A stretch of DNA of 64,000 nucleotides from Magnetospirillum sp. XM-1 (lineage in GTDB: Bacteria; Pseudomonadota; Alphaproteobacteria; Rhodospirillales; Magnetospirillaceae), in contig NZ_LN997848.1 of NCBI RefSeq assembly GCF_001511835.1, forward strand, positions 1,302,001 through 1,366,000, written 5' to 3'. Positions 1-64,000 of this stretch are shown piece after piece (the first letter of the stretch is position 1; each line of letters opens with the position of its first letter). The notes beneath the pieces were generated by a model. It searched no databases. It worked only from the letters and a program-made list of their open reading frames with translations, and had not been told where the DNA came from. The position numbers and the translations under genes were made by a program.

Positions 1-2
1 AC

Positions 3-194
3 TCAATAGGACGTCGGGGCGGCGGTGGATGCCGGCGGCGCGGCGGGCTGGGGCGCTTCTTCCGCGCCCTCGGGAACGTGGCCCCACATGAACAGGATCA
101 CCACCAGCACCGCAACGACCATGGTGACCATGATGAAATAGCGGATCAGCCCGTAGTCGCGGGTCATCTCGGCGAGATCCTGAAACGCATTCAT
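3..194 (-). CDS. Small single-pass membrane protein, unknown function
   Basis: A 63-residue protein with one hydrophobic stretch (about residues 19-41, rich in V/I/L/M) followed by a Pro/Ala-rich tail that ends with SY. The start at 194 is chosen over an upstream in-frame ATG because an AAGGTGG Shine-Dalgarno-like sequence lies just before it. It lies about 70 bp downstream of, and in the same direction as, the DUF721 gene. I do not recognise a family. The topology (short N-terminus, one membrane segment, disordered tail) suggests a small accessory membrane protein, but nothing in the sequence gives a function. Confidence 0.6.
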   Translation of the reverse strand: MNAFQDLAEMTRDYGLIRYFIMVTMVVAVLVVILFMWGHVPEGAEEAPQPAAPPASTAAPTSY

Positions 195-263
195 CCGGCC
201 ACCTTCGTGCGGCACTCGGTGTTGTGGAACAGTATATGGGATGGGGTTAGCATTTGGTTAGCC

Positions 264-758
264 CTATCCTTGGGCCAGCCGGCGGCCCAGGCGCTCCAGC
301 ACGTCGCGCAATTCCGGGTCCTCCACCTGGGCCAGCCGGTCCAGCGCGGGCGGCGGCGAGGAGGGGGCGGCGGGCCTGGCGGCCGGCGGCTTGCCGGATT
401 CGGGCAGGGGGCCCTGGCGCAGTTTCAGGCGCGCCACCGCCTTCCAGCCGAAATAGCCGTTGATGCGCTCCAGGATCAGCGGTTCCAGGTGCTGCATCTC
501 GAGCGCGAAGGCGCCTGAATCCACCTTGACCGTCAAGGTGCCCTCGGTGCGCTCCTTCGGCGGGAACTTGATGCCCAGCGGCAGGGTGTGGCTGGCCACG
601 GCGCTGCCCACGATGGCCGGCCAGTCCACCACCAGGGTGCCGCCGGCGAAGCCGTGCCGGCCGAAGACGGGCCGCGTGACCCGGTCGCTGGGCACGGCGA
701 TGGACACCAATCCATGGGTGCGGCGCTCGTCGGATGTCTTGGTCTTTGCATCGGCCAT
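264..758 (-). CDS. DUF721 / DciA-like protein
   Basis: A 164-residue protein with the DUF721 core: the segment DWPAIVG, then GTLTVKVDSGAFALEMQHL and LEPLILERIN, which match the pattern of this family closely. The C-terminus is Pro/Ala-rich and ends in a short charged helix. DUF721 proteins are related to DciA, which assists loading of the replicative helicase DnaB in bacteria lacking DnaC. That role is known for the family, not shown here. The gene is divergent from mutY with only 45 bp between the start codons, an arrangement common in alphaproteobacteria. The start at 758 (MADAK) is the ATG nearest the conserved region. Confidence 0.8.
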   Translation of the reverse strand: MADAKTKTSDERRTHGLVSIAVPSDRVTRPVFGRHGFAGGTLVVDWPAIVGSAVASHTLPLGIKFPPKERTEGTLTVKVDSGAFALEMQHLEPLILERINGYFGWKAVARLKLRQGPLPESGKPPAARPAAPSSPPPALDRLAQVEDPELRDVLERLGRRLAQG

Positions 759-803
759 GGCCTCAGCATACCCGAGGGCGGGAATTTGCACTATGGTCGG
801 GGC

Positions 804-1874
804 ATGCTCGATGCCGACCTCGCCCCGATCCTGCTTTCCTGGTACGACCGCGACCGCCGCGCCCTGCCGTGGCGCTACGCTCCCGGGGCGGCCGCCGACC
901 CCTATCACGTCTGGCTGTCCGAGGTGATGCTGCAGCAGACCACCGTGGCGGCGGTGATTCCCTATTTCCGGGATTTCACCCGCCGCTGGCCCCGCGTCGA
1001 GGATCTGGCCGCCGCGCCGGTGGACGACGTGATGGCCGCCTGGGCGGGCCTGGGCTATTACGCAAGGGCGCGCAACCTGCACGCCTGCGCCAAGCGGGTG
1101 GCGGAATGGCGGGGCGGGCGCTTTCCCGACGACGAGGAATCCCTGCGCCAGCTGCCGGGAATCGGCGAGTACACCGCAGCAGCCATCGCCGCCATCGCCT
1201 TCGGCAAGCGGGCGGTGGTGGTGGACGGCAACGTAGAACGGGTGATGGCGCGGATGTTCGCCGTTTCCGAGCCGCTACCGGCCTCCAAGCCGCGCCTCAA
1301 GGAGCTGGCGGCCTCGCTGACGCCAGAGTTTCGTCCGGGCGATTACGCCCAGGCGGTGATGGACCTGGGCGCCACCATCTGCACGCCGAAAAGCCCGGCC
1401 TGCGGCCTTTGCCCCTGGCGGTCCGCCTGCCGCGCCCAAGGGTTGGGCATCGCCGAGACCCTGCCGGCCAAGACGGCTAGGCCCGAGCGCCCGACGCGCA
1501 AGGGCGTCGCCTTCTGGCTGACGGCGCCCGACGGTTCGGTGCTGCTGCGCCGCCGTCCCCCTACGGGTTTGCTGGGCGGCATGATGGAATTTCCCTCCAC
1601 CGAATGGCGGGACTCCGGGTGGAGCCTGGACGAGGCGGTGCCGGCCGCGCCGCTGGCGCCGAAATCGTGGACGCTGCTGCCCGGGCTGGTGACCCACACC
1701 TTCACCCATTTTCATCTGGAACTGGCCGTCGCCGCCGGGCGCACCCCTGCCCAGGCGGCGGTTCGTGGTGTATGGTGCCCGCTGGACCGGCTGGAGGACC
1801 AGGCGCTGCCCACCCTGATGCGCAAGGTGGCCCGCCACGCTTTGGCCAAGGCTTATTCGAGGAACCGGGAATGA
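804..1874 (+). CDS. mutY: A/G-specific adenine DNA glycosylase MutY
   Basis: A 356-residue base-excision repair enzyme that removes adenine mispaired with 8-oxoguanine. Visible motifs are SEVMLQQTTV near the N-terminus (catalytic Glu region), the helix-hairpin-helix LPGIGEYTAAAI, the catalytic Asp in VVDGNVERVMAR, and a C-X6-C-X2-C-X5-C [4Fe-4S] loop (CTPKSPACGLCPWRSAC). A NUDIX-like 8-oxoG recognition domain follows (about residues 230-350). The ATG at 804 gives the usual N-terminus just before WYDRDRRALPWR. The open frame extends further upstream but without family similarity. It overlaps the next gene by 4 bp (ATGA), so the two are probably translationally coupled. Confidence 0.95.
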   Translation: MLDADLAPILLSWYDRDRRALPWRYAPGAAADPYHVWLSEVMLQQTTVAAVIPYFRDFTRRWPRVEDLAAAPVDDVMAAWAGLGYYARARNLHACAKRVAEWRGGRFPDDEESLRQLPGIGEYTAAAIAAIAFGKRAVVVDGNVERVMARMFAVSEPLPASKPRLKELAASLTPEFRPGDYAQAVMDLGATICTPKSPACGLCPWRSACRAQGLGIAETLPAKTARPERPTRKGVAFWLTAPDGSVLLRRRPPTGLLGGMMEFPSTEWRDSGWSLDEAVPAAPLAPKSWTLLPGLVTHTFTHFHLELAVAAGRTPAQAAVRGVWCPLDRLEDQALPTLMRKVARHALAKAYSRNRE

Positions 1875-2506
1875 CGATGCGAAAGCTTGCCCTGCTCTGC
1901 GCCCTGTCGCTGGCCGCCGCTACAGCGCTTCCCGCCACCGCCCAGATACGCCAGCCGGGCCGCCCGGCCCAGACGCCCGAGCCTTCCCGGGGCAGCGAGT
2001 TGACCGAGCGCCTGCTGCTGCTGCCCCCTGCCGGCTGGCAGGAGGCCGGCACCGTCCGTGGGCAGAACGCGCTGACCACTCACCTGTTCCCGCCCGGCCA
2101 GAACGCCGAGAAGTGGAACGAGATGCTGTCCATCCAGGTGATGGGCGACGCGCGGGCCGACGCGCGCGAGCACATCCAGCGGATCGTCGAGGCCAGCCGC
2201 ACCAATTGCGAGGCCTCGGGTCCCAGCCCGGTGACCGAGGGGATGGTCAACGGCTATCCGGTCTCGACGTTGACCGTCACCTGCACCAAGGGACGCCAGA
2301 GCGGACTGGGCGGCCTGGTGGCGGTCAAGGCCATCCGGGGCGCCCAGGCGCTCTACGTGGTCCAGCGCATCTGGCGCGGCCAGCCCTTCGAGCGCAATTC
2401 CACCGCGCCGGTGTCAAGCGAGATGCTGAAGGAATGGTCCGAATTCCTGCGCGGCGTCGCGGTCTGCGACGAGGCCGACCCGCAACGGCATCCCTGCCCG
2501 AAGTGA
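1871..2506 (+). CDS. Secreted hypothetical protein, coupled to mutY
   Basis: A 211-residue protein with a clear signal peptide (MRK, then a Leu/Ala-rich core ending at ATA|QIRQ) and a basic Pro-rich segment after cleavage. The mature part contains LLLLPPAGWQEAG, a central region with TCTKGRQSG, and a C-terminal CDEADPQRHPCPK. Four cysteines in the exported part could form disulfides. No family is recognised with confidence. It starts inside the mutY stop codon (ATGA overlap), so the two share a transcript. A periplasmic location is inferred. It is followed by a palindromic repeat and a convergent gene. Confidence 0.7.
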   Translation: MTMRKLALLCALSLAAATALPATAQIRQPGRPAQTPEPSRGSELTERLLLLPPAGWQEAGTVRGQNALTTHLFPPGQNAEKWNEMLSIQVMGDARADAREHIQRIVEASRTNCEASGPSPVTEGMVNGYPVSTLTVTCTKGRQSGLGGLVAVKAIRGAQALYVVQRIWRGQPFERNSTAPVSSEMLKEWSEFLRGVAVCDEADPQRHPCPK

Positions 2507-2507
2507 G

Positions 2508-2561
2508 GGCTCCCCTCCCGACCTCCCCCCGGCTTGCCGGGGGAGGGTTGGGGAGGGGGCC
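2508..2561. repeat. GC-rich palindromic intergenic repeat, family C, copy 1
   Basis: A nearly perfect hairpin of CCCCTCCC/GGGAGGGG type arms around CCCCCGGCTTGCCGGGGG, filling the 64 bp between two convergent genes. A second copy lies at 12131-12179. It may serve as a bidirectional terminator. Confidence 0.75.
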
Positions 2562-2570
2562 TCGACGGCC

Positions 2571-4045
<1,475 letters not shown>

Positions 4046-4063
4046 ATCGCTACAGGTTGTGAT

Positions 4064-4072
4064 TTATCCACA
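4064..4072 (+). promoter_or_regulatory. DnaA box (perfect consensus)
   Basis: TTATCCACA, the strict DnaA consensus, in the gap between rnhB and ccrM and 19 bp from the GANTC cluster. Only one strict box was seen here, so it fits a DnaA-regulated promoter better than an origin. Confidence 0.5.
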
Positions 4073-4186
4073 GGCTTCATATCAAGATGCGGTGATCGAG
4101 GGCGATCACCGCACCCTCAAGCGCCGGGCGCGGGCCTTAAGCCCGCTTGGCTCCCGCGCCATAAGGCGCGCGGCCCCTTGGACCTA

Positions 4187-4211
4187 GCCAAGCCCTTCAG
4201 CGGGGCTTGGC
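4187..4211 (-). terminator. Hairpin after rnhB
   Basis: GCCAAGCCC / GGGCTTGGC form a 9-bp stem with a 7-nt loop, immediately after the rnhB stop codon. There is no good U-run, so it may be an RNA-stabilising stem or a weak terminator. Confidence 0.4.
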
Positions 4212-4212
4212 C

Positions 4213-4818
4213 TTAGAGCAGCACATGTTGGGCCACGGGGGCGAAGGAGCGGCGATGGTGGGGGGTGGGGCCCAGGCGTTTCAGCGCGTCCAGATGCTCG
4301 GCCGTGCCGTATCCGGCGTTCCGCTCCCAGCCGAATTCCGGGTGGGACAGGGCCAGTTCGGCCATCATTGCGTCGCGCCGCACCTTGGCCACCACCGAGG
4401 CGGCGGCGATGGACAGCGAGATGCCGTCGCCGCCCACCACGCAGCGCACCGGGCAGGGGAGTTTCGGCGGCCGGTTGCCGTCCACCAGGGCCAGGGCGCA
4501 ATCGCGGCCCAGCGCGCCATAGGCCCGGCGCATGGCGAGAAAGGTGGCCTGCAGGATGTTGAGGCGGTCGATCTCTTCCACCGAGGCCTCGCCGAAGCCG
4601 ATGATGGCGGTCGCCGGCACCAGTTCGGCCAGTTCCTCGCGGATACGCTTGGACAGCTTCTTCGAATCGTCGAGGCGCTCCAGCAGGGTCTTGGGCAGGC
4701 GGGCGGGGTCCAGGATCACGGCGGCGGTCACCACCGGCCCGGCCAAGGGCCCGCGGCCCACCTCGTCGATACCGCAGACCGCGCCGCCGATCTCAGATTC
4801 CAGAGCCAGGTCCGGCAT
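4213..4818 (-). CDS. rnhB: Ribonuclease HII
   Basis: A 201-residue RNase HII that cleaves the RNA strand of RNA-DNA hybrids and excises single ribonucleotides. Family motifs are GIDEVGRGPLAGPVV (catalytic DE), DSKKLS, the ALVDGN segment (third acidic residue) and SIAAASVVAKVRRDAMM, with GYGTAEHLDAL near the C-terminus. The start at 4818 (MPDLALES) is chosen because GGAGG lies 10 nt upstream. An ATG three codons earlier is too close to that site. The 5' end overlaps the preceding antiporter gene by 26 bp, so the two are co-transcribed. Confidence 0.93.
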   Translation of the reverse strand: MPDLALESEIGGAVCGIDEVGRGPLAGPVVTAAVILDPARLPKTLLERLDDSKKLSKRIREELAELVPATAIIGFGEASVEEIDRLNILQATFLAMRRAYGALGRDCALALVDGNRPPKLPCPVRCVVGGDGISLSIAAASVVAKVRRDAMMAELALSHPEFGWERNAGYGTAEHLDALKRLGPTPHHRRSFAPVAQHVLL

Positions 4819-6097
4819 TGGGATCATCCCTCCATGAGCCGCGATGGGCCAGCATCCGCGCCCGCCGGGCGGTGCGGGCCAGGCTGCGGGCCTCTTCGCC
4901 GTAGAGCCGCGAGACCAGATCGCGGAACGAATGGACATGCACCGCCGCCACCCGGTGCATGCGCCGCATGGTGAACAGCCAGAAGGGCGACAGCACCAGG
5001 GACAGCACGGTGACGGCCACCACCAGCTTGGTCTCCTGGGCGCTGATCAGCTTTACCGCCTTGCCGGTCTCGGCCAGCAGGAACGAGAACTCGCCGATCT
5101 GGGCCAGGGCGACGCCGGCCAGGAAGGCGCTGGGCCAGTCCTGGCGGGCGAGGCGCAGCGCCGTGACGTTGAGCGCTGTCTTGAACAGGGTGACCATGGC
5201 CAGCAGGGTGAGAACGGTGCCGAGATTCTTCCAGATGAACTTGAAGTCGAGCAGCAGCCCGATGGACAGGAAGAACACCATCAGCAGCACGCTGCCGATG
5301 GGCTGGGCGCGCTTTAAGAGCACGTCGCGCTGGGCGGAATTGCCCAGCACCACGCCGCCCAGGAAGGCGCCGTAGGCCGGCGACAGGTCGAGAACGCCCG
5401 ACACCGCCGCCGTGCCGAAGCACCAGGCGAGCGCCGACAGGGTGGCCAGGTCGGAATCCCGGGACAGCCGGGCGGTGAGCGGCAGGTCGACCCGGCGCTT
5501 GGACAGCCACCAGAACAGCACCGCCAGGAACAGCACCGAAAGGACCACCCGGGCCATGTCGGCGGGCAGCAGCGCCTTGGTCTGCAGGGATTCCAGCACC
5601 AGCATCATGGGCACCACCGCCATGTCCTGGGCGATCAGGATGCCCAGCGTGGTGCGCCCCACCGGCGTGTCCAGCTCGTCCGAGGCCTCCAGCACCTTGA
5701 TCACCACGGCGGTGGACGACACCGCCACGGCGCAGCCCAGCACCACCGAGAGCCCCAGGCTCCAGCCCAGGACGTGGCGCAGCGCCAGGGCGGTGCCGAC
5801 GCTGCCCATGATCTGCAGCAGCGTGGTGAACACCGCCGTCTTCCACACGCCCAGGAAGCGCGAGATGTCCAGTTTCATGCCGATGACGAACAGCAGCATC
5901 AGCACGCCGAATTCGGCCAGGACGGCCACGGCGTCGCGGTTGCTGACCAGTCCGAAGCCGCTCGGCCCCAGCACCACGCCGGCCAGGATGTAGCCGACGA
6001 TGGCCGGCTGCCTCAGGCGCGCCATCAGTCCGCCGCACAGCACGGCGGCCAGGGCGACGATGGCGGCATAGGTCAGTTCGGGATGATGCAAATCCAT
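4793..6097 (-). CDS. CPA2-family cation:proton antiporter (KefB-like membrane domain)
   Basis: A 434-residue integral membrane protein with about 12 hydrophobic segments and typical Na+/H+ exchanger (CPA2) signatures: RLRQPAIVGYILAGVVLGPSGFG, the ELDTPVGRTTLGILIAQD segment and SPAYGAFLGGVVLGNS. It would exchange K+ or Na+ for H+ across the inner membrane. The cytoplasmic C-terminus is short (about 45 residues, basic) and lacks the TrkA-N/RCK domain of full-length KefB/KefC. It therefore resembles short antiporters that work without built-in nucleotide gating or with a separate partner. It lies 9 bp after a TetR-type regulator on the same strand, so it is likely under that control. Confidence 0.88.
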   Translation of the reverse strand: MDLHHPELTYAAIVALAAVLCGGLMARLRQPAIVGYILAGVVLGPSGFGLVSNRDAVAVLAEFGVLMLLFVIGMKLDISRFLGVWKTAVFTTLLQIMGSVGTALALRHVLGWSLGLSVVLGCAVAVSSTAVVIKVLEASDELDTPVGRTTLGILIAQDMAVVPMMLVLESLQTKALLPADMARVVLSVLFLAVLFWWLSKRRVDLPLTARLSRDSDLATLSALAWCFGTAAVSGVLDLSPAYGAFLGGVVLGNSAQRDVLLKRAQPIGSVLLMVFFLSIGLLLDFKFIWKNLGTVLTLLAMVTLFKTALNVTALRLARQDWPSAFLAGVALAQIGEFSFLLAETGKAVKLISAQETKLVVAVTVLSLVLSPFWLFTMRRMHRVAAVHVHSFRDLVSRLYGEEARSLARTARRARMLAHRGSWRDDPNAGPGSGI

Positions 6098-6106
6098 GGC
6101 GGAAGG

Positions 6107-6685
6107 CTACAGCATGCGCACGGCCATGAACTTGGCCTCGGCGGCGGCGAGCGAATCGCCGGCGATGGTGGCGTCGGCGATGGCGCCCTCCTTCAGCAGG
6201 ACCAGGCGCCGCGCCAGGCGTTCCGGCTCGGGCAGTTCCGCCTTGTGGCACATCTCGCCCAGGGTCTCGACGATGCGCCGCTTGTGATCGGCGGCGACCC
6301 GGTGGATGGGGTCGTTGGCCTCGGCGTATTCGGCGGCCGCCTTGACGAAGGGACAGCCGCGAAACGCCTCGGGCTCGGCGCCGCCGATGGCGGCTTCGCC
6401 CCGGAACCACTCGCCCAGCGCCTCGAACATGTTCAGCACCTGGGCGCGCGGCGTGCCGCCCATGGCCTGCATACGGCCGAACAGCCAGTCGCGGAACTGC
6501 CGGTCGCGCAGTTCCAGCGCCGCCACGATCAGGTCCTCCTTGGACTTGAAGTGGTGATAGAGCGTCATCTTGGTCAGCCCGGCCGCGTCCAGGATGGCGG
6601 CGATGCCGGTGGCGTGGAAGCCGTCGCGCAGGAACAGGCGGAGCGCCGCCAGCACCAGATCGTCGCGGCGAGAGGGAGGAGGCAT
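6107..6685 (-). CDS. TetR/AcrR-family transcriptional regulator
   Basis: A 192-residue repressor. The N-terminal helix-turn-helix is [26 protein letters not shown] (about residues 28-52), a textbook TetR motif. The remaining all-helical region is the ligand/dimer domain and contains FRGCPFV with a cysteine, a segment seen in TetR regulators of the YcdC/AcrR type. The gene is divergent from rlmN and directly upstream of the antiporter. A dyad (GACC-N4-GGTC) lies 18 bp before its start. Inferred: it represses itself and the downstream antiporter. The inducer is unknown. Confidence 0.88.
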
Positions 6686-6702
6686 CCGTCATCTCCTTTC
6701 TA

Positions 6703-6714
6703 GACCAACCGGTC
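6703..6714. promoter_or_regulatory. Candidate TetR operator
   Basis: GACCAACCGGTC is a GACC-N4-GGTC dyad just upstream of the TetR gene, in the divergent gap to rlmN. TetR repressors commonly bind such dyads in their own promoter. Assignment is by position and symmetry only. Confidence 0.45.
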
Positions 6715-6812
6715 GGGCAAGCATGATGCCAGCTTGGCGTCAGGTTCCACAACACCCCTTTGCGCACGCCGCCATTGCTTTAGGACGCGCCGATCCTTAT
6801 GTGTTGCCCACC

Positions 6813-7940
6813 ATGGACGACACCAAGACCAATCTTATCGGCCTGTCGCGCGACCAGTTGATCGCCGAGATGGCCCAAATCGGCGAGAAGCCCTTCCGCG
6901 CCAAGCAGCTGTGGCACTGGATGTACAATCGCGGCGAGACCGATTTCGCCAAGATGACCTCCATCTCCAAGACCATGCAGGGTCATCTGGCCGAGCGCTA
7001 TGTGGTGCGCCGCCCGCAGGTGACCAAGGAGCTGACCAGCACCGACACCACCCGCAAGTGGCTGCTGAAGTTCGACGACGGCCACGAGGCCGAGACCGTC
7101 TACATCCCCGACGCCGACGAGGAGCGCGGCGCGGTGTGCATCTCCACCCAGGTGGGCTGCACGCTGACCTGCCGCTTCTGCCATACCGGCACCCAGCTCT
7201 TGGTGCGCAACCTGTCGGCGGCCGAGATCGTCGGGCAGTTCATGGTGGCCCGCGATTCCTATGGCGAGTGGCCGACGCCCGACGACGGCGGCCGCCTCTT
7301 GTCCAACATCGTGGTGATGGGCATGGGCGAGCCCCTCTACAATTTCGAGAACGTCGCCACGGCGCTGGAAATCGCCATGGACGGCGAAGGCATCGGCATC
7401 TCAAAGCGGCGCATCACGCTGTCCACCTCGGGCGTGGTGCCCATGATGAAGGAATGCGGCGAGCGGCTCGGCGTCAACCTCGCCATCTCGCTGCACGCGG
7501 TGACCGACGAGATCCGCGACCGCATCATGCCCATCAACAAGAAGTACCCCTTGAAGGAGCTGATGGCCGCCTGCCGCGACTATCCCGGCGCCTCCAACGC
7601 CCGGCGCATCACCTTCGAATACATCATGCTGAAGGGGGTCAACGATTCGCCGGCCGACGCCCGCGCCCTGATCAAGCTGGTCAGGGGCCTGCCGGCCAAG
7701 TTCAACCTGATCCCGTTCAATCCCTGGCCGGGCTCGGAGTTCGAGACCCCCGACATCAAGACCACCAAGGCGTTCTCGGACATCTTGCAAGATGCCGGCT
7801 ATTCCGCCCCCATCCGCATGCCCCGGGGCCGCGACATCCTGGCCGCCTGCGGCCAGCTGCGCTCGGAAAGCCAGCGGGAGCGGGCCAGCCTCGCCAAGGC
7901 CCGCGCCGCCCAGGGGATCGCGGACGAGCACCACGGGTAG
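6813..7940 (+). CDS. rlmN: Dual-specificity RNA methyltransferase RlmN
   Basis: A 375-residue radical-SAM enzyme that methylates C2 of A2503 in 23S rRNA and A37 in some tRNAs. The radical-SAM cluster motif is CTLTCRFC (C-X3-C-X2-C), preceded by [10 protein letters not shown]. The conserved [24 protein letters not shown] and the C-terminal ILAACGQLR, which carries the cysteine that is methylated in the mechanism, are all present. The ATG at 6813 begins [16 protein letters not shown] four codons upstream is possible, and no clear Shine-Dalgarno distinguishes them. It is followed by a family-A palindromic repeat. Confidence 0.95.
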
Positions 7941-7943
7941 GAT

Positions 7944-7997
7944 GCGGCCGGGACGGCCGCGCTCCATACCATATTGGAGCGCGGGCATCCTGCCCGC
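7944..7997. repeat. REP-like repeat family A, cluster 1 (two units)
   Basis: Two inverted 22-bp units (7944-7965 and 7976-7997) built on GCGGSCGKSAYGCCCGCGCTCC and its complement, between rlmN and argG. The same units occur at four other intergenic places in this window. Confidence 0.85.
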
Positions 7998-8091
7998 ATG
8001 ACGGTCGGGACGGAGACGAACCTTGCCTCGGGCGCGGCTTTGCCTATACTGCGCCGCCAAATCCCTCCCCCATCTCGGAAAGGCGTTTGCC

Positions 8092-9306
<1,215 letters not shown>

Positions 9307-9339
9307 GTAGAATACCTTATGCGCGATTGTTTGTTTGGA

Positions 9340-9368
9340 GGGCCCCGCCATGGCGGGGCCCTTTCCTT
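9340..9368 (+). terminator. Rho-independent terminator of argG
   Basis: A perfect 22-bp palindrome (GGGCCCCGCCA and its complement) at 9340-9361, followed by TTTCCTT, 33 bp after the argG stop codon. Confidence 0.8.
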
Positions 9369-9441
9369 ATGGGGAATTTGATCTATCCGCTTTACGTCCC
9401 CAATCACCTTTTATACCATTGGTTAAGGCCTCTCCCCCGGA

Positions 9442-11925
9442 ATGGTAGTTTTCTTGCCCCCCGCCACCGCCAGCAGCTCAAGCCTCTCCGCCAAGCCCCT
9501 GAAGTGGTGGCCGCTGGCGCTGTGGGTCGCCGCCATGGCGGTCGTCGTCGTCTGGTCCGCCATGACCGTCATCCGCGACCGCGAGGCCTTTCTGGCCCAG
9601 GCGGCCTTCCGCACCCAATCCATGGCCGACCTCGCCGCCGAGCAGGTGCTGCGCACCGTCGAGGGCGCCGATACCGCGCTTCAGGCTGCCCGCATCCAGT
9701 TTCGCAGCATGGGCGACTGGGACGCGGTGTCCAAGGACCGCAAGACCTGGCAGATGCTCCGTGACTACGCGGATGCGCTGTCGGCCGTCCCCATCCTCTA
9801 TCTGGTGGATCAGACCGGGGCGATCCGGCTGCACGGCCAGAGCTTTCCTTTCCGGCCGTTGTCCATCGCCGAGCGGGAATATTTCAAGCTCCACCGGGAC
9901 ACCCCCGCCGACATGGCCCAGGTCAGCGCACCTGTCATCGGTGCGGTCACCGGCAATCAGGTCATCATCGTCAGCCGCCGGCTGTTCAATCCCGATGGCG
10001 GTTTCGCCGGCGTGGCCGGCGCAACCATGAGGGCCGACGCCTTCCAGGCGTTCTTTCAGACGCTTAGCCTGGGCGACGGCTCCATCGTCAACCTGCAGCG
10101 CGGCGACGGCGTCATCCTGGCCCGCCACCCCGTCAGGGACGGGGCCGTGGGCTCGAAGGTCGACAATTCCAAGGTCTTTCCCGCCATTTCCGAAGGCGGC
10201 GTCAAGGGAACCGCGGTTACCACCTCGCCCCTGGACGGGGTGGCCCGGGTCACGGCGTTCCGGCGCATCGAGCGATACGGCCTGGTGCTCATCGCCGCCA
10301 TTCCGGTGGAAACCGTGCTGGGCGAGTGGCGGCGCCAGACGATCCGCCTGGCCGGCATGGTGGGAACGGGCATCCTGTCGCTCACCGCGCTGTTCGTGAT
10401 GCTGCTGCGGCGCTATCACAACGAGGTCGCGGCCCGCACCGAGCTCAAGAACAGCGAGGCGACCTTAAGCCGCGCCCAAAGTGTCGCCCATATCGGCTCG
10501 TGGCAGGTGGAATTGCCCACCGACCGGGTCCGCTGGTCGGAGGAGACCTACCGCATCTTCGGCCTTTCTCCGGGGATTCCGGTTTCCATGGCCGCCGTGA
10601 TGGAGATGATTCATCCCGAGGACCGCGAACGGGTGCGCGAGGGGCTGGACGCTCTCAGGGGCGGCGGCGGCTTCGAGGTGGAGCATCGCATCATCGCCGC
10701 CAGCGGCGAGGTTAAATGGGTGACGGCCCGCGCCCAGATCACCAAATCCGAGACGGGAGAGCCGCTGGAGATCCTGGGCACCGTCCAGGACATCACCGAG
10801 AAGATGCGGGCCGAAACCGCCATCCGCGAGCACCAGGCCCTGCTGCTGGAGGTCCAGAGCGTCGCCAACCTGGGCTATTACGATTACGACATGCGGACTG
10901 ACCGCTGGCGTTCGTCGCCGATCCTCGACGAGATTTTCGGCATCGGCCCCGATTATCCCCGCAGCGGCCAGGGCTGGCTCGATCTCGTGACTCCCGACAT
11001 GAGGGCCGAAATGGCGGCCTATCTGGGCGAGGTCCAGGCCGGCGACCACGATTTCGACAGAGCCTACACCATCACCCGCCACGGCGACCGAGCCCCGCGC
11101 TGGGTGGCCGGCCTGGGCAAGGTCGAGCGCGACGCCGACGGCAAGCCGGTCCGCATGGTCGGCACCATCAGAGACATCACCGAACAGCGCCGCGCCGAGC
11201 AGGAATTGCGCGACAAGGCCGCCGAACTGGAGCGCTCCAACACCGAGCTCGAGCAGTTCGCCTATGTGGCCAGCCATGACCTGCGCGAGCCGTTGCGCAT
11301 GGTCTCCTCCTACGTGGACCTGCTGGCCCGGCGTTACGGCGACAAGCTGGGCGACGACGCCCGCGAGTTCATCGCCTTCGCCAAGGACGGCGCGTCGCGC
11401 ATGGATCGCCTGATCCTCGACCTCCTGGAATACTCCCGCATCGGCCGCATCACCCGGCCCATGCTGCCGGTGGCCCTGGGGCCGGTGGTGGAGCGGGCCT
11501 TGCGCGCCCTGGCGCCCAAGATCGAGGAAAGCGGCGCCGAAATCGCCACGCCGCCCGAAGTCCTGCCCACCGTGCTGGGCGACGGCGAGGAACTGATGCG
11601 TCTGTTCCAGAACCTGATCGGCAACGCCATCAAGTACCGCTCGCCCGAGCGTGCGCCGGTGATCTCCATCGAAGCCGAGAACACCGGCAAGGAGTGGATC
11701 ATCACCGTGGTCGACAACGGCATCGGCATCGAGCCCAAGTATTACGACCGCGTCTTCCTGATCTTCCAGCGCCTGCACCGCCGGGGCGAATTCGAAGGCA
11801 CCGGCATCGGGCTGGCCGTCTGCAAGAAGATCGTCGAGCACCATGGCGGCCGCATTTGGGTGACCTCCACCCCCGGCGAAGGCACCCGCTTCTCGGTCAC
11901 CCTGCCGCCCATCGGGCAGGTGTAG
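9442..11925 (+). CDS. Membrane sensor histidine kinase with Cache-like and two PAS domains
   Basis: An 827-residue sensor kinase. Two membrane segments (about 22-42 and 303-324) enclose a periplasmic domain of roughly 260 residues that looks like a double-Cache sensor. Two PAS/PAC modules follow (about 340-455, ending GTVQDITEKMRAE, and 460-580, ending GTIRDITEQRRAE). After a coiled coil comes the HisKA H-box YVASHDLREPLRMV (His near residue 613) and the ATPase domain with N box NLIGNAIKY, DNGIGI and GTGIGLAVCKKIVEHHGG. The H-box and C-terminus are of the phytochrome-like type. No response regulator or receiver domain is adjacent, so it is an orphan kinase. Signal and output are unknown. Confidence 0.9.
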   Translation: MVVFLPPATASSSSLSAKPLKWWPLALWVAAMAVVVVWSAMTVIRDREAFLAQAAFRTQSMADLAAEQVLRTVEGADTALQAARIQFRSMGDWDAVSKDRKTWQMLRDYADALSAVPILYLVDQTGAIRLHGQSFPFRPLSIAEREYFKLHRDTPADMAQVSAPVIGAVTGNQVIIVSRRLFNPDGGFAGVAGATMRADAFQAFFQTLSLGDGSIVNLQRGDGVILARHPVRDGAVGSKVDNSKVFPAISEGGVKGTAVTTSPLDGVARVTAFRRIERYGLVLIAAIPVETVLGEWRRQTIRLAGMVGTGILSLTALFVMLLRRYHNEVAARTELKNSEATLSRAQSVAHIGSWQVELPTDRVRWSEETYRIFGLSPGIPVSMAAVMEMIHPEDRERVREGLDALRGGGGFEVEHRIIAASGEVKWVTARAQITKSETGEPLEILGTVQDITEKMRAETAIREHQALLLEVQSVANLGYYDYDMRTDRWRSSPILDEIFGIGPDYPRSGQGWLDLVTPDMRAEMAAYLGEVQAGDHDFDRAYTITRHGDRAPRWVAGLGKVERDADGKPVRMVGTIRDITEQRRAEQELRDKAAELERSNTELEQFAYVASHDLREPLRMVSSYVDLLARRYGDKLGDDAREFIAFAKDGASRMDRLILDLLEYSRIGRITRPMLPVALGPVVERALRALAPKIEESGAEIATPPEVLPTVLGDGEELMRLFQNLIGNAIKYRSPERAPVISIEAENTGKEWIITVVDNGIGIEPKYYDRVFLIFQRLHRRGEFEGTGIGLAVCKKIVEHHGGRIWVTSTPGEGTRFSVTLPPIGQV

Positions 11926-12008
11926 GGGGCGGATTGCCCGGGCGGTCTTGGCAAGGAATTCGGGCTGTTTTAGACCATCGAGCCTTAAATCTGTGCCATC
12001 TCAGCTCT

Positions 12009-12106
12009 CGTCATGCCCGGACTTGTTCCGGGCATCCACGTGACTCCATCTGGGATAGTGGCCGAACGGTCCCACGTGGATGGCCGGGTCGAGCCCGGCC
12101 ATGACG
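12009..12106. repeat. Palindromic intergenic repeat family B, cluster 1
   Basis: Two inverted units, 12009-12040 (CGTCATGCCCGG...CCGGGCATCCACG) and 12075-12106 (CGTGGATGGCCGGG...CCCGGCCATGACG), each itself a hairpin. Related pairs occur at 42576-42652 and 54897-54956. Confidence 0.8.
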
Positions 12107-12130
12107 AGGTGACAGGGTGCTTCCTGCACG

Positions 12131-12179
12131 AGCCCCCACCCCAACCTTCCCCCGGCAAAGCCGGGGGAGGGGGGCAGGG
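12131..12179. repeat. GC-rich palindromic intergenic repeat, family C, copy 2
   Basis: A hairpin of CCCCCACCCC / GGGGGAGGGG arms around TTCCCCCGGCAAAGCCGGGGG, the same design as the copy at 2508-2561 in inverted orientation. Confidence 0.7.
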
Positions 12180-12305
12180 ATGATCCGGATTTATGGCTCG
12201 ATGCTCTAAACCGGACAGACTCTGGAATCATCGAGCCGGAACCCGCGCGATCCATGCTCTCTCCGCCGCTGTTTTGTGGCGAGGGGGGGATTCAAATATG
12301 CGTCC

Positions 12306-12583
12306 AGACAAACCGAAGCCCCGCCGGAGACGTTCGTTCCGCGCGGGGCTTATGGTTTGGGGACCCACAGGTCCTATGTGTTCGGCGCAATGGCCGATAA
12401 GTCATGGTACTGAGCTTTTATAGTACTTGGTGCCACTATATCGGCACCTCAAATTCGACCCGGTGGCGTCATGCTGTCAACATCCTCCTGTCCGGTGTTG
12501 CATTCGCCTCGGGAGAGGCGTCTGGTGCATCGGATATTGTCGTGACAACCTTCCAATCCCGGTACGCCTCCATCTCTGTTACG
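12306..12583 (-). ncRNA. Putative structured small RNA, unknown family
   Basis: The gene-free stretch 11926-12695 contains repeats up to 12179, then this unit. A near-consensus sigma70 promoter (12589-12617) would start transcription near 12583 on the minus strand. A 9-bp GC stem (12316-12351) could end it near 12306, giving about 280 nt. In between are successive local hairpins in minus-strand order: CGCCTC-GAGGCG, CAACA-TGTTG, GGTGCC-GGCACC, GTACT-AGTAC, CGGC-GCCG and GGACC-GGTCC. Base composition is clearly lower in GC than the neighbouring genes. Signatures of SRP RNA, RNase P RNA and tmRNA (tag frame, T-loop, CCA) were looked for and not seen. Two short reading frames of 34 and 37 codons exist on this strand but lack good ribosome sites, so an RNA product is favoured. 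Exact ends are inferred. Confidence 0.45.
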
Positions 12584-12588
12584 GGTTA

Positions 12589-12617
12589 ATTATCGCCAAA
12601 CAGGGGGCAATTGTCAA
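12589..12617 (-). promoter_or_regulatory. Strong sigma70-type promoter
   Basis: On the minus strand TTGACA (12612-12617) is separated by 17 bp from GATAAT (12589-12594): 6/6 and 5/6 matches with ideal spacing. It lies just beyond the clpA terminator and reads away from clpA into a region with no recognisable gene. Confidence 0.65.
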
Positions 12618-12643
12618 GAATTTGCCCCTCATCCTGGGCAAGC

Positions 12644-12670
12644 AAAAGGGCGCTCCGGTGGGAGCGCCCT
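12644..12670 (-). terminator. Rho-independent terminator of clpA
   Basis: AGGGCGCTCC / GGAGCGCCCT 10-bp stem (12647-12670), with TTTT following on the minus strand, 26 bp after the clpA stop codon. Confidence 0.8.
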
Positions 12671-12695
12671 GGTTGGGTCGCCGGTGGCGCGGGGA

Positions 12696-14990
12696 TCATT
12701 CCACCAGTTCGGGGATCTTGTCCGCCTTGGGGGAGGTGGCCAGGAACTCGAATGCCAGCTTGGCATCCTCGCCCACCCGGATGCGGACGATGCCGCCCTT
12801 GGCCAGGCGGCCGAACAGCAATTCCTCGGCCAGGGGCTTCTTGATGTGCTCCTGGATGACGCGGGCCAGCGGCCGCGCGCCGAACGAGCGGTCGTAGCCC
12901 TTCTTGGCCAGCCAGGCGCGGGCCTCGTCGGTCAGTTCGATGACCACGTCGCGGTCGCCCAGCTGGGTTTCCAGCTGCATGACGAACTTGTCCACCACCT
13001 GGGCGACGATTTCCGGCGTCAGGTTGGCGAAGGCGATGGTGGAGTCCAGGCGGTTGCGGAATTCCGGGCTGAACATGCGGTTGATGGCGTCGGTGTCGTC
13101 GCCTTCCCTCGCTTCGCGGCCGAAGCCGATGGCCGATTTGGCCAGGTCGGCGGCGCCGGCATTGGTGGTCATGATCAGGATCACGTTGCGGAAGTCCACG
13201 GTCTTGCCGTTGTGGTCGGTCAGCCGTCCGTGGTCCATGACCTGGAGCAGGATGTTGAACAGGTCGGGATGGGCCTTCTCGATCTCGTCGAGCAGCAGCA
13301 CCGAATGGGGGTGCTGGTCGATGGCGTCGGTCAGCAACCCGCCCTGGTCGAAGCCCACATAGCCGGGCGGCGCGCCGATCAGGCGCGACACCGAGTGGCG
13401 CTCCATGTACTCGCTCATGTCGAAGCGGGTCAGCTCGATGCCCATGATCTTGGCCAGCTGGCGGGCCACCTCGGTCTTGCCGACGCCGGTGGGGCCGGAG
13501 AACAGGTAGCATCCGATGGGCTTTTCCGGCTCGCGCAGGCCGGCTCTCGCCAGCTTGATGGCGCTGGCCAGGGCCTCGATGGCCTTGTCCTGGCCGAACA
13601 CCAGGGTCTTCAGGTCGCGTTCCAGGTTGCGCAACGCCTCCACGTCGTTGGTGGACACGCTTTTCGGGGGAATGCGGGCGATCTTGGCGACGATCTCCTC
13701 CACGTCCCGGACCGTCACCGTCTTGCGCCGCTTGGATTCGGGCAGCAGCATGCGCGACGCGCCCACCTCGTCGATGACGTCGATGGCCTTGTCGGGCAGC
13801 TTGCGGTCGGTGATGTACTTGGCCGACAGCTCCACCGCCGCCTTGATGGCCTCGGCGGTGTAGCGGACCTTGTGGTGGCTTTCGTAATAGGTCTTGATGC
13901 CGTTCAGGATCTTGATGGTGTCGGGGATGGACGGCTCGCTGACGTCGATCTTCTGGAAGCGCCGGACCAGGGCGCGGTCCTTCTCGAAGTGATTGCGGAA
14001 CTCTTTGTAGGTGGTCGAGCCGATGCAGCGGAGCGACCCCGAGGCCAAGGCGGGCTTCAACAGGTTGGAAGCATCCATGGAGCCGCCCGAGGTGGCGCCG
14101 GCGCCGATCACCGTGTGGATCTCGTCGATGAACATCACCGCGCCGTCGTAATTCTCCAGCTCGGTGACCACCGCCTTCAGGCGCTCCTCGAAATCGCCGC
14201 GATAGCGGGTGCCGGCCAGCAGCGAGCCCATGTCCAGCGCGAAGATGGTGGCGTTCTTCAAGACGTCGGGCACCTCCGCGTTGACGATGCGCCGCGCCAG
14301 GCCTTCGGCGATGGCGGTCTTGCCCACGCCGGGATCGCCCACGTAGAGCGGGTTGTTCTTCGAGCGCCGGCACAGGATCTGGATGGTGCGGTCGATTTCC
14401 TCGTCACGGCCGATCAAGGGGTCGATCTTGCCCTGGGCGGCCTTCTTGTTGAGGTTGATGCAATAGGCGTTGAGCGCCTCCTGCCCCTTCTTCACCACCT
14501 TCTCGCCCGAGGCTTCCTCGTCGGCGCCGTGGACGGTGCGGTTCTGGCCGCGGCCCGGCGCCTTGGCGACGCCGTGGCTGATGTAGTTGACGGCGTCGAG
14601 CCGGGTCATGTCCTGGCTTTGCAGGAAGTAGACGGCGTGGCTCTCGCGCTCGGAGAACAGGGCGACGACGACGTTGGCCCCGGTCACCTCCTCGCGGCCC
14701 GAGGACTGGACATGGATGGCGGCGCGCTGCACCACCCGCTGGAAGCCGGCGGTGGGCTTGGGGTCGGTGCCGCGCGGGGACACCAGTTCGGACAGGTTGG
14801 TGTCGATGAACTCGGAAAGGTCCCGCTTCAGCTTGTCGAGGTCGACATTGCAGGCCCGGAGCACCGCCACGGCGTCCTGGTCGTCGGTGAGCGACAGCAA
14901 AAGGTGTTCCAGCGTCGCGTATTCGTGGCGGCGCTCGGAGGCGTGGGACAAGGCACGGTGCAGGCTTTGCTCCAGGTTGCGCGACAGCAT
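12696..14990 (-). CDS. clpA: ATP-dependent Clp protease ATP-binding subunit ClpA
   Basis: A 764-residue AAA+ unfoldase that feeds proteins to ClpP. The Clp N-domain (two repeats, about residues 1-140) is followed by ATPase domain 1 with Walker [14 protein letters not shown] and Walker [10 protein letters not shown], and domain 2 with Walker [14 protein letters not shown] and [12 protein letters not shown]. The loop SAIGFGRE matches the IGF/IGL tripeptide by which ClpA docks on ClpP. The insertion typical of ClpB (long middle coiled coil) is absent, which separates it from ClpB. It lies 43 bp downstream of clpS, whose product binds the ClpA N-domain. It ends at a good terminator. Confidence 0.96.
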
Positions 14991-15033
14991 GGGGCCGATC
15001 CTTATCCTGGGGGAACGCGCCGCGACGGGCGGG

Positions 15034-15366
15034 CTATTCCTTTTCTATCGTACACTGCAGCGGATGCTGGTTCTGGCGCGCCAGGTCCATGACCTGGGTT
15101 ACCTTGGTCTCCGCCACCTCATATGTGTAAACACCGCAAATCCCGACACCCCTGGTATGGACATGCAGCATGACGCGGGTCGCATCCTCTCGGCTCTTGT
15201 TGAAATAGCGTTCGAGGACATGCACGACGAACTCCATCGGAGTGTAATCGTCGTTCAGCATCAGGACCTTGTACATGGATGGCTTCTTGGTTTTCGGGCG
15301 GGTCTTGATGACCACCCCCGTCTGACCGTCGTCGCCGTTCCGCTTGTCGTTACCGTTTTCGCTCAT
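15034..15366 (-). CDS. clpS: ClpA adaptor protein ClpS
   Basis: A 110-residue adaptor that delivers N-end-rule substrates to ClpAP. After a flexible charged N-terminus the core shows [20 protein letters not shown] (the NDD/TPM segment lines the N-degron pocket), then [11 protein letters not shown] and [12 protein letters not shown], all diagnostic. It is directly upstream of clpA on the same strand, the usual alphaproteobacterial order. A phasin gene lies upstream but is separated from it by a strong terminator. Confidence 0.95.
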
Positions 15367-15468
15367 GCCTGTGTGCTTGGGCCTGGTTGCTCTTTACACC
15401 CCTATCATATTGGGTGCGGATGCCCGGCGAAAAGGCCCCTTTTTCCGCATGAGGGGATTGCGGGCATG

Positions 15469-15499
15469 AAAAAGGCCCGGCGGGTGTTTCCGCCGGGCC
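15469..15499 (-). terminator. Rho-independent terminator of the phasin gene
   Basis: GGCCCGGCGG / CCGCCGGGCC stem (15474-15499) followed on the minus strand by TTTTTC, about 30 bp after the phasin stop codon. Confidence 0.85.
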
Positions 15500-15526
15500 T
15501 CTCTCTTGACAAGAAGGGCTGCCGAA

Positions 15527-16402
15527 TTAGGCGGCGGCCTTCACCAGCTTGTCGACGGTGGCGTTGACGCGGTCGCCGATGGGGGCCAGGGCGTCCTCGA
15601 CCAGCTTGACCGACTGCTCGGTCAGGCGGGTGGATTCGATCACCAGCTTGTCGACGCCGGCCTTGGTCAGGTCGGTCTGCAGGTCAATGAATTCCTTCAG
15701 GGTCTTGGCCGACAGCAGGGCCTTGGAGGCGGCGACCTGCTCCTCGATGCTGGCCTGGGTCAGGCCGACGAAGGCCTTGGAGAGGTCCTGCAGACCCTTG
15801 GTCAGGATGGTGCCGGCCTTGACGAAGGCGTCGACGTTGTCCTTGGCCTGGGCCAGCACGTCCTCGTAGCCCTGGTAGGCGGCGGTCTGCGCCTTGACGG
15901 CGGCCTCGACCTGCTCCTTGCTGATGGCGACGGCCTTGTCGTAGCCCTTGGCGGCAGCCTCGGACGACGCCTTCACCACGGATTCGACGGCTTCCTTGGA
16001 GGCGGCGACGGCGACGTCCACCTGCTCCTTGCCCAGCGCCACGGCCTTGTCGTAGCCCTTGGCGGCCACGTCGGCCGAGGCCTTCACCACGGTCTCGATG
16101 GTCTCCTTGGACACGGCGACGGCGGCCTCGACCTGCTCCTTACCGATGGCGACGGCCTTGTCGTAGCCCTTGGCGGCCTTGTCGTAGCCCTTGACGGCGG
16201 CGTCGGCCGAGGCCTTCACCACGGTCTGGATGGTTTCCTTGCCGACGGAGACCGCCTCTTCGATGGTCTTGACGGCGTCGGCGTGAGCGGCGGCGATGGG
16301 GGCGGCGACGGGAGCCGGGGCCTTGGTAGCCTTCACGGGGGTGGCTACGGTCGGGGCGGCGGTCTTGGCGGCGGCGGCCGGCTTGGCCTTGGCGGTGGTC
16401 AT
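15527..16402 (-). CDS. Phasin (polyhydroxyalkanoate granule-associated protein)
   Basis: A 291-residue protein with an Ala/Pro/Lys-rich N-terminus, three tandem repeats of about 37-44 residues (about 55-173; each KE-[TA]-[IV]..VVKAS..AAKGYDKAVA.[GS]KEQV) and a C-terminal phasin_2-type domain (about 175-291; QTAAYQGYEDVLAQAKDNVDAF, IEEQVAASKALLSAKTLKEF). Phasins coat PHB granules and control their number and size. It is almost wholly alpha-helical and lacks cysteine. The start at 16402 has GGGAG 9 nt upstream. The repeats and PAKKA-like N-terminus also resemble granule-to-DNA linking phasins, but that is only a suggestion. Upstream lie two palindromes of the kind bound by PhaR. Confidence 0.85.
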   Translation of the reverse strand: MTTAKAKPAAAAKTAAPTVATPVKATKAPAPVAAPIAAAHADAVKTIEEAVSVGKETIQTVVKASADAAVKGYDKAAKGYDKAVAIGKEQVEAAVAVSKETIETVVKASADVAAKGYDKAVALGKEQVDVAVAASKEAVESVVKASSEAAAKGYDKAVAISKEQVEAAVKAQTAAYQGYEDVLAQAKDNVDAFVKAGTILTKGLQDLSKAFVGLTQASIEEQVAASKALLSAKTLKEFIDLQTDLTKAGVDKLVIESTRLTEQSVKLVEDALAPIGDRVNATVDKLVKAAA

Positions 16403-16467
16403 GGAAGGTGTCTCCCTTATCGGTTGGGCGCGGTGTCCGCGGGTTCGCGCAGCCGAGGCAAACAAAT

Positions 16468-16496
16468 CGCCCCATGCTGCAATGCAACATGGGGCG
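16468..16496. promoter_or_regulatory. Dyad upstream of phasin gene (site 1)
   Basis: CGCCCCATG and CATGGGGCG form 9-bp arms around an 11-bp spacer containing CTGCAATGCAA. It lies 66-94 bp upstream of the phasin start. The inner TGCAATGCA resembles site 2. Confidence 0.55.
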
Positions 16497-16531
16497 TATC
16501 ATGCGACCCGGATGTCAGCGAGTCAATAGCG

Positions 16532-16550
16532 TATATTGCACTGCAATATA
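16532..16550. promoter_or_regulatory. Perfect 19-bp palindrome upstream of phasin gene (site 2)
   Basis: TATATTGCA-C-TGCAATATA is a perfect inverted repeat. TGC/GCA-rich dyads upstream of phasin genes are known targets of the PHB-responsive repressor PhaR in other alphaproteobacteria. The identity of the binder here is inferred. It is also only 28 bp past the end of the chemoreceptor gene. Confidence 0.6.
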
Positions 16551-16577
16551 TTCGTAATCGGATAGGCGCCCGGACGG

Positions 16578-19013
16578 TCAGGCCGCCCGTTTTTCCACCA
16601 TGAAGCGGGCCATGGCCAGGTCCTCCTTCTTGATGTGCTGGACCAGCCAGGTCGCCACATAGTCGAACAGCTCGGCCCCGGCGGTCGCGTTGCCCGACGC
16701 GATGGCGGCGCGCAGCTGGTCGACCCGCTGGAAGAAGGCGCGATGGCTGCGGGCGTGGGTGTCGGTCTCGGGATAGGCGTGACGCTTCATCAGGCCTTCC
16801 TCGTCGTCGAAATGGGCGTGCATGGAGCGGTCCAGCTCGGCCAGCAGGTCCGAGGCGGCCAGTTGCCCGTCGCCGCTCATCATGGCGCGATAGGCCTGGT
16901 TGACCAGGTCGTAGAGGGCGCGGTGATGCTGATCCACCGAGGACTGGCCGGTTTCCAGGGCGGGGTCCCAGCGCAGCAGCACCATGTCCTTCTTCTCGGC
17001 CCGCACCTGGGCCAGGAAGGTGGAAACCTCGTGGCGGAGGAATTCCGCCTGCCGCGACAGGTCGGTGGAGGATTCGCGGATCTGTTCGGCGGCGGCGCCG
17101 GTTTCGCGGGCCGCCTGCTCCACCGAGACGATGTTGCCGGAGACCTCGGAGGTGCCGGCAGCGGCCTGCTCGACGTTGCGGGCGATTTCGGCGGTGGCGG
17201 CGGTCTGCTGCTGCACCGCCGAGGCCACCGAGGTGCTGATCTCGCCCATTTCGCCGATCACCGCGGAAATGCTGTCGATGGCCGAGACGGCGGCCGAGGT
17301 GCTCTGCTGCACGGCCGAGATCTGTCCGGCGATCTCGCTGGTGGCGCGCGCCGTCTGGTTGGCGAGGTTCTTGACCTCGTTGGCCACCACGGCGAAGCCC
17401 TTGCCGGCGTCGCCGGCCCGCGCCGCCTCGATGGTGGCGTTGAGCGCCAAGAGGTTGGTCTGGGCGGCGATATCGTTGATCAGGTTGACGATCTCGCCGA
17501 TGCGCCCGACATTCTCGGACAGCGAGCGGACCTGTTCCGTGGTGTGGCTGGCCTCCTCGCGGGCCCGGTCGGCTACCGCCTGCGAACGCTCGACCTGCTG
17601 CGAGATCTCATTGATGGACGACGACAGCTCCTCGGTGGCGGAGGCGACGGTCTGGACGTTGGCCGAAGCCTGCTGCGCCGAGGAGGCGACGGTGGTCGCC
17701 TGGGCGCTGGTCTCGGTGGCGGTGCCGGCCATCTGGCCCGAGGCGGCCTGCAGCTCGGTGGCGGCCGAGGTCACCGTCTCGATGACCTTGCCGACGCTGT
17801 CTTCGAAGGTGTCGGCCATCTTGCGCATGGCCATCAGGCGATCGGCCTCGGCCCTCTTCTTCTGCTCCTCCTGGTCGGCCTCCAGCTGCTTGACCCGGAT
17901 CAGCTGGTCCTTGAAGTGGGCGACCGAGCGGGCCATGGTCCCGATCTCGTCGCCGCGTTCGGCGTAGGGGACGTCGACGGCGAGGTTGTTGCGGGCCAGC
18001 TGGTCCATCACCCCGGTCATCGCCCCCACCGGGCCGAGGATCGAGCGGGCGATCAGCACGGCGAAGATCAGGCCCAGCAGCACCGCCACGGCCGAGACGG
18101 CCTTGGACCAGATTCCCTGGCTGTCGATGGTGGATTCGGTGCTGCTGCCCAGCGCGGTCAGCACCTGCAACTGGGAATCCTTGATCTTGAGGGCCAGGTC
18201 GGCGAATTCGGCGCCCAGCCGCGCCGCCTCCTTGGACACCAGCCGGTCGATTTCCAGGGTGCCGTTCAGGATCAGCATGAAATCGGCGCGGTAGGCGGGC
18301 AGGATCTGTCCGACGCTGTCCACGGCCTTGCGGGTGCGGGCGTCGCGGCTCTGCGCCGCCAGGGCCTTGAGCGCCGTCTCGGTGGCGCCCAGCTCGGCCA
18401 GGGTGGCGTCGGCGAATTTCTGCTCCGGGGTGGCGAGGAAGCGGTTGGCGCTGACCCGGGCCAGCAGCAGGTGCTGCAGCGCCTTGCCGGCATGGGCGGC
18501 CACCAGATGGTCGCCATCGGCCATGGCGCCGTCCACCGCGCCGCTCAGCGCGTCGACCATGGCGGCTCCGGCCGGGGCGGCCCGTTCGATCAGGGCTTTG
18601 TCGCGTTCGCCGCGCAGCGCCATGATCTTGTCGAAATTGACGTTGTATTCCTCGAACAGCGCCTTCATCCGCGCCAGGGTCGCCTTGCGCTCGGGATCGA
18701 CCGTGGCGGCGATGGCTTCGCCAAGATCTTTCTCCAGGGCGCCTTGCAGGGTGCGGATGCGGCTCAGCGCGCCCGTGTCGCCCTGGCTGCCGGTATAGGC
18801 CAGGACGTTGCGCCGCAATCCGACCACGTTGCGGTCGATGGTCAGCACCCGGATGGTGTTCGAGTTGACCCGCTGGAATTCCGAAACGTTGCGCCCGACG
18901 GTGGCGAAGCCGATTCCCACCATCACGGCGACGACCACAAGGAAGGCGAGAACGCTGAGGAACCCGCCGTAAATTCGGGTCTTTACCGTCAAGGTCGCGG
19001 CCATATCTGTCAT
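16578..19013 (-). CDS. Methyl-accepting chemotaxis protein with C-terminal hemerythrin domain
   Basis: An 811-residue receptor. The first membrane segment is at about 13-38. A long all-helical periplasmic domain (about 40-300, helical-bimodular/four-helix type) is followed by the second membrane segment (about 301-322), HAMP, and the cytoplasmic signalling hairpin with the conserved tip ([23 protein letters not shown], about 510-532). The final 130 residues form a hemerythrin domain: [22 protein letters not shown] and HIKKED supply the His/Glu/Asp ligands for a di-iron O2 site. Fusions of this design (as in DcrH) sense oxygen or redox state, so an aerotaxis role is inferred. An FNR-like site lies about 110 bp upstream. 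No CheA/CheW genes are in the window. Confidence 0.93.
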
Positions 19014-19122
19014 CCTCGGCTAGTGATGGAGGTCATCCCATCGGGGGCAAGGACATCATTGAGCAGATAAGGTTAATCGGAGGAGAATTTACATGTATCT
19101 CTTTCGTCCAAGCGTTGAATAT

Positions 19123-19136
19123 CTGATCTAAGTCAA
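19123..19136. promoter_or_regulatory. FNR/FixK-like site upstream of the chemoreceptor gene
   Basis: CTGAT-CTAA-GTCAA matches TTGAT-N4-ATCAA at 8 of 10 positions and lies 110 bp upstream of the receptor start, in an AT-richer gap. Confidence 0.4.
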
Positions 19137-19157
19137 ATGGTATAGTTTTGTTCCGGA

Positions 19158-19835
19158 CTACAGCCCGTAGTCTAGGCCGTTGGTTCCCACCTTCAGGGTG
19201 AATTCAATCACGCCATTGCGGCGGCGCTCGTCCTCGCGGAAGGGATCGACAGGGACGGGGGCGGGCGGAATGATCGTGTCGCGGCCGGGATCCAGGGCGG
19301 CCAGGGCGGCGGGAAAGCGGGCGGCGTCGTAGGCGGCGGAAGGATAGCTCCAGGCGGTGAACGTGTACTTGCCCTGGCGGCAGCTGGCGGCCGTCCAGTA
19401 ATAGGAGTGGGAGTACAGCTGCAATCCCACCGCCGGCGGGCCGAAGGCGCCCGATTGCTCCAGGGCGGCGGCCAGCCCGTTCCGGGCCGCCTGGTCCAGG
19501 GGAACCGAGGCGGCGTTGGCGCGCCAGGGCGACAGCGGGTCGGTCAGCTCGATGGTGGCGATGTTGCCCGGGCGGGTAATGGCGTTGACCTTCAGCGTCG
19601 CCGCGCTGGAATCCCACTCATAGAACCGCACCTGCTGGTCCCACAGGGCGTTGTAGACCAAGCGGAAGCGGTCGGGCGAGCCGGGCGCGCAGGCGTCGCG
19701 GATGTCGCCGCCCTCGACGAAGGAGAACCACTGGACCTTGCGGTAGAAGGGGTTGCCGACGTCGCCGCCGGTATAGGCGCATCCCGACAGGGCGGCGGCG
19801 AGGGCGATGGTCGAGATGGCGAGGCGATGAGGCAT
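19158..19835 (-). CDS. Putative lipoprotein, unknown function
   Basis: A 225-residue exported protein. The signal sequence ends in the lipobox LSGC, so the mature N-terminus (CAYTGGDVGNPF) would be lipid-anchored. The +2 Ala gives no inner-membrane retention signal. The body contains an FSFVEGGDIRDAC segment and a beta-rich region with YSHSYYWTAASCRQGKYTFTA, and it ends ...GTNGLDYGL. No family is recognised. The ATG at 19835 is chosen because it begins the signal peptide; the frame continues 12 codons upstream without support. It precedes the chemoreceptor on the same strand with a gap of 144 bp, so it probably has its own promoter. Confidence 0.7.
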   Translation of the reverse strand: MPHRLAISTIALAAALSGCAYTGGDVGNPFYRKVQWFSFVEGGDIRDACAPGSPDRFRLVYNALWDQQVRFYEWDSSAATLKVNAITRPGNIATIELTDPLSPWRANAASVPLDQAARNGLAAALEQSGAFGPPAVGLQLYSHSYYWTAASCRQGKYTFTAWSYPSAAYDAARFPAALAALDPGRDTIIPPAPVPVDPFREDERRRNGVIEFTLKVGTNGLDYGL

Positions 19836-19993
19836 GGTGTTTCCCTGGGCGAGGGGGGGCGGGACCTGCAAGGATGGGCAGGGAAATATGGCGGGAATCA
19901 GGTGGTTCGCGAAGCTTTACACAGATTCGCAAAATCTTTAAGGTTTCGGCGATACCCTAAGCCAACTCAGTCGCTGAACGGAAGGTCGAGACG

Positions 19994-21283
19994 TTGCACC
20001 TGAGCCGCATTGGATTCCTGAATCGTGTCCGCCTGTTCGCCGTCGCCCTGGCGGCGATCCTGACCCTGTCGGCCCAGCCGGCCCTGGCCGGGCGCTACGC
20101 TTCCATCGTCATCGACGCGGAATCCGGTTCGGTCCTGCATGCGGCAAGTCCCGACGCCAAGTCCTATCCGGCATCGCTGACCAAGGTGATGACCCTGTTC
20201 CTGCTGTTCGACGAGCTGGATTCCGGGCGCATCCGTCTCGACACCAAATTCACCACCTCGGCCCATGCCGCCGCCCAGTCGCCGTCCAAGCTGGGCCTCG
20301 AGCCCGGCGAGAAGATCTCGGTGGAGAGCCTGATTCTCGCCCTGGTCACCAAGTCGGCCAACGACGCCGCCGTGGTGGCGGCCGAAGGCGTGGGCGGCAC
20401 CGAGGCCAATTTCGCCCAGATGATGACCCGCAAGGCCCATGCGCTGGGCATGCGCTCCACCACCTACCGCAACGCCTCGGGCCTGCCGGACCTGGGCCAG
20501 GTCTCCACGGTGCGCGACCAGGCGACCCTGGCCCGCGCCCTGATCCGCAGCCATCCCGGCTACTACAAGTATTTCTCCACCCGCCAGTTCGTCTATGACG
20601 GCCAGCCCATCAACACCCACAACCGCCTGATGTTGCGCTACCAGGGCGCCGACGGCATCAAGACCGGCTACATCCACGCGTCGGGCTTCAACCTCATCTC
20701 GTCGGCCAAGCGCGGCGACAGGCGCATCATCGGCGTGGTGTTCGGCGGCAACACCGCCGCGTCCCGCGACAAGCACATGGGCCAGCTGCTGGACAAGGGC
20801 TTCGCCAAGCTGCGGAAGGGTGAAAGCGTCGAGATGGCCGAGGCCGAGGCCGACGACCTGCCCGACCTGGACGAGCTGGTGGCCGCCGCGCAGGCGGCCA
20901 AGGCTCCCGCCAAGGCCAAGGCGAAGGTCGCCGCCAAGCCGGTCCCCGCCAAGAAGGTCGCCATGCGCGCGCCTGCCCGTGCCGCCGCCAACGACGATGA
21001 CGACGACGACGATGCGGTGGGTGACGCCGACCCGGCCAGCTGGGCCATCCAGGTGGGCGCGTTCAACGAGTACCGGCCGGCCCACAAGGCGGCCAGCGAC
21101 GCCGCCAAGAAGCTGGGCGGGCTGGTCTCCAAGGCCTCCATCGACATCGACAAGGCGGGCAAGGGCGCCAAGACGGTCTATCGCGCCCGCATCTCCGGCT
21201 TCACCGAGGACCAGGCCCGCGCCGCCTGCAAGCGCCTGGGCAAGGCCGGCAAGGCCTGCAAGCCGGTCAATCCCAACACCTGA
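19994..21283 (+). CDS. D-alanyl-D-alanine carboxypeptidase with SPOR domain
   Basis: A 429-residue exported peptidase of the S11 family (low-molecular-weight PBP). After a signal peptide (cleavage near ALA|GRYAS) come the three active-site motifs: SLTK in SYPASLTKVMTLF, SAN in KSANDAA and KTG in GIKTGYIHASG. The usual PBP5 C-terminal domain is replaced by a Lys/Ala/Pro-rich linker with a run of Asp and a C-terminal SPOR domain (ASWAIQVGAF...YRARISGF) that binds denuded septal peptidoglycan. It would trim peptapeptide side chains, perhaps at division sites. The start is TTG at 19994, with GGAAGG 8 nt upstream. There is no ATG at the signal peptide. Confidence 0.92.
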   Translation: MHLSRIGFLNRVRLFAVALAAILTLSAQPALAGRYASIVIDAESGSVLHAASPDAKSYPASLTKVMTLFLLFDELDSGRIRLDTKFTTSAHAAAQSPSKLGLEPGEKISVESLILALVTKSANDAAVVAAEGVGGTEANFAQMMTRKAHALGMRSTTYRNASGLPDLGQVSTVRDQATLARALIRSHPGYYKYFSTRQFVYDGQPINTHNRLMLRYQGADGIKTGYIHASGFNLISSAKRGDRRIIGVVFGGNTAASRDKHMGQLLDKGFAKLRKGESVEMAEAEADDLPDLDELVAAAQAAKAPAKAKAKVAAKPVPAKKVAMRAPARAAANDDDDDDDAVGDADPASWAIQVGAFNEYRPAHKAASDAAKKLGGLVSKASIDIDKAGKGAKTVYRARISGFTEDQARAACKRLGKAGKACKPVNPNT

Positions 21284-21374
21284 CGCAAAGATCGTCGAGC
21301 CTCAAATGTGGGGTTCGTTAGACTAGGCCAAGGGCGCGGAGGCGCCCGCAAAGGCAGAGGGACATGCAAAAAGC

Positions 21375-21791
21375 TCAGTCCCGCCATCCCGCCATCAGGG
21401 CGCGGATGCGGGTGAGCGCCGCCCGCTTGTGGCGAAGGCGCCAGGTTTCCAGCCGCCATTCCTCGCGGCCGCCGGGCACTCCCGGCGGACAGAGGTAGCT
21501 GTCCGCCATCACCTCGTTTCCGCCGCCGGTGCGAACCTGCACGCAGCCCACCCGATATTCCGGCCCCTCGTAATGGTCGAGGCGGCGGCGGTCCCGCTCG
21601 TCCAGGCCGTGGACCAGAACTCCCTCCACCGTGCCGGTGGGGTGGGGGATCAGCATGGGATAGGTGCGGCCGGCGATGTTCGTCCGCCGCCAGCCGACCA
21701 GCCGCGCCGGCTCCATTCGCCCAGCGGCCGCCGGGTGTCCCAGCACGGCCGCCAGAACATCCTCGTCCATCAGGGTGCCGAAGAAGAACAT
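21375..21791 (-). CDS. Gamma-glutamylcyclotransferase-like (AIG2/GGCT) protein
   Basis: A 138-residue protein of the gamma-glutamylcyclotransferase-like superfamily. The N-terminal MFFFGTLMDEDVL matches the YGSL-type substrate loop, VLVHGLDERDRRRLDHYEG holds the likely catalytic Glu/Asp region, and EYRVGCVQVRT follows as in AIG2-like proteins. The substrate is unknown. The start at 21791 puts the conserved loop at the very N-terminus, as in relatives. An ATG at 21854 with AGGA just upstream would add 21 residues and cannot be excluded. It is convergent with the preceding carboxypeptidase gene. Confidence 0.75.
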   Translation of the reverse strand: MFFFGTLMDEDVLAAVLGHPAAAGRMEPARLVGWRRTNIAGRTYPMLIPHPTGTVEGVLVHGLDERDRRRLDHYEGPEYRVGCVQVRTGGGNEVMADSYLCPPGVPGGREEWRLETWRLRHKRAALTRIRALMAGWRD

Positions 21792-21867
21792 GGGGGCCGT
21801 TCGCGGGGGATGGGTCGGCAAGACTGGTCTCCGGACGCTGTACGGCCGGAGCATATCGTCCTGTCGC

Positions 21868-22425
21868 TCAGTCGGAAAGGGCCCTGGCCCGATCGATGAG
21901 GATGCCGAAGGCCTCGGTGAAGGTCTGCAGGGTTTCGCAGACGGGGGCGGTGAAGAAATTGGGGACGGAGGCCCCGAAGATCACGAAGCCCAGGAAATGG
22001 CCGTCCAGGATGATGGGGGCCGTCATGCTGGAGCGGCTGTCGGAATTGCGCGCGCCGCTGGTGTGGAAGCGGCCTTCCGTTCCGAACGCCGCCATGTCGT
22101 TGACGATCCGGGGTTCGTGGCTGTCGGCAAGCAGAACCAGGGAGGGGACGTCGGTCATCTCGACCTCGGTCACGTCCGGGGCTCCGACGCCGTCCGAATG
22201 GCAGGAAAAGGCCCACAGCATGTCGTGCCGGGCATCATAGACCGACAGTGAGGCGTAGCGCAGGGAGGCGAAGCCCGGAAGCTGGCGGATCATGCCGTGC
22301 AGACGGCGGGCCGGCTCGTGCAGCCAGGCCACCACCCGATCCATGGCCGGATCGTCCGGCGGACCGAACGAGGCGGTGGAGGAAAGAGGGGCGGCAAGGG
22401 GGGCGTCGGCGTTCATGAGAATCAT
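21868..22425 (-). CDS. GAF-like sensory protein
   Basis: A 185-residue soluble protein with a GAF-like fold pattern: LRYASLSVYDARHDMLWAF, VPSLVLLADSHEPRIVNDMAAF, then SRSSMTAPIILDGHFLGFVIFG, the last being the typical GAF core strand. No output domain is attached, so it may act as a separate sensor or by binding a partner. The start at 22425 (MILMNADAP) has GGGG about 8 nt upstream. The long upstream open frame looks non-coding. It lies 77 bp after the small Cys-rich gene on the same strand. The ligand is unknown. Confidence 0.6.
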   Translation of the reverse strand: MILMNADAPLAAPLSSTASFGPPDDPAMDRVVAWLHEPARRLHGMIRQLPGFASLRYASLSVYDARHDMLWAFSCHSDGVGAPDVTEVEMTDVPSLVLLADSHEPRIVNDMAAFGTEGRFHTSGARNSDSRSSMTAPIILDGHFLGFVIFGASVPNFFTAPVCETLQTFTEAFGILIDRARALSD

Positions 22426-22502
22426 GCTAACCCCAGGGAATCTGCCGGGGGAAGGCACGACTTTAGACCGATCGTGATGATTTCGGGTAGGGGGGGGCCG
22501 GG

Positions 22503-22694
22503 TCAGTGGACCTCGGGTCGGAAGGCCCGGTGTATGCTTTTGCATGCATCCCAAAGAATGCAGGGACGCTCCTCGGCGCAGCGGCATCCGTCGGCGATCA
22601 GCGGGGCGATGGAGTCGCAACCCGCCGTATCGCTCACTAATCCGACGATGACCCGAATCCGGTCCGGCAGGCAGTGACGCAGATCCTTGTCCAT
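22503..22694 (-). CDS. Small cysteine-rich hypothetical protein
   Basis: A 63-residue protein with six cysteines: HCLPD, GCDS, DGCRCAEERPC and DACKS. The CRC...C...C spacing could bind a metal or Fe-S cluster. The start at 22694 (MDKDLRHC) has GGGGA 6 nt upstream; an ATG four codons earlier is possible. It is divergent from the CRP-type regulator (190 bp between the starts) and may be co-transcribed with the GAF-like gene. The protein is small and no family is recognised, so coding status rests on the ribosome site and the regular composition. Confidence 0.5.
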   Translation of the reverse strand: MDKDLRHCLPDRIRVIVGLVSDTAGCDSIAPLIADGCRCAEERPCILWDACKSIHRAFRPEVH

Positions 22695-22883
22695 GGCATT
22701 CCCCATCGGGCGGAATTTGCTCACTCCATGGTAGTAAGGTGTTCGTCCGGGGGGAATGCCCGAATTGTCGCTGTCCTCGACCAAGTGTGACGGCCGGACG
22801 ATGGGGCCAAGCCCGTATTGAAAAGCGGACGGCCCCGGCCGATACTCCAAGACGGGGAACGGGCGTTGACGACGGGTTCGCAG

Positions 22884-23582
22884 ATGATGGACGTGATCGA
22901 CGGCGGCTTGGCCCGCGTATCCCTGTTCTCCGACATGGACGAGGCGGCGCTGGGCGATATCGAGGCCCGCTGCAACTGGTCGCGGGTGTCCTCGGGCGCC
23001 CAGATCTTCGACAAGGACAGCGACACGCTCGAGGTCTATTTCGTCGTCGAGGGGGCGGTGCGCATCCTGACCACCGGCGCCGACGAGCGCGAGGTCGCCC
23101 TGGCCGACGTCATCGCCGGCAATTACTTCGGCGAGCTGGCGGCCATCGACGGCATGAAGCGCTCGGCCCGGGTGGTGGCCACCAAGGATTCGGTGCTGGC
23201 CTCGCTGGAGGGCGGCGCCTTTCTCGAACTGATGCGCCAGTATCCCGCCATCGCCATCAAGGTGGTCGAGCGCCTGACCCGCATCGTGCGCAGTCTGGAC
23301 AGCCGGGTGGCCCAACTGTCCAGCCAAAGCGAGAACCAGCGCGTCTGGGGCGAGATTCTCCGCCTCGCCCAGCCCGATCCGGCCAAGCCGGATTCCTGGC
23401 AGATCGCCGATCTGCCCAATCACAAGGAAATCGCCGCCTGGGCCGGCACCACCCGCGAAAAGGTGGCCCAGGCCATCGGCGAGCTGGCCCGCGAAGGCGT
23501 GGTCCGCCGCCGCTCCATGGGGCTGGTCATCTGTGACCTGGCCCGCCTGCAGCTGATGGCCGCAGCGCGCGGCGCGGCGTAA
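22884..23582 (+). CDS. CRP/FNR-family transcriptional regulator (CRP-like)
   Basis: A 232-residue regulator. The N-terminal cyclic-nucleotide-binding fold includes GNYFGELAAIDGMKRSARVVA, which carries the Glu and Arg-Ser of the phosphate-binding cassette used for cAMP. There is no N-terminal cysteine cluster, so it is not an Fe-S FNR. The C-terminal helix-turn-helix is NHKEIAAWAGTTREKVAQAIGEL with the Arg-Glu of CRP-type recognition helices. The start is uncertain: ATG 22884 or 22887, or TTG 22866, which has GGGGAA upstream. It lies directly before the flp/cpa pilus genes, where two CRP-like palindromes flank flp. Control of pilus genes is inferred. Confidence 0.88.
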   Translation: MMDVIDGGLARVSLFSDMDEAALGDIEARCNWSRVSSGAQIFDKDSDTLEVYFVVEGAVRILTTGADEREVALADVIAGNYFGELAAIDGMKRSARVVATKDSVLASLEGGAFLELMRQYPAIAIKVVERLTRIVRSLDSRVAQLSSQSENQRVWGEILRLAQPDPAKPDSWQIADLPNHKEIAAWAGTTREKVAQAIGELAREGVVRRRSMGLVICDLARLQLMAAARGAA

Positions 23583-23699
23583 TTCCGGCAAACGATCCCT
23601 CCGCCACCCGGACCTGGACCCGGCCTCGTCTCGATGCCGGGCGATGGGATTCGCTTTTGCTAAAATTTGAACTAATCTGCTTAAATAAAACTTTGGTCT

Positions 23700-23717
23700 C
23701 TGTGTGATTCGTCACAG
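23700..23717. promoter_or_regulatory. CRP-like palindrome upstream of flp
   Basis: CTGTG-TGATTCGT-CACAG. The inner part TGTGT-N6-TCACA matches the CRP consensus TGTGA-N6-TCACA at 9 of 10 positions. It lies 139 bp upstream of the flp start. Confidence 0.6.
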
Positions 23718-23855
23718 AAAGAATTGGTATGACGTGGCAAATATTGTCTCACGAGATAGGGGCGGGAACGCAAGACGCAGTTCAGACCCAGGACACTCGA
23801 ACGGAAGCGATGAGGTAGTTCAGAGTTTCCGCGAACAGATTAAAGGAGACGATAA

Positions 23856-24035
23856 ATGTTTACTGCCATCCGCAGCGCAATGACCAAGATTTCCCGTGAC
23901 GAGCAGGGCGCCACCGCCATCGAATACGGCCTGATCGCCGCGCTGATCTCCATCGTCGCCATCCCGGCCATGCTGCTGATCGGTCCGAAGCTGATCGCCG
24001 CCTTCACCACTGTGGCCACCAACATCAACGGTTAA
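23856..24035 (+). CDS. flp: Flp/Fap-type pilin
   Basis: A 59-residue prepilin, the main subunit of the tight-adherence pilus. The leader MFTAIRSAMTKISRDEQG is followed by the cleavage site G|ATAIEY, with Glu at +5 and Tyr at +6, the Flp motif. One hydrophobic helix follows (GLIAALISIVAIPAMLLIG), then a short tail. AGGAG lies 8 nt before the ATG. The prepilin peptidase CpaA downstream would process it. It has its own terminator, which lets the pilin be made in excess over the assembly proteins. The gap before it (23583-23855) holds the CRP-like site and an AT-rich promoter region. Confidence 0.93.
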   Translation: MFTAIRSAMTKISRDEQGATAIEYGLIAALISIVAIPAMLLIGPKLIAAFTTVATNING

Positions 24036-24077
24036 GTCGAGGCGCGCCGCTCCGGCGGCGCCGCGACAAATAAAACA

Positions 24078-24107
24078 AGGCGCCTCCCAAGCGGGGCGCC
24101 TTTTTTT
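24078..24107 (+). terminator. Rho-independent terminator of flp
   Basis: AGGCGCC / GGCGCCT stem (24078-24101) followed by seven T, 43 bp after the flp stop codon. Confidence 0.9.
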
Positions 24108-24157
24108 GTTCTGTATATTAAAGTCTGTGTTCTGTGATAATTTTAAAACTTTAGTAT

Positions 24158-24175
24158 CTGTGGATAAAATCACAG
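24158..24175. promoter_or_regulatory. CRP-like palindrome upstream of cpaA
   Basis: CTGTG-GATAAAAT-CACAG has the same arms and spacing as the site at 23700-23717 and lies 99 bp before cpaA, after the flp terminator. It overlaps a DnaA-box match (24159-24167) that is probably incidental. Confidence 0.6.
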
Positions 24176-24273
24176 TGCCTTTAGGGAAATGTGGTTAGTC
24201 TTTTTTTAGGAAGCGGGACGATTTCGGGTTGTGGAACTTCCTTGCGGAAGCACCTCGGCCCCTGGAGGCGGGA

Positions 24274-24756
24274 ATGGGCAGCATCATCCTCATTGTTTCG
24301 GCGATTGTCTTCGTCGCGGCCCTGCTGGACGCGGCATGGGGCGATCTGCGCGCCTTGCGCATCCCCAACCGCGTGCCGCTCACCGTGCTGGCGGCCTTCG
24401 TGCCGGCGGCGCTGTCCATGGGGCTGAGCGGCGAGGCCTGGCTGGTGCATCTGGGCACCGGCGTGCTGTCCTTCGTCGCGGCCGCCGTACTGTTCAGCCT
24501 GGGGGTGTGGGGCGGCGGCGACGCCAAGCTGGCGCCGGCCGTGCTTCTCTGGGTCGGTCCCGCCGATCTGCCGCGTTTCCTGCTGGTCATGGCCCTGGTC
24601 GGCGGCCTGGTGGCGCTGGCCGCCCTGGTGGCGCGCCGCGCCGAGGCCGGCGGGCTGCGCCCGGCCATGGGCGGACACGTGCCCTACGGCATCGCCATCG
24701 CCGCCGGCGGTCTGGATTGGGCGGCGGCAAGCCTGCTGCCCCGGCTGGCCGGCTGA
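24274..24756 (+). CDS. cpaA: Prepilin peptidase CpaA/TadV
   Basis: A 160-residue inner-membrane aspartic protease (A24 family) that cleaves Flp and pseudopilin leaders. The two catalytic Asp are in DLRALRIPN (about residue 25) and the GxGD motif GGGDAKLAPA (about residue 90). About five hydrophobic segments are present, and the short form without a methylase domain is typical of TadV/CpaA. The start at 24274 has GGAGG 5 nt upstream. A TTG 45 bp earlier is in frame but lacks a site. It begins the main pilus operon after the flp terminator. Confidence 0.9.
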   Translation: MGSIILIVSAIVFVAALLDAAWGDLRALRIPNRVPLTVLAAFVPAALSMGLSGEAWLVHLGTGVLSFVAAAVLFSLGVWGGGDAKLAPAVLLWVGPADLPRFLLVMALVGGLVALAALVARRAEAGGLRPAMGGHVPYGIAIAAGGLDWAAASLLPRLAG

Positions 24757-24778
24757 GTTCGGAAAAAAGAGGTTCGTC

Positions 24779-25678
24779 ATGCGACCCATCATCATCATCG
24801 TCGTGGTGGCCGCCCTGGCGGCCGGAGGCACCGCCATGCTGGCCAAGTCCTGGCTCGACCGCCAGGAGGCGCGCCGCGCCAAGGCCGCCGACGAGCCCGC
24901 CACCGTCGAGGTCCTGATCGTCGCCCGCGACGTTCCCTCGGGCGCCGCCCTGGTCGGCGACGACTTGCGCTATGACGTCTGGCCGAAATCGGCGGCGGGC
25001 GACCGTCTGGCGGTGCGCAAGCCGGGCGAGGACACCAAGGCCGCCTTCGTCGGCATGATCGCGCGCCGGCCGCTGGCCGAGGGCGAGCCGGTCTCCGCCG
25101 CCACTACCTTCCGGCCCGAGGCCTCGGGCGTGCTGGCCGGCATGCTGGCGCCGGGCATGCGCGCCGTCTCCCTCGCCATCACCAACCCCACCGCCGTGTC
25201 GGGCTTCATCACGCCGGGCGACCGGGTGGACGTGGTGCTGGCCACCGACATCAAGAAGGCGGAAGAGGGGCCGAATATGGAATCGGGCAGCGGCTTGCTG
25301 CTGCGCTACGGCGCCGAGACGGTGCTGGCCGATCTTCGGGTGCTGGCCATCGACCAGCAGATCACCAGGGGGCGCGACGGCGCGCCCATCCAGGGCAAGA
25401 CCGCGACCCTGGAGGTTACGCCGAAGCAGGCCGAGATCCTGACCGTGGCCGGCATGATGGGCAGCCTGCAACTGTCGCTCCGGCCGCCGCGTGGCGCGGA
25501 AGCGCCCCAGATTGCCGCTTCCGGCGAACTGGACTTCACCGCTGACCTGGAAGCTGGCAAGGTGCTGCAAGCGGTGGTCGGCTTCAAGCCGAAGGCCGAG
25601 CGCGCGGCTCCTCCCGCCCCCAAGGGCGTCCGGGTCAACCGCGCCGGCCAGATCAGTTCGGAAGGGGTGGGACGATGA
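24779..25678 (+). CDS. cpaB: Flp pilus assembly protein CpaB (RcpC)
   Basis: A 299-residue periplasmic pilus assembly protein anchored by one N-terminal membrane segment (about residues 3-22). The SAF domain is evident (VEVLIVARDVPSGAALVGDDL), followed by the CpaB/RcpC core (GMRAVSLAITNPTAVSGFITPGDRVDVVL). The family is thought to help the secretin form or gate the outer-membrane channel, perhaps by binding peptidoglycan. The last codon overlaps the cpaC start (ATGA), so the two are translationally coupled. Confidence 0.92.
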   Translation: MRPIIIIVVVAALAAGGTAMLAKSWLDRQEARRAKAADEPATVEVLIVARDVPSGAALVGDDLRYDVWPKSAAGDRLAVRKPGEDTKAAFVGMIARRPLAEGEPVSAATTFRPEASGVLAGMLAPGMRAVSLAITNPTAVSGFITPGDRVDVVLATDIKKAEEGPNMESGSGLLLRYGAETVLADLRVLAIDQQITRGRDGAPIQGKTATLEVTPKQAEILTVAGMMGSLQLSLRPPRGAEAPQIAASGELDFTADLEAGKVLQAVVGFKPKAERAAPPAPKGVRVNRAGQISSEGVGR

Positions 25679-27165
25679 TCCGGCGTCAGTGGTTTGCCGT
25701 TTTGCTGGCGGTGCTCGTGGCGGCCCCCGCCCTGGCGCGGGACGAGGAGCCGCCGCCGCCGCTGGCTTCGCCGCGCGCCAAGGTGGTCCGGCTCGATGCT
25801 CCCGATACGCCGGCGCCCGCGCCGCGCCCCGGCACGCCGCAGGTCCTGCGCTCCCACGCCGCCGTCTCTGCGGAATCCATGCAGGTTCCGGTGGGCAAGA
25901 GCATCGATCTACCCCTGCCCGGCGCCGTCAGGGAAGTGGTGATGGGCAATTCCGACATCGCCGACGTGATCGTGCGCGCCCCCAACCTGGTCCACATCAC
26001 CGGCCGGGCGGTGGGCCAGACCAACGTCTTCCTGATGGACCGCGCCGGCCGGGTCATGCGCCGCATCGATCTCAACGTGTCCATCGATTCCCAGGCGGTG
26101 AAGGACGCGCTCAAGGCCGTGCTGCCGGAAGAGCGCTCCATCGCCGTCGAGGCGGTGGCCGACAGCCTGTATCTGTCGGGCGCGGTCAAGAACGACGCGG
26201 CGGTGCGCGACGCCAAGCTGGTGGCGCGGCGCTTCGTGGCCGACGACGCCAAGCTGGTCAACCTGCTGCGCGTGGTCAACGAGCAGCAGGTGCTGCTTCA
26301 CGTCAAGGTGGCCGAAATCCAGCGCACCGTGCTGAAGGAACTGGGCGTCGGGCTGACCGCCAACAAGGGCATTCCACTCTTCGGCGGCGCCGCCATCGGC
26401 TCGGGGTCGAAGACCAGCGCCTCGGTGGGACTGATCGATTCGTCCAGCTCGGCCATCTTCGGCACCGCCACCATCACCGGCATCGGCGCCCTGGTGGCCA
26501 ATCTCAACATCCTCGAGAACCAGGGGCTGATCCGCACCCTGGTGGAGCCCAACCTGACGGCGGTGTCGGGCGAGACCGCCACCATGCTGGCCGGCGGCGA
26601 GCTGCCCATCCCCGTCTCCCAGACCAACGGCGCCATCAACATCGAGTTCAAGCCCTATGGCGTGTTGCTGGCCTTCACCCCCGTGGTGCTCGATCCCGGC
26701 CGCCTCAGCCTGAAGATGAGCACCGAGGTCAGCGCCATCGACACCGCCAACAAGACCGCCGTCAGCTCGACCATCTCGGTCCCCGCCTTCAAGGTGCGCC
26801 GCGCCGGTTCCACGGTGGAGCTGCCCTCCGGCGGGTCGCTGATGATCGCCGGCCTGCTGCAGAACGACATCACCAGCAACATCGCCGGATTGCCGGGGCT
26901 GATGGACCTGCCGGTGCTGGGCTCGCTGTTCCGCTCCAACGCCTTCCAGAGGAACGAGACGGAACTGGTGGTGATCCTGTCTGCCTATGTGGTCCGCCCG
27001 CTGGAGCAGCCGGGGCTGGCCACCCCCAACGACGGTTTCGCCCCCAGCTCGGACCTCAAGCGCTTCCTGCTGGGCCGGTTGCAGGACACCTACACCACCC
27101 GTTCCAAGGAGGCGCCGGCCGCGCCTCCGGCCCTGCAGGGCCCCTACGGCCACATCGTCCAGTGA
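25675..27165 (+). CDS. cpaC: Flp pilus outer-membrane secretin CpaC (RcpA)
   Basis: A 496-residue exported secretin that forms the outer-membrane pore for the pilus. A signal peptide (about 1-22) and a Pro-rich spacer are followed by the pilus-formation N-domain (VPVGKSIDLPLPGAVREVVMGNSDIADVIV), a BON-like segment and the secretin domain with LVEPNLTAVSGETATMLAGGE and VPVLGSLFRSNAFQRNETELVV. Length and domain order fit CpaC. It starts within the cpaB stop codon and is followed 10 bp later by the lipoprotein gene cpaD. A shortened paralogue of its N-domain lies at 33407-33874. Confidence 0.93.
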   Translation: MIRRQWFAVLLAVLVAAPALARDEEPPPPLASPRAKVVRLDAPDTPAPAPRPGTPQVLRSHAAVSAESMQVPVGKSIDLPLPGAVREVVMGNSDIADVIVRAPNLVHITGRAVGQTNVFLMDRAGRVMRRIDLNVSIDSQAVKDALKAVLPEERSIAVEAVADSLYLSGAVKNDAAVRDAKLVARRFVADDAKLVNLLRVVNEQQVLLHVKVAEIQRTVLKELGVGLTANKGIPLFGGAAIGSGSKTSASVGLIDSSSSAIFGTATITGIGALVANLNILENQGLIRTLVEPNLTAVSGETATMLAGGELPIPVSQTNGAINIEFKPYGVLLAFTPVVLDPGRLSLKMSTEVSAIDTANKTAVSSTISVPAFKVRRAGSTVELPSGGSLMIAGLLQNDITSNIAGLPGLMDLPVLGSLFRSNAFQRNETELVVILSAYVVRPLEQPGLATPNDGFAPSSDLKRFLLGRLQDTYTTRSKEAPAAPPALQGPYGHIVQ

Positions 27166-27175
27166 GGAGGACATC

Positions 27176-27862
27176 ATGATTTCCTTGCGCGTCGTCCTCT
27201 CCGCCCTGGTCCTGGCCCCGCTGCTGGGCGGTTGCGCCGCCGATCTGGTCGAGCACGATTACCGTCTGGCCCATCCCATTACCGTGGAGGAGAAGGCGGC
27301 GGTCGCCCTGTTCTCCCGCCCGGCCGAGGGCGCTTCCCTGTCGCCCGCCGACCGCGACCGCCTGGGCCGGCTGGCCGAGGAATCGCTCAGGCGCGGCGCA
27401 GGCGCCATCGAGGTCAGCGTGGGGGCAAAGGCCGGCGAGGAGGCGGCGGCGCTGGGCTTCGCCCAGACCCTGGCCGACACTTTGCGCGCCTGGGGCGTGG
27501 GCGCGGTCACCGTGGCGGTGGCCGGCGGCCCCGATTCGGCGCTTCAGCCGGGCCAGGCCCAGGTCCGGGTGCCGGTCTGGGAGGCCAAGGCGCCGGAATG
27601 TGGTACTTTCGAGCGCGGCCTCAATCCCGATTACTCCAACGCGCCCAACAGCAACTGGGGCTGCTCCTTGCAGCGCAACCGGGCGTTGATGGTCCAAAAC
27701 CCCGCCGATCTGGTCCGCGCCCGCGAGACGTCGGGCCGCGACGGCGGCCGGGCCGCCACCGTGCTGGAGAAGTACGGCAAGGGCGAGGCCACGGGTGCGG
27801 CCAAGGAGGCGACCAGCGCCGGCTCCACCTCGTCGGTGGGATCGTCCGCCGGGGCGAAATAG
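27176..27862 (+). CDS. cpaD: Flp pilus lipoprotein CpaD (RcpB-like)
   Basis: A 228-residue outer-membrane-bound lipoprotein. The signal peptide ends at the lipobox LLGGC. The segment DYRLAHPITVEE just after it is a hallmark of CpaD. The second half holds PECGTFERGLNPDYSNAPNSNWGCSLQRN, also typical, with two cysteines. The tail is Ala/Gly/Ser-rich. It probably assists assembly or stability of the CpaC secretin. GGAGG lies 6 nt before the ATG. Confidence 0.9.
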   Translation: MISLRVVLSALVLAPLLGGCAADLVEHDYRLAHPITVEEKAAVALFSRPAEGASLSPADRDRLGRLAEESLRRGAGAIEVSVGAKAGEEAAALGFAQTLADTLRAWGVGAVTVAVAGGPDSALQPGQAQVRVPVWEAKAPECGTFERGLNPDYSNAPNSNWGCSLQRNRALMVQNPADLVRARETSGRDGGRAATVLEKYGKGEATGAAKEATSAGSTSSVGSSAGAK

Positions 27863-27871
27863 GAGGCGGAC

Positions 27872-29062
27872 ATGGCCTATCGCCTGACCATCGAGGCGTT
27901 CTGCAGCGGTCCCGACACCGCCGAGGCCCTGCGCGCCGCCGCCCTTGACCGGCAGTTGGCCAAGTCGCGCCTCAGTCTGGCCGAGGGCGGACTGGCGGCG
28001 GCAATCGGCCATTACGCCGACCTGCCCACGCCCCAGGTGCTGGTGGTCGAGGAGACCGACCCGGCCCTGCTGCGCGCCCGCCTCGACCAGCTGGCCGAGG
28101 TCTGCGTCGCCGGCACCAAGGTGGTGGTGATCGGCCCCACCAACGACATCCGCCTTTACCGCGAACTGATGGGCAAGGGCGTCGCCGACTATCTGCCCGC
28201 TCCGGTGGCCCCCCGCCAGCTGGTGGACAGCCTGACCGGCCTGTTCGCCGACCCGGCTTCCGCCCCCCGCGCCCGGGTGGTCGCCTGCTGGGGCGCGCGC
28301 GGCGGCACCGGCTCGTCCACCATCGCCCAGAATCTGGCCTGGGCGGCGTCGCGCCATCTGGGCGAGCAGGTGATTCTCATCGACCTGGACCTGGCCTTCG
28401 GCACCTCGATCCTGGCCTTCAACCTGGACGCCAAGCAAAGCGTCGCCGACGCCCTGGCCAACCCCGAGCGCCTGGACGAGGTGCTGATGGACCGCTGCAT
28501 GGCCGAATACGACGACCATCTGCAGGTCCTGGCCGCGCCGGGCGACGGGCGCAGCCGCGCCGCCATCGCTCCCGACGCCCTGGAACACATGGTCGAGCTG
28601 GCCTCGCGCATGGCCGCGCTGGTGGTCCTCGACATCCCCCATGTGTGGGACCAGTGGAGCGAGGCCGCCCTGGCCGCCGCCGACGAGGTGGTGATCACCG
28701 CCATCCCCGACTTCGCCTGCCTGCGCGACACCAAGATGCTGCTGGAACTGCTGTCGCCCCGGCGCCAGGGCATGGTCCAGCCCCGCCTGGTGCTTAACCG
28801 GGCCGAGAATGGCCGCAAGGCGCAACTGTCGGCCAAGGATTTCGCCGAGACCCTGAAGGTCGAGCCCGCCTTGGTCATTCCCGCCGATCCGGCGCTGTTC
28901 GGCGAGGCGGCCACCGAGGCGCGCATGCTGGGCGAAGTGGCCGCCGGCCACAAGACCAGCCAGTCCCTGGCCCAGCTGGCCGCCGCCCTGTCCGGCAAGG
29001 CGGCCCCTCCGGCGCGCAAGCCGTCGGGAGGCAAGGGGCTGTTCGGCTGGTTGAGGAGGTAG
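27872..29062 (+). CDS. cpaE: Flp pilus assembly ATPase-like protein CpaE (TadZ)
   Basis: A 396-residue cytoplasmic protein with a receiver-like N-terminal domain (about 1-130) and a MinD/ParA-like domain starting at GARGGTGSSTIAQNLAW (about residue 140). The P-loop has Arg/Thr where active ParA proteins have the Lys of KGGVGKT, as is common in TadZ/CpaE, so nucleotide binding may be structural. The family places the pilus machine, often at a cell pole. IDLDLAFG is the Walker B-like strand. Only three bases separate it from cpaF. Confidence 0.9.
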   Translation: MAYRLTIEAFCSGPDTAEALRAAALDRQLAKSRLSLAEGGLAAAIGHYADLPTPQVLVVEETDPALLRARLDQLAEVCVAGTKVVVIGPTNDIRLYRELMGKGVADYLPAPVAPRQLVDSLTGLFADPASAPRARVVACWGARGGTGSSTIAQNLAWAASRHLGEQVILIDLDLAFGTSILAFNLDAKQSVADALANPERLDEVLMDRCMAEYDDHLQVLAAPGDGRSRAAIAPDALEHMVELASRMAALVVLDIPHVWDQWSEAALAAADEVVITAIPDFACLRDTKMLLELLSPRRQGMVQPRLVLNRAENGRKAQLSAKDFAETLKVEPALVIPADPALFGEAATEARMLGEVAAGHKTSQSLAQLAAALSGKAAPPARKPSGGKGLFGWLRR

Positions 29063-29065
29063 GCC

Positions 29066-30448
29066 ATGTTCGGCCGGCGCTCGGCTCCTCCCGACCCCAA
29101 GGCCCAGCCCGTCCGCGAGGCGGCGAAGCCCGCCGCGATTCCCGCCCCGGCGGCGGCGGCGCGGGGGGCCGAGATGGACCAGCGCCTGTCCGACATCAAG
29201 ATCGCCATCTTCAACGACCTGATCGATTCGGTGGACCCCACCGAGCTGGGCAATCTGGAGCCGGCCCAGGTCAGGGAGGAGATCTCGGACATCGTCGCCG
29301 AGATCATCTCCATGCGGAATCTGGTGATCTCGGCCGCCGAGCAGCAGGTGGTGATCAATGACATCTGCAACGACGTGCTGGGCCTGGGCCCGCTGGAGCC
29401 GCTGATCGCCCGCGACGACATCGCCGACATCATGGTCAACGGCGCCGACAAGGTCTACATCGAGACCGAGGGCCGCATCGAGCTCACCGACATCAAGTTC
29501 CGCGACAACGCCCAGCTGATGAACATCTGCCAGCGCATCGTCGCGGCGGTGGGCCGCCGTGTGGACGAATCCAGTCCCATCTGCGACGCCCGTCTGGCCG
29601 ACGGCTCGCGCGTCAACGTCATCGTGCCGCCCTTGGCCATCGACGGGCCGACGCTGACCATCCGCAAGTTCAAGCGCGAGAAGCTGACGCTGGAAAAGCT
29701 GGTGGAGTTCGGCTCGCTGTCCGCCCCGGCCGCCCGCGTGCTGCAGATCGCCTCGGCGGTCAGGTGCAACATCCTGATCTCGGGCGGCACGGGGTCGGGC
29801 AAGACCACGCTTCTCAACTGCATGACCCGCTACATCGACCAGACCGAGCGCATCGTCACCTGCGAGGACGCCGCCGAGCTGCAATTGCAGCAGCCCCACG
29901 TGGTGCGCCTGGAGACCCGCCCGCCCAACCTGGAAGGGGCCGGCGCCATCACCATGCGCGATCTGGTGAAGAACTGCCTGCGCATGCGGCCCGAGCGCAT
30001 CATCGTCGGCGAGGTGCGCGGGCCCGAGGCCTTCGACCTGCTCCAGGCCATGAACACCGGCCATGACGGCTCCATGGGCACCATCCACGCCAATACGCCC
30101 CGTGACGCCCTGTCGCGCGTCGAGAACATGGTGGCCATGGGCGGCTACAACCTGCCGGCCAAGGCGGTGCGCGAGCAGATCGCGTCGGCCGTCAACATCA
30201 TCGTCCAGGCGTCGCGCCTGCGCGATGGCTCGCGCAAGATCACCCATGTCACCGAGGTGGTGGGCATGGAGGGCGAGATCATCACCCTCCAGGACCTGTT
30301 CGTCTTCGAGTTCGAGGGCGAGGATTCCCGGGGGCGCATCCTGGGCCGCCACCGGCCCACCGGCCTGCGTCCCGCCTTCTGGGACCGCGCCCGCTACTAT
30401 GGCCTGGAACGCGATCTGGCCGAGGCGCTGGGAGAATCCCATGCTTGA
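29066..30448 (+). CDS. cpaF: Flp pilus motor ATPase CpaF (TadA)
   Basis: A 460-residue secretion ATPase of the type II/IV family that powers assembly and possibly retraction of the pilus. Walker A is [15 protein letters not shown] (about residues 238-252), the Asp box and Walker B-like region is [17 protein letters not shown], and the His box is [15 protein letters not shown]. The N-terminal part is Pro/Ala-rich and probably flexible. The 3' end overlaps tadB by 8 bp. Confidence 0.95.
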
Positions 30449-31433
30449 CCTGCTCGCCCGCCTGCCGCCGGAAATCGCCGTGCTGGTGGCGGTGCTGCTG
30501 GTCGCCCTGGTGGTGCTGGGCTGGTCCATGGTGGCGCTGATCCATGGGCCCAGGGCCCGGCTGCAGCGCCGCCTCGCCGTGGTGGCGGGAGGACAGGCTC
30601 CGGCCCGGCGCGCGCTGGCGCGCGGACCCCAGCGCAAATCGGTGCAGGCCCGCCTGAAGGCGGTGGAAGGGGCGCGTCAGCGGCGCTTCGGCTATCGCCT
30701 GCGCGAGCAGCTGATGCAGGCGGGCTGGCGGATCGAGGTCTGGCACTATCTTGCCGGTTCCGCCGCCCTGTTCCTCCTGGTGCTGGCGGTGGGCGAGGCC
30801 TCGGGCCTGGCCCTGATCTGGGGGCTGCCGGCCGCCCTGTGCCTAGGGATCGGCGCGCCCAAGCTGGTTCTCGGCGTGGCGGCGGGCAAGCGGCTCAAGG
30901 CCTTCGTCGCCCAGTTCGCCGACGCGCTCGACGTGGTGGTGCGCGGCATCCGCTCGGGCCTGCCCTTGGGCGAATGCATCGCCATCATCGGCCGCGAGAT
31001 GCCCGACCCCGTCGGCGCCGAGTTTCGCCAGATCACCGAGGGCACCCGCATCGGGCTGACCCTGCACGAGGCCATGACCCGGGCGGTGGAGCGCATGCCC
31101 ATGGCCGAGATGCGCTATTTCGCCATCGTGCTGGCCATCCAGCAGCAGACCGGCGGCAATCTGGCCGAGACCCTGGCCAAGCTGTCCGAGGTGCTGCGCG
31201 CTAGGAAGCGCATGCGCGACAAGGTCCAGTCCTATGCCGCCGAGGCCCGCGCCTCGGCCGCCATCATCGGCTCGCTGCCCCTGCTGGTGGTGACCATCCT
31301 GGCCCTGGTGGCGCCGCAATATATCGGCCTGCTGTTCACCACCGAACTGGGCAACATCCTGCTGGCCATCGGATTGCTGACCCAGGGGATCGGGGTGCTG
31401 GTGATGCGCAACATGATCAATTTCGACATCTGA
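30441..31433 (+). CDS. tadB: Flp pilus inner-membrane platform protein TadB
   Basis: A 330-residue polytopic protein with a T2SS F-domain (about residues 155-280: FADALDVVVRGIRSGLPLGECI, QQQTGGNLAETLAKLSEVLRARKRM). Hydrophobic segments lie near the N-terminus, around residues 95-135, and at the C-terminus. With TadC it forms the inner-membrane platform that couples CpaF to pilin polymerisation. The start lies inside cpaF (8-bp overlap). Confidence 0.92.
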   Translation: MLDLLARLPPEIAVLVAVLLVALVVLGWSMVALIHGPRARLQRRLAVVAGGQAPARRALARGPQRKSVQARLKAVEGARQRRFGYRLREQLMQAGWRIEVWHYLAGSAALFLLVLAVGEASGLALIWGLPAALCLGIGAPKLVLGVAAGKRLKAFVAQFADALDVVVRGIRSGLPLGECIAIIGREMPDPVGAEFRQITEGTRIGLTLHEAMTRAVERMPMAEMRYFAIVLAIQQQTGGNLAETLAKLSEVLRARKRMRDKVQSYAAEARASAAIIGSLPLLVVTILALVAPQYIGLLFTTELGNILLAIGLLTQGIGVLVMRNMINFDI

Positions 31434-31450
31434 GGGGAGGGACGAAGATC

Positions 31451-32410
31451 ATGCTCTCCACCCTCATCATGGTCATGGCGGCGCTGGCGGCGGCGGCTTC
31501 GGTCCTGGCCGTCGCCCTGCCGCTGATGGCCCGCGACCGCCGGGCGAGCCGCATCAAGGCGGTGTCGTCGCGCCGCCGCGAACTGTCCGAGCGCCAAAAG
31601 GCCGAGCTGGACCAAGCCCGCGCCCCGGGACGGCGGCGCGGCCAGCGGCCCCAGCGCCGCGTCGCCCTGATGCGGGCCGTCATCGACCGGTTGAAGCTGC
31701 AGGACGTGCTGGAGGCCAGGGCGCTGAAGGCCAAGCTGGCCAGCGCCGGCTGGCGCGGCCAGGCGGCGCCGCTCACCTTCATCTTCGCCCGGGTGGCGCT
31801 GCCGGTGCTGCTGCTGGTCCTCGGCCTGATCTACGCCACCACCTTGTTCGACGAGCAGCCGCTGGTGGTCCGCGTCCTGATCCTGGCGGTGGCCATGGGC
31901 ATCGGCGCCCTGCTGCCCGACATCTGGCTGACCAACGCGGTGCAGAAGCGGCAGTTGGCGCTAAGCCGCGCCTTTCCCGACGCGCTCGACCTCATCGTCA
32001 TCTGCGTCGACGCCGGATTGTCGGTGGAGACGGCGCTGGGCCGCGTCACCGAGGAGATGATGAACGGCGCGCCCGAGATGGCCGAGGAGATCGGGCTTAC
32101 CGCCGCCGAACTGGCCTTCCTGGCCGACCGCCGCCAGGCCTGGGAGAATTTCGCCGAGCGCACCGGCCTTCCTCAGGTCAAGTCGCTGGCCACCGCCCTG
32201 ATCCAGTCCGAGAAGTACGGCACGCCGGTGGCCCAGGCGCTGAAGGTCATCGCCCAGGAAAACCGCGAGGGCCGCATGGCCGCCGCCGAGAAGAAGGCCG
32301 CCGCCCTGCCGGCCAAGCTGACCGTGCCGATGATCGTCTTCTTCCTGCCGGTGCTGTTCCTGATCATCGCCGGCCCGGCGGCGATCCAGGTCTCGGGGAT
32401 GATGAAGTGA
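31451..32410 (+). CDS. tadC: Flp pilus inner-membrane platform protein TadC
   Basis: A 319-residue paralogue of TadB. It has an N-terminal membrane segment, a basic Arg-rich linker, two central hydrophobic segments, then the F-domain (FPDALDLIVICVDAGLSVETAL, SLATALIQSEKYGTPVAQALKVIAQENREGRM) and a C-terminal membrane pair. The family acts as a dimer partner of TadB. It ends the first pilus operon: three family-A repeat units follow and the next gene is on the opposite strand. Confidence 0.92.
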   Translation: MLSTLIMVMAALAAAASVLAVALPLMARDRRASRIKAVSSRRRELSERQKAELDQARAPGRRRGQRPQRRVALMRAVIDRLKLQDVLEARALKAKLASAGWRGQAAPLTFIFARVALPVLLLVLGLIYATTLFDEQPLVVRVLILAVAMGIGALLPDIWLTNAVQKRQLALSRAFPDALDLIVICVDAGLSVETALGRVTEEMMNGAPEMAEEIGLTAAELAFLADRRQAWENFAERTGLPQVKSLATALIQSEKYGTPVAQALKVIAQENREGRMAAAEKKAAALPAKLTVPMIVFFLPVLFLIIAGPAAIQVSGMMK

Positions 32411-32411
32411 T

Positions 32412-32518
32412 GCGGGCGGGACGCCCGCGCTCCGTGATGCGATGATCGGAGCGCGGGCGTCCCGCCCGCTTTGCGTCCTACCGCCGCGCCGAGATTGGAG
32501 CGCGGGCGTCCCGCCCGC
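32412..32518. repeat. REP-like repeat family A, cluster 2 (three units)
   Basis: 22-bp units at 32412-32433, 32448-32469 and 32497-32518; the first is inverted relative to the other two. The cluster fills the space between the convergent tadC and tadD-like genes. Confidence 0.88.
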
Positions 32519-32527
32519 CGGAAACCC

Positions 32528-33280
32528 TTACCGCCGTGCCGCGGCCGCCAGGGCGCGCAGCGTGTCGGCGTTGACCTTGGCCTGTTCCGGCGACAGGTCG
32601 CGGCGCGCCATGCGCTCGGCCTCGCCTCCCTCGCCCTTCAAGGCCAGCAGCAAGGCGAGGTTCTGGCGCACCTGGGCGGTGGCGGCGGGCAAATCGGCGG
32701 CCCGCGTCAGTGTCGCCAGCCCGGCGTCCAGCTGGCCAGCCAGGGCCTGGGACAGCCCCAGATTGTTCAGCACGGCGGCGTTGTCGGGGGTGATCTCCAG
32801 GGCGCGGGCATAGGCCGCCTGGGCCTCGGCGGCGCGGCCCTGGGAATCCAGCGCCACGCCCAGGGTGGAGTGGACCTCCCAATTGCCGGGCGCCAAGCCC
32901 CGCGCCTCCTCCAGCACCTTGACGCAGAGCGCGGCGCGGTCGGCGGCGAGATAGTCCTTGCCCAGTTCCAGCAGGGCTTCGGCATCGCGGCCCAGGCGGG
33001 CCAGATGGGCCTGCATCAGGTCGGCCGCCGCCTGGCCCTGGCCGGAATAGCGCAGGTTGCGGGCCAGCCCGATGGCCAGGCCGGTGTCGTCGGGGCGGCG
33101 CTGGTACAAGGTGGAGAAATGCTGGACGGCGCCCCGATAGTCGCGCCCGGCCTCGGCCGCCAGGGCCGAGGCGCGCAACGAAGGCTCCACCGCCGAGGAC
33201 AGCCCGTTGTCGCTGCCGCCGGTCGCCGCGCAGGCGGCCAGCATCAGGGCGAAGGGCAGGGCGGCAAGGCGGCTGGTCAT
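32528..33280 (-). CDS. tadD: TPR lipoprotein, TadD-like
   Basis: A 250-residue lipoprotein with lipobox LAAC and about five tetratricopeptide repeats, for example WEVHSTLGVALDSQGRAAEAQAAYARAL and [25 protein letters not shown]. TadD-type TPR lipoproteins support pilus biogenesis. The assignment rests on the fold plus location within the tad region, so it could be another TPR lipoprotein. It is the only gene of the region on the minus strand and is divergent from the second pilus operon, with 126 bp between the starts. Confidence 0.8.
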   Translation of the reverse strand: MTSRLAALPFALMLAACAATGGSDNGLSSAVEPSLRASALAAEAGRDYRGAVQHFSTLYQRRPDDTGLAIGLARNLRYSGQGQAAADLMQAHLARLGRDAEALLELGKDYLAADRAALCVKVLEEARGLAPGNWEVHSTLGVALDSQGRAAEAQAAYARALEITPDNAAVLNNLGLSQALAGQLDAGLATLTRAADLPAATAQVRQNLALLLALKGEGGEAERMARRDLSPEQAKVNADTLRALAAAARR

Positions 33281-33406
33281 GTCGGGGACTCCGAAGGCGC
33301 GAGGGGTTGTCATCCATAGTCATACGCCTTTGTGAAGCCTACCACTGTGGCCGGTTTCATTCATGTCTAGGATCAAAGGCGTCACCACGTGCGATCGAGG
33401 TTCGCC

Positions 33407-33874
33407 ATGACGTCCCGCTTCCGCCTGTTCCTGCTGCTCGCCGGTCTGATCTCGGCCTCTCCCTCGGCGGGATCGGCGGCGGAGATGCTGGAAGTGCCGC
33501 TGGGCGGCGCGATGCTGCTGCCCATGCGGGGTCTGGCCCGTTCGGTGGTGGTGGGCAACCCCGCCATCGCCGACGTCACCGTCGACGGCCCCGGCTCCAT
33601 CACGGTGTTCGGCAAGGCGCCGGGCGGCACCACCCTGGCGGTGCTCGATTCCGGCGGCGGCGTGCTGGTCCGGCGTCAGGTGGTGGTTCTGGCCGGCGGC
33701 GACACTTCGGTGACGCTGCGCTACGGCACCGGCAAGACTTGGGTGCCGGGCGGGGCGACCGCCATCGTCGATTGCGGCCTCAACGCCTGCGCCCCGGCCA
33801 ACGCCCTGTCGGGCGAGAGCCCGTACAAGGCAAAGGCCGCCGTTGTCGCCGCGCCGCAAGTTTCGCCGCAATAA
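33407..33874 (+). CDS. Pilus-formation N-domain protein (short CpaC-like)
   Basis: A 155-residue exported protein. After a signal peptide (cleavage near GSA|AEMLE) it has one domain resembling the N-terminal pilus-formation domain of CpaC: VPLGGAMLLPMRGLARSVVVGNPAIADVTV, then GKAPGGTTLAVLDSGGGVLVRRQVVVL. There is no secretin domain. A short tail has CGLNAC, a possible disulfide. GAGG lies 7 nt before the ATG at 33407. It heads the tadE-tadF-tadG operon. Inferred: a periplasmic accessory of the secretin or peptidoglycan-side collar. Confidence 0.8.
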   Translation: MTSRFRLFLLLAGLISASPSAGSAAEMLEVPLGGAMLLPMRGLARSVVVGNPAIADVTVDGPGSITVFGKAPGGTTLAVLDSGGGVLVRRQVVVLAGGDTSVTLRYGTGKTWVPGGATAIVDCGLNACAPANALSGESPYKAKAAVVAAPQVSPQ

Positions 33875-33959
33875 TCATCCCGCCATTGTGAGGCGCGCCA
33901 CGGAAATGAGGCGGCGCATCATGTCATGATATCCGCCGGATAGTTCCACAGGCGATGTC

Positions 33960-34487
33960 ATGTTCAGGAAAACGCTTCATCGGATCGGCAATCTTCGGCG
34001 GGACCAGCGCGGATCGGTCATGCTGGAATATTCCGTTCTGCTGTTGCCGGCCCTGATGATTCTGTTCGGCATCTTCGAGATGGGGCTGGTCCTGCTCGAG
34101 ACCTCGGTGGTCGAGGGCGCCACCCGCGACGCGGCGCGGCGTTTGCGCACCGGCCAGGCCCAGACCAGCGGCGATCCCGCCGGCGCCTTCCGCCAGGCGT
34201 TCTGCGCCTCGCTGTTCAGCCTGTACAAGTGCAGCTCCTTCACCTTCGACGTGCGCAGCTTCCCGGATTTCACCGCCATCACCTTGCCGGCGCCGCAATT
34301 CGACGCCCAGGGCAACGTGGCCAACGCCCAGTTCACCCCGGGCGGGGCGGGGACCATCATGACGGTGCGGGTGATCTACCGCCACGTCTTCGCCACGCCC
34401 TTGATCGGCACGCTGATGGGGGCGGGAACCGGCAACACCCTGCCGGTGACCGCGACCGCGGTGTTCAAGTCGGAGCCCTATTCATGA
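33960..34487 (+). CDS. tadE: TadE-like pseudopilin
   Basis: A 175-residue minor pilin-like protein. The basic leader ends DQRG and is followed by SVMLEYSVLLLPALMILFGIFEMG, a TadE prepilin motif with Glu at +5 and Tyr at +6. The remainder is periplasmic with two cysteines (FCAS, KCSS). CpaA is the likely processing enzyme. The stop codon overlaps the start of the next gene (ATGA). Confidence 0.88.
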   Translation: MFRKTLHRIGNLRRDQRGSVMLEYSVLLLPALMILFGIFEMGLVLLETSVVEGATRDAARRLRTGQAQTSGDPAGAFRQAFCASLFSLYKCSSFTFDVRSFPDFTAITLPAPQFDAQGNVANAQFTPGGAGTIMTVRVIYRHVFATPLIGTLMGAGTGNTLPVTATAVFKSEPYS

Positions 34488-35023
34488 GCCCCGCGACGCT
34501 GAGGCGCCTGATCGGCGACAAGCGGGGCGTGGCGGCGGTGGAATTCGCCCTGACCCTGCCCATCATGATCACCGCCCTGCTGGGCACGGTGGAGATCACC
34601 AATCTGGTCAAGAGCTACGGCAAGACGGTGTCGGCGGCCCAGACGGTGGCCGATCTCACCGCCCAGTCCTCGTCGCTGACCTCGACCCAGATGGATTCCA
34701 TCCGCACCGCCGCCCAGCGGGTGCTCGATCCCCTGGTCAGCAATGCCGGCAATCTCGGCCTGGACGTGGTCAGCGTCGGCTTCGACGCCGCCGGCACTCC
34801 CAGCCAGTTGTGGCGCTACCAGTGGGGGGCGGTGTCGGGCGCGCCGTCGCTGGCCGGGGCCAAGGGCCTGGGCGCGGCGGGAGAAAGCGTGATCATGGTC
34901 CGCCTCTCCTATGTCTGCGTGCCGGTGCTCCACCATCTGGTGCCCAGCAAGACCTTCACCGAGATGTCCTATACGCGCCCCCGCCTGGTGCGCAAGATCG
35001 CCTTGAACGGCGTGGGAGGCTAG
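34484..35023 (+). CDS. tadF: TadF-like pseudopilin
   Basis: A 179-residue pseudopilin with the leader ending DKRG before VAAVEFALTLPIMITALLGTVE, the TadE/F motif (Glu +5, Phe +6). The C-terminal domain is soluble, with a single cysteine (YVCVPV). It is coupled to the preceding tadE-like gene and precedes tadG by 2 bp. Assignment as TadF rather than a second TadE is by order in the operon. Confidence 0.85.
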   Translation: MSPATLRRLIGDKRGVAAVEFALTLPIMITALLGTVEITNLVKSYGKTVSAAQTVADLTAQSSSLTSTQMDSIRTAAQRVLDPLVSNAGNLGLDVVSVGFDAAGTPSQLWRYQWGAVSGAPSLAGAKGLGAAGESVIMVRLSYVCVPVLHHLVPSKTFTEMSYTRPRLVRKIALNGVGG

Positions 35024-35025
35024 CC

Positions 35026-36420
35026 ATGCTCCGATCCCTTCTCGCCCGTCTGGCGCAAGCCCGCGACGGCAACATGGTGATCATGCTGGCCATCGGCCTG
35101 CTGCCCATCGTCGCCACCATCGGATTGGGGGTGGACGTGGCCCGCGCCTATGCGGTGCGAAGCCGCATGGCGGCCGCGCTGGACGCCGCCGCCCTGGCGG
35201 TGGGATCAAGCTCGGGCACCGACGCCCAGTTGTCGGCCGTGGCGCAGAAATTCTTCGACGCCAATTATCCCCCCGGCATCCTGGGGGCCCACCCTTCCGT
35301 CTCGGTCAAGGTGACCGGCGACGTCATCTCGGCCAGCGCCTCGGCGGTGGTCTCCACCGTCTTCATGAAGGTGGTGGGGGTGAACGAGGTGCCCATCGGG
35401 GTCGACAGCACCGTCAACCGCCAGATCGCCGGGCTGGAACTGGCCATGGTGCTGGACAACACCGGCTCCATGACCACCAACAACAACATCCAGGCGGTAC
35501 GCGACGCCGCCAACCAGCTGACCGACATCCTGTTCGGCACGGCGACGGTGCATCCCTACCTGAAGATCGCCCTGGTGCCCTATTCGGTGGCGGTCAATCC
35601 CGGTTCGGTGGCCCCCAGCCTGATCACCACCGGCGACACCTACGCCCCCAGCAACGTGCTGGGCTGGAAGGGCTGCGTGGTGGAGCGGGCGGGCGCCAAC
35701 GCCATGGGCGACACCACGGCGGCGGTGGCGCCCTGGACCCGCTACAACTGGCTGCCGGCCATCGACAATTACTACGACGTCACCAAGGCCTCGACCGTCT
35801 ACGCCAACCCCTCCAACGGCAACGGCTCCACCGGCCCCAACGTGGGCTGCCCGACGCCGATCACGCCGCTCACCAATGTGAAGGCGACGCTCACCGCCGC
35901 CATCAACGCCCAGGAGGCGTGGAGCCGGGGCGGTACGCTGTCGGACGTGGGCATGGCCTGGGGCCTGCGCGTGCTGTCGCCCGAGCCGCCCTTCACCGAG
36001 GGGCTGCCCTGGGGCACGCCCAAATGGAGCAAGGCGGTGATCCTGATGACCGACGGCGACAACCAGTTCTACAAGCTGACCAGCAATACCGGCGTCAACA
36101 AGGTCAACAACGCGGTCAATTCCGATTACAGCGCCTATGGCCGCCTGGACGAACTGGGCCGCATCGGCACCACCAACGCCACCACCGCCAAGACCACCAT
36201 CAACAACCGCCTGACCTCGGTGTGCAACGCCATGAAGGCCAAGAACATCATCGTCTACACGGTGACCTTCACATCGGGCATCAACCAGGCCACCAAGGAC
36301 ATCTACAAGACCTGCGCCACCGACCCGTCCAAGTACTTCGATTCACCCTCCCAGGACGAACTGAAGAGCGCCTTTCGCGCCATCGCCACCAGCCTCAGCA
36401 ATCTTCGGGTCAGCCAGTAG
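35026..36420 (+). CDS. tadG: TadG-like protein with von Willebrand factor A domain
   Basis: A 464-residue protein. The N-terminal membrane segment (NMVIMLAIGLLPIVATIGLGVDVARA) is of TadG type (Flp pilus-assembly TadE/G-like). A long VWA domain starts at LAMVLDNTGSM (about residue 142), a DxTxS MIDAS variant, and continues to MTDGDNQFY and the end. Asn/Thr-rich loops suggest surface exposure. VWA proteins of tad loci are believed to act at the pilus base or tip in adhesion. It is the last gene of the operon and is followed at once by a family-A repeat. Confidence 0.87.
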   Translation: MLRSLLARLAQARDGNMVIMLAIGLLPIVATIGLGVDVARAYAVRSRMAAALDAAALAVGSSSGTDAQLSAVAQKFFDANYPPGILGAHPSVSVKVTGDVISASASAVVSTVFMKVVGVNEVPIGVDSTVNRQIAGLELAMVLDNTGSMTTNNNIQAVRDAANQLTDILFGTATVHPYLKIALVPYSVAVNPGSVAPSLITTGDTYAPSNVLGWKGCVVERAGANAMGDTTAAVAPWTRYNWLPAIDNYYDVTKASTVYANPSNGNGSTGPNVGCPTPITPLTNVKATLTAAINAQEAWSRGGTLSDVGMAWGLRVLSPEPPFTEGLPWGTPKWSKAVILMTDGDNQFYKLTSNTGVNKVNNAVNSDYSAYGRLDELGRIGTTNATTAKTTINNRLTSVCNAMKAKNIIVYTVTFTSGINQATKDIYKTCATDPSKYFDSPSQDELKSAFRAIATSLSNLRVSQ

Positions 36421-36483
36421 GCGGGCAGGATGCCCGCGCTCCAAGGAAGGCGGACCGTATTGGAGCGCGGCCGTCCCGGCCGC
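36421..36483. repeat. REP-like repeat family A, cluster 3 (two units)
   Basis: Inverted 22-bp units at 36421-36442 and 36462-36483, beginning one base after the tadG stop codon. Confidence 0.85.
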
Positions 36484-36523
36484 TTCCGAAAGGTGCAAAA
36501 ATCCTAGGGGTAGGCGTTGTCGC

Positions 36524-36538
36524 TGAGACTGAGTCGCA
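36524..36538. promoter_or_regulatory. 15-bp dyad upstream of the iron permease gene
   Basis: TGAGACTGAGTCGCA pairs 12 of 15 positions with its own complement. It shares 11 of 15 bases with the dyad at 39313-39327 in front of the binding-protein gene. Candidate site for a Fur/Irr-type iron regulator. Confidence 0.45.
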
Positions 36539-36541
36539 CTA

Positions 36542-38200
36542 ATGTGTGGCGTCATGTCCGCGTCGATGCCCGCCGTCCCGTCCGCCAAAGCGCTTTCCGC
36601 CCGCCCGCCCGGCGCGGGCTGGGTGGTGCTGGCCATGGGGCTGGCGGCGCTGGTCGCCCTGCCGGTGGTGGTGGTCGCCGCCAATCTGGCGGCGCCGACC
36701 GAAGGGGTGTGGAGCCATCTGGCCGAGACGGTGCTGGGCTCTTATGTCGCCAATTCCCTGTGGCTGATGCTGGGCGTCGGCATCGGCGTCGGCATCGGCG
36801 GCGTGGGCACCGCCTGGCTGGTCACCATGTGCCGCTTTCCGGCCAGCCGCCATCTGGAATGGGCGCTGCTGCTGCCCATGGCCATGCCGGCCTATGTGGT
36901 CGCCTATACCTATACCGGAATGCTCGATTACGCCGGGCCGGTGCAGTCGTCCTTGCGCGCCCTGTTCGGCTGGAAGAGCGCCCGGGATTACTGGTTCCCC
37001 GAGGTGCGCTCGCTGGGCGGCGCGATCTGGGTGATGAGCATGGTGCTCTACCCCTATGTCTACATGATGGCGCGGGCCGCCTTTCTGGAGCAGTCGGTCT
37101 GCGTGCTGGAGGCGGCGCGCACGCTGGGGCGCTCGCCCTGGCGGGCCTTCGTCCAGGTGGCGCTGCCGCTGGCCCGCCCGGCGGTGGTGGCCGGCGTCGC
37201 CCTGGCCCTGATGGAGACGCTGAACGATTTCGGCACCGTCCACTACTTCGCCGTGGACACCTTCACCACCGGCATCTACCGCACCTGGCTGGGACTGGGC
37301 CAGCCGGCGGCGGCGGCGCAGCTGGGCGCGGTGCTGATGCTGTTCGTGCTTTCGCTGGTGCTGGCCGAGCGCATGTCGCGGGGTGCTGCGCGTTTCCACC
37401 ACACCACCGGGCGCTACCGCCGTCTGCCCCAGCTGGAGCTGAGGGGGGCTAAGGCCCTGGCGGCGCTGGCGTTCAGCACCATGCCGCTGGTCCTGGGCTT
37501 CCTGATGCCCGGCGTCATGCTGGCCGCCTGGGTGGTGCAGGACGGTGCCCTGTCCGGGCTGGGCGAGCTGGCCGGCAACAGCCTGATCCTGGCGGGCATG
37601 GCGGGGGCGGCGGCCGTGGCGGTGGCCCTGCCGCTGGCCTATGCCCAGCGGCTGCGCCCCACCCCCCTGGTCAAGGGATGCGTGCGGCTGGCCTCGCTGG
37701 GCTATGCGGTGCCCGGCTCGGTCATCGCCGTGGGCATCATGGTGCCGCTCGCCGCGCTGGACCGCCTGCTGGGCGGATTGTTCCTGACCGGCACGGTGGT
37801 GGCGCTGACCTACGCCTATCTGGTGCGCTTCCTGGCGGTGTCGGTCAACGCGGTGGAATCCAGCCTGGGCAAGATCACGCCATCCATGGAGGCCGCCGCC
37901 CGGACGCTCGGCGCCGGGCTGGGCAAGACTCTGCGCCGCGTCCACATCCCCATGATGCGCACCAGCCTGTTGTCGGCGGCGCTGCTGGTCTTCGTCGACG
38001 TGATGAAGGAGCTGCCGGCCACCCTGCTGATGCGGCCCTTCAATTTCGACACCCTGGCGACCCGGACCTTCACCCTGGCCTCCGACGAGCGCCTCGCCGA
38101 CGCGGCGGCGCCCGCTTTGGCCATCGTGGCGGCCGGGCTGCTGCCGGTGATGCTGCTGAGCCGGGCCATCGCCCGTTCCCGACCCGGAGAAGAGGAATGA
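36542..38200 (+). CDS. Ferric iron ABC transporter, fused permease (FbpB-type)
   Basis: A 552-residue inner-membrane permease with about 12 hydrophobic segments in two homologous halves. Each half carries an ABC permease EAA loop: LEAARTLGRSPWRAFVQVALPLARPAVVAG (about residue 190) and MEAAARTLGAGLGKTLRRVHIPMMRTSLL (about residue 450). The double-permease design is typical of FbpB/SfuB/AfuB iron transporters. The start is uncertain: ATG 36542 lies only 3 bp after a possible operator, and ATG 36554 (MSASMP) is an alternative. It overlaps the ATPase gene by 4 bp. Confidence 0.88.
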   Translation: MCGVMSASMPAVPSAKALSARPPGAGWVVLAMGLAALVALPVVVVAANLAAPTEGVWSHLAETVLGSYVANSLWLMLGVGIGVGIGGVGTAWLVTMCRFPASRHLEWALLLPMAMPAYVVAYTYTGMLDYAGPVQSSLRALFGWKSARDYWFPEVRSLGGAIWVMSMVLYPYVYMMARAAFLEQSVCVLEAARTLGRSPWRAFVQVALPLARPAVVAGVALALMETLNDFGTVHYFAVDTFTTGIYRTWLGLGQPAAAAQLGAVLMLFVLSLVLAERMSRGAARFHHTTGRYRRLPQLELRGAKALAALAFSTMPLVLGFLMPGVMLAAWVVQDGALSGLGELAGNSLILAGMAGAAAVAVALPLAYAQRLRPTPLVKGCVRLASLGYAVPGSVIAVGIMVPLAALDRLLGGLFLTGTVVALTYAYLVRFLAVSVNAVESSLGKITPSMEAAARTLGAGLGKTLRRVHIPMMRTSLLSAALLVFVDVMKELPATLLMRPFNFDTLATRTFTLASDERLADAAAPALAIVAAGLLPVMLLSRAIARSRPGEEE

Positions 38201-39258
38201 CAGAGACCGGCCTGATCATCGAATCCGTCAGCCACGATTACGGCGGCAAGGTGGTGGTGCAGGACGTCTCGCTGCGGGTCGGTCCGGGCGAGCTGGTCTG
38301 CCTGCTGGGGCCGTCGGGCTGCGGCAAGACCACCACGCTGCGCATCGCCGCCGGGCTGGAGGCGCCGCGCAAAGGCCGCGTCTTCCTGGGCGGGCGGCTG
38401 GTGTCGGGCGGGGGCACCCATCTGCCCCCCGAGCATCGCAATGTCGGTTTCCTGTTCCAGGACTACGCCCTGTTCCCCCATCTGAACGTGCTGGGCAACG
38501 TGGAGTTCGGCCTGGACCGCATGGCAAAGGCGGAACGGCGCGCGCGCGCGCTGGCCGTGCTCGATCAGGTGGGCATGACGGCCTATGCCGATGCCTGGCC
38601 GCATCAATTGTCGGGCGGGCAGCAGCAGCGCGTGGCGCTGGCCCGGGCACTCGCCCCCCATCCCAAGCTGATGCTGCTGGACGAGCCCTTCTCGGGCCTG
38701 GACAAGCGGCTGAGGGATCAGGTCCGGGACGAGACCCTGCACGTGCTCAAAACCTCGGGCGTGTCCACCCTGATGGTCACCCACGATCCCGAGGAGGCCA
38801 TGTTCATGGCCGACCGCATCGCCGTCATGCGGGCGGGCAAGGTGGTGCAGATGGGCGAGCCCGCCCTGCTTTACAATCGCCCGGTGGATTCCTTCGTGGC
38901 CTCCACCTTCGGCGAGATCAATGTGATCGAAGCCAATGTGGCGGGTGGCGCGGTGGAGACGGCGGTGGGACGCTTCGCCGCCTCGGGCCTGGCCGAAGCC
39001 CAGGCGGCCGGCGTGCTGATCCGTCCCGAGGGCGTGACGCTGACCCCTGCCGCCGACGGTGAGGCGGTGGTGCTGGTCAGTCACCATCTCGGACGCTCCT
39101 GCCTGGTCCATCTGCGGGTGGAAAAAGAGGGCATGGCGCCGCAGCATCTGCACGCCCGCCTGCCGGGTTCCATCTGCCCGGCGGAAGGGGCGCGGGTGCG
39201 CCTGCACATCGATTCCGCCCAGGCCTTCGTCTTTCCCGCCGGGGCCGAGGGCGCCTGA
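38197..39258 (+). CDS. Ferric iron ABC transporter, ATP-binding protein (FbpC-type)
   Basis: A 353-residue ATPase with Walker A LLGPSGCGKTTTLR, Q-loop LFQDYALFPHLNVLGNV, signature LSGGQQQRVALARAL, Walker B LMLLDEPFSGLD and H-loop MVTHDPEEA. The C-terminal part (about 240-353) is a TOBE-type regulatory domain (VLIRPEGVTL). In the family, this subunit drives import of ferric iron across the inner membrane. It is coupled to the permease by an ATGA overlap and followed, after a gap of 94 bp with its own operator-like site, by the binding-protein gene. Confidence 0.92.
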   Translation: MTETGLIIESVSHDYGGKVVVQDVSLRVGPGELVCLLGPSGCGKTTTLRIAAGLEAPRKGRVFLGGRLVSGGGTHLPPEHRNVGFLFQDYALFPHLNVLGNVEFGLDRMAKAERRARALAVLDQVGMTAYADAWPHQLSGGQQQRVALARALAPHPKLMLLDEPFSGLDKRLRDQVRDETLHVLKTSGVSTLMVTHDPEEAMFMADRIAVMRAGKVVQMGEPALLYNRPVDSFVASTFGEINVIEANVAGGAVETAVGRFAASGLAEAQAAGVLIRPEGVTLTPAADGEAVVLVSHHLGRSCLVHLRVEKEGMAPQHLHARLPGSICPAEGARVRLHIDSAQAFVFPAGAEGA

Positions 39259-39312
39259 ATTTCCCCAAGCCCCTTTTTCCAATGCGGGAACCATGCTACA
39301 TGGTTATGAGAA

Positions 39313-39327
39313 TGCGAGTCCGTCGCA
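39313..39327. promoter_or_regulatory. 15-bp dyad upstream of the iron-binding protein gene
   Basis: TGCGA-GTCCG-TCGCA is a dyad with 5-bp perfect arms in an AT-rich gap, 25 bp before the start codon. Related to the dyad at 36524-36538. Candidate Fur/Irr-type operator. Confidence 0.5.
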
Positions 39328-39352
39328 ATTTCATAATCATGAGGGCAAAATC

Positions 39353-40363
39353 ATGATGCGTCTGCTGGGTCTGGTATTGGGGGGCGTGATGGCGGTTGGG
39401 GCCGCCGACGCCGCAGAGGTCAACGTCTATTCGGCGCGCAAGGACCACCTGCTGAAGCCGGTGCTCGACCAGTTCACCGCCAAGACCGGCATCAAGGTCA
39501 ACCTGCTGTCGGCCGGCGAGGAGCAGTTGCTGGAGCGCCTGAAAAGCGAAGGGCAGGGGAGCCCCGCCGACCTGTTCATCACCACCGACGTGGCCCATCT
39601 GCACAAGGCGCGCGTCGCCGGCGTGCTGCAGCCCACTCACTCGGCCGAGATGGACAAGAACATTCCCGCCCGCTACCGCGATCCCCAGGGCTATTGGTAC
39701 GGGTTGTCGGCCCGCGCCCGCGTGGTGCTGTACGCCAAGGACCGGGTGAAGCCCTCCGAGCTTTCCACCTACGAGGATCTGGCCGACCCGAAGTGGAAGG
39801 GCCGCATCTGCGTGCGCTCGTCCTCGTCCACTTACAACCAGTCGCTGCTGGCCGGTCTGGTCGCGGTGATGGGACCCGACAAGGCGGAAAGCTGGGCCAA
39901 GTCCATGGTCGGCAACATGGCGCGCAAGCCCCAGGGCGGCGACCGCGACCAGATCGCCGCCGTGGCCGCCGGCCAGTGCGACCTGGCCATCGCCAACACC
40001 TATTATTTCGGCGGCATGCAGGCTTCGTCCAAGGCCGAGGAAAAGGACGCCGCCGCCAAGGTCGGCATCTTCTTCCCCAACCAGCAGGGCAGAGGTGCCC
40101 ACATGAACGTGGCCGGCGCAGGCGTCACGGCCAGCGCCAAGCACAAGGCCGAAGCGGTCAAGCTGCTGGAATTCCTGTCGGGCCCCGAGGCGCAGAAGAC
40201 CTTCGCCGAGGCTAACAACGAGTTCCCCGTCCTGGCGTCGGCCCAGGCCTCGCCCATCGTCGCCGCCTGGGGGCCGTTCAAGGCCGAGGACATCAACGTC
40301 GCCATGCTGGGCGAGAACAACCCGCAAGCGGTGCGCATCTTCGACCGGGTCGGCTGGCGCTGA
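39353..40363 (+). CDS. Ferric iron ABC transporter, periplasmic binding protein (FbpA/FutA-type)
   Basis: A 336-residue solute-binding protein with a signal peptide ending ADA|AEVNVYSARK. The opening VNVYSARKDHLLKPVLDQFTAKTGIKVNLL and later YNQSLLAGLVAVMG and ANTYYFGGM (Tyr pair) match the FbpA/FutA/AfuA family, in which two adjacent tyrosines ligate Fe(III). The start at 39353 (MMRLLG) has GAGGG 7 nt upstream. The order permease-ATPase-binding protein, with the last gene behind its own dyad, allows the binding protein to be made in excess. Confidence 0.92.
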   Translation: MMRLLGLVLGGVMAVGAADAAEVNVYSARKDHLLKPVLDQFTAKTGIKVNLLSAGEEQLLERLKSEGQGSPADLFITTDVAHLHKARVAGVLQPTHSAEMDKNIPARYRDPQGYWYGLSARARVVLYAKDRVKPSELSTYEDLADPKWKGRICVRSSSSTYNQSLLAGLVAVMGPDKAESWAKSMVGNMARKPQGGDRDQIAAVAAGQCDLAIANTYYFGGMQASSKAEEKDAAAKVGIFFPNQQGRGAHMNVAGAGVTASAKHKAEAVKLLEFLSGPEAQKTFAEANNEFPVLASAQASPIVAAWGPFKAEDINVAMLGENNPQAVRIFDRVGWR

Positions 40364-40376
40364 GACGGGGCCCAAG

Positions 40377-40425
40377 GCGGGCTATCGCCCGCACCCATCC
40401 GGGGCGCATGCCCCGGACCCCCTTT
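40377..40425 (+). terminator. Tandem hairpins after the iron transporter operon
   Basis: GCGGGC-TATC-GCCCGC (40377-40392) and CCGGGGC / GCCCCGG (40399-40416), the latter followed by ACCCCCTTT. Terminator-like, but the T-run is short. Confidence 0.45.
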
Positions 40426-40573
40426 GATTTCCGAACATAAGGGAGGTTTGGAGGCATCGCCTCCAACCGGGGTGCGGGGCGGGAGCCTCGCCTGGGCGCT
40501 TTCCTCTTGTGCGGCGCAAAATGACGAAGCATTATTGCGGCCCACCATTGTTTGCCGCAAGGAGATTGCGTTC

Positions 40574-41623
40574 ATGTCCGTCAAGCCGCCCCGCAAGTTC
40601 TTCGAGCCGCTCGCCATCGGCGCGCCCGCCCCCTATCGGGAACTGCCGGTCCGCCTCGAGCGCATGATCCACTTCTTCCCGCCGCACAACGAGAAGATGC
40701 GCGCCAAGGCCGCCGAGATCGGTAAGACCGTGGACGTGCTGCTGGGCAACCTGGAGGACGCCATCCCCGCCGACGCCAAGGAAGCGGCCCGCGCCGGCTT
40801 CGTCGAGGTGGCCAAGGCCTGGGACAATCCCAACACCGGCCTGTGGACCCGCGTCAACTGCCTGAACTCGCCGTGGTTCCTGGACGACATGAACGCCATC
40901 GTCGGCGAGGCGGGCGACAAGGTGGACGTGGTGATGCTGCCCAAGGTGGAAGGCCCCTGGGACATCCATTACCTCGACCAGCTGCTGGCCCAGCTGGAAG
41001 CCAAGCACGGCGTGAAGCGCCCGATCATGATCCACGCCATCCTCGAGACCGCTCTCGGCGTGGAAAACGTCGCCGCCATCTGTCAGGCCAGCCCCCGCAT
41101 GCACGGCATCAGCCTCGGCCCGGCCGATCTGGCGGCCTCGCGCGGCATGAAGACCACCCGCGTCGGCGGCGGCCATCCCTTCTACGGCGTGCTGGAAGAC
41201 GCCGCCGAGGGCAAGTCGGGCCGTACCCTGTTCCAGCAGGATCTGTGGCACTACACCGTCGCCAAGATGGTCGACGCCTGCCAGTCGGCCGGCATCAAGG
41301 CCTTCTACGGCCCGTTCGGCGACTTCTCGGACGATGCCGCCTGCGAGGCGCAGTTCCGCAACGCCTTCCTGCTGGGCTGTGCCGGCGGCTGGTCGCTGCA
41401 CCCCAAGCAGATCGACATCGCCAAGAAGGTGTTCAGCCCCGACGTGGCCGAGGTGCTGTTCGCCAAGAAAATCCTCGAAGCCATGCCCGACGGCACCGGC
41501 GCGGTGATGATCGACGGCAAGATGCAGGACGACGCCACCTGGAAGCAGGCCAAGGTCATGGTCGACCTCGCGCGTGCGGTGGCCGCCAAGGACCCGGTGA
41601 TGGCCCAGGCCTACGGGCTGTGA
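40574..41623 (+). CDS. L-malyl-CoA / beta-methylmalyl-CoA lyase
   Basis: A 349-residue CitE-like lyase. It matches the malyl-CoA lyase group rather than citrate lyase: [19 protein letters not shown] near the N-terminus, [18 protein letters not shown] (acidic metal ligand), [33 protein letters not shown] and [16 protein letters not shown]. The family splits malyl-CoA into acetyl-CoA and glyoxylate and beta-methylmalyl-CoA into propionyl-CoA and glyoxylate, as in the ethylmalonyl-CoA pathway for growth on acetate. AAGGAG lies upstream. The 210-bp gap before it holds an inverted repeat TTGCGGC-N12-GCCGCAA at 40535-40560 that could bind a regulator. Confidence 0.92.
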
Positions 41624-41627
41624 AATA

Positions 41628-41720
41628 GCGGGCGGGACGCCCGCGCTCCGCAAGAGGGCTGGAGCGCGGGCGTCTCGCCCGCCCTCCAAAGGGTTATCGG
41701 AGTGCGGGCGTCTCGCCCGC
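41628..41720. repeat. REP-like repeat family A, cluster 4 (three units)
   Basis: 22-bp units at 41628-41649, 41661-41682 and 41699-41720, the first inverted relative to the others, lying between convergent genes. Confidence 0.88.
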
Positions 41721-41726
41721 CCTTTG

Positions 41727-42551
41727 CTATTCCTGCAGCTCGATCAGCACGCCGCAGGCGTCTTCGGGATAGATCACCACCTTGCCCTGGCGGTCGCGCT
41801 CATAGGCGATGCCCGCCGCCTTCAGCGCGGCGGCGGCCGTCTCGGCGTTCTTGATCCGCAGCGTCAGGGCGACCAAGGCGGGGGCGGCGGGAAAGTTCTC
41901 GTCCTCGGCCTCGGGATGCATCTGGCCCAGATCGTCGGGGCGGCACAGGAACACCAGCCCGTGGCGGGTATGCACCGTCACCGTCTCGTCGGTGGCGGTG
42001 GCGGCGGCCGGGCCGATGAGGCGGTCCCAGGCCCCCATCAGGTCCAGGGGCTCGGCCATCAGGGCGGTGACCGACACCATGCCCAGCGCGCCGTTGGCGT
42101 GGGTGGTCCAGCCCGGACGGCGCAGCTTTTCCGGTGTCAGGTGCTGGCACAGGAACGAGGCGATGCCGGGCGTGGTCTCGGGCGGCAGGATGCCCGCCTT
42201 GAAGCGGGCCAGCTCGCCCTCGATGGTGCGGCTCAAATCGCCGGGCGCGTCGATCCCTAAGCGGGCGCAATCTGCCTCGGCGTCCTCGGTGCCCCACACC
42301 AGGCCCATCAGCCCCTCGCCCTTGGCCGCCAGATGGGCGCGCAGACGGTCCGCCGGGCCGCCTTCGCCGACCGCTGCCAGGATTTCCAGGTAGTCGTTCT
42401 CGAACATCACGCAGTAATTGGCGGTGCCCCACTCGGCGTGCTCGCCCCGGCTGGCCAGGGTGAAGCCCAGGGCGCGGAAGACCGAGGCCGCCCGCTCCAG
42501 GTCGCGCACGGCGATGATGACGTGGTCGAGGCCGGTGATGCGGCTGGTCAT
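41727..42551 (-). CDS. VOC-superfamily (glyoxalase-like) protein
   Basis: A 274-residue protein with two vicinal-oxygen-chelate modules. The N-terminal one begins GLDHVIIAVRDLERAASVFRALGFTLASRGEHAEWGTANYCVMF, the pattern of glyoxalase-like (Glyoxalase_3) proteins. The second covers about residues 150-274 with LVALTLRIKNAETAAAALKAAGI and ends VLIELQE, with a metal-binding Glu. Family members bind a divalent metal and act on varied substrates. The substrate here is unknown. It is the third gene after tyrC on this strand, separated from it by family-B repeats, and convergent with the malyl-CoA lyase gene. Confidence 0.82.
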   Translation of the reverse strand: MTSRITGLDHVIIAVRDLERAASVFRALGFTLASRGEHAEWGTANYCVMFENDYLEILAAVGEGGPADRLRAHLAAKGEGLMGLVWGTEDAEADCARLGIDAPGDLSRTIEGELARFKAGILPPETTPGIASFLCQHLTPEKLRRPGWTTHANGALGMVSVTALMAEPLDLMGAWDRLIGPAAATATDETVTVHTRHGLVFLCRPDDLGQMHPEAEDENFPAAPALVALTLRIKNAETAAAALKAAGIAYERDRQGKVVIYPEDACGVLIELQE

Positions 42552-42575
42552 GGCGGTTTCCTTCCGGCGACGGAG

Positions 42576-42652
42576 ATGGATTGCCGGGTCAAGCCCGGCA
42601 ATGACGAAACCTGTTGTATGCCGTCATGCCCGGGCTTCACCCGGGCATCCAC
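42576..42652. repeat. Palindromic intergenic repeat family B, cluster 2
   Basis: Inverted units at 42576-42606 (ATGGATTGCCGGG...CCCGGCAATGACG) and 42622-42652 (CGTCATGCCCGGG...CCCGGGCATCCAC), one base from the tyrC stop codon. Confidence 0.82.
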
Positions 42653-42653
42653 A

Positions 42654-43544
42654 TCAAGCCTGCTTGGCGTCGATGATGGCGCGGCGGATGGCGCGGGTCT
42701 CGGTGAAGCGCTTGTGCAGGACCTCGCCCTCGCCCCAGCGGATGGCCCGCTGCAAGGCGGTCAGGTCCTCGGTGAAGCGCTGGATCACTTCCAGCACCGC
42801 TTCGCGGTTGTTCAGGAACACGTCGCGCCACATCACCGGGTCCGACGCCGCGATACGGGTGAAGTCACGGAAGCCGGAGGCGGAGAACTTGATCACCTCC
42901 TGCTGCATGTGGCCTTCCAGGTCGTTGGCGGTGCCCACGATGGTGTAGGCGATCAGGTGCGGCAGGTGGGACGTGATGGCCAGCACCTTGTCGTGATGGT
43001 GCGGGTCCATGATCTCCACCTGCGAGCCGACCCGGCGCCACAGCTCGGCCACCTTGTCCACCGCCTTGGGATCGCCGCCGGTGACCGGGGTCAGGATGTG
43101 CCAGCGGCCCTCGAACAGTTCGGCGAAGCCGTTCTCCGGCCCCGAATGCTCGGTGCCGGCGATGGGGTGGCCGGGGACCAGTTCGACGCCGTCGGGAAGG
43201 TAGGGGCCCAAGTCGCGGATCACCGACAGCTTGACCGAGCCCACGTCGGTGACGATGGTGCCGGGCTTCAAGTGCGGGCCGATGGCCTCGCCCACCGCCT
43301 GGGTGGCGCCGACGGGCGCACCCACCACCACCAGATCGGCTTCGGGAATCATCGCCGCCGGATTGTCGCCGGCGGCATCGACCACGCCCAGCTCCAGGGC
43401 GGTCTTGCGCGCCTTCTCGCTGGTGTCGAGCGTCACGATGCGTCGGGCCAGACCATGCTTGCGCATGGCCCGCGCCAGGGACGAACCGATCAGGCCGATA
43501 CCGACGAAACAGACGGTGTCAAACAACGGCTTGGTGTCGCTCAT
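42654..43544 (-). CDS. tyrC: Prephenate / arogenate dehydrogenase
   Basis: A 296-residue NAD(P)-dependent dehydrogenase of tyrosine synthesis. The N-terminal Rossmann motif is VCFVGIGLIGSSLARAM. The catalytic His block is ELVPGHPIAGTEHSGPENG and a helical C-terminal domain has SHLPHLIAYTIVG, both typical of TyrA proteins. There is no chorismate mutase or ACT domain attached. The start at 43544 overlaps the hisC stop codon (ATGA). Whether prephenate or arogenate is the substrate cannot be read from the sequence. Confidence 0.92.
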   Translation of the reverse strand: MSDTKPLFDTVCFVGIGLIGSSLARAMRKHGLARRIVTLDTSEKARKTALELGVVDAAGDNPAAMIPEADLVVVGAPVGATQAVGEAIGPHLKPGTIVTDVGSVKLSVIRDLGPYLPDGVELVPGHPIAGTEHSGPENGFAELFEGRWHILTPVTGGDPKAVDKVAELWRRVGSQVEIMDPHHHDKVLAITSHLPHLIAYTIVGTANDLEGHMQQEVIKFSASGFRDFTRIAASDPVMWRDVFLNNREAVLEVIQRFTEDLTALQRAIRWGEGEVLHKRFTETRAIRRAIIDAKQA

Positions 43545-44632
43545 GCTCCCACGAACTCTTTCAGGGTATCGACCACCGCCTGGTTCTCCTCGCCGGTGCC
43601 GATGGTGATGCGCAAGCTGTCGCCCAGGCCGTAGCCGCCCATGGCCCGCACGATGATGCCTCGCGAGCGCAGGAACTTGTCGGCGGTGGGCGCGTCCTTG
43701 CCCGGCGTGGCGGGGAAGCGGACCAGGATGAAGTTGCAGACGCTGGGCACCACGGTGAGGCCGAGATCGGCCAGCTTGCCCGACAGCCAGGGCAGCCAGT
43801 AGTCGTTGTGGCTCTTGCACAGGTCGGCGTAGGCGGTGTCCTCGAAGGCGGCCAGGCCGGCGGCCAGGGCGGGGGCGCCGACGTTGAAGGGGTTGCGCAC
43901 CCGGTTGAGCACGCCCGCCACGTTCTCCGGGCAATAGGCCCAGCCCAGGCGCAGGCCGCCCAGCGCGTACATCTTGGAGAAGGTGCGGCAGACCACCACG
44001 TTGTCGCCCGCTTCCACCAGCTCGATGCCGCCGGAATAGTCGTTGCGGCTGACGAACTCGGTATAGGCGGCGTCGATCACCAGCAGCACGTCGGGGCGCA
44101 GATTGGCGCGCAGGCGGGCCACTTCCGAGGCCGGCAGGTAGGTGCCGGTCGGGTTGTTGGGATTGGCCAGGAACAGGATCTTGGTGCGCGGTGTCACCGC
44201 GGCCAGCAGGTTGTCCACGTTGGCGGTGAGATCCACTTCCGGCGCGGTGACCGGGGTCGCGCCGCAGGCCTTGGCGGCGATGGCGTACATCAGGAAGCCG
44301 TGGGCCGAGTACAGCACCTCGTCGCCGGGGCCGGCATAGGAGCGGCACAGGATGCCCAGCAGTTCATCCGAGCCGGCGCCGCAGACGATGCGCGACGCGT
44401 CGAGCTTGTAGCGCTTGGCGATGGCGGCGCGCAGTTCCTCGGCACCGCCGTCGGGATAGCGGTGCATCTCGGGGGCGAAAGCGCGCAGGGCCTCGACGGC
44501 CTTGGGGCTCGGGCCCAGCGCGCCCTCGTTGGAGGACAGCTTGAAGATGCGGTCGACACCCTCGATGGCGGATTCGCCGCCGACATAGGGGCGGATGTCC
44601 ATGATGCCGGGGCGGGGCGTGGGAGCGGTCAC
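43541..44632 (-). CDS. hisC: Histidinol-phosphate / aromatic aminotransferase
   Basis: A 363-residue PLP enzyme of the HisC group (aminotransferase fold type I). Conserved blocks are KLSSNEGALGPSP, ANPNNPTGTYLP, VIDAAYTEF, TFSKMYALGGLRLGWAY (PLP Lys in SKMYALGG) and LRITIGTGEEN. The position between a chorismate mutase and a prephenate dehydrogenase suggests that it works on aromatic keto acids as well as histidinol phosphate, as in other alphaproteobacteria. The start is GTG at 44632, with GGAG 8 nt upstream. The ATG nine codons later would cut off conserved residues. Confidence 0.92.
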   Translation of the reverse strand: MTAPTPRPGIMDIRPYVGGESAIEGVDRIFKLSSNEGALGPSPKAVEALRAFAPEMHRYPDGGAEELRAAIAKRYKLDASRIVCGAGSDELLGILCRSYAGPGDEVLYSAHGFLMYAIAAKACGATPVTAPEVDLTANVDNLLAAVTPRTKILFLANPNNPTGTYLPASEVARLRANLRPDVLLVIDAAYTEFVSRNDYSGGIELVEAGDNVVVCRTFSKMYALGGLRLGWAYCPENVAGVLNRVRNPFNVGAPALAAGLAAFEDTAYADLCKSHNDYWLPWLSGKLADLGLTVVPSVCNFILVRFPATPGKDAPTADKFLRSRGIIVRAMGGYGLGDSLRITIGTGEENQAVVDTLKEFVGA

Positions 44633-44664
44633 GATTCTATCTCCAGCGAAAAAGGGATGAAGGG

Positions 44665-45540
44665 TCAGACGAGCGCTTCGGGCGCGAAGGGGGTGGCGTA
44701 GCCGCCGATTACGGCGATGCGGCCGACGGGGTCCTTGGGCGCGACCAGGGCGGCCAGGCGGGGATCGGCGGCGGTGACGTGGCCCAGGATCTCGACCATG
44801 TGCAGCCACTGGCCGCCGTGGCGGTGGATGGCCAGCAATTCGGCCGGTTCCAGCCCGCCGGCGCCTAAGATGGCGCGCAGGCGGTCGCGGCTGACGTCGG
44901 GACCGGTCTCCAGCACCGCCAGGGTGCGGTCGTCGCCGGAGCAGTCGTGGTCGCGACACGCGATGACCAGGGCCTGCAACGGCTCGGCCGCGCCCTTGAC
45001 CGGGGCGGTGGGGGCGAAGGGCAGGCGGGCCACCACGCGCGGCGCATCGCCGCTTTCCAGGGTCAGGCTGGTCCACCACGGCTCGGCGTCGTCGGCGGCC
45101 TCGGTGCCGGGGATCAGCGGGATCACGCCCACCGTGGCGACGCCGTCGGCGACGGCGCGCACCACCTGGCCGGGGCTGCGCAACGCCGACAGCGGGGCCA
45201 CCACGCCGAAATGGTTGCGCGCCAGCTCGATGGCGGCGGTGGAGCGGCCGGCGGCGTGGACGGCGATGTGGAGCGGCCCCTGCAGGCCGGTCAGCGCGCC
45301 GACGATCTCGCGCCAGATGCGGACCAGGGCCAGCTTGGGGAACTCGCCCCCATGGCGACCCACCAGGCGGCGCAGGATCTGCGCCTCGCGCCCGGGGCGC
45401 AGCGTCACCTTGCGGTCGGTCTTGGCGGCGGCGATGCGCTCCACCAATCCGGTGCGGCGCATCAGCAGGTCGTGCAACTGATCGTCGATGCGATCAATTT
45501 CACGACGGAGCTGCTCGAGGGCGGCGCTGTCCTGGCTCAT
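44665..45540 (-). CDS. Chorismate mutase with degenerate prephenate dehydratase-like region
   Basis: A 291-residue protein. Residues 1-90 are an AroQ-type chorismate mutase: LRREIDRIDDQLHDLLMRRTGLVERIAAAK, KVTLRPGREAQILRRL and FPKLALVRIWREIVGAL. The remaining 200 residues resemble the layout of a prephenate dehydratase plus ACT domain (VVRAVADGVATVGVIPL; later LLAIHRHGGQWLHMVEILG) but lack recognisable catalytic motifs such as the TRF block. Known activity is chorismate to prephenate. The tail may be regulatory. It heads the aroQ-hisC-tyrC operon. The ATG at 45540 is preferred over one 11 codons upstream, since the domain begins directly after it. Confidence 0.85.
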   Translation of the reverse strand: MSQDSAALEQLRREIDRIDDQLHDLLMRRTGLVERIAAAKTDRKVTLRPGREAQILRRLVGRHGGEFPKLALVRIWREIVGALTGLQGPLHIAVHAAGRSTAAIELARNHFGVVAPLSALRSPGQVVRAVADGVATVGVIPLIPGTEAADDAEPWWTSLTLESGDAPRVVARLPFAPTAPVKGAAEPLQALVIACRDHDCSGDDRTLAVLETGPDVSRDRLRAILGAGGLEPAELLAIHRHGGQWLHMVEILGHVTAADPRLAALVAPKDPVGRIAVIGGYATPFAPEALV

Positions 45541-45618
45541 GGCGGAAAAGGGGGCCGGAAATGGTGGGTCCAAGGGGGATAGGTTTAGTGCGGCTTGGCC
45601 CGGAAATCAAAGAAAACG

Positions 45619-45649
45619 TTGACAGTCCCCGTCCGCGACCATAGCTAAT
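45619..45649 (+). promoter_or_regulatory. Possible sigma70 promoter of metX
   Basis: TTGACA at 45619-45624 with weak -10 candidates TAGCTA (17-bp spacer) or GCTAAT (19-bp spacer), 28 bp before the metX start. No SAM riboswitch was recognised in this leader. Confidence 0.4.
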
Positions 45650-45676
45650 CCATTCCCTGTCGCGGCGCGTGATCCC

Positions 45677-46861
45677 ATGTCCCAGAGCGAGCCTGTTCCG
45701 ACTGCCCCCGCCAACCCTGCCGGCCTCAAGGTCGAACTGGGGCGCGACCGGCCGATTCGGCTCGATTGCGGCGTCGATCTGGGGCCGGTGACCGTGGCCT
45801 ACCAGACCTATGGAAAGCTCAACGCCGACAGGTCCAACGCCATCCTGATCTGTCATGCGCTGACCGGCGACCATTACGTCGCCGACCCCCACCCCATCAC
45901 GGGCAAGCCCGGCTGGTGGAGCGAGCTGGTGGGGCCGGGCCGGGTGTTCGACACCGACCGCTATTTCCTGATCTGCTCCAACGTGCTGGGCGGCTGCATG
46001 GGCACCACCGGGCCCATGGACGACAATCCCGCCACCGGCCGGGCCTGGGGCCTGGATTTCCCGGTGATCACCATCGGCGACATGGTCAAGGTCCAGGCCC
46101 GTCTGGTGGACCACCTGGGCATCGAGCAGCTGTTCTGCGTGGTCGGCGGCTCCATGGGCGGCATGCAGGTGCTGAAATGGGCGCAAAGCTATCCCGAGCG
46201 GGTGTTCTCGGCCATTCCCATCGCGGCCGCCGCCCGTCATTCGGCCCAGAACATCGCCTTCCACGAGGTGGGGCGCCAGGCGATCATGGCCGATCCCGAC
46301 TGGCGTGACGGCAAGTACCTGCAGGAAGGCACGCGGCCCCATCGCGGGCTGGCGGTGGCGCGCATGGCGGCGCACATCACCTATCTGTCCGAGCCGGCCC
46401 TGCACCAGAAATTCGGCCGCAACCTGCAGAACCGCGACACCATCACCTATGGTTTCGACGCGGATTTCCAGGTGGAAAGCTATCTGCGGCACCAGGGCAA
46501 CACCTTCGTCGACCGCTTCGACGCCAATTCCTATCTCTACATCACGCGGGCCATGGATTATTTCGATCTGGCGGCCGAGAACGGGGGCGTGCTGGCCAAC
46601 GCCTTCCGCGGCACGCGCACCCGTTTCTGCGTGGTCAGCTTCACCAGCGACTGGCTGTTCCCCACCCCGGAAAGCCGGGCGGTGGTACATGCGCTGAACG
46701 CGGTGGCGGCCAATGTCAGCTTCGTCGAGATCAAGTCGGACAAGGGCCACGACGCCTTCCTGCTGGACGAGCCCGAGTTCCACGCGACGCTGACCGGCTT
46801 CCTGGAAGGGGCCGCCGCCCATCGCGGCCTGCCGCGCAACGACGGGGGTGCGGCGCGATGA
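45677..46861 (+). CDS. metX: Homoserine O-acetyltransferase MetX
   Basis: A 394-residue alpha/beta-hydrolase that acylates homoserine, the first committed step of methionine synthesis. The nucleophile elbow is [12 protein letters not shown] (Ser near residue 160), the acidic residue is in TSDWLFPT (about 325) and the His in [10 protein letters not shown] (about 358). The N-terminal [14 protein letters not shown] and [10 protein letters not shown] blocks are typical of MetX. The transferred acyl group (acetyl or succinyl) cannot be settled by eye. It overlaps metW by 4 bp, the usual MetX-MetW pair of proteobacteria. Confidence 0.94.
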
Positions 46862-47484
46862 TGACCGTCTACAACGGCAATCTGCGCGTCGACCTCAAGC
46901 TGATCGCCGACATGGTGGAACCCGGTTCGCGGGTGCTGGACGTGGGCTGCGGCGAGGGCGCCTTGCTGGACTGGCTGGGCCGCACCAAGGACGTGGACGG
47001 GCGCGGCATCGAGCTGTCCATGGCGGGCGTGTCGGCGGCGGTGTCGCACGGCCTCAGCGTGATCCAGGGCGACGCCGACACCGATTTGAAGGACTACCCC
47101 TCGGGGGCCTTCGACTACGTGATTCTCAGCCAGACGCTGCAGGCCACCTACGCGCCGCGCGACGTGCTCAGCCACATGCTGCGCATCGGGCGGCGCGCCA
47201 TCGTGTCGTTTCCCAATTTCGGCCATTGGCGGGTGCGGCTGCACCTCCTGACCCATGGCCGCATGCCGGTGACCGACACCCTGGCCTACGAGTGGTACGA
47301 CACCCCCAACATCCACTTCTGCACCATCCGCGACTTCCTGGATTTGTGCAGGGACTTAGGCATCACGGTGGAGCGGTCCATTCCGCTGGACCGCAACGGC
47401 AAGGCCATGTCCATCCCGTCCTGCGAGGGCATCGCCAACCTGTTCGCCGACCAGGGCCTGTTCGTGCTGTCGCGCAAGGGATAG
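46858..47484 (+). CDS. metW: Methionine biosynthesis protein MetW
   Basis: A 208-residue protein with a class I methyltransferase fold: [16 protein letters not shown] (SAM-binding glycine motif), [40 protein letters not shown] and [17 protein letters not shown], all diagnostic of MetW. MetW is needed with MetX for full homoserine acylation in several proteobacteria. The start overlaps the metX stop codon. A family-A repeat cluster follows. Confidence 0.94.
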
Positions 47485-47494
47485 GGACGGGCGG

Positions 47495-47605
47495 GCGGGC
47501 GGGACGCCCGCGCTCCAAGGAAATAGCCGTCGCCATCAAGGGAAGCGGGCGGGACGCCCGCTTCCCAAGGAAATATCTCTCCCGGAGCGCGGGCGTCCCG
47601 CCCGC
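47495..47605. repeat. REP-like repeat family A, cluster 5 (three units)
   Basis: Units at 47495-47516, 47541-47565 (a variant with both arms as GGAAGCGGGC/GCCCGCTTCC) and 47584-47605, between the convergent metW and chemoreceptor genes. Confidence 0.88.
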
Positions 47606-47611
47606 AGAACC

Positions 47612-49318
47612 TTACTCCGCCGCCACCAGATAGAGCTGCGGCGTCTTTTCCCCGCCATGGATGGCGCCCAGGAAGGATTCCACTTCCGTCCGCAGCGCAT
47701 CGGCCTGGCCGGTAAGCTCGGCGGCGGCGGCCAGCACCTCCGAGGCGGTGGAGCCGGCGTGGCGGGCGGCGTCGCTGACCTCGCCGATATTGCTGGAGAC
47801 CTCGGCGGTACCGGTGGCGGCCTGCTCGATGCTGCGCGCGATCTCGGTGGTGGCGGCCGATTGCTGGTCCACGGCGATGGCCACCACCGACGAGGTCTCG
47901 TCGATCTCGGCGATGGTGCGCACGATGGCGGCGATGGCGTCGGCGGCCAGGGTGGCGGCCGACTGGACCTCGCCGATCTGGGTGGTGATCTCGTCGGTGG
48001 CGCGCGCCGTCTGGTTGGCCAGCGTCTTGACCTCGTTGGCGACCACGGCGAAGCCTTTTCCCGCCTCGCCGGCGCGGGCCGCCTCGATGGTGGCGTTCAA
48101 GGCCAGCAGGTTGGTCTGCGACGCGATGTCGTTGATCAGCGCCACCACCTCGCCGATGCGGCCGGCGGCGGAATTGAGGCCGGCGACGATCTCGCTGGAG
48201 CGTTCGGCCTCTTCCACGGCGGTGCGTGACCGGGCGGTGGAGACCTCCACCTGGCGGGCGATCTCGGCCTCCGAGGCGTGCAGCTCCTCGGTGGCGGCGG
48301 CCACCGTCTGCACGCTCATGGCGGCATGGTTGGCGGCGGCGGCCACGGCGGTGCTTTGCCGCGCCGTCTGGTCGGCGATGGCCGACATGGACTGGCTGGT
48401 GGACTGCATCTGGGCGGCGGCCGCGCCCACCGACTTGATCACCCCGGCCACCTTGGCGTCGAACTCGGAGGTAAGGGTTTCGATGCGGCGTTGGCGGGCC
48501 AGGTCGGCTTCCTGCTGGCGCATCTTCTCGGCGGCGGCCTGGGCGGCGGCCTCGATATGCTTCTGGAAGACCTTCAGGCCGCGGGCCAGGGCGCCGATCT
48601 CGTCGACGCGCTCGGTGTGGCGGATCTCCACCCCGTGGTCGTCCTGGGTCAGGCGCTCCAGGGTGGCGGTGACGTCGCCCAATGGGCGGGTGATGCCGCG
48701 GCCCACCCAGGCGGCGATCAGCCAGACCAGGGCGAGGATGGCCAGCGCGGCCAATCCGAATTCGACGGCGCGGGACCGGAAGGCGGCGGAAACGTCGTCG
48801 ATGTAGATGCCGCTGCCGATCACCCAGCCCCAGGGGGCAAAGCCCTGGACGTAGGACAGCTTCTTCACCGGCTCGGTGGCGCCGGGCTTGGGCCACATGT
48901 AGTAGACGAAGCCGGCCGACTTCTCGGCGACGATCCGGTTCATCTCGCGGAACAGGAACAGGCCGGTGGGGTCCTTCATGTCCAGAATGGGCTGGCCGAT
49001 CAGTTTGGCGTTGGGATGCGACAGCATCACCGACTGGTCCTGCCGATGCACCCAGAGGTATTCCGAGCCTTCGTAGCGCAGCTTGGACACGGCGGCCAGG
49101 GCGGCGGCCTGGGCCTCCTCGCGGCCGAGCTTGCCGGCGCGCTCCATCTCCTCGAAATGGGCGAGCAGGGACTGGCCGACCTCGACGATGTGGCGGGTCT
49201 TGACCTCGCGGTCATCCATCAGGTCATGGTTCATCTGGGCCAGGCTGGCGGCCACCACGGCGGCGATGCCACACAGCGCAGTGGCGACGATCAGCCACAG
49301 TCGGATCGCGATCTTCAT
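47612..49318 (-). CDS. Methyl-accepting chemotaxis protein with single Cache domain
   Basis: A 568-residue chemoreceptor. The first membrane segment (about 5-27) is followed by a periplasmic sCache_2 domain (about 30-180: [62 protein letters not shown]). Then come a second membrane segment (about 187-206), HAMP, and the signalling domain with the conserved tip [23 protein letters not shown]. sCache_2 receptors often bind small organic acids; the ligand here is unknown. It has its own upstream gap with an AT-rich segment. Confidence 0.92.
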
Positions 49319-49474
49319 AAAACCCCCCTACCAAAGCGGGAAACGGTGCTTGGCGCACTCTTCTCCCCATTCGTAAGGGTTTTTATGTAGAAATAAATCG
49401 GTAGTCAACAGCCTATTTGAGGCTATTACCTCTGTCGGATAGGGTTTGCATATCCAAAGGACTCAATAATTTTT

Positions 49475-51007
49475 CTATGGCTTCCGTTTCCTGGCCGCCT
49501 TTCCCAGGGCGGCCTCGAGGGCGTCGGCCACGGTGCGCATCACCTTGACGCGGGCGTAGTTCTTGGAATTGGCCTCGACCAGCGTCCAGGGGGCGTTGGT
49601 GGTCGAGGTCTTCTCCACCATGTCGTTGACCGCCTGCTCGTAGACGCCCCATTGCTCGCGGTTGCGCCAGTCCTCGTCGGTCAGTTTCCACTTCTTGTAT
49701 TCGATCTCGCCACGGGCGTTGAAGCGGGCCAGCTGTTCCTCGGCGGTGATGTGCAGCCAGAATTTGCACATGACGATGCCGTGGTCGGTCAATTGCTTCT
49801 CGAAATCGACGATCTCGCCATAGGCGCGGCGCCAGGCCTCCTCGGTGCAGAAGCCCTCGACCCGCTCCACCAGCACGCGGCCGTACCACGAGCGGTCGAA
49901 CACGGTGACGCGCCCGGCGCGGGCCACATGGCGCCAGAAGCGCCACAGATAGTGCTGGGCGCGCTCCTCCTCGGTGGGGGCGGCGATGGGGATGACCTGA
50001 TAGTCGCGCGCGTTCAGCGCGTTGGTGAGGCGGCGGATGGTGCCGCCCTTGCCGGCGGCGTCCCAGCCCTCGAACACCAGGGCGGTGGAGACGCCCCGTT
50101 CCTTGGCGGCGTGGTAGAGGTGGGCAAGCCGCGCCCGCTGTTCCTGCAGTGCCTGATTGTACTCGGCGCCCTCGATGGTCAGGCTCATGTCCAGCGACGA
50201 CAGGATCGAGGGCTGCGACGCCAGGGCGGCGGGTTCCGAGGTCTTCTTGGCCTTGGACTTGGTCTTGATCTCGGCGTTGACCTTCTTGACCGCCTCGCGG
50301 GTGGCGAAGTGCTTGGTGATGGCCTCCTTCAGGGTCTGGAGCACCACCGCCGAGCGGTAGCGGGGGTCGGCGCCCTCGACGATCTGCCAGGGGGCGTGGC
50401 CCTTGCTGGTCTGCATGATCAGCCGTTCGGCGGCGGCGACGAACTTGTCGTACATCTCCCAGTGCTGCCAATCCTGCTTGGTGACCTGCCAGGCGGTCAG
50501 CGGGTCCTTTTCCAGGCTTTTCAGGCGCTTTTTCTGGGCCTTCTCGGACAGGTGCATCCAGAACTTGAGGATCAGGGCGCCTTCGTCGGCCAGGGTCTTC
50601 TCGAAATGGACGATGCGCTCCAGCCGCTCGTCCAGTTCCGGGCCGCTGATCTTGTCGGTGACCCGGTCGATCAGCGGGTGGTGGTACCACGACGACATGA
50701 ACAGCCCGACCTTGCCCTTGGGCGGCAGGTCGCGCCAGTAGCGCCAGTATTCGGGGCGTTCGCGCTCCTCGTCGGACGGTGCGCCATAGGCGCGCGTCAC
50801 GATCCAGCGCGGGTCCATCCATTCGTTCAGGAGGTTGACCGTCTCGTTCTTGCCGGCGCCGTCGACGCCCGCGAACAGCACGATGACGGGAAAGTCCGCC
50901 TCGCGCAGTTGCTGTTGCAAGGCCAGGAGATCGGTGCGCAGGCCCGGGGCCATGGCGTCGAATTCCTCGCGCGAGATTTTGCGTCCCAGTTCAGCCGCTT
51001 CGAACAT
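49475..51007 (-). CDS. pap: Polyphosphate:AMP phosphotransferase (two PPK2 domains)
   Basis: A 510-residue class II PPK2-type enzyme with two fused domains. Domain 1 has Walker A FAGVDGAGKNETVN and the lid region PEYWRYWRDLPPKGKVGLFMSSWYHH. Domain 2 has FEGWDAAGKGGTIRR and the conserved RFWRHVARAGRVTVFDRSWYGRVLVERVEGF. Tandem PPK2 proteins phosphorylate AMP to ADP with polyphosphate. The start at 51007 (MFEAAELG) matches the family N-terminus and has GGGGGA 8 nt upstream. An ATG 30 bp earlier is less likely. It stands alone; no ppk1 or ppx gene is in the window. Confidence 0.92.
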   Translation of the reverse strand: MFEAAELGRKISREEFDAMAPGLRTDLLALQQQLREADFPVIVLFAGVDGAGKNETVNLLNEWMDPRWIVTRAYGAPSDEERERPEYWRYWRDLPPKGKVGLFMSSWYHHPLIDRVTDKISGPELDERLERIVHFEKTLADEGALILKFWMHLSEKAQKKRLKSLEKDPLTAWQVTKQDWQHWEMYDKFVAAAERLIMQTSKGHAPWQIVEGADPRYRSAVVLQTLKEAITKHFATREAVKKVNAEIKTKSKAKKTSEPAALASQPSILSSLDMSLTIEGAEYNQALQEQRARLAHLYHAAKERGVSTALVFEGWDAAGKGGTIRRLTNALNARDYQVIPIAAPTEEERAQHYLWRFWRHVARAGRVTVFDRSWYGRVLVERVEGFCTEEAWRRAYGEIVDFEKQLTDHGIVMCKFWLHITAEEQLARFNARGEIEYKKWKLTDEDWRNREQWGVYEQAVNDMVEKTSTTNAPWTLVEANSKNYARVKVMRTVADALEAALGKAARKRKP

Positions 51008-51114
51008 GTCCCACTTCCCCCATGGCACGATCATCAACCGGAAGTATGAGCGTATGCCTAATGCACAGGGGCGGCAAGGGGCTGTAATATGCAGGCCCTT
51101 GCAAGGAGATGCCC

Positions 51115-51399
51115 ATGCCCAGGACGATTCAGCTGGTTCTCGACGACGCCCTGGCGCGGCGGGTGGACGAGCGGCTGGGCGGCGACGGCGGCGACGCGGC
51201 GGCGCTGCTGGACCGGGCGCTGCGCTTCTTTCTCGACGCCGAGGACGACAGGGTGGCGGCCCGCGACGCGGTGATCAGGGCGGCGGGCGAGGGCGAGTTC
51301 GGCGCGGCCCCCGGCCTGTCCGCCGACCATGCCAGGGTGCGGCTGTGGCTGCTGGGCTGGGGCGGCGAGGGCGAATCCGGCCCGCCCGGAAGTTGCTGA
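51115..51399 (+). CDS. Putative antitoxin of a ParD/CopG-like type
   Basis: A 94-residue protein. The N-terminus (PRTIQLVLDDALARRVDERLG) has the strand-helix pattern of a ribbon-helix-helix protein, followed by an Asp/Gly-rich linker, a helix (AALLDRALRFFLDAEDD) and an acidic/Gly-rich tail. The start at 51115 has AAGGAG 6 nt upstream. The ATG at 51109 abuts the site. It is followed one base later by a ParE-like gene, the usual antitoxin-toxin order. The family match is weak and rests partly on context. Confidence 0.6.
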   Translation: MPRTIQLVLDDALARRVDERLGGDGGDAAALLDRALRFFLDAEDDRVAARDAVIRAAGEGEFGAAPGLSADHARVRLWLLGWGGEGESGPPGSC

Positions 51400-51400
51400 G

Positions 51401-51643
51401 ATGATCCGCTGGTCCGACACGGCGCTGACCGACCTGTTCCGTCTGCGGAGCGGCCTGGGTACCGAGGCCGCCAGACGGGTCGGCCGCCTGATCGCCGAAT
51501 CCGCCGATTGCCTGGCCGAGTTCCCCGAGCGCGGCCGTGACGGCACCGCGCCCGGCACAAGCGAGCTTCCGTTGCCCGGCCTGCCCTGGCGTCTGGTCTA
51601 TCGGGCGGGCGAGGGCGGCGTGATGATCCTGCGCCTCATCTGA
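51401..51643 (+). CDS. Putative ParE/RelE-family toxin
   Basis: An 80-residue protein with the ParE pattern: IRWSDTALTDLFRLRSGLG at the N-terminus, RVGRLIAESADCLAEFPERGRDG in the middle, and strands LPWRLVYRAGEGGVMILRLI at the end, as in ParE/RelE-superfamily toxins. ParE toxins poison DNA gyrase; RelE ones cleave mRNA. The target cannot be chosen here. It starts 1 bp after the antitoxin stop and overlaps the end of a convergent MFS gene by 8 bp. Confidence 0.7.
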   Translation: MIRWSDTALTDLFRLRSGLGTEAARRVGRLIAESADCLAEFPERGRDGTAPGTSELPLPGLPWRLVYRAGEGGVMILRLI

Positions 51644-52835
51644 GCCTGAGGGCGAGGGGGCCCAATCCCACCACCACCGCCAGTGAGGCGAAGGCCAGCC
51701 CCCAGGCCAGGGTGGAGTTGCCGCCGCCGGCCATGTCCAGCACCATGCCGAAGGCCAGCGGCCCGACGAAGCCGGCGCCGAAACCCAGCAGCGAGTGGAT
51801 GGCGATGGTAGCACCCCGCCGGTCGGGCTCGGCCGCCATCACCGCCCCGGTGGTCAGCGCTGCCGAATCGATCTGGATCAGCACGTTGTAGAGCAGCATC
51901 AGCGCCACCACGATTCCATAGGGCAGTCCGCCCAGAAAGCCGATCACCGCCGCCAGGGCGGCCGAGGACAGCATGGCGGCGGCGCAGACCCGGCGGCGGT
52001 CGAAGCGGATGGCCAGATCGGCGCCGATCAGCGACGAGGCCATGGCCAGCAGGGCGGCGATGGTGGCGGTGGCGGTGGGCGACGGCCCGCCGGCGCCGGG
52101 TTGGGCGGCCAGGACCCAGGCGAGGAAGGCCACCATCCAGGACCGCGCGCCGAACAGCTCCCACACATGGGCGGCATAGCCCAGCACATAGCCCATGGCG
52201 GCGCGGTTGCGGAACACGGGTCCAAAATCAAAGGGGTTGACCGGCTGGGCCGGCGGGACGGGGACGGCCCGCTCCAGCAGGGCCAGGACCAGGACGAAGG
52301 CGGCCAGGGCCGAAAGTCCGGCCAGGAGGAAGGCGGCCTTCCATCCCCAGATTTCGGCCACCGCGCCGATGATCATGAACGAGCCGCTGGTGCCCAGCGA
52401 GAAACTGGCGGTGTAGAAGCTGATCCAGCGGGCCTGCTTGGGGCCCTTGGTGCGGTCGACCAGGGCCTTCAGCCCCGGCATGTAGGTGCCGGCCAATCCC
52501 ACTCCGGCCAGGAAGCGTAATCCCAGGGCCGACCAGAAGCCTTCGGCCATGAATGCGTAGGCCAGGCACGAGACGCCCGCCACCAGGGCGCCGAACACGT
52601 ACACCTTCTTGGCGTCCACCCGGTCGGTCATGGTGGTCAGCACCGGGACCGCCATTGTGTAGCCGGCGAACAGCACCCCGGAAATCCACCCCGCCTCGGT
52701 GTTGGTGAGCCCCCATGCGGCGACGAAATCGGGCAGCAGTGCAGGAAAGGCGAAGACGCCGACCATGGTCAGCACTTCCGCCGCGCACAGGCAGAAGACG
52801 GCTCTGGCGCCCTGGGACGGTGCTTCACTCACCAC
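51636..52835 (-). CDS. Major facilitator superfamily transporter
   Basis: A 399-residue permease with about 12 membrane segments. The MFS loop after helix 2 reads LTTMTDRVDAKKVYVFGAL, and GLRFLAGVGLAGTYMPGLKAL is helix 4. The pattern FPALLPDFVAAWGLTNTEAGWISGVLFAGYTMAVP near the N-terminus is typical of nitrate/nitrite- or drug-type MFS proteins, but the substrate cannot be told. The start is GTG at 52835 (VSEAPSQ). Convergent with the toxin gene (8-bp overlap) and divergent from the bacteriohemerythrin gene. Confidence 0.85.
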   Translation of the reverse strand: MVSEAPSQGARAVFCLCAAEVLTMVGVFAFPALLPDFVAAWGLTNTEAGWISGVLFAGYTMAVPVLTTMTDRVDAKKVYVFGALVAGVSCLAYAFMAEGFWSALGLRFLAGVGLAGTYMPGLKALVDRTKGPKQARWISFYTASFSLGTSGSFMIIGAVAEIWGWKAAFLLAGLSALAAFVLVLALLERAVPVPPAQPVNPFDFGPVFRNRAAMGYVLGYAAHVWELFGARSWMVAFLAWVLAAQPGAGGPSPTATATIAALLAMASSLIGADLAIRFDRRRVCAAAMLSSAALAAVIGFLGGLPYGIVVALMLLYNVLIQIDSAALTTGAVMAAEPDRRGATIAIHSLLGFGAGFVGPLAFGMVLDMAGGGNSTLAWGLAFASLAVVVGLGPLALRLR

Positions 52836-52946
52836 AATGATCCATGACTTTCGGTGTGTTTCAATTCACGCATAAGGTGTATACCGTAGATGGGCGCTTG
52901 GGGGGAGCCTGATGGGCGCCGTGTTGGGAGTGGGAGGACCTTTCAT

Positions 52947-53375
52947 ATGGCCTCGAATCGGATTGTTTCATGGGGGAGCGGCAAGATCGAGTGGTCTGAC
53001 GACATGCTCCTGCATGTCAGGCAGGAAGACGACGACCACCGCGAGATGTTCGCCCTGATGAACCAGATCTTTTCGGCCGTCCAGCTGGGCGCCGACATGG
53101 TCACCCAGGCGGTGGCCGATCTGTGCCTGTTCACCCGCGAGCACTTCGCCCGCGAGCAGGACAGCATGGAGCAGGCCGGCTATCCCGACCGCGACGACCA
53201 TCGCTACGAGCACGAATACCTGATCTTCCAGCTGGACGCCCTGATCGAGCGCCTGATGGTCTCGGGCCCCGATTACGTGGCCGACGAGCTGGTGGATTTG
53301 CTCAAACGCTGGCTGTGCGACCACATCCTGACCTGCGACGCCGCCTTCGCGGAGTTTCAGCGGGAGTTGGCATAG
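52947..53375 (+). CDS. Bacteriohemerythrin
   Basis: A 142-residue single-domain hemerythrin with the di-iron ligands in order: His in DDDHREMF, HFAREQDSMEQAG (His and Glu), HRYEHEYLI (two His) and CDHILTCD (His, Asp). Hemerythrins bind O2 reversibly and may deliver oxygen to membrane enzymes or guard against it. GGAGG lies 9 nt before the ATG at 52947. The frame continues 19 codons upstream without support. Together with the receptor fusion at 16578-19013 this is the second hemerythrin in the window. Confidence 0.92.
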   Translation: MASNRIVSWGSGKIEWSDDMLLHVRQEDDDHREMFALMNQIFSAVQLGADMVTQAVADLCLFTREHFAREQDSMEQAGYPDRDDHRYEHEYLIFQLDALIERLMVSGPDYVADELVDLLKRWLCDHILTCDAAFAEFQRELA

Positions 53376-53414
53376 GGACGAGTCCCTTCGCCTTTGATCC
53401 TTCCGGAGGCCAAA

Positions 53415-53443
53415 CAAAAAGGGCGCCCTATATGGAGCGCCCT
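53415..53443 (-). terminator. Rho-independent terminator of the TCA operon (after lpd)
   Basis: AGGGCGC / GCGCCCT stem with a 10-nt loop (53420-53443) followed by TTTTT on the minus strand, 22 bp after the lpd stop codon. Confidence 0.8.
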
Positions 53444-53465
53444 TTCCGTTCGGGAAACGAAAAAA

Positions 53466-54875
53466 CTACGTGTGCAGCGGGCGGCCGTCCACGGCGAGGC
53501 AGGCTTCCTTGACCGCTTCGCCCAGGCCCGGATGGGCGTGGCAGGTCCGGGCGATGTCTTCCGACGCTGCGCCGAATTCCATGGCCAGGACCACTTCGGC
53601 GATGAGGTCGCCGGCGTTGGGGCCGACGATGTGGGCGCCCAGGACCTTGTCGGTGGTGGCGCAGGCCAGCACCTTGACGAAGCCGTCGACCTCGTTCATG
53701 GAGCGCGCCCGGCCGTTGGCGGTGAAGGGGAACTTGCCGGCCTTGTAGGCGATTCCCTCGGCCTTCAACTGCTCCTCGGTCTTGCCCACCGAGGCCACTT
53801 CCGGCCAAGTGTAGACCACCGCCGGGATGGCGTCGTAGTTCACGTGGCCGTGCTGGCCGGCGAGGATCTCGGCCAGGGCGACGCCCTCTTCCTCGGCCTT
53901 GTGGGCCAGCATGGCGCCGCCGACCACGTCGCCGATGGCGTAGATGCCCGGCACGTTGGTGCGGAAGTGGCCGTCGATCTGGACGAAGCCGCGCTTGTCC
54001 ATGGCGACGCCGACCTTATCCAGGCCCAGGCCGTCAGTGTAGGGCTTGCGGCCGATGGCCACCAGGACGCAATCGGCCTCGATCTTTTCGGCCGCGCCGC
54101 CGGCGGCGGGCTCGACGGTGACGGTGGCGGTCTTGCCCTTCTTGGTGATGCCGGTGACCTTGGTGCCCAGCTTGAACTCCATGCCCTGCTTGCCCAACAG
54201 GCGCTGCATCTGCTTGGAGACCTCACCGTCGTTGAACGGCAGGATGCGGTCGAGGAATTCCACCACGGTGACCTTGGCGCCCAGGCGGCCCCAGACGGTG
54301 CCGAGCTCGAGCCCGATGACGCCGCCGCCGATGACCACCATGTGCTTCGGCGTCTTGGGCAGGGCCAGGGCGCCGGTGGACGAGATGATCACCTCCTCGT
54401 CGATCTCCACACCCGGCAGGGGGGTGACGTCGGAGCCGGTGGCGATGACGATGTGCTTGGCGGCCACCTGGGATTTGGCGCCGTCCTTGGCCGTCACCTC
54501 GATCTGGCCGGGCGCGGTGATGGCGCCGGCGCCGACGATATAGGTCACCTTGTTCTTCTTGAACAGGAACTCGATGCCCTTGGTGTTGTCGGACACCACC
54601 TTGTCCTTGTGGCCCATCATGCCGGCCACGTCCATCTCGACCTTGGACACCTTGATGCCGAACGAGCCGAACTCGTGCGCGGCGGCGTGGTAGTGGTGAG
54701 AGGCGGTCAGCAGCGCCTTGGACGGGATACAGCCCACATTGAGGCAGGTGCCGCCGAGGCTGCCGCGCTTTTCGATGCAGGCGGTCTTCAAGCCCAGCTG
54801 GGCGGCGCGGATGGCGGCGACATAGCCGCCCGGACCACCGCCGATGATGACGACGTCGAAGGAATTCTCGGACAT
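53466..54875 (-). CDS. lpd: Dihydrolipoyl dehydrogenase (E3)
   Basis: A 469-residue flavoprotein disulfide reductase that reoxidises the lipoyl group of E2 with NAD+. The FAD-binding N-terminus is [21 protein letters not shown], the redox disulfide is [13 protein letters not shown], the NAD-binding motif is [14 protein letters not shown] and the C-terminal active-site His-Glu is [13 protein letters not shown]. The start at 54875 (MSENSFDVV) has GGGGGA 8 nt upstream. It is last in the suc block, with a family-B repeat between it and sucB, and is therefore most likely the E3 of 2-oxoglutarate dehydrogenase. Confidence 0.95.
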
Positions 54876-54896
54876 GGGTCTATCCCCCTGATAGGG

Positions 54897-54956
54897 CGTC
54901 ACCCCCGGACTTGGTCCGGGGGTCCATGGATGGCCGGATCAAGTCCGGCCATGACG
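54897..54956. repeat. Palindromic intergenic repeat family B, cluster 3
   Basis: Two inverted units, 54897-54926 (GTCACCCCCGGAC...GTCCGGGGGTCCA) and 54926-54956 (TGGATGGCCGGA...TCCGGCCATGACG), between sucB and lpd inside the operon. Confidence 0.78.
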
Positions 54957-54972
54957 GCTATTATGGCTGATC

Positions 54973-56178
<1,206 letters not shown>

Positions 56179-56196
56179 TACTGCTGTTCCCTCTTC

Positions 56197-59166
56197 TTAG
56201 GCGGTCAGGCGCGAGAGTTTGGAGGCACGGCGGAAGGGCTGGGGCAGGGTGACCAGTTCACCGGTCAATGCCATGCCGGTGATCCATTCCTGCTCTGCCA
56301 CGTGGGTCTTGTAGAGGCCGGTGGCGGGCGACGCGGCGGCGCGGCGTCCGCAGTACAGGGCCTTCCTCGCCTTGATGTCGAGCTCTTCGCAGATGAACTC
56401 GATACGGCGGTCGACGAAGGTCCACGGCCCCATATTGGCCGGCTCTTCCTGCACCCACAGCAATTCGGCGTTGGGATAGCGGGCCAGCTGGGCCTTGATG
56501 GTGTCCTTGGGCCAGGGATAGAGCTGCTCGACGCGGATGATGGCCACGTCCTTGAGGCCGCGCTTGGTGCGCTCCTCCAGCAGATCGTAATAGACCTTGC
56601 CCGAGCACATCAGCACCCGGCGGATCTTGGCATCGGCCACCAGCGTCTCGGTCTCGGGCAGCACGCGGCGGAAGCGCGAACCGGTGACCAGATCGTCCAG
56701 CTTGGAGACGCACAGCTTGTGACGCAGCAACGACTTCGGCGTCATGATGATCAGCGGCTTCCTGAAATTGCGGCGCAGCTGACGGCGCAGAGCGTGGAAG
56801 TAGTTGGCCGGCGTGGTGATGTTGCAGACCTGCCAGTTGTCCTCGGCGGAGAGCTGGAGATAGCGTTCCCAGCGGGCCGACGAATGCTCCGGACCCTGGC
56901 CTTCATAGCCGTGGGGCAGCAGCATCACCAGACCCGACATGCGCAGCCACTTGGACTCGCCCGAGTTGATGAACTGGTCGATGATCACCTGGGCGCCGTT
57001 GGCGAAGTCGCCGAACTGGCCTTCCCACAGGGTGAGCGTGTTGGGCTCGGCCTGGGAGTAGCCATATTCGAAGCCCAGAACCGCCTCTTCCGACAGCGGG
57101 CTATCCATGACCTCGAAATAGGCCTGGTTGCCCGGGCGGATGTGGTTCAGGGGCTCGATGCGCTCCTCGGTCTCCTGGTCGGTCAGGCGGCAGTGACGCT
57201 GCGAGAAGGTGCCGCGGCCGCAATCCTGGCCCGACAGGCGGACGGGGTTGCCCTCCACCAGCAGGGTGCCGAAGGCCAAGGCCTCGGCGGTTGCCCAGTC
57301 GATGCCCTCGCCCGTGTCCACCATGTCCTTCTTGGCGGCCAGCTGGCGGACGATCTTGCGGTTGACGTTGAAGCCCTCGGGGGTCTTGGCCAGGGCGTGG
57401 CCGACTTCCCGAAGGATGTCGGCGGCCACGCCGGTCTTCTCCTCGCGGAACTCCTCTTCCTCGGACAGCTGCACCAGGCCCTGCCACTTGCCTTCAAGCC
57501 AGTCGGCCTTGTTGACCTTGAAGCTCTTGGCCGCTTCGTAATCGCCTTCCAGGCGGGCCTGGAAGTTGGCGAAGATGGCGTCGGCCTCGTAGCGCGAGAT
57601 GGTGCCCTCGGCCACCAGCTTCTCGGAATACAGAGCGCGGGTGGTGGGGTGAGCGGCGATCTTGCGGTACATCTGCGGCTGGGTGAAGGCCGGCTCGTCC
57701 GACTCGTTGTGGCCGTGACGGCGGTAGCAGATCATGTCCAGCACCACGTCGGCGCCGAATTCCTGGCGGAACTCGGTGGCGATGCGGGCCACGTGGACCA
57801 CGGCTTCGGGATCATCGCCGTTGACGTGGAACACCGGGGCCTGGAAGCCCTTGGCCACGTCCGACGAATACGGGCCGGAGCGCGAATACTGCGGCGCGGT
57901 GGTGAAGCCGATCTGGTTGTTGACGATGATGTGCATGGTGCCGCCGGTGGCGTAGCCCTTGAGCTGCGACAGCAACATCACCTCGGGCACCACGCCCTGG
58001 CCGGCGAAGGCGGCGTCGCCGTGCAGGATGATGCCCATCACCCGCTTGCGCTCGGTATCGCCGAACTGGGTCTGCTTGGCGCGGACCTTGCCGACCACCA
58101 GCGGGCCGACCACTTCCAGGTGGCTGGGATTGGGCATCAGCGACAGGTGGACGGTCTTGCCGTCGAAGTCGCGGTCGGCCGAGGTGCCCAGGTGGTACTT
58201 CACGTCGCCCGAGCCCTGGACGTCTTCCGGGTTGGCGGCGTTGCCCTGGAATTCCGAGAAGATGGCCTGGTAGGGCTTCTTCATGAAATTGGCCAGCACG
58301 TTGAGGCGGCCACGGTGGGCCATGCCCAGCACCACCTCGTCGACGCCCAGCTGCGAGCCGCGCTTCAGGATCTGTTCCAGCGCGGGAATGACGGACTCGC
58401 CGCCTTCCAGGCCGAAGCGCTTGGTGCCGGTGTACTTCATCTGCAAGAAGCGCTCGAAGCCCTCGGCCTCGGTCAGGCGCTCCAGGATGGCGGTCTTGCC
58501 GCGCGGCGTGAAGTCGGTGCGGTTATGGATCGATTCGATGCGCTTCTGAATCCAGGCCTTCTGGTCGGGGTCCTGGATGTGCATGAACTCGACGCCGATG
58601 TTCGAGCAGTAGGTTTCCTGCACGATGCTGACGATGGAGCGCAGCGTGGCGGTCTCCAGGCCCAGCACGTGGTCGATGAAGATCTCGCGGTCGAGATCGG
58701 CATCGGTGAAGCCGTAGGTGCGGTAGTCCAGCTCGGGGTGCTGCTCGCGCTTGGTGAGGTCCAGCGGGTCGAGCTTGGCCATCAGATGGCCGCGCACGCG
58801 GTAGCTGCGGATCAGCATCAGGGCGCGGATCGAATCGATCTGGCCCTGGCGGATGGCGGCCGGATCGACGGAGGGCGCGGCGGCGGGAGCCTTGGCCCCG
58901 TCCTTGCCCGCCTTCTTGGCGGCGGCCGCGGCGGCTGCGGCGGCCTCGGGATCGATGGCGCCGATGATCTTGACGTCGCGCCGCGCGCTGGCGGTGCCTT
59001 TGAAGTCCTGAATGAGCTGCGAGCCGTCGTCCTTCAGATCCTGAAAGAAGGAAACCCACGAGGCGTCGACCGACGCGGGGTCTTCCAGGTAGCGGGCGTA
59101 AAGCTCGGCGATGAAGACGGCGTTGCCGCCGCTCAGAAAGGACGATTCGTCGAACTGCTTTGTCAT
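56197..59166 (-). CDS. sucA: 2-oxoglutarate dehydrogenase E1 component
   Basis: A 989-residue thiamine-diphosphate enzyme that decarboxylates 2-oxoglutarate and succinylates the lipoyl arm of SucB. Conserved blocks include SFLSGGNAVFIAELYARYLEDP at the N-terminus, VVLGMAHRGRLNVLAN, HGDAAFAGQGVVPE, QIGFTTAP, RHGHNESDEPAFTQP, RLSGQDCGRGTFSQRH and LLPHGYEGQGPEHSSAR. It is 18 bp upstream of sucB. The 178-bp gap to sucD has a strong hairpin and then an AT-rich segment near 59260-59280, which could be a promoter for the sucAB-lpd part. Confidence 0.96.
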   Translation of the reverse strand: MTKQFDESSFLSGGNAVFIAELYARYLEDPASVDASWVSFFQDLKDDGSQLIQDFKGTASARRDVKIIGAIDPEAAAAAAAAAKKAGKDGAKAPAAAPSVDPAAIRQGQIDSIRALMLIRSYRVRGHLMAKLDPLDLTKREQHPELDYRTYGFTDADLDREIFIDHVLGLETATLRSIVSIVQETYCSNIGVEFMHIQDPDQKAWIQKRIESIHNRTDFTPRGKTAILERLTEAEGFERFLQMKYTGTKRFGLEGGESVIPALEQILKRGSQLGVDEVVLGMAHRGRLNVLANFMKKPYQAIFSEFQGNAANPEDVQGSGDVKYHLGTSADRDFDGKTVHLSLMPNPSHLEVVGPLVVGKVRAKQTQFGDTERKRVMGIILHGDAAFAGQGVVPEVMLLSQLKGYATGGTMHIIVNNQIGFTTAPQYSRSGPYSSDVAKGFQAPVFHVNGDDPEAVVHVARIATEFRQEFGADVVLDMICYRRHGHNESDEPAFTQPQMYRKIAAHPTTRALYSEKLVAEGTISRYEADAIFANFQARLEGDYEAAKSFKVNKADWLEGKWQGLVQLSEEEEFREEKTGVAADILREVGHALAKTPEGFNVNRKIVRQLAAKKDMVDTGEGIDWATAEALAFGTLLVEGNPVRLSGQDCGRGTFSQRHCRLTDQETEERIEPLNHIRPGNQAYFEVMDSPLSEEAVLGFEYGYSQAEPNTLTLWEGQFGDFANGAQVIIDQFINSGESKWLRMSGLVMLLPHGYEGQGPEHSSARWERYLQLSAEDNWQVCNITTPANYFHALRRQLRRNFRKPLIIMTPKSLLRHKLCVSKLDDLVTGSRFRRVLPETETLVADAKIRRVLMCSGKVYYDLLEERTKRGLKDVAIIRVEQLYPWPKDTIKAQLARYPNAELLWVQEEPANMGPWTFVDRRIEFICEELDIKARKALYCGRRAAASPATGLYKTHVAEQEWITGMALTGELVTLPQPFRRASKLSRLTA

Positions 59167-59297
59167 GTTCGGGATTCGACGCAGGTTCTAGCCCGCGTCC
59201 CTTTCGTGCTTGGGCCGGGCGGCGCCGCCGGGCGCCGCTCGTTAACGGCGCAAACTGCTTTGTTATTATTATTAGTAAAGACGGTCCGACGCACCGG

Positions 59298-59328
59298 CGG
59301 TCCGGCGCTCCGGCGACGCGCCGGACCG
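59298..59328 (-). terminator. Strong hairpin between sucD and sucA
   Basis: CGGTCCGGCGC and GCGCCGGACCG form an 11-bp stem with a 9-nt loop, 17 bp after the sucD stop codon. There is no U-run, so it may be a partial terminator or mRNA-stabilising stem that sets the ratio of the two halves of the operon. Confidence 0.6.
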
Positions 59329-59344
59329 TTTGGTACTAAGCGGT

Positions 59345-60220
59345 TTAGCCCTTGAGGAGCTTCACCATGGTCGAGCCCAGCGAAGCGGGCGAGTCGGCGA
59401 CGGCGATACCGGCGGACAACAGGGCTTCCACCTTGAAGTCGGCGGTGTCGTTGCCACCCGAGATCACCGCGCCGGCATGGCCCATGCGGCGGCCGGGCGG
59501 AGCGGTACGGCCGGCGATGAAGCCGACGGTCGGCTTCTTCACCTTGGAGCGCTTCAGCAGCTCGGCGCCCTGGACCTCGGCGTCGCCGCCGATTTCGCCG
59601 ATCATGATGATCGCCTGGGTCTCGGGGTCGGCCAGGAAGAGCTCCAGGCTGTCGACGAAGTTGGTGCCGTTGATCGGGTCGCCACCGATGCCGATGCAGG
59701 TGGTCTGGCCCAGACCGGTGGCGGTGGTCTGCGCCACCGCTTCATAGGTCAGGGTGCCCGAACGGGACACGATGCCGATCTTGCCGCGCTGGTGGATGTG
59801 ACCGGGCATGATGCCGATCTTGCACTCACCGGGGGTGATGACGCCGGGGCAGTTCGGCCCGATCAGACGGGTCTTGGAGCCCTGCAGGGCGCGCTTGACG
59901 GCCAGCATGTCGGCCACCGGGATACCCTCGGTGATGCAGACGGCCAGCTCGATCTCGGCGTCGATGGCTTCCAGGATGGCGTCGGCCGCGAAGGGCGGCG
60001 GCACGTAGATCACGGAGGCGTTGCAGCCGGTCTTGGCCTTGGCCTCGGCGACGGTGTTGAACACCGGCAGGTCCAGGTGGGTGGTGCCGCCCTTACCGGG
60101 GGTCACGCCGCCAACCATCTTGGTGCCGTAGGCGATGGCCTGCTCGGAGTGGAAGGTGCCCTGGGCGCCAGTGAAGCCCTGGCAGATCACCTTCGTGTTG
60201 GCATTAACGAGAACAGCCAT
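59345..60220 (-). CDS. sucD: Succinyl-CoA synthetase alpha subunit
   Basis: A 291-residue subunit that carries the phospho-His. Blocks seen are [19 protein letters not shown] (CoA-binding Rossmann motif), [48 protein letters not shown] and [10 protein letters not shown] with the phosphorylated His. It converts succinyl-CoA to succinate with formation of ATP or GTP. Only 2 bp separate it from sucC. Confidence 0.96.
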
Positions 60221-60222
60221 TT

Positions 60223-61419
<1,197 letters not shown>

Positions 61420-61450
61420 CGGGTATTGCTCCCCTAGAGTGTCTTGTCGA

Positions 61451-63902
<2,452 letters not shown>

Positions 63903-63909
63903 GACGGCG

Positions 63910-64000
63910 TCACTGTGACCAGGACCGCCGGCTGCGCAGGCGGGGCAACAGGTCCGCCCCGCCCTGTGGCTTGAGGCCGGCCGACGCCGTGGCGGGCAAG
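63910..64000 (-). CDS. C-terminal end of an upstream gene (partial)
   Basis: A 29-residue frame runs in from the right edge, ending RLRSRRSWSQ. It has much higher GC at third positions than the other minus-strand frames, which is why it is preferred. It would end 8 bp before the next gene. Only the tail is visible, so the product is unknown. Confidence 0.4.
   Translation of the reverse strand, partial: LPATASAGLKPQGGADLLPRLRSRRSWSQ

What the first reader, a model, noticed from the sequence alone, without database searches (positions are those of the whole stretch)
12306..12617. Unannotated transcription unit: strong promoter, multi-hairpin ~280-nt RNA, GC-stem end, no gene
Seen: TTGACA-N17-GATAAT on the minus strand, then six consecutive short perfect hairpins, then a 9-bp GC stem. 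The region is gene-free, lower in GC than its neighbours, and is insulated from clpA by clpA's own terminator. It matches none of the RNAs I could check by motif (SRP RNA, RNase P RNA, tmRNA). The best inference is a structured small RNA. Two short frames (34 and 37 codons) leave a small-protein reading possible.
Basis: partly seen in the sequence, partly recalled or inferred. Interest (0 to 1): 0.78.

Follow-up and report, generated by a model that had tools for sequence, protein, structure and literature searches.

The report
RNA gene with Pro-Pro mini-ORF
Between two bacterial genes lies an RNA gene, shared by many Alphaproteobacteria and absent from the RNA library searched, that carries a tiny conserved reading frame starting Met-Thr-Pro-Pro, a kind of sequence known to slow ribosomes, so it may be a free-standing RNA that reads the state of protein synthesis.

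Summary
In detail: the minus strand carries a near-consensus promoter, a structured RNA of about 275 nt and a terminator, downstream of clpA and insulated from it. Rfam does not know it. I read 83 members, from one genus to several families of Alphaproteobacteria. In the 46 found by BLAST or a full-length model, codons 2-4 vary almost only at third positions (39 of 43 minority letters) and the start is AUG in 44. An in-frame stop follows within 12 codons of codon 4 in 70 of 83, against 29 and 35 in the other frames. Hairpins show compensatory changes; in 17 members a pseudoknot does too. The first hairpin begins 25 nt from the AUG in 35 of 37 aligned members, about where a ribosome paused on the Pro-Pro pair would reach. 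No same-strand downstream gene is shared between genera among 46 loci compared, so it looks like a stand-alone RNA gene. Best reading: an RNA gated by a ribosome pausing on Met-Thr-Pro-Pro. RNA and mini-ORF are well supported; pausing, signal and targets are inferred.

The parts
12589..12617 (-). sigma-70-type promoter TTGACA-N17-GATAAT; predicted transcript start near 12582
   Evidence: conserved in the alignment of relatives
12308..12582 (-). the RNA, about 275 nt (ends predicted, not measured)
12514..12571 (-). 5' domain: predicted hairpin starting GGAGGCG; differs between clades, and seems absent in the shortest members
   Evidence: fold prediction only; alignment; short members read by eye
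12484..12489 (-). Shine-Dalgarno AGGAGG, 11 nt before the AUG
12449..12472 (-). mini-ORF ATG ACG CCA CCG GGT CGA ATT TGA = MTPPGRI*
   Evidence: third-position variation, conserved start and in-frame stop in relatives
12429..12448 (-). hairpin H0 (GGTGCC...GGCACC), first base at +25 from the A of the AUG, directly after the stop codon
12382..12397 (-). hairpin A (TCGGC...GCCGA)
   Evidence: compensatory changes
12361..12374 (-). hairpin B (GGACC...GGTCC)
   Evidence: compensatory changes
12309..12359 (-). terminator: 9-bp stem AAGCCCCGC/GCGGGGCTT inside an outer 6-bp stem, ending CGGTTTG
12647..12670 (-). terminator-like hairpin of clpA, upstream of the RNA's promoter
12696..14990 (-). clpA, the upstream neighbour (upstream also in other genera)

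Best explanation
A stand-alone RNA gene of Alphaproteobacteria. SHOWN by comparison: own promoter, structured RNA, terminator, and inside it a Shine-Dalgarno plus a mini-ORF M-T-P-P-(G/D/A/K...)-stop under selection at the peptide level. INFERRED: ribosomes initiate at the mini-ORF and pause with the second proline in the P site, a pause that EF-P normally relieves. The paused ribosome's leading edge then sits at the foot of hairpin H0, which starts at +25. How long it stays there depends on EF-P activity, charged tRNA-Pro or ribosome supply, and decides whether H0 and the downstream hairpins (in some clades a pseudoknot) stay folded or are opened. That sets the RNA's stability or its availability for action in trans. 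No same-strand gene behind it is shared between genera, so the output is taken to be the RNA itself, not read-through into an operon. Target unknown.
For: Relatives: BLAST, 13 of 17 genus genomes (own included) with E<=1e-18; covariance model R1, 16 of 17, the missing one 79% complete. Coding: in 46 members found by BLAST or R1, codons 2-4 have 39 minority letters at third positions against 2 and 2 at first and second; AUG in 44 of 46. Stop in frame within 12 codons of codon 4: 70 of 83, against 29 and 35 in the other frames, Fisher 9e-11 and 2e-8, sequences counted as if independent. Pause logic: residue 5 is G 46, D 16, A 7, K 5, E 2, Q 2, T 2, I 2, N 1 of 83. Geometry: H0 starts at +25 in 19 of 20 (A2) and 16 of 17 (A5) aligned members. 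Structure: A5, 92.1% of cells paired, 14 of 30 pairs changed on both sides, 0 of 500 shuffles as good; pseudoknot paired in 17 of 17, one pair seen as UA 14, CG 1, GC 1, GU 1. Stand-alone: among 46 loci compared, downstream genes shared between genera lie on the opposite strand, while clpA is upstream in 15 loci of 5 genera; promoter-like site in 46 of 83 (14 of 415 at random places), terminator-like in 72 of 83 (51 of 415). EF-P is encoded in the genome.
Against: No transcript, ribosome footprint or pause was measured. L007 and L011 have ACG for AUG; L015 (MTPSG), L016 (MTPQG) and L071 (MKSPG) have lost the Pro-Pro pair. In 13 of 83 members the frame runs more than 12 codons past codon 4, in some through H0, so the stop position is not fixed. 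K, Q, T and I at residue 5 (11 of 83) are weak or untested pause contexts as I recall. In family f19 the first hairpin starts near +18 (read by eye), and single-sequence folding of all 83 puts the first stem of 5 bp at many positions, +25 in 12. The pseudoknot was not established in the window's own clade. Spacing from the Shine-Dalgarno to the AUG, 11 nt here, is longer than the usual optimum (recalled). No promoter-like site reached the score in 37 of 83 and no terminator-like site in 11 of 83. Output and targets are unknown.
Confidence: 0.5

Rival explanations
1. Dual-use RNA in which translation only protects or remodels the RNA; MTPP is conserved for efficient initiation or early elongation, without sensing EF-P or proline.
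For: Conservation is concentrated at the start region; C-terminal residues and stop position vary; the Shine-Dalgarno/mini-ORF unit occurs twice in L100 and L153.
Against: Efficient initiation would not demand two prolines at codons 3 and 4; the +25 hairpin geometry suits a ribosome held at codon 4.
Confidence: 0.2
2. Purely base-pairing sRNA; the C-rich ACNCCNCC is a seed against Shine-Dalgarno sequences or a lock on its own Shine-Dalgarno.
For: In ACT-type members GGAG can pair with CUCC; predicted pairing averages 0.7-0.8 around -13 to -10 and +5 to +8 over 83 members. The C-rich loop of the alphaproteobacterial sRNA CcnA binds G-rich 5' UTRs (PMC8959179, passages).
Against: ACG or ACA stands in 28 of 46 members, which breaks that pairing, while GGAGG is kept in 28 of those 28. 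Frame, AUG and stop conservation is unexplained.
Confidence: 0.1
3. A short peptide MTPP... is itself the active product.
For: Peptide-level selection. A leader peptide can act in trans: peTrpL of Sinorhizobium (PMC7298713, start of abstract in listing).
Against: Everything after Pro-Pro varies in sequence and length (5 to 45 residues), and a structured RNA would be superfluous.
Confidence: 0.1
4. Attenuator-like leader: ribosome position controls read-through of the terminator into the next gene.
For: Mini-ORF, hairpins, terminator is the anatomy of an attenuator; mgtP of Salmonella senses charged tRNA-Pro that way (PMC8092293, passages). In some members the nearest called gene downstream is on the same strand.
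Against: Among 46 loci, same-strand downstream genes are shared only within a genus; those shared between genera are on the opposite strand. In the window the next gene is convergent.
Confidence: 0.08

Closest known systems
rnTrpL/peTrpL, the trp-attenuator sRNA of Sinorhizobium meliloti
   Same: Small alphaproteobacterial RNA that carries a translated leader-type mini-ORF and is described as dual-function (PMC10117765, passages; PMC7298713, start of abstract in listing).
   Different: rnTrpL corresponds to the trp attenuator and is leaderless, starting with the AUG; this RNA has its own promoter, a strong Shine-Dalgarno, Met-Thr-Pro-Pro, and in the window no same-strand gene behind it.
mgtP (with mgtM) leader ORFs of Salmonella mgtCBRU
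   Same: Short leader ORF that responds to charged tRNA-Pro (PMC8092293, figure-legend passage).
   Different: Cis leader of one operon in another class of bacteria; no sequence relation was sought.
uORF-controlled DUF1127 leader of S. meliloti
   Same: Alphaproteobacterial RNA with a short ORF whose early C-rich codons matter for control (PMC12218461, passages).
   Different: Transcription attenuation of a downstream gene, through accessibility of the codons to a factor such as Rho; the words MTPP and proline do not occur in its main text.
CcnA of Caulobacter crescentus
   Same: 182-nt alphaproteobacterial trans-acting RNA with a C-rich loop (PMC8959179, passages).
   Different: Gene at the replication origin; the passages seen name no ORF within it. 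Its sequence was not compared.
SgrS-type dual-function sRNAs
   Same: Small RNA with a short ORF (SgrS is named so in a passage of PMC7685610).
   Different: The SgrS ORF makes a functional protein of some 40 residues (recalled); here the commonest peptide has 7 residues (34 of 83) and only its start is conserved.

Membership tests
Any Rfam 15 family | score at or above the curated gathering threshold | tested here: not met
   Whole window: 0 matches. 12150-12720 at E<=10: two matches far below threshold. Relatives: 16 loci at gathering threshold and 18 loci at E<=1; none of their four matches lies on the RNA.
6S RNA | RF00013 match | tested here: not met
   No match in the window; L167 has a 6S RNA about 5.8 kb from its copy of this RNA.
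tmRNA, SRP RNA, RNase P RNA | match to the Rfam models | tested here: not met
   no match in the window.
Leader-peptide attenuator | translated short ORF ahead of hairpins and a terminator | tested here: met
   (translation inferred from conservation, not measured).
Leader-peptide attenuator | a regulated gene downstream on the same strand, conserved with the leader | tested here: not met
   on 46 loci: no same-strand downstream gene shared between genera; in the window the next gene is convergent. The other 37 members were not clustered.
Dual-function sRNA | a base-pairing function in trans | not tested
   No target search was made.
Dual-function sRNA | a conserved ORF | tested here: met
EF-P-dependent pause element | consecutive prolines in a pause-prone context | tested here: met
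   Pro-Pro kept in 43 of the 46 members found by BLAST/R1; residue 5 is G, D, A, E or N in 72 of 83 (that these contexts pause is recalled).
EF-P-dependent pause element | measured ribosome pause relieved by EF-P | not testable with these tools
   Needs toeprinting or ribosome profiling.

The most novel reading that the evidence does not exclude
A class of free-standing RNA sensors: a ribosome held at Met-Thr-Pro-Pro, placed so that its front edge meets a hairpin and in some clades a pseudoknot, reports EF-P activity, tRNA-Pro charging or translation capacity through the state of the RNA itself, acting in trans. It would be a leader peptide freed from its operon, spread through Alphaproteobacteria.
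Probability: 0.3. Interest if true: 0.9.

Novelty: new variant of a known kind. Interest (0 to 1): 0.78.

Why it matters
The proline-sensing leader ORF met in the literature here (mgtP) acts in cis, ahead of the genes it controls. A stand-alone, widespread RNA with a conserved Pro-Pro mini-ORF would show that ribosome pausing can be turned into an RNA signal without an operon. It is directly testable: a single gene, found in genomes that I take from contig lengths to be Magnetospirillum magneticum AMB-1 and M. gryphiswaldense MSR-1 (recalled lengths). It also warns that RNAs filed as non-coding may carry ORFs of 5-12 codons that fall below the usual length cut-offs of annotation.

Tried and rejected
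Known RNA families: rejected. A sub-threshold RF02600 match in L075 (E 0.013) lies beside the RNA on the other strand. Attenuator with a conserved target gene: not supported. Shine-Dalgarno/ORF pairing as the sole reason for the conserved motif: rejected. An extension of the pseudoknot to the genus: by eye only L001 fits, so not claimed. Plasmid search: no match. Searching families f46 (17 genomes) and f45 (5 genomes) added one member, L178. Phylum control: 5 of 398 genomes matched at E<=0.001: the own genome, L098's genome, and L179, L180, L181. L179, the only one outside the class, and L181 lie inside long ORFs on the opposite strand (333 and 303 codons) and are judged false; L180, inside the class, is intergenic with a frame MTPPGQIV*, is undecided and was left out.

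Ascertainment: of the 83 members, 21 were found with core model R2 and 16 with a core pattern, so their motif is conserved by construction; codon-position counts use only the 46 found by BLAST or R1 (both of which contain the core too). Of 36 genomes matched, the own one aside, 29 gave loci: I judged 17 true (L096-L111 and L122) and dropped 12 as chance matches or undecided; the other 6 were not read. Of 20 weak R1 loci fetched, I kept 16 and dropped L086, L087, L091 and L092 as false; five more weak matches were not fetched. From only L135, L146 and L148 were added; its other new genomes were not read. Nine of the 25 loci were dropped as duplicates. Weak BLAST loci (L017-L030, L036-L043) were not used. 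These judgements were mine, by reading. The random places used as control are mostly coding, hence a lenient control.

Papers: PMC9549626, PMC8129111, PMC11611912, PMC8092293, PMC12218461, PMC7685610, PMC10117765 and PMC8959179 were seen as passages only; PMC7298713 as a listing. That I found no description of this RNA in print rests on searches in an open-access library only (the string MTPPG occurs there once, in an unrelated paper); supplementary tables could not be read.

Full report
What is there. On the minus strand, downstream of clpA, lies a promoter TTGACA-N17-GATAAT (12617-12589), then about 275 nt that fold well, then a terminator. clpA has a terminator-like hairpin before it (12670-12647). 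The next gene, a PAS/histidine-kinase sensor at 9442-11925, is convergent. The Rfam scan of the whole window gives no match, and a permissive scan of the region gives two matches far below threshold.

Relatives. BLAST of 351 nt over the 17 genomes of the genus, own included, gives 13 strong loci (E<=1e-18). One genome has a contig of 4,967,148 bases, which I recall as the length of M. magneticum AMB-1, so the genus is probably Magnetospirillum in the broad sense. A MAFFT alignment shows a conserved promoter, core and terminator, with RNA length near 283 nt in most. A covariance model of the 3' part (R1) matches 39 of 55 family genomes at E<=0.1, 35 of them at E<=1e-5, including 16 of 17 genus genomes, and 55 of 297 order genomes at E<=0.01, some of them false. 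A model of the core alone (R2) matches 59 of 317 order genomes and 36 of 385 class genomes at E<=0.01. Of the 29 loci given for those class hits besides the window's own, I judged 17 true. In 398 genomes of the phylum, 5 matched at E<=0.001; the single one outside the class lies inside a 333-codon ORF on the other strand. A motif scan of named genomes found 25 loci, titled as Rhodospirillales, Rhodospirillaceae, Acetobacteraceae, Rhodopila, Dongia, Defluviicoccus, unclassified Alphaproteobacteria or Proteobacteria, and two Marinimicrobia.

The core is a mini-ORF. The strongest conservation is AGGAGG-N11-ATGACGCCACCGGGT. In relatives the bases change as codons do. Among 46 members found by BLAST or R1, codon 2 is ACG 19, ACT 17, ACA 9, AAG 1; codon 3 is CCA 36, CCG 9, TCA 1; codon 4 is CCG 40, CCC 2, CCT 2, TCG 1, CAG 1. 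Of 43 minority letters in codons 2-4, 39 are at third positions. Three more distant members use AAT (Asn) for codon 2, as in MNPPD* of L110. After the core, an in-frame stop comes within 12 codons of codon 4 in 70 of 83 members, against 29 and 35 in the other two frames; search model R2 ends at codon 7, so most of this stretch was outside it. The commonest peptide length is 7 (34 of 83). Two members, L100 and L153, carry the Shine-Dalgarno plus mini-ORF twice, 90 and 99 nt apart. Counts are per sequence, and relatives are not independent.

Exceptions. L007 and L011 have ACG at the start. L015 and L016, of the same genus, and L071 have lost one proline of the pair. In 13 of 83 the peptide is longer than 16 residues, up to 45.

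The structure. In the window's family, RNAalifold finds H0, hairpin A, hairpin B and the terminator; 14 of 35 pairs have changes on both sides in A1 and 9 of 34 in A2. In a second set of 17 members, chosen by me because H0 and a downstream GTCCAAG-like motif could be seen (A5), I wrote down H0, a pseudoknot between the H0 loop (CUUGG) and the downstream CCAAG, hairpins A and B and the terminator. Of 496 cells, 92.1% pair; 14 of 30 pairs have changes on both sides; none of 500 shuffles matches; sliding the partners drops pairing to 34-50%. The pseudoknot pairs in 17 of 17, with one of its five pairs seen as UA 14, CG 1, GC 1, GU 1 and four invariant. The structure and the choice of sequences lean towards this result. 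I did not establish the pseudoknot in the window's own clade.

Geometry. By the alignments, H0 begins at +25 from the AUG in 19 of 20 and 16 of 17 members. A ribosome with the second proline codon (+10 to +12) in the P site has its front edge about 15-16 nt downstream of the first P-site base (recalled), that is at +25 or +26. So the conserved spacing puts the hairpin at the mouth of a ribosome paused on Pro-Pro. Folding each of the 83 alone is noisier: the first predicted stem of 5 bp starts at +25 in 12, the commonest single place, and elsewhere in the rest. Residue 5 is G, D, A, E or N in 72 of 83; G and D are recalled as strong EF-P-dependent contexts. EF-P is encoded in the genome.

Stand-alone. 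I compared translated flanks of the 46 BLAST/R1 loci. clpA is upstream in 15 loci of 5 genera, an MgtE-type transporter gene in 6 of one genus. Downstream, sharing is mostly within a genus; where genera share a gene (a DHDPS-family gene in L075, L077, L083; a LeuC-type gene in L080 and L084 with a related stretch in L083; a LipB-type gene in L010 and L073), it lies on the opposite strand. The other 37 members were not clustered. A promoter-like site lies within 240 nt upstream in 46 of 83 members against 14 of 415 random places in the same loci, and a terminator-like site downstream in 72 of 83 against 51 of 415. In the shortest members (for example L170) a -10-like box lies just before the Shine-Dalgarno and the RNA would be about 150-170 nt (read by eye). 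The minimal unit is therefore Shine-Dalgarno, MTPP mini-ORF, hairpins, terminator.

Interpretation. That this is an RNA gene containing a translated mini-ORF I hold at about 0.9. That the ribosome pauses on Pro-Pro and thereby gates the RNA is the best explanation of why two prolines, the start region and the +25 hairpin are kept while the rest of the peptide drifts; I hold it at about 0.5. What the RNA does to the cell is open. Closest known: rnTrpL/peTrpL, mgtP, a DUF1127 uORF leader and CcnA, each different as listed. Ten literature searches of an open-access library brought up no description of it.

Noticed in passing
window 12003-12112: A 36-nt inverted repeat with 30 nt between the arms (12007-12108); this stretch is a dispersed repeat with 53 matches at E<=0.001 in the genome, some of them the two strands of one place.
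   Followed up: partly
window 12145-12171: A second short GC-rich inverted repeat between the dispersed repeat and the RNA gene.
   Followed up: no
L100 near 1500; L153 about 4530-4670: The Shine-Dalgarno plus mini-ORF unit occurs twice, 90 and 99 nt apart.
   Followed up: partly
L153 4271-4381 minus: Rfam rpsB sRNA match just above its threshold, on the other strand upstream of the mini-ORFs.
   Followed up: no
   Followed up: partly
L065-L067, L069, L070, L072 upstream flank: In six relatives of one genus the RNA follows an MgtE-type transporter gene (Pfam checked for L072 only) instead of clpA, so the RNA gene or its surroundings moved within the family.
   Followed up: partly
L180 near 1500: An intergenic MTPPGQIV* frame with AGAGGAG directly before the AUG, in another family of the class; possible distant member, not counted.
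   Followed up: partly
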